Shown here: in pieces, positions 1 through 21,086 of the stretch | Layout: each line of letters starts with the position of its first letter | Numbering within the stretch: the first letter of the stretch is position 1 | DNA from: a virus | Length of the DNA: 21,086 nucleotides | Reading direction: 5' to 3' (one strand) | Virus record (IMG/VR): IMGVR_UViG_3300030108_001355 | Span: 1-21,086 of that record | The notes under the pieces: generated by a model | The model's input: the letters and a program-made list of their open reading frames with translations, nothing else | Told to the model about the DNA's origin: nothing | Database searches by the model: none | Made by a program: the position numbers and the translations under genes

Positions 1-187
1 AAGTTGTATCACGTTCTATATTTTTAGAAGTGTTATAAAACCAGCCGTCTTTTATAGTTCCATTAATTATAAAATAGTTTTCTTTACTTATAAGATCAGC
101 AAGTAGAACTACAGCCTTTAGTCCTATTTGCCTCGCTAATCTTTTATTTACTACTAAATACGCGCTACTACTTAATAAGTGCTTCAT
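1..187 (-). CDS. Replication-initiator-like winged-helix protein (N-terminal part)
   Basis: Only the first 62 codons lie in the window; the 3' end is cut off. The reading frame starts with ATG at 187-185 and is open to base 1. It contains the stretch AYLVVNKRLARQIGLKAVVL, then ADLISKE and DGWFYNTSKNIERDT. This pattern, 'vNK.la..lGl..avlla.li' followed by 'dGWF..t...ie.dT', is the usual start of the winged-helix domain of phage replication initiators and DnaD-like replisome organisers. Such proteins bind the phage origin and recruit the helicase loader. The ATG overlaps the TGA of the upstream DnaA-like gene as ATGA, so the two are probably translationally coupled. Together with the SSB-like gene this suggests a replication module continuing past the left edge. 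The family assignment rests on the N-terminus alone. Confidence 0.72.
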   Translation of the reverse strand, partial: MKHLLSSSAYLVVNKRLARQIGLKAVVLLADLISKENYFIINGTIKDGWFYNTSKNIERDTT

Positions 188-708
188 ATTTGAACGTCTA
201 GTTTATGGTTGTAGTCTACTAAACAGTCGCTTATTTTCTTTAAAGTATTAGAAAATTCTCTATAATTAGTTTTTATTGTAGTTTGAACTTTACCGCTTGT
301 TACTACTATTTTAACTTTACCTTCAAGTATATTCTCTTTTATATTATTGTATATAAGGTGATTTTTTAATTCAGTTTCATTTTTAAAAGTATATTTAGCT
401 TCTCTCATTTCACTATAAGCATTATATACTTTGTTAAACAATTCCCTATATTCATGCCAATATGCATAATTTTGTGCATGCTGATCTTCATAATAATAAA
501 CAGAACACCGATCCCGTTTTAAAATACTTGCTATACTATTATAGTGTATACCATATTCTCTAGCTACTACTCCTACTACCATACGAGGTAATTGTAATCT
601 TTGTAATCTACTTTTACTAGAAATTTCGCCTTCTTCTAAACCTGCATACATAGAAGCTAAATCGCATATATGCATTACTTGTAGTTCGTCAGTTACATTA
701 TTTTTCAT
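184..708 (-). CDS. DnaA domain IV-like DNA-binding protein
   Basis: This 174-residue protein carries, at about residues 34-77, a helix-turn-helix that resembles the DNA-binding domain IV of DnaA. The pattern is SRLQRLQLPRMVVGVVAREY, then HYNSIASILKRDRCSVYYY. The second half matches the DnaA signature 'iG..f.gRDHsTV', with RDRCSV in place of RDHSTV. The AAA+ ATPase domain of full DnaA is absent. The segment YWHEYRELFNKV follows, as in small DnaA-like phage proteins I recall from Bacteroidota. The C-terminal 70 residues are Lys/Asn-rich with no motif I recognise. It probably binds origin or operator DNA. It lies one base after the SSB-like gene and overlaps the next replication gene by four bases. 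The change of the DnaA His to Arg may alter DNA specificity. The function is inferred from the domain and its neighbours. Confidence 0.65.
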   Translation of the reverse strand: MKNNVTDELQVMHICDLASMYAGLEEGEISSKSRLQRLQLPRMVVGVVAREYGIHYNSIASILKRDRCSVYYYEDQHAQNYAYWHEYRELFNKVYNAYSEMREAKYTFKNETELKNHLIYNNIKENILEGKVKIVVTSGKVQTTIKTNYREFSNTLKKISDCLVDYNHKLDVQI

Positions 709-709
709 A

Positions 710-1144
710 TTAAAAAGGCATATCGTTATTAAAATTTTTAGCTGGTTTTTCGCCAGTCATAACCCACTTATAAAATATTTCTGCGTTATCTATAACGTCT
801 TCTACAGTGCAATTTTTATCGCAAAATTCTACTGCAGCTTTCAAACTTGACTGTTTTACTATCATATCTTGAACGTCGTTATTTGCTTGTGGTTTATTTT
901 GTGTAGGCGTAACTTTAGTTTGCATAGGCTGGTTATTCCATACTGGCTTAACTTTAGGAAACTTGCCGCCTATATATTCGTAATCAGCTTCGTTGCCTAC
1001 TATAAATTTGTTTTGATCTTGCGACTTAGAACTATACTCGCCGCAGTCGCCGTTTTCAAACTCTATTTCAAATTTATACATTATACCATAGTTGCCTTCC
1101 CACGTGCCGTTTTGTTGCACGTTTGTTACTTTACTTCTTTTCAT
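710..1144 (-). CDS. SSB-like single-stranded DNA-binding protein
   Basis: This 144-residue protein has a beta-rich N-terminal half (residues 1-66) with GTWEG, YKFEIEFENGDCGEYSSK and DQNKFIVG. This pattern occurs in small OB-fold-like proteins next to replication genes in Bacteroidota phages. A Pro/Gln/Asn-rich linker runs to about residue 90, followed by a short helical part. The chain ends NNDMPF, closely resembling the acidic C-terminal tip (DDDIPF-type) that bacterial and phage SSBs use to recruit partner proteins. Together these argue for a protein that coats single-stranded DNA during replication or recombination. Its start overlaps the end of the zinc-ribbon gene by 14 bases, and its stop is one base before the DnaA-like gene. 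The OB fold is inferred, not shown. It could instead bind another nucleic acid. Confidence 0.6.
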   Translation of the reverse strand: MKRSKVTNVQQNGTWEGNYGIMYKFEIEFENGDCGEYSSKSQDQNKFIVGNEADYEYIGGKFPKVKPVWNNQPMQTKVTPTQNKPQANNDVQDMIVKQSSLKAAVEFCDKNCTVEDVIDNAEIFYKWVMTGEKPAKNFNNDMPF

Positions 1145-1445
1145 ATCTATATGTTTTAGGGTTAAAATTATTTTCTATACAATATTCTTTAAACTCGCTT
1201 TCGCTCCACTCATAGCAAGACGTACACCTATTAGTATCTACATGCAAACTATCACCGCAGCATAAACTAATTTGTTGCATTTCTTCTAGTTCGTCTATAC
1301 AGTCAGAACAAACGTCAGTATCTTCCCACTTTTCGTACATATCGCAGCGTTTACATAAATCTACTTCTATATCGTATTCTGTAGGATCATTACCGTAACT
1401 AGAGTGGGTAGCATTTGCCCAGCTTTCAAAATTTATATTATTCAT
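1131..1445 (-). CDS. Small double zinc-ribbon-like protein
   Basis: This 104-residue acidic protein carries two pairs of cysteine knuckles. The first is CKRC (31-34) with CSDC (46-49); the second is CC (62-63) with CTSC (74-77). Spacings of this kind normally hold one zinc ion per set, as in zinc-ribbon domains. I recall short proteins with the phrase 'CCGD.....CtsC' in flavobacterial phages, where no function is known. It lies at the head of the replication genes and overlaps the SSB-like gene by 14 bases. Its ATG overlaps the stop of the preceding frameshifted reading frame by a few bases. A nucleic-acid or protein-interaction role is plausible but not shown by the sequence. Confidence 0.7.
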   Translation of the reverse strand: MNNINFESWANATHSSYGNDPTEYDIEVDLCKRCDMYEKWEDTDVCSDCIDELEEMQQISLCCGDSLHVDTNRCTSCYEWSESEFKEYCIENNFNPKTYRYEKK

Positions 1446-1681
1446 TATTATTAGCTTTTTTATATAATAATTGTATAGCTTCGTTCCAAAAATGTTTTTC
1501 TACAGCTACATGATCTTGATTAAAAGCTAGTTCTACTGGAACTGAAGTATATTCTATTTGTTCTTTTTGTGCGCAATAAACAATTTTATCAGCTTTTATT
1601 TCGTTGTCTACTTCAAAAACTTTATATAACCATGTTTTTAAACCACCGCCCCAGTGAATATAAAGGCAGTTCGTCTTTTTT
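1438..1681 (-). pseudogene. Downstream part of an apparently frameshifted gene
   Basis: From 1680 down to a TAA at 1438-1440 the minus strand is open for 80 codons and reads like a real protein: NCLYIHWGGGLKTWLYKVFE, then KIVYCAQKEQ, VPVELAFNQDH, HFWNEAIQLL. I find no ATG, GTG or TTG start in this frame before the upstream in-frame TAA near 1711. The 88-residue reading frame that starts at 1888 overlaps it and ends soon after in unrelated sequence. Removing one A from the run of six A's on the coding strand (1676-1681) would join the two frames into one protein of about 149 residues. This may be a true mutation, a homopolymer sequencing or assembly error, programmed +1 frameshifting, or a second gene with a rare start such as the CTG at 1710. 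Its end overlaps the start of the zinc-ribbon gene. I recognise no function. Confidence 0.6.
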
Positions 1682-1888
1682 AATTTGTTTAATATACTTT
1701 TTAGTTTCAGTTATTTCTACTTCGTAAACTTTTTCTTTAGCCGTTTCTTGTTCGTCTATAATATTAGTTATAGCGTCGTCTACGTCTTGTAAAGCTTTAA
1801 TTTGTGGGTGGTTCTTTTCTAGTTCTGCGTCTATTTCATTACGCTTTTGAACTAAGGGTTCAGTGTTAAAAGGATCGTTTGTTTTCAT
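1622..1888 (-). CDS. Hypothetical protein, probably the N-terminal part of a frameshifted gene
   Basis: This 88-residue reading frame begins at an ATG about 27 bases downstream of a good Bacteroidota promoter. Residues 1-71 are charged and probably helical (for example VQKRNEIDAELEKNHPQIKA), followed by KVYEVEITETKKYIKQIKK. The last 17 residues (DELPLYSLGRWFKNMVI) read through DNA whose other frame looks more protein-like. I therefore think the natural product continues in that other frame to 1438, giving about 149 residues. No function is recognised. It is the first gene after the promoter, at the head of the zinc-ribbon, SSB-like and DnaA-like genes, so it probably belongs to the early or replication transcript. 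Confidence 0.6.
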   Translation of the reverse strand: MKTNDPFNTEPLVQKRNEIDAELEKNHPQIKALQDVDDAITNIIDEQETAKEKVYEVEITETKKYIKQIKKDELPLYSLGRWFKNMVI

Positions 1889-1914
1889 AATTAAATTTTT
1901 GATTAATACTTATA

Positions 1915-1945
1915 CAAAAGTAATAAAAAATAATTATAAACACAA
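1915..1945 (-). promoter_or_regulatory. Bacteroidota-type promoter (TTG-N20-TACTTTTG)
   Basis: On the minus strand there is a -33 TTG at 1945-1943, a spacer of 20 bases, and a -7 box TACTTTTG at 1922-1915. This fits the flavobacterial/Bacteroidota consensus TTG-N17-23-TAnnTTTG. Transcription would start near 1908, leaving a leader of about 20 bases before the ATG at 1888. It lies in the longest non-coding stretch of the left half (1889-2016, 128 bases, very AT-rich), between the metallophosphoesterase gene and the replication genes. It probably separates early replication from late lysis/structural expression. A second TAACTTTG box at 1972-1965 has no -33 partner at the right distance. Confidence 0.6.
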
Positions 1946-2016
1946 ATATTAACTACTTTTTTTACAAAGTTATTAACAATTAGTATTTTATAACCTAGAA
2001 AGTTGTTTTAATTTTT

Positions 2017-2736
2017 TTATAATTCCATTAAACAATTTATCGGAAGTGTGCCATTTTCTAATACTACAGCACAACCAATTGCTTGTTTTTTAAAGTTCTT
2101 AGCATAGGCAGCTGCATAACTTTTAGCGTCTACGCCGCACCCTACTTGAGTTGCAAAAACTCTGAATTTCTTGCCGACTAACCACTGCGTATAACAGCTG
2201 GTGTGTGTGTGTCCGCATACACTAGATAACATATTGTTTTTTGCTTTTGTTAAAGCTTGCCCCCCTTCGCCATGTTCGTATAAAACTTCGTCGTATATAA
2301 CACTTTCTACCCAGTTCCATTTTGGCGTTCCTAAAACTTCGTTATATCCTTTTATCCAAGCTTTAGGTATTCCACCAGTCATACTTTTACGGCTCGCCAT
2401 ACGATCATGGTTACCTATACATACGTCAGCTTCAGGAAAAGTATTATACCACTTTCTTATTTTTTTAACAGCTAGTTTTAATTCGTTACCCGCCGATAAC
2501 CCGTCTGGATCGTGCTCATGGTAGCTGAAACCGTGCGCGTCAATAACGTCCCCTATAAATATTACTTGGTTACAATTCCATTTTTCGTATTGTTCTATAC
2601 AAAATTCTAAATAACCGTCTAAACAAAAAGGTTCGTGCAAGTCGCCTATTACTAAAATATTGCGACTTTGCTGCGAACGCATTTTTTCTAAAACTTTTAT
2701 TTCGTGGGGCTTTAACCTATATCGGTTATTACGCAT
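2017..2736 (-). CDS. Calcineurin-like metallophosphoesterase
   Basis: This 239-residue protein has the full set of metal-binding motifs of the calcineurin-like phosphoesterase superfamily: GDLH (31-34), GDVID (62-66), GNHD (108-111), HGEG (155-158) and GHTH (175-178). These residues hold a two-metal centre that hydrolyses phosphomonoesters or phosphodiesters, including nucleic acids or nucleotides in phage relatives. The length is normal for a single-domain enzyme. There is no signal peptide, so it is probably cytoplasmic. Its ATG overlaps the TAA of the 51-residue membrane protein by one base (TAATG), so it is coupled to the lysis genes even though it is not a lysis protein by sequence. The substrate cannot be told from sequence. 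End processing of DNA or host nucleotide turnover are both possible. Confidence 0.88.
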   Translation of the reverse strand: MRNNRYRLKPHEIKVLEKMRSQQSRNILVIGDLHEPFCLDGYLEFCIEQYEKWNCNQVIFIGDVIDAHGFSYHEHDPDGLSAGNELKLAVKKIRKWYNTFPEADVCIGNHDRMASRKSMTGGIPKAWIKGYNEVLGTPKWNWVESVIYDEVLYEHGEGGQALTKAKNNMLSSVCGHTHTSCYTQWLVGKKFRVFATQVGCGVDAKSYAAAYAKNFKKQAIGCAVVLENGTLPINCLMEL

Positions 2737-2891
2737 TATTTAGTTCTGTTAGGTATAACTTTATCTATAAACCATATAACTTTGTTTAAAATAGAGTTAT
2801 CCTTTTCGGAAGGTGTAAGTCTTACTACTACTTCTATAATTGCAATTAAACTCCATATAAGAGTAGTCCAGTCAATGTTTGCTAAATCCAT
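2736..2891 (-). CDS. Small membrane protein, holin-like candidate
   Basis: This 51-residue protein starts at ATG 2891-2889 and stops at TAA 2738-2736. Its sequence begins MDLANIDWTTLIWSLIAIIE and continues VVVRLTPSEKD, SILNKVIWFIDKVIPNRTK. A hydrophobic segment spans about residues 9-23 and an amphipathic segment about 34-47, with a basic C-terminus. I recall short proteins of this build beside lysis genes in Bacteroidota phages. It lies directly after the M15 endolysin gene and its stop overlaps the metallophosphoesterase start (TAATG). A role in membrane permeabilisation is an inference from size, hydrophobicity and position. The hydrophobic stretch is rather short for a confident transmembrane helix. 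Confidence 0.6.
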   Translation of the reverse strand: MDLANIDWTTLIWSLIAIIEVVVRLTPSEKDNSILNKVIWFIDKVIPNRTK

Positions 2892-2909
2892 AATATATAT
2901 AATTTTAAA

Positions 2910-3293
2910 TTAGTATTTCCAGATAACTTTAGCTTTATAGCTTGTAGACAAATCTACATGAATAAACGTATCAGCAATACCAATACGAGTAAAACCTGCT
3001 AACATTAAAGCGTTGATAACCACCCACCTACTACGACTATCTTTTACAGATATATCAGCTGCTACGCCGTCTTGGTGTGGTGAACGTCCTTTTGCAGTCT
3101 TATACCCACGTCTAGTTAAGTCGTCTTGATATTCCTGCGTCCTATATCCTGAATTTATTTTGAAAGGTATATTTGCTAGGTGGCGGGCGTCGTCTAATTT
3201 AACCATAAATTCATGCTTCATATTAGAACCTGAACCTTTTAAGTCAGGGCTATCAAACTCTTTAAGATCAAAATATCTATATTTTTTATTCAT
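2910..3293 (-). CDS. Peptidase M15-family endolysin
   Basis: This 127-residue protein matches the M15 (D,D/L,D-carboxypeptidase type) fold. SGYRT (48-52) is followed by the zinc-binding motif SPHQDGVAAD (71-80), which supplies His73 and Asp80. FIHVD (110-114) supplies the third ligand, His112. The family cleaves peptide bonds in the stem peptides of peptidoglycan. There is no signal peptide or cell-wall-binding domain, which fits a single-domain endolysin of a phage of Gram-negative bacteria. Two small membrane-protein genes flank it, and its start overlaps the upstream holin-like gene by eight bases. The context therefore points to host lysis rather than a tail-borne enzyme. Confidence 0.85.
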   Translation of the reverse strand: MNKKYRYFDLKEFDSPDLKGSGSNMKHEFMVKLDDARHLANIPFKINSGYRTQEYQDDLTRRGYKTAKGRSPHQDGVAADISVKDSRSRWVVINALMLAGFTRIGIADTFIHVDLSTSYKAKVIWKY

Positions 3294-3459
3294 TATTTTT
3301 ACAGTGTGTTCGCCACCTTTGTATAGTATAACCTATAGAAGCTACAAGTAAAATTATTTTTAATAGTAACTCTATATCAGCTAAAGTTGTTATTCCTATA
3401 ACACTAGCGTTTATTGTTATTACTTCGCTTATATCCGAAGTTACCTTTTTTAGTGGCAT
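3286..3459 (-). CDS. Small membrane protein, holin candidate
   Basis: This 57-residue protein starts at ATG 3459-3457 and stops at TAA 3288-3286. It has a polar N-terminus (MPLKKVTSDISEVITINAS), then SVIGITTLADIE and a hydrophobic helix at about residues 31-46 (LLLKIILLVASIGYTI). A basic tail, QRWRTHCKNNE, follows. One transmembrane helix with a charged C-terminus is typical of small phage holins. The stop overlaps the start of the M15 endolysin by eight bases, the usual holin-endolysin order in transcription. The phrase 'ad.e.llKi.LlvaSIgYti.rW' recurs, as I recall, in short proteins of marine Bacteroidota phages. The function is inferred from context and topology. Confidence 0.68.
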   Translation of the reverse strand: MPLKKVTSDISEVITINASVIGITTLADIELLLKIILLVASIGYTIQRWRTHCKNNE

Positions 3460-3520
3460 TTTTAATATATTTTTTTAAAGCTATTTCGTTTTTAGCTTTT
3501 GGTTTGTAGTTCTTTTTCAT
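3404..3520 (-). CDS. Lys-rich 38-residue ORF
   Basis: An ATG at 3520-3518 overlaps the TAA of the connector gene by one base (TAATG), and the frame stops at TAG 3406-3404. The product starts MKKNYKPKAKNEIALKKYIK and continues NATKKGNFGYKRSNNNKR, which is strongly basic. Its last part overlaps the start of the holin-like gene by 56 bases in a different frame. The exact stop/start coupling and the otherwise empty gap argue for a real gene. The long overlap argues against. No function is recognised; a nucleic-acid-binding or virion-internal basic peptide would be possible. Confidence 0.45.
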   Translation of the reverse strand: MKKNYKPKAKNEIALKKYIKNATKKGNFGYKRSNNNKR

Positions 3521-4083
3521 TATGTTAAATCAGGCGTAAGAAAGTCGTCTAATGTTAAACCAGTTTGTTTACGGTTATTAGTTTCTAAATTCATACCACT
3601 ATAAAACGCATTACGATCAGGGCTTACGTCAGCACCGCTATTCGTTGAGTATTCAGGGTAAAAACTTAAATTATGTTTTATATAGTCTATTAACCTTTCA
3701 GTATAAAATTCAGCTGTATTTCTTATTTCTTCTCGTAAATCTTGTGCTTCTTCTCGGCTTATACTTGTAGCGTTATCACTATCACGAGTAACTATATTAC
3801 CATTTTGTATTTTGTGGCGTAAAAAAGGCACGCTTTCGTAGAAACTCCAGTGTGCTAAAGCGTCTTGTATATAATCGTCTACTAAAGTTTTATAATTACC
3901 AGCTAACGAACCTGCTTGTATATCGTTTTGTAGCTTAACAAATAAATCAGTTCCTAGTTTAGTTTCTATATATTTTTTTTGTGCTACTTTTATGTATGGT
4001 AGTAAAAATTCGTTGTCTACGTTACCACCTATAGCCGTGCTATCTTTTATTTTGTTTTCTGATATAAATAATATATAAGCCAT
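3520..4083 (-). CDS. Head-tail connector-like protein
   Basis: This 187-residue protein is mostly helical. It begins MAYILFISENKIKDSTAIGG, then has FLLPYIKVAQKKYIETKLG, a central VDDYIQDALAHWSFYESVPF and a C-terminal helical region with AEFYTERLIDYIKHNL. The pattern of an N-terminal 'l..Ei...sa.....d...l..yI..Aq..yi...lG' followed by a helical bundle recalls phage head-tail connector (gp6-like) proteins, in the version seen in Bacteroidota phages. Such proteins form a ring under the portal. Its position two bases after the portal gene supports this. The residue-level match is from memory, so another neck protein is possible. Confidence 0.55.
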   Translation of the reverse strand: MAYILFISENKIKDSTAIGGNVDNEFLLPYIKVAQKKYIETKLGTDLFVKLQNDIQAGSLAGNYKTLVDDYIQDALAHWSFYESVPFLRHKIQNGNIVTRDSDNATSISREEAQDLREEIRNTAEFYTERLIDYIKHNLSFYPEYSTNSGADVSPDRNAFYSGMNLETNNRKQTGLTLDDFLTPDLT

Positions 4084-4085
4084 TT

Positions 4086-6197
4086 TTAATCTTTGTTTTT
4101 TAATGAACCCCTATTTTTCATATCTTTAGGAGTTTTCCATTCGTCCCTTATTGCTTTAGGGTAAAACCCTTCTGATCTTGCTTTTGCTGTAGAAACTAGC
4201 ATACTATCGTCTAAATCACGTTTCATACCACGTCCTATAGAAGTTCTAAAAATCAAACGCTGCCAGTAATGCTCACAGTAGGCACCCCCCTTAAATTCAA
4301 ACTTGTCGTAACCACTTGATCCTGAGGGACTTAACTCACTATTCATGTTAAACATTCCTTCTATTGCTTCTTTTGTATATATTTTATCAGCAGCCATTAA
4401 ATCTTCGCAAAAGTCCCTGCTAGTTCCACTAACGTTAGTTTGGCTATCGTCGTGCGTATATCTGTAACGAACCCTAAAATACCCTGAAACAAAACCCCTA
4501 CGTCCACCCACGCCGTCAAGCTCGCTATCTTCTTCTAGTTCTACTTTTGATAGTTCTGTATTAACTAAACTATTTAACTCGTTTTCAAAATCAAATTGTG
4601 GGTGTTCGCCGTCTGCATTTTCTACGTCTATAAGTTCCCAGTCGTCAGGTATATCTTCACCATATTTTTGTATATAATCACTTAATTTAGTTGCTTTAAT
4701 AGGCACGCAATTAGGCACTTCTCTGCCGTCTTTTATTTTAGTTCCTATAGCTTCGTAACCTTCTTCGCAAGGGTTAGGGCTTATAAACTCATGTTTACAA
4801 CCGCATTTACTTAAATTAGTTATTTGTTCGTGATCCTCGCAAGGCATGTAAACTGTTTTACCATTTTCTGTATGCGTGTGGTAACCACTACAACCTAAAC
4901 GTTCAGCTTCGGCTATAGCTTCTTCTTTTGTATCAAAAGTAGGAAGTTCTTTTTCAAAATCTTTTGCTACGTCTTCTTGTTTTTGTAACGGCTCTAAACC
5001 GAGTTCGCTTCGTATTTCGTCTTGCGTCATAACCGAAAGTAAAGTTTCAGTATCAAACCTATTTGTAAGTGGTTTATTCTGTATAAACGTCAAAGGGTAG
5101 TTTATACCATTAACACTAAGAAGCTTCTTTAAAACACTTAATATGTGGTTCTGATAAGGTTTTATAACGCTGTTTAAATATAAGTCAAAAGCTTCGCTCA
5201 TTTCGTTTGCGTTGTTACCCAGTCCTGAAGTATCACGTATACCGAAAAGTAAAGGGCTAACTACTCTATGAGCTGTAAGTATATTAGTCAATAAAAGCGA
5301 CTGTAAAGTTGTATATTGTTTATCTAAGTCAGGTGGGTTTATAGGCGTTATACTAGGTTCTCTATTTTTATCGTCGCTAAACGTTAAAACAAATTTACCC
5401 GCTGCTTTAGCTCCGACAAACTTATCTACAATACTTTGTTCTATACGCATACGTTCTTCTTGACTAGGAACTCCATTGTTAAACGAAATAAAGTAACTAC
5501 CTGAAAAAGAATTTTCTATATTAGATAAGTGAAACTCACTGACTTTCTGATCTATTAAAGCCCAGTTGCACCCAGCTACATAGTCTGGCGTATGGTATAT
5601 ATCCATATTAGGCGAATAAGTTCCTGAATATAATATTTGACTTGGTGAAGTCCTATCGTTTAAATCAAAAGCTGGCACTTCTTGCGGTGGGTTTTGTCTT
5701 GTGTCGCTCCAGTCGCTGCTAATATGAAAAGTATCTATAACGCCCATTTCATTAGGTATACCCACTCTTAAACGTTCTACTGGTACGTGATATATTTCTG
5801 CTATTTTAGTTCGTTCTGCGTTCCATATAATATTTAAAGCAAAACCACCCTGAAGTTTAAAATCTAAGCTGATTTTCTTTATTATTTCGTGTAAACTTTC
5901 TTTGCCGTTAGCGTGGTTTAAAAAAGATTTTAGTTCTAAATTATCGTTTTCTTCGTCTTCGCAAACTATATCTTCGCCAGCGATCATATCGGCTGTAGTA
6001 TTTATAATTGCTGCATGAGTTGAACTATTATAATATAAATCTATTAAAAATTGCGGGTAAAGATTAACCCAGCCTTCAGCTCCATACTCTATATAATTAC
6101 GCCCCCTTACTTCTTGAACTTTAGGTGCTGTTTGTGTTTCTAAATTTATACTTAAAACTTTTGTTTCTTTTTTAACTGGTGTTTTTCTTTTGCTCAT
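4086..6197 (-). CDS. Portal protein with extra C-terminal domains
   Basis: This 703-residue protein has a portal core at about residues 30-410: WVNLYPQFLIDLYYNSSTHA, ADMIAGEDIV, LDFKLQGGFALNIIW, the wing region with YHTPDYVAG, and ILTAHRVVSPLLFGI-RDTSGLGNNANEMSEAF before the C-terminal helices. Twelve copies would form the ring for DNA passage at the capsid vertex. Beyond the core come three small domains: an EEAIAEAERLGCSGYHTHTE-type motif ending in YMPCEDHEQI (about 425-459), a Cys-rich GYEAIGTKIKDGREVPNCVPI motif (480-500), and a domain with SRDFCEDLMAADKIYTKE then FEFKGGAYCEHYWQRLIFR (about 566-665). I recall these pieces as separate modules in head proteins or protease genes of other phages. 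The portal is therefore longer than the usual 400-550 residues. Confidence 0.85.
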   Translation of the reverse strand: MSKRKTPVKKETKVLSINLETQTAPKVQEVRGRNYIEYGAEGWVNLYPQFLIDLYYNSSTHAAIINTTADMIAGEDIVCEDEENDNLELKSFLNHANGKESLHEIIKKISLDFKLQGGFALNIIWNAERTKIAEIYHVPVERLRVGIPNEMGVIDTFHISSDWSDTRQNPPQEVPAFDLNDRTSPSQILYSGTYSPNMDIYHTPDYVAGCNWALIDQKVSEFHLSNIENSFSGSYFISFNNGVPSQEERMRIEQSIVDKFVGAKAAGKFVLTFSDDKNREPSITPINPPDLDKQYTTLQSLLLTNILTAHRVVSPLLFGIRDTSGLGNNANEMSEAFDLYLNSVIKPYQNHILSVLKKLLSVNGINYPLTFIQNKPLTNRFDTETLLSVMTQDEIRSELGLEPLQKQEDVAKDFEKELPTFDTKEEAIAEAERLGCSGYHTHTENGKTVYMPCEDHEQITNLSKCGCKHEFISPNPCEEGYEAIGTKIKDGREVPNCVPIKATKLSDYIQKYGEDIPDDWELIDVENADGEHPQFDFENELNSLVNTELSKVELEEDSELDGVGGRRGFVSGYFRVRYRYTHDDSQTNVSGTSRDFCEDLMAADKIYTKEAIEGMFNMNSELSPSGSSGYDKFEFKGGAYCEHYWQRLIFRTSIGRGMKRDLDDSMLVSTAKARSEGFYPKAIRDEWKTPKDMKNRGSLKNKD

Positions 6198-6219
6198 TTT
6201 ATCAATTTTTACAAATATA

Positions 6220-6930
6220 TTATAATTTGTTTAAATAAGTATTTAATTTACTTCTATTAGAACTACTTAACACTTCGTTAGTTATTACTATTTCTTTTAT
6301 AATACCGTCTAATGAACCCCCTATTGCGTCAATATCTAAAGTTCCACTTACAACCCCAGCTTCGTAACCAGTAGTCGTTATTTGTGTTAAACCAGTGCCG
6401 TCTAAATATACGGTTACTCTATTGTCTGCAGCTCGTTCTACGCCTATGTTATAATATTGCCCCGTTTCTATGGTAGTGCCAAAACCTATTTTTGCGCTAT
6501 TACTTATTTTACCTCTTATTTCTTCAGTGCTCTGTATTCTAAAAAAATCTTGACTACTACTATCTTTATCATAGAAAAATAAATCTGTAGCTCCTGAACT
6601 AAAAGTAGAAAATTTTACTCTTAGATACATAGAAAATTGCCCTGAAAAATTTAATTGATTTGTTAAGTGCAATTTGTCGTTTTCTGTATCAGCACTTTCC
6701 ACGCCGCCGTCAGTTTCGTTGAAAGTAAAATAATTATTAGGTGCTGTTAAGTGGTTACTATTACCCGACTGATCGCTCCACTGCGTTACACTATCGCCGT
6801 CTTCAGCTCTTGTGCCGTCGCTTTCTAAAATATCAGTATCATTTTGAAACCATGCTTGTAAACCACCTAAATTAGCGGGCGTAAACTCACCGCCTGAAGT
6901 TTTTATATTTAAACCTAGTCCTAGCCTCAT
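6220..6930 (-). CDS. LamG/concanavalin-like virion protein
   Basis: This 236-residue protein has a jelly-roll signature. LGGLQAWFQNDTDIL is followed by GDSVTQWSDQSGNSNHL (45-61), then beta strands with FSMYLRVKFST, GQYYNIGVER and VTVYLDGTGL, and a final IIKEIVITNEVLSS. This 'W.DqSGn.nhl' to 'v.vylDG' to 'i.Eivi....ls' order is typical of LamG/Laminin-G-like (concanavalin-type) domains in phage structural proteins. They often bind glycans on the virion surface. It begins at an ATG that overlaps the TAA of the previous gene (TAATG), and the portal follows 22 bases later. A decoration or fibre role is likely; the ligand is unknown. Confidence 0.75.
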   Translation of the reverse strand: MRLGLGLNIKTSGGEFTPANLGGLQAWFQNDTDILESDGTRAEDGDSVTQWSDQSGNSNHLTAPNNYFTFNETDGGVESADTENDKLHLTNQLNFSGQFSMYLRVKFSTFSSGATDLFFYDKDSSSQDFFRIQSTEEIRGKISNSAKIGFGTTIETGQYYNIGVERAADNRVTVYLDGTGLTQITTTGYEAGVVSGTLDIDAIGGSLDGIIKEIVITNEVLSSSNRSKLNTYLNKL

Positions 6931-7211
6931 TATCCAGCTTTTTCGTCAGTTTCTTTATAACCTATAGCAACCCCTGAAGATAAATCTATAGCTGTTATAT
7001 GCCCGAAAATAACCGTTCCAGCTGGTATAGTTGTATGCAAAGCACTTTCGCCAGTGTGATAAGTCATAGTAATAGAAGTTATTACACTTTCGGTAACGAA
7101 GTGAACGCAATACCAGTCTTTACCAGTTTGCGCCGCTGTAGTAAAACATTCACCTGAACCTTTACCTAGTTGTTCTCTTAAAAGAGTGTTATTATTGTCT
7201 ATTAAACTCAT
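6930..7211 (-). CDS. Small beta-rich putative virion protein
   Basis: This 93-residue protein has the pattern GKDWYCVHFVTESVITSITM, followed by TIPAGTVIFGHITAIDLSSG and VAIGYK. Short beta-rich proteins with 'tiPaGtvifG.ita..l.SG..i.Y' occur among virion proteins of marine phages as I recall, perhaps as small decoration proteins. I cannot name a family. Its stop overlaps the LamG gene start by one base, so the two are probably made together. Its context between head, neck and portal genes supports a structural role. Confidence 0.6.
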   Translation of the reverse strand: MSLIDNNNTLLREQLGKGSGECFTTAAQTGKDWYCVHFVTESVITSITMTYHTGESALHTTIPAGTVIFGHITAIDLSSGVAIGYKETDEKAG

Positions 7212-7222
7212 TTTTTAATTTT

Positions 7223-7702
7223 TTAATTTGTATATAAATAATTGTTAGTATTGTCGTTTTGTGTATATTTAGTATAAGATACTTGTTCTGAACCTACAGT
7301 TTCTGATATTAATAATTTACCCACTTCTACTATACCCTGCACTACGCCGTTATTATCGTTTACTGTTAAAACTTCAGTTTCACTATTTGGAGCATTATTA
7401 TCATTTATAGCTGGCGTTGCTATCCAGCTTATCTCGTATACTTCATATTTATAATATCCAAAAGGTTTAAAGTTTATATTACCATTAAAAATATTTTCTG
7501 AAGTATTATGCGAAAAAGTGTATTTTACATACCTATCGTTATGTATGTTTTTAGCTCCATAACAATATTTTACTTCTTTTGTTAAGTCGTGCGTAAATTT
7601 GAATAGGTGCCATATATTATTTTTACTTACAGCTGTATTTATACGCTGATCTTCTAAAGTAAGATAAAAAATATAATTTGAGCCGTAAATTCCATGTATC
7701 AT
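7223..7702 (-). CDS. Conserved phage protein, putative virion component
   Basis: This 159-residue protein contains the stretch FKPFGYYKYEVYEISW (about 79-94), then GVVQGIVEVGKLLISETVGS and QVSYTKYTQND near the C-terminus. I recall the core 'GyykYevYE......G.vevGkl.v.......v.Yt....n..Y.Yt' from structural gene clusters of flavobacterial phages, where it has no assigned function. The composition is polar and beta-rich. It lies between the tail tube side of the cluster and the small beta-rich/LamG pair. A neck or tail-accessory role is a guess from position. No signal peptide is present. Confidence 0.6.
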   Translation of the reverse strand: MIHGIYGSNYIFYLTLEDQRINTAVSKNNIWHLFKFTHDLTKEVKYCYGAKNIHNDRYVKYTFSHNTSENIFNGNINFKPFGYYKYEVYEISWIATPAINDNNAPNSETEVLTVNDNNGVVQGIVEVGKLLISETVGSEQVSYTKYTQNDNTNNYLYTN

Positions 7703-7733
7703 ATAATATAATAGAAAAACTTACTTTTTATTT

Positions 7734-7895
7734 TTATTTTGTAGTTTCTGTAGTTTTACTTTTTTTCTTTGACTTTGTAAAAAATTGTTCTATACCTAAA
7801 AGTTCTACTTCGTTAGATTTTACGTTGTCTAAAATAATCATACGCCCAGTTTTACATATAGTAACACCTTTGTATTCGTCTTTTAATTTATACAT
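7734..7895 (-). CDS. Conserved 53-residue phage protein
   Basis: An ATG at 7895-7893 opens a frame that ends at TAA 7736-7734. The product begins MYKLKDEYKGVTICKTGRMI and continues ILDNVKSNEVELLGIEQFF, with a Lys/Thr tail. This compact pattern (a short beta motif 'yk.kg..i.....g..i.ldn....el..l.....ffe') is common in small proteins of phage structural regions as I recall; the function is unknown. It is the first gene after the terminator at 7914-7941, in a gap otherwise without genes. The intact frame and recognisable pattern make it likely to be real. Confidence 0.7.
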   Translation of the reverse strand: MYKLKDEYKGVTICKTGRMIILDNVKSNEVELLGIEQFFTKSKKKSKTTETTK

Positions 7896-7913
7896 AGTTT
7901 TTTATTTAATTTT

Positions 7914-7941
7914 AAAAAAAAGGGGCAGCTATTGCCACCCC
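7914..7941 (-). terminator. Rho-independent terminator after the tail tube gene
   Basis: On the minus strand the sequence GGGGTGGC-AATA-GCTGCCCC (7941-7922) can form an 8-bp stem with a four-base loop: six G-C pairs with two G-U pairs in the middle. It is followed directly by eight U's (7921-7914). It lies about 40 bases after the stop of the tail tube candidate and before the 53-residue gene. It should end or weaken the capsid-tail tube transcript and lower expression of the portal group downstream. The plus-strand side lacks a clean U tract, so it acts mainly on the minus strand. Confidence 0.85.
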
Positions 7942-7981
7942 TTCTTAATTATGAAAACAAAACCAATTAAGGTTTGAAGTT

Positions 7982-8545
7982 TTACGAAGTTTGTATTTGA
8001 TTAAACGTAAACGCCGAGTTGTCTAGTGGCGAAGTAGTATAGTCAGCTACAGTTTGCATAGGGTTAGGTTCTTGACTTTCAAAAGTCCAGTCGTAACCGT
8101 TAAGATCACCTAAACCAGCACCTGAACTGTTAGTTCCTGAAGTCAATTCCATACCGTTATCTAAACCGCACGCTAATATAACATTTTTACCTGCGTCGTT
8201 TAATTCGTTTAATTCTACAAATATTATTAGTCTTTGTGCCGCTAATACTTTTAACTCGTTTTGATCTGCCGCAGTCAATTTGTGTAATTTAATATTTACA
8301 CTTGGCGTATAAAAAATAGTGCCATTTTCACTTGAAGCATTTACCGTTTCAGTTACTGACGCTGTTCCACGTTTCAATAAGTATTTATATATATCGTCAG
8401 AACCGCCTAAATCAAAATCTGTTAAAGAACCACTAGCTGCCACGTAGGAAGTCAATTCGTCATGTTGAGCTAAGTAGATAGCTTTAACGCCTCCTACAGT
8501 ATCTCTACAAGTGATATTTCTTCCTTTTGTTAAATTACATGCCAT
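7982..8545 (-). CDS. Major tail tube protein candidate
   Basis: This 187-residue protein has NLTKGRNITCRDTVGGVKAI near the N-terminus, YKYLLKRGTASVTETVNASS (53-72), VNIKLHKLTAADQNELKVLA (83-102), and near the end GDLNGYDWTFESQEPNPM. Proteins with the sequence 'G...k.......GGvkaiy' to 'ytf.g.e..p' and a beta-rich middle occur as tail tube-type virion proteins in Bacteroidota phages. The gene lies directly after the major capsid protein, before a strong terminator, fitting a highly expressed protein. An alternative would be a minor head protein, but the beta pattern and final 'GY.wtFe..EpnP' motif favour a tail tube. Confidence 0.65.
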   Translation of the reverse strand: MACNLTKGRNITCRDTVGGVKAIYLAQHDELTSYVAASGSLTDFDLGGSDDIYKYLLKRGTASVTETVNASSENGTIFYTPSVNIKLHKLTAADQNELKVLAAQRLIIFVELNELNDAGKNVILACGLDNGMELTSGTNSSGAGLGDLNGYDWTFESQEPNPMQTVADYTTSPLDNSAFTFNQIQTS

Positions 8546-8571
8546 AGTTTCTTTATTTTTTTAGGTTATTA

Positions 8572-9480
8572 TTATGCTTGTTTTGTAATATCTGAAGCTA
8601 CTCCAGTTTGAACCCCTGCAGAATATTTACAAACTACCCTTAAATTATCTGAACCGTCAAGCTTAGCCATATCTAACATAGAAATTTGCGTAGCGTCAGA
8701 AAGTAAATCAGTTCCAAAGAATTGGTTTCCTTTTTCAGCTGCTACCATTACGTTATCAGATATACCACCTACTACAGCGATCTTAATTCCTTCAAAATAT
8801 GGTGTGTAATCTGACTGCATGTTATAAGCATTTACATAACCTAAAGTAGAAATAGCAGAAATATAAAATCTGTAAGTCTTTGGGTTCATGTAGATATATA
8901 AGTCTTCAGAAGCTTTTGCATATACGTTAGCTGGTATATCAGCTACTAAAGTTTGTAGGTTAGCTACTATGTTAGCTGCTGTATAAGCTGCAGAAGCTGA
9001 CGAAGACGTAGGAGCGTCTAAAGCATACATTCCAGTAGTAGAAGTTAAAAACCCTTCAAACTCACCGTTATTAGCTGCTGCTCCAGTCCAGCATGAAGTT
9101 TCAGTTGAATTTGCTATTTGTTCTGCTAAGTGGCTCATAACAAACGCTGAAAAGTCAGCACTCATACCATTGTTATTTGCTCCCGCAGTCATTTGTAAAG
9201 CTTGCCAGTCAGCAAGTAAATCACCTTTACATAAATCTACATTAATTTGTAAATTTTTTGGAGTTAAAACTTTTTCAGTCATTGTTAAAGTTCCACTATC
9301 TGTAAAATCACAAGTAGCATTTCTTACTAAAGTAGAACCTACTACTTTTGTAATATTTCTTTTGTATTTTACGTTTTCTAAGACTGTTAAGTAGTCTAAA
9401 CTTTTCGCTGATTTTAAGGCTGCAGAAATATACTGCCCAGCGTGATCGCCACTAAAATTTGAAGTTATACTTAAACCCAT
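8572..9480 (-). CDS. Major capsid protein (HK97-fold candidate)
   Basis: This 302-residue protein has FSGDHAGQYISAALKSAKSL at the N-terminus, then VKYKRNITKV, a CDFTDSGTLTMTEKVLTP region and NLQINVDLCKGDLLADWQAL. EDLYIYMNPKTYRFYIS and PYFEGIKIAVVGGISDNVMV follow, with a final RVVCKYSAGVQ. This order of a peripheral-domain start, a long helix, 'yi.m.pk.yr.y' and '.g.....v.G......v.a' matches MCPs of Bacteroidota siphoviruses that I recall. Many copies build the icosahedral shell. It follows the scaffold candidate by about 34 bases and precedes the tail tube gene. The N-terminus has no long cleavable delta domain, which fits a separate scaffold. Confidence 0.82.
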   Translation of the reverse strand: MGLSITSNFSGDHAGQYISAALKSAKSLDYLTVLENVKYKRNITKVVGSTLVRNATCDFTDSGTLTMTEKVLTPKNLQINVDLCKGDLLADWQALQMTAGANNNGMSADFSAFVMSHLAEQIANSTETSCWTGAAANNGEFEGFLTSTTGMYALDAPTSSSASAAYTAANIVANLQTLVADIPANVYAKASEDLYIYMNPKTYRFYISAISTLGYVNAYNMQSDYTPYFEGIKIAVVGGISDNVMVAAEKGNQFFGTDLLSDATQISMLDMAKLDGSDNLRVVCKYSAGVQTGVASDITKQA

Positions 9481-9514
9481 TTTTTTATTATTTTTTTGTT
9501 ATTATTAAATTATA

Positions 9515-10237
9515 TTATTTACCTAAGTTAAATAGGTATCTTTCTTTAGTTGTTAAAGCTTTATACTCTGTAGAAGAAAGTTCTTGCATAGCTGACTTTC
9601 TTTTTTTACTAGAAAACTTTTTGCTTTGAACTGGTTTTGCAGCTGGTTTAGCTTTTGTAAAGTTCTTTTTTACTGACTTAACCTTTGTAGGTTTTTTAAT
9701 TGCGTCAAGTTCTTTTCTAATAATTGATAAAACTGTTCGCATTTCTTTAGATAAAGCTACTTCTTCAGCCTTTTCTTCTACTACAGCTACTGCAATTTCA
9801 GCTGCTTGTTGTGCAATTTCAGGTGTTACTTCGTCTGGAGTTGCTTCGTTAATAGCTTCAGCAATTTCTTCAGTAGCGCTTACTACTTCTTCTACTACTT
9901 CAGTTACCGCTTCTTCAGCTTCGTCTTCAGCTGGAGCTTCTTCTTCTTCGTATTCGTCTTTTTCTTTACCTGCGTCTACTTCTTCTTCTTCACCTTCAGA
10001 AACTTCAGAAATTACCCCTTCTTCAGCTACAGAAATTATCGTACCGTCTTCAAGTTCGTAATCACCGACTGGCAAAGGCATTGTAGTGCCGTCTTCAGCG
10101 AGTATCATTATGTTTGCACCCGCTACAAAATCAGTATCAGAAACTACTATAGTCCCGTCTGCCAATTTTGCTTGTGCTTCAAGCTTTATTTCTTTAGATA
10201 GTCCTAAAGCTTCTCTAATTTGATCTTTTAAATTCAT
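9515..10237 (-). CDS. Head scaffold candidate with acidic and basic blocks
   Basis: This 240-residue protein has a beta-rich N-terminus (LEAQAKLADGTIVVSDTDFV, then PLPVGDYELEDGTIISVAEE), a strongly acidic helical middle (about 72-160, with EGEEEEVDAG and EYEEEEAPAE), and a basic C-terminal block (about 180-216, with KSVKKNFTKAK and KKRKS). The order N-terminal domain, acidic rod, basic tail, located just before the MCP and close to the protease, is typical of scaffold or capsid-assembly proteins. The acidic part would contact basic capsid surfaces, and the basic tail may bind the capsid inner face or DNA. The N-terminal phrase recurs, as I recall, in Bacteroidota phage head clusters. The Glu-rich stretch also makes the opposite strand look like a Phe-rich ORF. 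Confidence 0.65.
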   Translation of the reverse strand: MNLKDQIREALGLSKEIKLEAQAKLADGTIVVSDTDFVAGANIMILAEDGTTMPLPVGDYELEDGTIISVAEEGVISEVSEGEEEEVDAGKEKDEYEEEEAPAEDEAEEAVTEVVEEVVSATEEIAEAINEATPDEVTPEIAQQAAEIAVAVVEEKAEEVALSKEMRTVLSIIRKELDAIKKPTKVKSVKKNFTKAKPAAKPVQSKKFSSKKRKSAMQELSSTEYKALTTKERYLFNLGK

Positions 10238-10292
10238 GTTAAAATAGTTTTATTTAATATATAATAGAAATTGTTATTGTCTTATTTGATTT

Positions 10293-10724
10293 TTAGAACC
10301 CAAAGTCCCTTAATTCCCTTACTTGTTCGTCAAACCTTTCAGTAGCATAATCTAAATCGTCTAAAGCTTGTATATGTTCTTCGTATTGATCGTAAATATC
10401 TTCTACTGGTAAACCTAAGTCGTCTGCAGTTTGTTTTATTTGTGCTAAAATATCTCTATCACCAGCTACGTCAGCTTGATCTATAAAAGCCTCACTATTT
10501 TGAAAATATACAGCGTTTAAATTATTTCTTGCTTCTAGCCATTTATCAAAATTTTCGTCGTACCACTCTTCAGTTGAATAAAGAATTCTACTTACTTCGT
10601 CTTGTAAATACTGTACGTCGTCATAAGATAAATTGTCTATAAGTCCTAGTTCTACTTTTTTAGGCTCTATACTAAATTTTTTTATCTTTTTTACTTTCTT
10701 TATAAAGTTTTCGTGTTTTTTCAT
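10293..10724 (-). CDS. Coiled-coil head-cluster protein C (paralogue)
   Basis: This 143-residue protein begins with a Lys-rich stretch (MKKHENFIKKVKKIKK), followed by KKVELGL (22-28). The rest is helical, acidic coiled coil, with DEQVRELRD near the end and TADDLGLPVEDIYDQYEE at 99-116. That last motif matches AADELGLSPNELYADYDE of the neighbouring 142-residue protein, and LEEVGASPLDSELYQDL of the 140-residue protein fits the same pattern. All three have a basic N-terminus plus KK-x-[EN]-[LF] about 70-75 residues before this motif, so I take them as paralogues from duplication. They lie between protease and scaffold. Head-internal or assembly proteins are plausible. No enzyme motif is seen. 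Confidence 0.65.
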   Translation of the reverse strand: MKKHENFIKKVKKIKKFSIEPKKVELGLIDNLSYDDVQYLQDEVSRILYSTEEWYDENFDKWLEARNNLNAVYFQNSEAFIDQADVAGDRDILAQIKQTADDLGLPVEDIYDQYEEHIQALDDLDYATERFDEQVRELRDFGF

Positions 10725-10736
10725 TTTATTATTATT

Positions 10737-11165
10737 TTATTTCCAAAAATTAGAAGCTCCTATATAATTTATAACCTCTCTATATTTATCGTATGCGTCG
10801 TTATATAGGGCGTCAGCGTTATCTACTCTTTGTCTTAATTCGTCGTAATCAGCATATAATTCGTTAGGGCTAAGTCCTAGTTCGTCTGCAGCTGTTTGTA
10901 ATTTATCTAAACTTTCTCTTAAATTATCAGTAAATTCGTCTAAACTTTTTACAGAACTATTAACTACATAGTCGTCTATATTGTATTGTAAACGCAAATC
11001 TGAAAAAGCGTCTATAATTTCGTCGCCATACTCATAAGCTAAATAACTAGCTAACCCTTCAGCTTCTTCAAAGCTTTCAAATTTATTTTCAATATCGTCT
11101 ACTACCGATAAATTTATTTTTTTTGGTTTACTAAATTTAGCTAAATATTTTAAATCTTTTTTCAT
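10737..11165 (-). CDS. Coiled-coil head-cluster protein B (paralogue)
   Basis: This 142-residue protein has a basic start (MKKDLKYLAKFSKPKK), KKINLSV (15-21), a helical acidic body with LRESLDKLQTAADELGLSPN (83-102), and LYADYDELRQRVDNADALYN (103-122). It aligns best with the 143-residue neighbour over the GLSPNELYADYDEL segment. Coiled-coil composition, no cysteines, and no signal peptide suggest an intracellular rod-like protein. It follows the 29-residue micropeptide by four bases and precedes the third paralogue by about 12 bases. Packing in one operon with protease, scaffold and capsid suggests it is made with the head. Function is not known. Confidence 0.65.
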   Translation of the reverse strand: MKKDLKYLAKFSKPKKINLSVVDDIENKFESFEEAEGLASYLAYEYGDEIIDAFSDLRLQYNIDDYVVNSSVKSLDEFTDNLRESLDKLQTAADELGLSPNELYADYDELRQRVDNADALYNDAYDKYREVINYIGASNFWK

Positions 11166-11169
11166 ATTA

Positions 11170-11259
11170 TTATTTTTTACAGCAGTTATTACCGCATAAG
11201 TTTAAACAAATTATTCCTAGTGTTATAGTGCAAATAAAATCGCAAATTATTTTTTTCAT
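11170..11259 (-). CDS. 29-residue Cys-rich hydrophobic micropeptide
   Basis: An ATG at 11259-11257 opens a 29-codon frame ending at TAA 11172-11170. The peptide begins MKKIICDFICTITLGIICLN and ends LCGNNCCKK. Six of 29 residues are Cys, at 6, 10, 18, 22, 26 and 27; five fall in steps of four or eight, so they would lie roughly along one side of a helix. Residues 4-21 are hydrophobic, with Lys pairs at both ends, so it may sit in the membrane. It lies three bases after the 140-residue gene and four bases before the 142-residue gene. Such tight spacing on both sides argues that it is translated. I do not know a function. Confidence 0.6.
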   Translation of the reverse strand: MKKIICDFICTITLGIICLNLCGNNCCKK

Positions 11260-11262
11260 AGT

Positions 11263-11685
11263 TTAATTTATATAGTCTTCTGTTTCTCTTAATACATTAT
11301 TCATTGCTTCATTATCGCCTATATTATCTACAGCTCTTGATAAGTCCTGATATAGTTCACTATCTAAAGGGCTAGCTCCTACTTCTTCTAAAGCGTTGTA
11401 TAGTTTTTCTAATAACCTTTGTCCTTCTTCATATTTATCGTTTACGGTAGCTTCATATTCTTTTAAGAAGTTATACTGCATTTCTAATTTAAGATAAATT
11501 TCTGTAAATTGGTTTATTGTTGCTCTTAAATCTGAAGTGTTTCTAGATATTTCAGTTGATAAATTAATAGTTTCTTCTTTATAGTCATTTGTTTCTGAAG
11601 CTATACTAAATTCTACTTTTTTTGTTTTGTTAAACTTTTTTAAGTTTTTCGGTAACCTATTTAGGTATTTTTTGTTATTTTCCAT
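11263..11685 (-). CDS. Coiled-coil head-cluster protein A (paralogue)
   Basis: This 140-residue protein starts with a basic stretch (MENNKKYLNRLPKNLKKFNK) and has KKVEFSI at 22-28. Long acidic helical regions follow, including INQFTEIYLKLEMQYNFLKE and GQRLLEKLYNALEEVGASPL (about 88-107). The LEEVGASPLDSELYQDL stretch lies at nearly the same distance from the N-terminal motif as in the other two paralogues. Similarity to them is weaker elsewhere. Its ATG overlaps the end of the protease gene by 11 bases, so protease and this protein are probably coupled. It may be a protease substrate or capsid-internal protein, but that is inference. Confidence 0.62.
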   Translation of the reverse strand: MENNKKYLNRLPKNLKKFNKTKKVEFSIASETNDYKEETINLSTEISRNTSDLRATINQFTEIYLKLEMQYNFLKEYEATVNDKYEEGQRLLEKLYNALEEVGASPLDSELYQDLSRAVDNIGDNEAMNNVLRETEDYIN

Positions 11686-12307
11686 TTATTAATTCTTTAA
11701 GTGCTGTTAGTATTTTTTCGTTTGTAAATTTAGTATTTTTTTGTAGACTTTCTACACGATCTACAAAATAACCTTCTATACTTAAACCGAGTATTTTATT
11801 TTCTTTTACTAATTGCCATACGTCAGGGTTTTCTACTTTCATAGATACGAACCACGTTCCTACTGGTAAACCCTTATATCCATATAAATTAGATTTGTCT
11901 TCGTCGCCTGCTTTGATCCAGCTTTCTACAGTTAAAATACCTGCAATACGTTCTTGGTGTTCTAATGTAGCTTTATGGTGGTTATTATGTTTTAAATATA
12001 ACTCTGAAGCTTTTTTTACAGTATCTTTAGAAAAATAAACATAGTATTCTTGATCGTTATTAGCGTCGTATCTAAAAATTTGTTTATTTGGTATAAGCGC
12101 TGGGCTTATTATTGTTTTTTTGTCTTCGTCTATTTTACTTAAAGTCAAGTTGTTTTTAGCTTTATTAAAATAAACCATGTTTTGTTCTATAGCTGGCGCA
12201 CTTACTAAACTAATTGCGTCTATTGCTAAACTTTCTGCGTCGTCAGAAATAACAAGTTCTACAATTTTAGTATTTTTGTATTTCTTTTTCTTCTTTTTCT
12301 TAGTCAT
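11675..12307 (-). CDS. XkdF-like prohead protease
   Basis: This 210-residue protein matches the XkdF-type putative serine protease domain of phage head maturation. It has ELVISDDAESLAIDAISLVS then APAIEQNM near the N-terminus, ALIPNKQIFRYD (70-81), YYVYFSKDTVKKASELYLKH (88-107), HHKATLEHQ (110-118), LPVGTWFVSMKVENPDVWQL (147-166) and ILGLSIEGYF (172-181). His117 and Ser176 are the likely catalytic residues. The enzyme would cut scaffold and other head proteins during capsid maturation. The N-terminus contains seven Lys in a row at positions 3-9 (MTKKKKKKKY), which is unusual. It follows the tape measure gene and is coupled to the first coiled-coil paralogue. Confidence 0.78.
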   Translation of the reverse strand: MTKKKKKKKYKNTKIVELVISDDAESLAIDAISLVSAPAIEQNMVYFNKAKNNLTLSKIDEDKKTIISPALIPNKQIFRYDANNDQEYYVYFSKDTVKKASELYLKHNNHHKATLEHQERIAGILTVESWIKAGDEDKSNLYGYKGLPVGTWFVSMKVENPDVWQLVKENKILGLSIEGYFVDRVESLQKNTKFTNEKILTALKELINGK

Positions 12308-12342
12308 ATTATATAATAGATATTTTAAATAGTTATTTGATT

Positions 12343-14601
12343 TTATATAGCACTTCTTCGTCTTATGTTTGCTAACTGATCTTGACTATTAGTTACTTCG
12401 TCAGTTACTACATAAGCTCGTATAGCCTGATCTTCTTGTGCTCCAGCTAAACTAAAAGCTTGATTAGCACCTCTAGGCGTAGGTGTGCTACCAGCTGGAG
12501 TTGAACCACCTTTACCACTCCCTACGTCTTGTGCATATATTTGTCTTACGTTAGCTAAACCAGCAGCTATAGTAGCTCCAGCAGCTATAAAACTAGCGGG
12601 TGCTGGTAAATCACTCATGGCTTTTGTTGCTCCTACATAAGTATTTATAATAGCTTGAGCTGCGCTTATAGCCTTTTTTCTAGCTTGTAGTTTACGATCT
12701 TTAGCCGCATACTTTTCTTCTATAGCTTCTTTTGCTGCTCCAGTTGCTCCCGTTGCTTCTATTTCAGCTTCCATTGCAGCCGTATTTTTAGATATACTTG
12801 CGTCTATATTTGACGTTACAGCGTCTAAAAATTGATTTGACGCTTCTATACTAGCTTGTAATACGTCTTCAGTTTCTTTATTTGTTTCTTGATTTTGTCT
12901 TTTTATTATATCGTTTCTAAGTTTAGCAGTTTTAATTTCTAAATCCACCATTTCAAATTCTAAGACTTGTATAGCTTGTTTTAGTGCTAGATTATCTTCT
13001 TCAGCTTCTACTTCTTCTTGTAAAACTTCTATTTTCTTACGTAAATCAGCTTTTCTTCTTAGGTGGGCTAAATCAAAATCTTCTAGTTCTTGTTTATGTT
13101 TATCTTTTAAATGTTGCCCGTTGTTTTCTAATATTGCGTCGTTTGTTTCTCTTTGTAAATCTTTTATTTCTTGAAACGCGCTATCGTATTCTGCTAAACT
13201 ATCATTTAAAAAGTCAGCTACTTGGGTTGCTGTTTTTTCTGCTATTTCTTTACGTTTATCTGCTAGTTCTTTTTCTGCGTCTTGTATTAATTTGTTGTAT
13301 TTTTGTGTTATTAAAAGTTCTTGTTCTTTTGCATTTTCTTTACCTGCTAAAGCTTCTAGTTCATAAGCAAGTTGCTGTTCTAATCTTAATATAGCTCGTT
13401 CTTCGTCAAGTTCTAGTTCTTGCAAAGCAATTTCTTCTTCTAGTTTTCTTAATTCTTCAGCTTCTTTTTTACGTTGTTCTCTAGTTTTATCTCCATTTGC
13501 TTTATCCATTTGTTGAACTGATAATTGCAAACCTGCCTTTTTTTCTCGTAATTGTTTTAAAGCTTTTTCTTGTTCTTTTAGAGCTTCTTGTCCTTCAGTT
13601 GCTACGTCGTCAGGATCAAAGAACATACCCGCTATACTTTCACTTGCATAAGCTATATCGTCTACGCCTGGTAATAAATTATATGCGTAAATTAAAGCGT
13701 CTACGGGTGCTGTAATCATTAATAGTAAACCAGTAAGTAAATCTTTATTTCTTTTAGCTGAAGCTATATCGGCTTCTATTTTTGCTTTTTGAGCTGCCAT
13801 CTCTACTTCCGAAGCTTGTATTGCTGCGTCTACTGCTTTTATTTTTAAATCTAATATTTCTCTTTGGCTTAAACCTTGCAGTTTCATTTGATTTGTAGAA
13901 CCCTCTATACTAGATAGCTCTTCAAGTGCTGCGTCTTTTTTAGCTGTAGTGAGTTCTAGTTGTTTTTCAGCCTCTGAAGTTCCAAAGCCCATAAAACTTA
14001 CTATATCGTCCCAGTAAGCCGCCATTGTGCCTAAAGCTACTACAATTAAACCTATACCAGTAGCAGCTATAGCTACTTTTAACGCTTTAAAACCTTTACT
14101 ACTTGTATTAGCGGCTATTCCTAAAAGTTTTGTAGTTCCTACTAAAACCTTTTGAGCTCCTGCCATAGCTAAGGTAATTACTTTGTTCTTAGCTGTTATA
14201 ACACCTCTTTTAATTAAGGTTAAATTAAGTTTACTTTCTTGTAAATTACGAACACCTACAGCAAGTGCAATTGCAGCTTGAACTTTTTTCTGAACCTCTC
14301 CTAGTTTTTCGCTTTTTGTGCCTAGTAAAGCTAAAGCTCCAGTAGCTACAGCAAAACCCCCTGAAACTGTATTTGAAATATCTTTTATTCCTATACTAGT
14401 TTGTTTAGAAGTCTTTTTAACGCCGTTAAGTTCTTCTTTTAATTTTTCTACATGCTTTGTAAGTTTATCAAAGTTTTTACCATTAATAGCTACTTCTTTA
14501 AGCGCTTCGTTAGTTTCTCTTAATTCCTTATTTATATCGTTTATAGAACGCCCTGCGTCTTCGGCGTCTAAATTTAATTTTGCATATATTTCTTCACTCA
14601 T
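12343..14601 (-). CDS. Tail tape measure protein
   Basis: This 752-residue protein sets tail length and helps DNA passage. It begins with a coiled coil (about 14-66), then several hydrophobic segments: GGFAVATGALALLG (81-94), VAIAATGIGLIVVALGTMAA (176-195) and GLLLMITAPVDALIYAYNLL (291-310). A long Glu/Lys/Gln-rich coiled coil follows (about 335-575), then SAAQAIINTYVGATKAMSDL (646-665), AGATIAAGLANVRQIYA and a final AYVVTDEVTNSQDQLANIRR. This order and the 'aqaiintY.gatkA' to 'AaGlanv.qI' end are typical of tape measure proteins of Bacteroidota phages. At about 0.15 nm per helical residue it would suit a tail near 110 nm, if uncleaved. A second, non-helical C-terminal part is Gly/Ser/Pro-rich. 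Confidence 0.88.
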   Translation of the reverse strand: MSEEIYAKLNLDAEDAGRSINDINKELRETNEALKEVAINGKNFDKLTKHVEKLKEELNGVKKTSKQTSIGIKDISNTVSGGFAVATGALALLGTKSEKLGEVQKKVQAAIALAVGVRNLQESKLNLTLIKRGVITAKNKVITLAMAGAQKVLVGTTKLLGIAANTSSKGFKALKVAIAATGIGLIVVALGTMAAYWDDIVSFMGFGTSEAEKQLELTTAKKDAALEELSSIEGSTNQMKLQGLSQREILDLKIKAVDAAIQASEVEMAAQKAKIEADIASAKRNKDLLTGLLLMITAPVDALIYAYNLLPGVDDIAYASESIAGMFFDPDDVATEGQEALKEQEKALKQLREKKAGLQLSVQQMDKANGDKTREQRKKEAEELRKLEEEIALQELELDEERAILRLEQQLAYELEALAGKENAKEQELLITQKYNKLIQDAEKELADKRKEIAEKTATQVADFLNDSLAEYDSAFQEIKDLQRETNDAILENNGQHLKDKHKQELEDFDLAHLRRKADLRKKIEVLQEEVEAEEDNLALKQAIQVLEFEMVDLEIKTAKLRNDIIKRQNQETNKETEDVLQASIEASNQFLDAVTSNIDASISKNTAAMEAEIEATGATGAAKEAIEEKYAAKDRKLQARKKAISAAQAIINTYVGATKAMSDLPAPASFIAAGATIAAGLANVRQIYAQDVGSGKGGSTPAGSTPTPRGANQAFSLAGAQEDQAIRAYVVTDEVTNSQDQLANIRRRSAI

Positions 14602-14605
14602 ATTA

Positions 14606-15454
14606 TTATGTTATTGTCGCTGCGTTTGTTTTATTTATATGTAATTTTACTACTGCGTGCCATGCTATATTGTGCCCAGATAAACCTTCTATTGCTATAT
14701 TTAAAGTATAAGCTGTAGAAGTATCTATAGTTTTAACTCCTAGACTACCAGTTCGTCCTAGTTGTCTTGTTATTTTTTGGTTATGAGTAATAGTCCCGTC
14801 GTTTTTTGTTCGCATAGTGCCGTGATATTCCATACTATCATAATCGCCTACAGTTCCTGAAGAACCGCCAGTTACTAAACCGCTTAACCATATTTCGTAA
14901 GTAGTTACACTATTAGCTGGTAACAAAAGTTTTTCTGCTATTGTATCGTCGCTATTTATAGTCAAAGAATAATCTGAAGCGTCAGTTGTTTTTCCTGCTA
15001 ATTGAAAAACGCTATATTGCAAAAGTCCAGCTTCACTATTAAAACCACCACCACCTATACAAAATTCGTTTGTATGAGTTAATTTGCCCATTTTACCTAT
15101 TAATAAACCGTTACTAACGCCTTGTTCTATTTCGTTTTTTTCACCGCCTACAATAACATTAGTGTTTTTACCTTTTGCTCTATTGTCTTTACCAGTTATA
15201 AAAGTATCACGAACCGCTAGTTCAATTTGATTATTCGTTCCTTTTAATTCTGTTTTATTTTTTTTAGTATCAAAAGCTAATTTAGGCGTATAATCATAAG
15301 CTTTGCATATTCCTAGCTGGCTATCATACTTATAGCCGTATGCTTCGCACGCTATCTGATTAGGCGTAAAAGTATTAGTGCCGTCAGTAAACAAAACTGA
15401 ACCGTCGCTTTTTATTTCATTTGGTTTAACTTCAAACCCTTTTTTATATTCCAT
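14606..15454 (-). CDS. Tail fibre/spike with beta-helical repeats
   Basis: This 282-residue protein has an N-terminal adaptor (about 1-55, with LFTDGTNTFTPNQIACEAYG), then short repeats with a period near 12-15 residues: GTNNQIELAVRDTFITGKDN, RAKGKNTNVIVGGEKNEIEQ, GVSNGLLIGKMGKLTHTNEF (about 72-131). N-rich, G-rich repeats ending in 'iiG' or 'fitG' are typical of trimeric beta-helices in phage fibres and YadA-like heads. The C-terminal half (about 155-282) is beta-rich (KLLLPANSVTTYEIWLSGLV, HAVVKLHINK), probably a receptor-contact or knob domain. Its ATG overlaps the stop of the 908-residue baseplate gene (TAATG), so the two proteins are probably assembled together. I recognise no chaperone domain at its end. 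Confidence 0.7.
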   Translation of the reverse strand: MEYKKGFEVKPNEIKSDGSVLFTDGTNTFTPNQIACEAYGYKYDSQLGICKAYDYTPKLAFDTKKNKTELKGTNNQIELAVRDTFITGKDNRAKGKNTNVIVGGEKNEIEQGVSNGLLIGKMGKLTHTNEFCIGGGGFNSEAGLLQYSVFQLAGKTTDASDYSLTINSDDTIAEKLLLPANSVTTYEIWLSGLVTGGSSGTVGDYDSMEYHGTMRTKNDGTITHNQKITRQLGRTGSLGVKTIDTSTAYTLNIAIEGLSGHNIAWHAVVKLHINKTNAATIT

Positions 15455-18180
15455 TATCCTATTAGTATAAATTCTACTTTACTTAGTTCGCCTGCTTTAT
15501 ATTCTATTAAATTAACTCTATAAGTTCGGTTTTTAATCTGAACGTGATCGTAAAAATTAAAGTTAGCAATTTGTGAAGGCGTTAAATAAACTTTTATTTT
15601 GAGTGTTCTAGTATCAGCATTATATAATTCGTCGTAATAAGGTGCCCAGTAAAAGTTAAATAAATTATCAGTAGGCGTATTACCTATAACTCCTATAAAT
15701 TGATTAGCACCGAAATTATAGTCCTTTGTGTTATTTGTTGTAGGTATTTCTGATAAGTGCGAAAATTGTAAATATTTTGTGCTGTTTTCACTAGATAAAC
15801 CGTTTTGTGCTGGTAAATATATAGTATGATTAGTTAAAGTTATTTCGCCATTGTCGTAACATATTCTAGGTTTATTTTTATACCCTTCATACGTGCCGTC
15901 GTCTTTACTTTTAAATATAACGGGTGTTATTATTTCTTGCGTGTTATCAAATAAAGGTTTTATATATGTAGCTGCATAAGGTTTTGCTTCTACTTTTGTT
16001 TCACCTTGCAATAAAGTAAATTGCGTAGCGTCTATTTCTGTATCGCCGTATTTTGAAGTAGTAGCTTGTTGATAAACATTTTTACCGTAATCGTCTTTGT
16101 CTTCAGCGTATGTAAAACTTATAAGTTTTTTTAAGTCAAAAGGTTTTAAATTAATATCGCTTATATCTACGAGCGAAGTCCAGTCATGCGTTTGTATATC
16201 AGCGTTATCTATAAATATATCTTTATAAGGTTCTATAATAAAATTAGTAGGGTTGTCTTTATCTTTTAATATAACTAAATTAAACATACTTGTAAACCCT
16301 TTTATAAGTTCCCACTGCTTTAATTCACCTCGCATACTTTGTAATAAATTATTAGAAGTAGCTATAGTTTGCCCTATAGTAATTTGATATTTAAGCCCGA
16401 AAATATTACCTGAAAAATTACTTTGTGCTGCGTCGTTATTACTTGAACTTTTATGCTGAAACTCTAGTTCGTCGTTTTGGTTCATTTGTATATAAATTAT
16501 ACCGCTATCTTGAACTATAACACCAGCTGACTGCGAACCGCTACTTTGATCGTAATATACTATATTCCCAGTAGCAGCGCTTGTATGCTTCCAGCGTTTT
16601 TCATAAGTAGTATTATTTACAATACGGCTATTAACCCAGTATTCTATTCTATAACCTACGTTATCAGCGGGGCATACAAATTTATGGTTTGTATTATCGT
16701 AACCTATTTCGTCAGGTATATTTATATCTAAAGGCGCGCTTTGATCTAATTGCAAATTAGTAAAAGAAGTTTGCGTTTGAGTAGCTGATATTATAGACGA
16801 AGACACACCGCTTGTAGCTGGTTGCGTTCCCTCACCTGAAACGAGTTCATTATCACCGCCCCAGTTAAAGTCCATATACAATTTTGTAAAATCTGTAGAA
16901 TTTAAAAATGTAGAACTAAAAGTAAAACCCGCTTCGTCAAAAATACGATCTATTAAATATTTACAATTTAGCCATGGACGGTAACCGTCTTCTAAGGTTG
17001 TTAGTTCAGGGTTGTTATTATTGTCTAAAGTTATTTGCCCGTTCCAGTTGCATAAAGGGTATTTAACAGTAGACGCAGTTCTAAAACCACTTGTAGACGC
17101 AGAAGTATATGTTACGCCAGTAGCTCCAAAAGATCGTTTTATATTTTGTTTATTATAAAGGTGCGTAAGTTCTTCAAAACCATTATTAAGGTTTTTTAGT
17201 TTTTTATCTTTTAATGTATCTTTTAAGGTTATAGTATCGCTATATAAATTTACATTATAACTTATTTCACCGTCTTTGTTGTTTATATCTATTAAACTTA
17301 AAAACCCGTCAAAGATAGTATGCCCGTCTTCTTTTAAAACTGCTTTTGTTTTCTTATAAGGGTTAAAAGCGTAAACGTCTTCTTGAACTGAAATTTGAGT
17401 ATCAAATAAATGAGTAAATATTTTATTGTTTCTTTTAGTAGAAGGCAAGTTAAAAGGGTTACTAAAGCTTTGTGCTTTTTCTGCTACGTTTTTAAATTCG
17501 TCAATACTTAATTTTAAAGGTATACTTTCGTCGTTATATAAATCGCATATTACTTGCCCGTCAAAATAGGTATCGGTTGTAGGCACGCTAGTAATATTTT
17601 CTTTTAAAGATATATAATTAAAGTCTACAAACGAACCGTCAGTTGCATTAAACATAACGTCTAAAACAGCACTAGAACTTGGGGCTGTTACTGTAATAGT
17701 GTAAACTCCAGCACTTGCATTAGCAAAAACTTCTAAAACTACTAAACAATTATGTGAAACTCCTAGAGTATCTGTATAACTTGCGATATTACTACCAAAA
17801 TAAATAGTTCCAGTAGAAGCTGCGTTTAATTCAAAAGTTATATCGTATTGAGCCCCAGCTGTTAAACCAGTTATTTTTTGTCTTGCTCCAGTCCATGAAC
17901 CTATACCTACAGCACTACTTAATCGTAAACGCCCACTTGTTAGCGAAGGTGCTGGAGCTCCAGCCCATACAGAACCGTTATCGTGCCAACCCTGCCATAT
18001 TGCGTTTGGTATAGAAGTAGCAAAAAACTGATTCCACGGCGTTGAAGTTCCATAAGTATTAGAAACTATACCTGAAGTGTAAAAAGAATAGTTACCTACA
18101 TATTCAGAATAGTTAGGCGTGCTTGTTACGTTATATTGCCCGTTGTAGTTTTGTGGGTAAAGAACTAGTTGTAAACTCAT
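15454..18180 (-). CDS. Large baseplate/tail-tip protein with carbohydrate-binding-like insert
   Basis: This 908-residue protein has a beta-sandwich-like region at about 60-195 (ARQKITGLTAGAQYDITFEL, AGVYTITVTAPSSSAVLDVM, DGSFVDFNYISLKE), the usual shape of a carbohydrate-binding module. A conserved part follows at about 217-330 (SIPLKLSIDEFKNVAEKAQS, FSNPFNLPSTKRNNKIF, TIFDGFLSLIDIN) that I recall from baseplate hub or tail-tip proteins of Bacteroidota phages. The C-terminal region, with IANFNFYDHVQIKNRTYRVN and KVEFILIG, recalls hub-type ends. It is flanked by the 481-residue tail protein and the fibre, so it probably forms the central tail tip, with the insert reaching the host surface. It is the longest gene in the window. 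Confidence 0.72.
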   Translation of the reverse strand: MSLQLVLYPQNYNGQYNVTSTPNYSEYVGNYSFYTSGIVSNTYGTSTPWNQFFATSIPNAIWQGWHDNGSVWAGAPAPSLTSGRLRLSSAVGIGSWTGARQKITGLTAGAQYDITFELNAASTGTIYFGSNIASYTDTLGVSHNCLVVLEVFANASAGVYTITVTAPSSSAVLDVMFNATDGSFVDFNYISLKENITSVPTTDTYFDGQVICDLYNDESIPLKLSIDEFKNVAEKAQSFSNPFNLPSTKRNNKIFTHLFDTQISVQEDVYAFNPYKKTKAVLKEDGHTIFDGFLSLIDINNKDGEISYNVNLYSDTITLKDTLKDKKLKNLNNGFEELTHLYNKQNIKRSFGATGVTYTSASTSGFRTASTVKYPLCNWNGQITLDNNNNPELTTLEDGYRPWLNCKYLIDRIFDEAGFTFSSTFLNSTDFTKLYMDFNWGGDNELVSGEGTQPATSGVSSSIISATQTQTSFTNLQLDQSAPLDINIPDEIGYDNTNHKFVCPADNVGYRIEYWVNSRIVNNTTYEKRWKHTSAATGNIVYYDQSSGSQSAGVIVQDSGIIYIQMNQNDELEFQHKSSSNNDAAQSNFSGNIFGLKYQITIGQTIATSNNLLQSMRGELKQWELIKGFTSMFNLVILKDKDNPTNFIIEPYKDIFIDNADIQTHDWTSLVDISDINLKPFDLKKLISFTYAEDKDDYGKNVYQQATTSKYGDTEIDATQFTLLQGETKVEAKPYAATYIKPLFDNTQEIITPVIFKSKDDGTYEGYKNKPRICYDNGEITLTNHTIYLPAQNGLSSENSTKYLQFSHLSEIPTTNNTKDYNFGANQFIGVIGNTPTDNLFNFYWAPYYDELYNADTRTLKIKVYLTPSQIANFNFYDHVQIKNRTYRVNLIEYKAGELSKVEFILIG

Positions 18181-18182
18181 AT

Positions 18183-19628
18183 TTATATTTTTTGTGCTTT
18201 TTTAGTCCTATCAGTTTCTATATCAAAAGTGTATTGTATAAGCTTGTCGTTTGCTGTAGATTTTCTAGTATGATCTGTAGACGTTATTCTACATGGCGTT
18301 ACATATTTTCTTATATATCCATAACTACTATCGTCGCTATTTTGTGATAGTATATAAACGTCATTAGATACAAAAAGTTCTTCAAGCCAGTTACCTTCTT
18401 CTTCAGTTATATAATCTGTATTTAGAGTTATCGTTTCTTTAATTGTAGAACTATAATTTTTCATACCGCCAGTATGATCTGAAATAAGATATTTAGAACC
18501 ACCCCACGAGCCTGATATTTGTTTATATGCTTTTCGTTCAGTATTAAAGTTTCTAATAGATTTTTTTGTAAAATTGTAATAGTCCCACGTGCCCCACTTA
18601 TTAAGCCATGTAAGCCGTATTGTTTCAAAACCTTTACAGTCGTCAGTTTGTTTATAAAACCGCCACTCGCTAGTTATTACTACGTTATTATCAGTTCTTA
18701 ATTCTACTGTATAATAGTCCCAGCCTGAAGGTAAAGAACCCCCAGCGTTTACTATGTTAGCCGTTCCTATACCTACAAAACTAATTTTAGTTGCTGCATT
18801 ACTTTTAAATACTAAACCTGAACCGCCATTTGCTTGTGTTTGTTCTAAATTTATTACACTTAAAGAACTACCTGAACTATCATAAAAAGTAATATGCACG
18901 TCGCCTATAGTATCTACATTACCAGTAGCCGCTACTGGAGCTTCGCCACTTTCACCAAAACTAATTTGATTAAAAAATCCTAAAGTAGCAAAATCGTTTT
19001 CTCTTATGTATTGAGTTTGTGGAGCATTACTTAAAACCCCTTTAGTTCCACTGTTATTAGCATAGTAACCGTATTGATTAAGTGGGTAACCAAAACCGTT
19101 TGCCGTTTGTTTAAATACGTCGTTATCATATAAAATACCATTAAAGAAAATAAACTTATCACTTTGTACGTCGTAGTTTGCTTCAATTAAAGTTCCAGTA
19201 GCTGTAGTAGCGTATTCTATTTTAAATTTAATTCTACAATATCTTACTGAATTTCTGTTTGTGCTAAATTTGTCTATTAAGTGTATGCTGTGTGGGTTTA
19301 TATTACTATAATTAGTTCCTTTAAATTGCGAAAAATTACCAGTGCCCATAACACCCCCACCCGTATAATCAGGCGAAACATAACTATCTAATATAGTTGA
19401 AACGTCAAATATACCATAACCACTACTATTTGGGGTTGCTTTTAATATAGCCACTCTATTAGCTGTTACCATTATGTTTGAGTTATCATTATCTACATAC
19501 ACTTCAGCTATATATTTTATTTTATGATTAGAACCATTTATTATAGCACTATCAAAAACTGTAAATATTATAGGTTGCCCCACTGGTATAATATTAAATA
19601 AAGGTTCTTGTTCTTTTGTTAAAGCCAT
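18183..19628 (-). CDS. Tail/baseplate protein, distal-tail-like
   Basis: This 481-residue protein is beta-rich. Residues 12-85 form a fibronectin-like unit with QPIIFTVFDSA, KIKYIAEVYVDN, LKATPN and YGIFDVSTILDSYV, as in tail proteins of flavobacterial phages. A second conserved block, CKGFETIRLTWLNKWGTWDY (331-350) with YNFTKKS, is characteristic of the same group as I recall. The C-terminal part (about 395-472), with WLEELFVSNDVYIL and VTPCRITSTDHT, has the shape of distal-tail or baseplate subunits. It lies two bases before the large tail-tip gene and one base after the gp10-like gene. No signal peptide or enzyme motif is seen. A distal tail protein is the likeliest role. Confidence 0.7.
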   Translation of the reverse strand: MALTKEQEPLFNIIPVGQPIIFTVFDSAIINGSNHKIKYIAEVYVDNDNSNIMVTANRVAILKATPNSSGYGIFDVSTILDSYVSPDYTGGGVMGTGNFSQFKGTNYSNINPHSIHLIDKFSTNRNSVRYCRIKFKIEYATTATGTLIEANYDVQSDKFIFFNGILYDNDVFKQTANGFGYPLNQYGYYANNSGTKGVLSNAPQTQYIRENDFATLGFFNQISFGESGEAPVAATGNVDTIGDVHITFYDSSGSSLSVINLEQTQANGGSGLVFKSNAATKISFVGIGTANIVNAGGSLPSGWDYYTVELRTDNNVVITSEWRFYKQTDDCKGFETIRLTWLNKWGTWDYYNFTKKSIRNFNTERKAYKQISGSWGGSKYLISDHTGGMKNYSSTIKETITLNTDYITEEEGNWLEELFVSNDVYILSQNSDDSSYGYIRKYVTPCRITSTDHTRKSTANDKLIQYTFDIETDRTKKAQKI

Positions 19629-20177
19629 TTAATCAAATTTTATTTCTTTAATATAGTTTTCTATATCTATTTTTATATGTTCTTGTATCTTTTGTTTAAA
19701 TACGTTAAAACTGTAGCTAATTGGTTGAGTATAAAAACTAGCTGCTGGAGTTCCTGCTTTTTGTATACCACGGCTTAAAGCAAAACCAAAAGCTTCGTCA
19801 GTAATAAACCTACCTAGCTTATCTCTACCTTTTAAACCCCTAGCTTTTGCCCAGTCCCTTAGTTTACTTGGTGGTGGTGCGTTTTCTTTACCAGTTTTAA
19901 ATTTATAAGGTGATCGTTTTCTATTACCTTCTATATCTATATACGTTCTAGTGCCTTTAGTTCCCTGAACTCCTTTATTTACAAAGTCAGCATATTTAAC
20001 GCCTGAAAATTCTAAAGTCCATTTGTTTTTGTCTTTTTTAATTTCAAAATCTAAACTAGAACTTAAAGTTCCCGTAACGTCTTTTTTAGATAATCTATGT
20101 TTTGCTTGCCTTATAATATACTGGCAATAACTTTCTACATATCTATCTAAACTTGTATATTTTATACCCGAAGCCAC
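19629..20177 (-). CDS. HK97 gp10-like neck/tail-completion protein
   Basis: This 182-residue protein resembles the HK97 gp10-type head-tail joining family. A helical N-terminus (RYVESYCQYIIRQAKHRLSK) leads to a beta part with GVKYADFVNKGVQGTKG (59-75), the motif 'yA.fve.G..g' typical of that family. A Pro-rich linker, the GRDKLGRFITDEAFGFALSR helix and a final GTPAASFYTQPI follow. It would join the portal-connector neck to the tail. The start is GTG at 20177-20175, sharing its G with the preceding TAG (TAGTG). No nearby in-frame ATG exists, which decides the start. It sits before the tail genes, as expected for a neck protein. Confidence 0.68.
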   Translation of the reverse strand: MASGIKYTSLDRYVESYCQYIIRQAKHRLSKKDVTGTLSSSLDFEIKKDKNKWTLEFSGVKYADFVNKGVQGTKGTRTYIDIEGNRKRSPYKFKTGKENAPPPSKLRDWAKARGLKGRDKLGRFITDEAFGFALSRGIQKAGTPAASFYTQPISYSFNVFKQKIQEHIKIDIENYIKEIKFD

Positions 20178-20629
20178 TATACACTAGCTATAAATAATTC
20201 TACTTGTATATCGTTTGAAGAACTAGGACGAATTTGTAACGAAGCTAAATCAGCTGTAATTGCTGCAAAAGCTGGCGTTGTATCTTCTTCAGCTACAGCT
20301 ATATCGTCGCCATTATATAATATATGTGAAGCACCCGCTCTTAGTCTTACTTGATAATTTGAAGCCCCAGTAACTACGCCTAGCATACATTCGTTAGTGC
20401 TGTCTAAATTTGTTACTCTTAGATACTTTACATTATCACGATCTATATTACTAGCTGCTGCGTGTGGTGTTGCTCCAAACTCTGCTATAGTAGTAGTTTG
20501 CGAGTGTGTGCAAGTTATAGTTCGTTCTAAAGTATCTACTATACCCGTTGTAGTTAAGGTATTAGTAGAACCTCTTTGCGCTCCATTTACGGTAACGCTT
20601 TCAATAATAGTTGTCGTTAAATCTGCCAT
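20177..20629 (-). CDS. Beta-rich putative virion protein
   Basis: This 150-residue protein is rich in Thr, Ala and Val and appears all-beta. It has TTTGIVDTLERTITCTHSQT, NVKYLRVTNLDSTNECMLGV and VRLRAGASHILYNGDDIA. The phrase 'lrvtNlDstN...lgv......y.vrLraG.s.iL' is common in small structural proteins of marine phages as I recall, without an assigned role. It lies between the 123-residue protein and the gp10-like gene, so a decoration, neck or tail-associated role is plausible. Its TAG shares a base with the GTG of the next gene. No signal peptide or enzyme motif is seen. Confidence 0.55.
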   Translation of the reverse strand: MADLTTTIIESVTVNGAQRGSTNTLTTTGIVDTLERTITCTHSQTTTIAEFGATPHAAASNIDRDNVKYLRVTNLDSTNECMLGVVTGASNYQVRLRAGASHILYNGDDIAVAEEDTTPAFAAITADLASLQIRPSSSNDIQVELFIASV

Positions 20630-20634
20630 ATTTT

Positions 20635-21006
20635 TTATTTTTTATTGTCTATTGATTTTAATTTTTTTATTGCCCAGTTAATACCACTCGTTCCACCCCA
20701 GCCTAGCCACGCTACATAACCTTTATCTTTCCACGGCGTAGACTTATATTCAGCTGCTACTTCTGCGTTCTTTTCGTGTCTTTTAAAACTAGCCATGCGG
20801 GCGATCGTTTCACGGCTCAAATTTTTTTTTGAGCACAACTGGTTTGCACGCGTCCACCCCACCCTCGTCATTCCTTTAACTTCGTCGCCGTGTTCTTCAC
20901 GCCACTTTAAAACCTTACATGCATTGTTGCTTGCGCTTTCAGGGTAATCGTTATAAGTTTCTAGTTTTGTTTCTTTAAGTTTATTTAAGTATGTTTTACT
21001 AATCAT
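20635..21006 (-). CDS. Conserved small phage protein (head-associated domain)
   Basis: This 123-residue protein has ESASNNACKVLKWREEHGDE (23-42), GMTRVGWTRANQLCSKKNLS (45-64), RETIARMASFKRHEKN (65-80) and GYVAWLGWGGTSGINWAIKK (96-115). The order 'G.trvGw.RA.qL......s..Ti.RM.sF.rH' then 'gy.aWl.WGG..g..Wa' is a widespread phage domain that I recall both alone and attached to prohead protease or other head proteins. Its biochemical role is not known to me. It is the first full gene of the window in transcription order, and its ATG overlaps the TGA of a possible 22-codon ORF (ATGA). The coding strand contains A9 inside a 7-bp hairpin (20815-20834), probably by chance. Confidence 0.65.
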   Translation of the reverse strand: MISKTYLNKLKETKLETYNDYPESASNNACKVLKWREEHGDEVKGMTRVGWTRANQLCSKKNLSRETIARMASFKRHEKNAEVAAEYKSTPWKDKGYVAWLGWGGTSGINWAIKKLKSIDNKK

Positions 21007-21071
21007 AATTTAATTGTTATTTTAAAAAACCCTATTTCTATTATGTATTTACCTATTTTTATTTGGAGCAT
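21003..21071 (-). CDS. Possible 22-residue leader ORF
   Basis: An ATG at 21071-21069 opens a 22-codon frame ending at TGA 21005-21003, which overlaps the ATG of the 123-residue gene as ATGA. The peptide is MLQIKIGKYIIEIGFFKITI followed by KL. The alternating hydrophobic/charged pattern could form beta strands, but the length is too short to judge. The coupling geometry matches other gene pairs here. The sequence to the window edge (21072-21086) holds no other gene start. Chance is a fair alternative. Confidence 0.3.
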   Translation of the reverse strand: MLQIKIGKYIIEIGFFKITIKL

Positions 21072-21086
21072 AGTTTAGTATTGTCG

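Follow-up and report, generated by a model that had tools for sequence, protein, structure and literature searches.

Three adjacent open reading frames (ORFs) in the 21,086-base virus record studied here, the whole of which we call the window, belong to a protein family in which, as the comparison of related loci shows, a short N-terminal tag remains tied to the phage lineage and the gene slot, and the remainder of the protein, the body, is swapped between phages as a cassette. The tag comprises 19-36 residues and is usually basic; a K-V-x-L junction connects it to a usually acidic, helical body. Judged from sequence comparison, the three proteins are probably head cargo, loaded by means of the tag and trimmed by the prohead protease.

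A family of tagged proteins among the head genes

The likely genes of the window lie on the minus strand, in the transcription order tape measure (positions 12343-14601), prohead protease (11675-12307), the 140-, 142- and 143-aa proteins, a scaffold-like acidic protein of 240 aa (9515-10237, recognised by a scaffold profile), major capsid protein (MCP, 8572-9480) and, later, portal (4086-6197). The 210-aa protease is a Peptidase_S78_2/XkdF enzyme, both by protease alignment and by its match to Pfam PF14550 (E=1.4e-13), which at 51.3 bits lies above the curated cut-off of 24. The MCP was identified by its relatives and is annotated as hypothetical in phage P12024L. The ORF of the 140-aa protein (11263-11685), whose start overlaps the 3' end of the protease gene by 11 nt, is followed, between protease and scaffold-like protein, by those of the 142-aa (10737-11165) and 143-aa (10293-10724) proteins; the coordinates, lengths and motifs that an earlier note had reported for the three ORFs all proved correct. 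Their tags cover residues 1-19 of the 142-aa protein (11109-11165, ending PKKINL), 1-26 of the 140-aa protein (11608-11685, ending TKKVEF) and 1-26 of the 143-aa protein (10647-10724, ending PKKVEL; pI 10.2), with charges that run, in this order, from +5.5 through +6.5 to +6.6. The acidic bodies occupy, stop codon included, 11263-11607 (residues 27-140 of the 140-aa protein), 10737-11108 (residues 20-142 of the 142-aa protein) and 10293-10646 (residues 27-143 of the 143-aa protein, helical and with a pI of 4.1), and their charges run from -15.5 through -20.5 to -23.1.

That the three ORFs are related, as had been proposed, is borne out by a profile built without the window from 34 proteins of other viruses, which gives 1.1e-26 for the 143-aa, 1.1e-12 for the 142-aa and 6.3e-9 for the 140-aa protein, part of the score reflecting the K[VI]xL motif because the 34 seeds were picked partly by its presence within the first 50 residues. 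A profile enlarged to 60 sequences by the addition of relatives yielded 9.5e-29, 1.5e-24 and 4.1e-12, respectively, and the 143-aa protein also matches the 142-aa protein directly (E=2.1e-8, 29% identity). Profiles were needed because viral-contig scans with the 142-aa or the 140-aa protein alone returned no confirmed relative; the single-sequence scan with the 143-aa protein returned 12 loci. The KK-x-[EN]-[LF] motif described previously is present in all three proteins, as KKVEL (residues 22-26, 143 aa), KKINL (15-19, 142 aa) and KKVEF (22-26, 140 aa). A second motif, which begins 72-74 residues past the end of the first, stands as described in the 143-aa (ADDLGL, 100-105) and 142-aa (ADELGL, 93-98) proteins but is degenerate in the 140-aa protein (ALEEVG, 98-103). 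All three match the family profile and carry the junction, although the 143-aa protein scores weakly for the tag motif and the 140-aa protein has a degenerate turn (EVG). The genes had also been thought to be duplicated: their homology holds, but a recent tandem duplication is rejected, since none of 137 within-genome body pairs exceeds 36% identity and the closest body relatives are found in other phages, at 66% identity for the 143-aa protein (locus L001) and 53% for the 142-aa protein (L117). Of the 190 bodies compared, none is more than 29% identical to that of the 140-aa protein.

Related loci were collected by three MCP scans of viral contigs, in which the confirmed related stretches numbered at least 587, 597 and 599, and from each of which 80 loci were kept. 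Removal of 17 duplicate loci left 233 distinct MCP-bearing loci for the locus counts, comprising IMG/VR contigs, the window, phage P12024L and three MAG contigs; two copies of the window (L014 and L015) are excluded from all computed counts. Terminus rankings, profile scores, junction scores and pI and charge values come from the first 94 loci or from a 57-member set, duplicates still included. The family amounts to 237 ORFs across 112 of 234 loci, namely the 233 with an MCP and one without (L009), which contributes only to this ORF count (3 of the 237). Protease and MCP are both present at 146 loci, and the members lying between the two number zero in 81, one in 14, two in 19, three in 25 and four in seven; the cargo is thus dispensable, given the 81 loci with no recognised member. 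The proportion of cargo-bearing loci should not be read as a population estimate, because every MCP query was taken from the window or from window-derived loci, two of them from cargo-bearing clades. When tag and junction must both score above threshold, 192 of 222 members with a complete N-terminus are recognised versus none of the 1006 other ORFs between 60 and 260 aa long, a separation achieved with motifs trained on the family itself. Five family members, not including the 140-aa protein, were compared by tblastn with 50,697 phage records; none gave a match, and this search turned up no cultured relative with these genes. Three related loci occur in genome assemblies, two of which are labelled Flavobacteriaceae and Psychroflexus, consistent with a flavobacterial host.

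An alignment of 57 members shares an N-terminal helix motif, the K-[VI]-x-L junction, whose last residue is leucine in 55 members and phenylalanine in two, and an A-x-E-L-G turn with a near-invariant L-G. Tags have a median pI of 10.0 (above 9 in 40 of 57), and bodies a median pI of 4.2 (below 6 in 43 of 57) and a median charge of -14.5. The coiled-coil character attributed to the proteins by the earlier note is upheld insofar as long helices appear in the AlphaFold2 models of the 143-aa and 140-aa proteins, the two that were modelled. In the former (pLDDT 81.9), the tag, a low-confidence helix, and the linker are poorly predicted and the body consists of confident helices; the latter (pLDDT 89.6) has a similar confidence pattern and displays one very long helix, a turn and two short return helices. 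A sequence search of solved structures retrieved designed helical bundles, chemotaxis receptors and other coiled coils (best 9.4e-8), matches that we read as composition. Across the 57 aligned members, PHROGs and Pfam scans matched single members only (best 7.6e-5) and revealed no recurrent family, and Foldseek found nothing at E<=0.001 in pdb or viral libraries for the 143-aa model, so that these structure and family matches give no pointer to body function.

Tags stay with the lineage and bodies are exchanged

In two loci whose proteases, scaffolds, MCPs and portals are 97-98% identical (L007 and L008), cargos 1 and 3 are 24% and 31% identical past residue 28, with N-termini 75% identical, and cargo 2 is 99% identical past the same residue. 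Across 530 slot-matched pairs with MCPs at least 90% identical, the median identity is 0.93 for the MCP, 0.85 for the scaffold, 0.88 for the tag and 0.24 for the body; these pairs derive from 319 locus pairs among 76 of the 92 loci with cargo, scaffold and MCP, and are not independent, as they share loci. Because slot matching had used tag similarity (tag identity of at least 0.5), a control was run in which cargos were matched by order only: in its 121 pairs, with MCPs at least 95% identical, identity is 0.87 for the tag and 0.26 for the body, with bodies below 0.4 in 93 of them. Body identities in the 530 pairs form two groups, 447 below 0.4 and 47 at or above 0.8, with 36 at 0.4-0.8. Among the 447 swapped pairs, 114 have tags of equal length, and there the junction leucine has an identity of 1.00 and the very next residue one of 0.32, with values between 0.05 and 0.43 over the 18 residues after that position. 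The loci being metagenomic contigs, assembly chimeras are conceivable, though the identical boundary is seen in many assemblies.

The shape of these distributions bears on whether the proteins might be accessory scaffold or core proteins, which would shape the prohead, be degraded by the protease and leave, their bodies drifting under weak constraint. The two groups of body identities suggest replacement over drift and the break falls at the junction, so that, although such a role would suit the operon position, the variable number of members, the acidic helical composition, similar to that of the scaffold, and the resemblance of the tag to scaffold C-termini described below, we consider it unlikely; the 81 protease- and MCP-containing loci without a recognised member also weigh against it.

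Tag-loaded head cargo with exchangeable bodies, the reading that we prefer, agrees with the nucleotide sequences. In 42 of the swapped pairs with equal-length tags, those with MCPs at least 95% identical, identity at third codon positions is 0.82 in tags, 0.79 in MCP genes and 0.95 in scaffold genes, compared with 0.33 for body nucleotides, and the tag therefore resembles the core genes in this respect, and not the body. Exchange is also seen between very close phages, bodies being less than 40% identical in 71 of 103 pairs with MCPs at least 97% identical. This is hard to square with the specific fit to the shell that would be expected of head decoration or completion proteins, that is, of bodies binding the capsid as minor structural subunits once the tag is removed; the location in the head operon and the near-invariant L-G turn would be in keeping with such subunits, which nonetheless seem highly improbable to us.

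The reverse combination occurs as well, with 40 pairs in which the body is at least 60% and the tag at most 60% identical, most clearly in loci L070 and L196 (body 98%, tag 24%), and the 143-aa protein and its nearest relative differ in the same sense (body 66%, tag 38%). Reading of the loci of the MATSIT clade shows that tags which recur there go with gene slots that recur on either side of the scaffold. Clustered at 50% identity, the 190 complete bodies fall into 99 groups, of which 65 are singletons; the 143-aa body sits in the largest (17 proteins from five MCP clusters) and the 142-aa body in one of 10 proteins from two MCP clusters. The frequent replacement of bodies, their many families and the lack of redundancy within genomes argue for a host-facing role.

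Tag-like motifs at the scaffold and junctions at the protease

A 9-residue motif, roughly [EKN][KR][VIL][FWLY][ASN][KER][LMI][SFAP]K, was learned from 51 non-redundant tags representing 14 of 26 MCP clusters; in the window it scores 12.6 in the tag of the 140-aa protein, 8.3 in that of the 142-aa protein and 3.2 in that of the 143-aa protein. Scored with the tested cluster left out, it separates 178 scaffold C-termini from 1226 other and 229 MCP C-termini with an AUC of 0.938, and from shuffles of their own 16 residues with an AUC of 0.826. The scaffold C-terminus median tops the background in all 24 clusters that possess one; several clusters, including that of the window, are individually not significant against their own shuffles. 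High scores are found at scaffold C-termini of clusters with cargo and also of some without. In a first test within loci, the terminus that best matched the tag was the scaffold C-terminus for 13 of 36 tags, among them all eight tested from loci L005-L010, and the scaffold N-terminus for nine. In the window, the scaffold C-terminal sequence at the position of the relatives' motif, ERYLFNLGK (9518-9544), is weak, with 23% of shuffles scoring equally high, and the match of the window's tags to it is not significant (ranks 15th and 32nd of 40 termini for two tags).

Against other termini, the scaffold N-terminus and the protease C-terminus reach AUCs of 0.81 and 0.86; because both fall to 0.62 against their own shuffles, these signals are largely composition and we do not claim the tag motif as a general feature of either end. 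The protease C-terminus of the window is an individual exception, with a tag-like EKILTALKE (11693-11719; score 11.0) that none of 100 shuffles equalled.

Junction-like sequences at the starts of the neighbouring proteins had been noticed before. The scaffold does begin with KEIKLEA, which includes an EIKLE site at residues 16-20 (10178-10192), and relatives strengthen this hint: 96 of 178 scaffolds have, within residues 11-50, a [VI]xL pattern that was chosen after the sequences were inspected, compared with a shuffle mean of 13.4 and a maximum of 25. The protease start likewise reads TKIVELVI as described, but it is more simply explained as the conserved start of the protease family, the junction score being passed there in one of 67 proteases (L045). 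Overall, 64 of 67 cargos exceed the 1% shuffle threshold of the junction score, as do 18 of 67 proteases, nine of 78 scaffolds, seven of 626 other proteins and none of 93 MCPs.

At E<=1e-4 the cargo profile also picks out 10 of the 146 proteases, the body being fused to the protease. In seven fusions among the first 94 loci, comprising six of those ten and one with a weaker body match (L049, E 0.001), the junction sits between protease and body. A second passenger domain, SYxDYP, has 104 profile matches, 92 of them fused to the protease C-terminus; it begins with [LM]-x-[ST]-[YF]-x-D-Y in 83 of these 92 fusions, with K or R at most three residues before the L/M in 71 of the 83. The window encodes this domain as a stand-alone protein with a tag-like N-terminus, a possible fourth tagged protein of 123 aa (20635-21006, minus strand; MISKTYLNKLKETKLETYNDYP...) with a tag score of 8.3 and a match to the profile of the domain, which in relatives mostly sits on the protease C-terminus. 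The K-V-x-L junction and the protease fusions can be taken as suggestive of cleavage by the prohead protease.

Tags that are conserved where bodies are swapped could in principle be recombination landing sites or translation or expression elements attached to cytoplasmic late proteins (with roles such as counter-defence or superinfection exclusion) that stay outside the head, which would also accommodate bodies that appear host-facing. Yet tag conservation is higher at codon positions 1+2 (0.93) than at position 3 (0.82), scaffold C-termini give good scores for the tag motif both where a cluster has cargo and in some clusters that lack it, and bodies are found fused to the prohead protease; we regard this alternative as quite improbable.

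A candidate loading pathway and its known counterparts

Returning to the preferred reading, members of the family are very likely internal head proteins. In tailed phages, the shell-side partner of the scaffold C-terminus is usually the inner face of the major capsid protein. The short amphipathic helix of the tag, [KR]-[VIL]-[FWLY]-x-[KER]-[LMI], would bind the inner partner of the scaffold C-terminus, most likely the MCP, and the tagged protein would be built into the prohead alongside scaffold and protease. The S78_2 protease would then free the body by cleaving at or next to the junction, a site of cutting that we consider likely. The freed body would remain in the head with the DNA, be injected at infection and there, most likely, counter host defences as T4 Ip1-3 do, although for injected counter-defence as such we see roughly equal chances either way.

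In its fullest form, the proposal is that many phages, mostly of metagenomic origin and probably infecting flavobacteria, make up a large group with a slot-based payload, with one to four fixed, scaffold-mimicking tags per cargo-bearing genome and bodies drawn from a very large pool, released by the protease at a single junction and injected for counter-defence, the SYxDYP domain using the same kind of junction; with all its parts taken together, we advance this only tentatively, as possible rather than probable. It would place T-even-like logic in an apparently unrelated lineage that is common in viral metagenomes. With tag and junction residue marked, a large pool of candidate injected effectors becomes available whose host targets could be screened, and the suggested loading rule, to imitate the scaffold C-terminus, could serve to load proteins into phage heads.

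The analogy with the internal proteins of phage T4, raised in the earlier note, gains support from comparative evidence: a constant tag, a sharp junction, replaceable bodies, the motif at scaffold C-termini and the protease fusions. T-even phages are described as having tagged injectable head proteins with variable bodies (PMC3012670, PMC12373910), of which Ip1-3 block type IV restriction enzymes (PMC12373910). According to the same literature, IPI/Ip1, Ip2 and Ip3, which are cut by gp21, combine a short constant N-terminal sequence with variable bodies (PMC3012670, PMC12373910, PMC5694885), as the present family does; further parallels are the occurrence of several such proteins per genome and the prohead protease, injection being a feature of T4. 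The short targeting sequence common to different proteins that characterises the T4 type is found here as a sequence pattern, in the 530 pairs and in the control. By contrast, the protease is here of the S78_2/XkdF type, the bodies are mutually homologous and mostly acidic, the tags are slot-specific, the genes form a tandem array that separates the protease from scaffold/MCP, scaffold C-termini carry the tag motif and bodies are also fused to the protease. Because no homology with T4 internal proteins was found in an indirect test (tblastn with five members, Pfam and PHROG scans with 57), we do not assign the proteins to that family.

Paralogous head proteins whose number differs between phages are also reported for SPN3US and phiKZ, where they have propeptides; inner-head paralogue family A corresponds to pfam12699, and SPN3US gp53 and gp54 have their first 15 residues in common (PMC5694885). 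These are giant myophages, and the gp53 and gp54 propeptides are 125 and 124 residues long, far from the 19-36 residues of the tag. In phage P1, the N-terminal 30 residues of DarB are reported to be enough to bring a reporter into the capsid (PMC9024508), DarB being one large protein of 251 kDa and not a variable cassette family. In engineered P22, cargo fused to a truncated scaffold segment enters the procapsid (PMC9962691), whereas the scaffold-like segment proposed here would be natural, short and N-terminal, and is encoded near a phage protease.

Closer to the window, Nonlabens phage P12024L/S (Inhavirus) encodes homologues of the protease, the scaffold moiety and the MCP, but in P12024L protease and scaffold form a single 349-aa ORF (scaffold profile match E=4.8e-14) directly before the MCP, with no cargo ORF between. 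Cellulophaga phage phi46:1 encodes an MCP-like protein annotated as a structural protein detected by MS/MS; its annotated protease is of the Clp type and it matches none of the cargo, protease and scaffold profiles, and we rejected it as a proxy for virion proteomics. Among the matches listed from open-licence PMC literature, judged mostly by title and the opening of the abstract, no paper dealt with such proteins in flavobacterial phages. The principle is thus already known from other phages; what is new is the lineage, the protein family, the slot-wise tags, the resemblance to the scaffold and the protease fusions.

Tagged genes and protease-associated segments

Immediately N-terminal to the catalytic domain of the prohead proteases of four related loci (L004, L070, L084, and L090, about residues 36-48) lies a stretch resembling E-[RIK]-[VIK]-x-L-[KA]-x-[VI]-D-E-D-K that matches the junction motif of the cargo, the proposed internal head proteins; it may be a self-cleavage site. 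Proteases and cargo also have in common a cysteine-containing N-terminal segment similar to MPCxKCxxGKYKWGxTGxCxY (L001 3734-4444, L029 5514-6227, L043 5689-6327, and L045 447-932), which precedes the body in the cargo and is possibly a zinc ribbon. Tagged cargo ORFs are present downstream of the major capsid protein gene as well (n=5 among the related loci, including L027 5486-5917 and 8754-9857, and L019 2683-3114).

The SYxDYP...GGxxxxWA domain, which the domain profile places as a C-terminal fusion to the protease in 92 of 104 matches, has a stand-alone copy in the window. This 123-aa ORF (20635-21006, minus strand) has an N-terminus that resembles the cargo tag according to the tag motif score, and it had no match in Pfam.

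Neighboring ORFs and portal modules

Directly after the protease, L005 (3143-3316) and L007 (3997-4176) encode a small ORF of 57-59 aa with the motif SPTGGSRACLCKDExTYSxDCCDGSLWAQGIG, and similar forms of 63-126 aa are found in loci devoid of cargo. A head module of the window type is borne by L096, a contig assigned to a Euryarchaeota MAG that is probably a mis-binned phage contig.

The window portal protein (4086-6197, minus strand) possesses extra C-terminal modules: a first one with the segment GCSGYHTHTENGKTVYMPC, corresponding to Pfam DUF3721, a second one with the segment CEEGYEAIGTKIKDGREVPNCVPIK and, past LSKVELEEDSELDG, an additional domain containing GGAYCEHYW. Segments of the GCSGYHTHTENGKTVYMPC and CEEGYEAIGTKIKDGREVPNCVPIK types are also found at the C-termini of the proteases of some relatives (e.g., L061 and L064).
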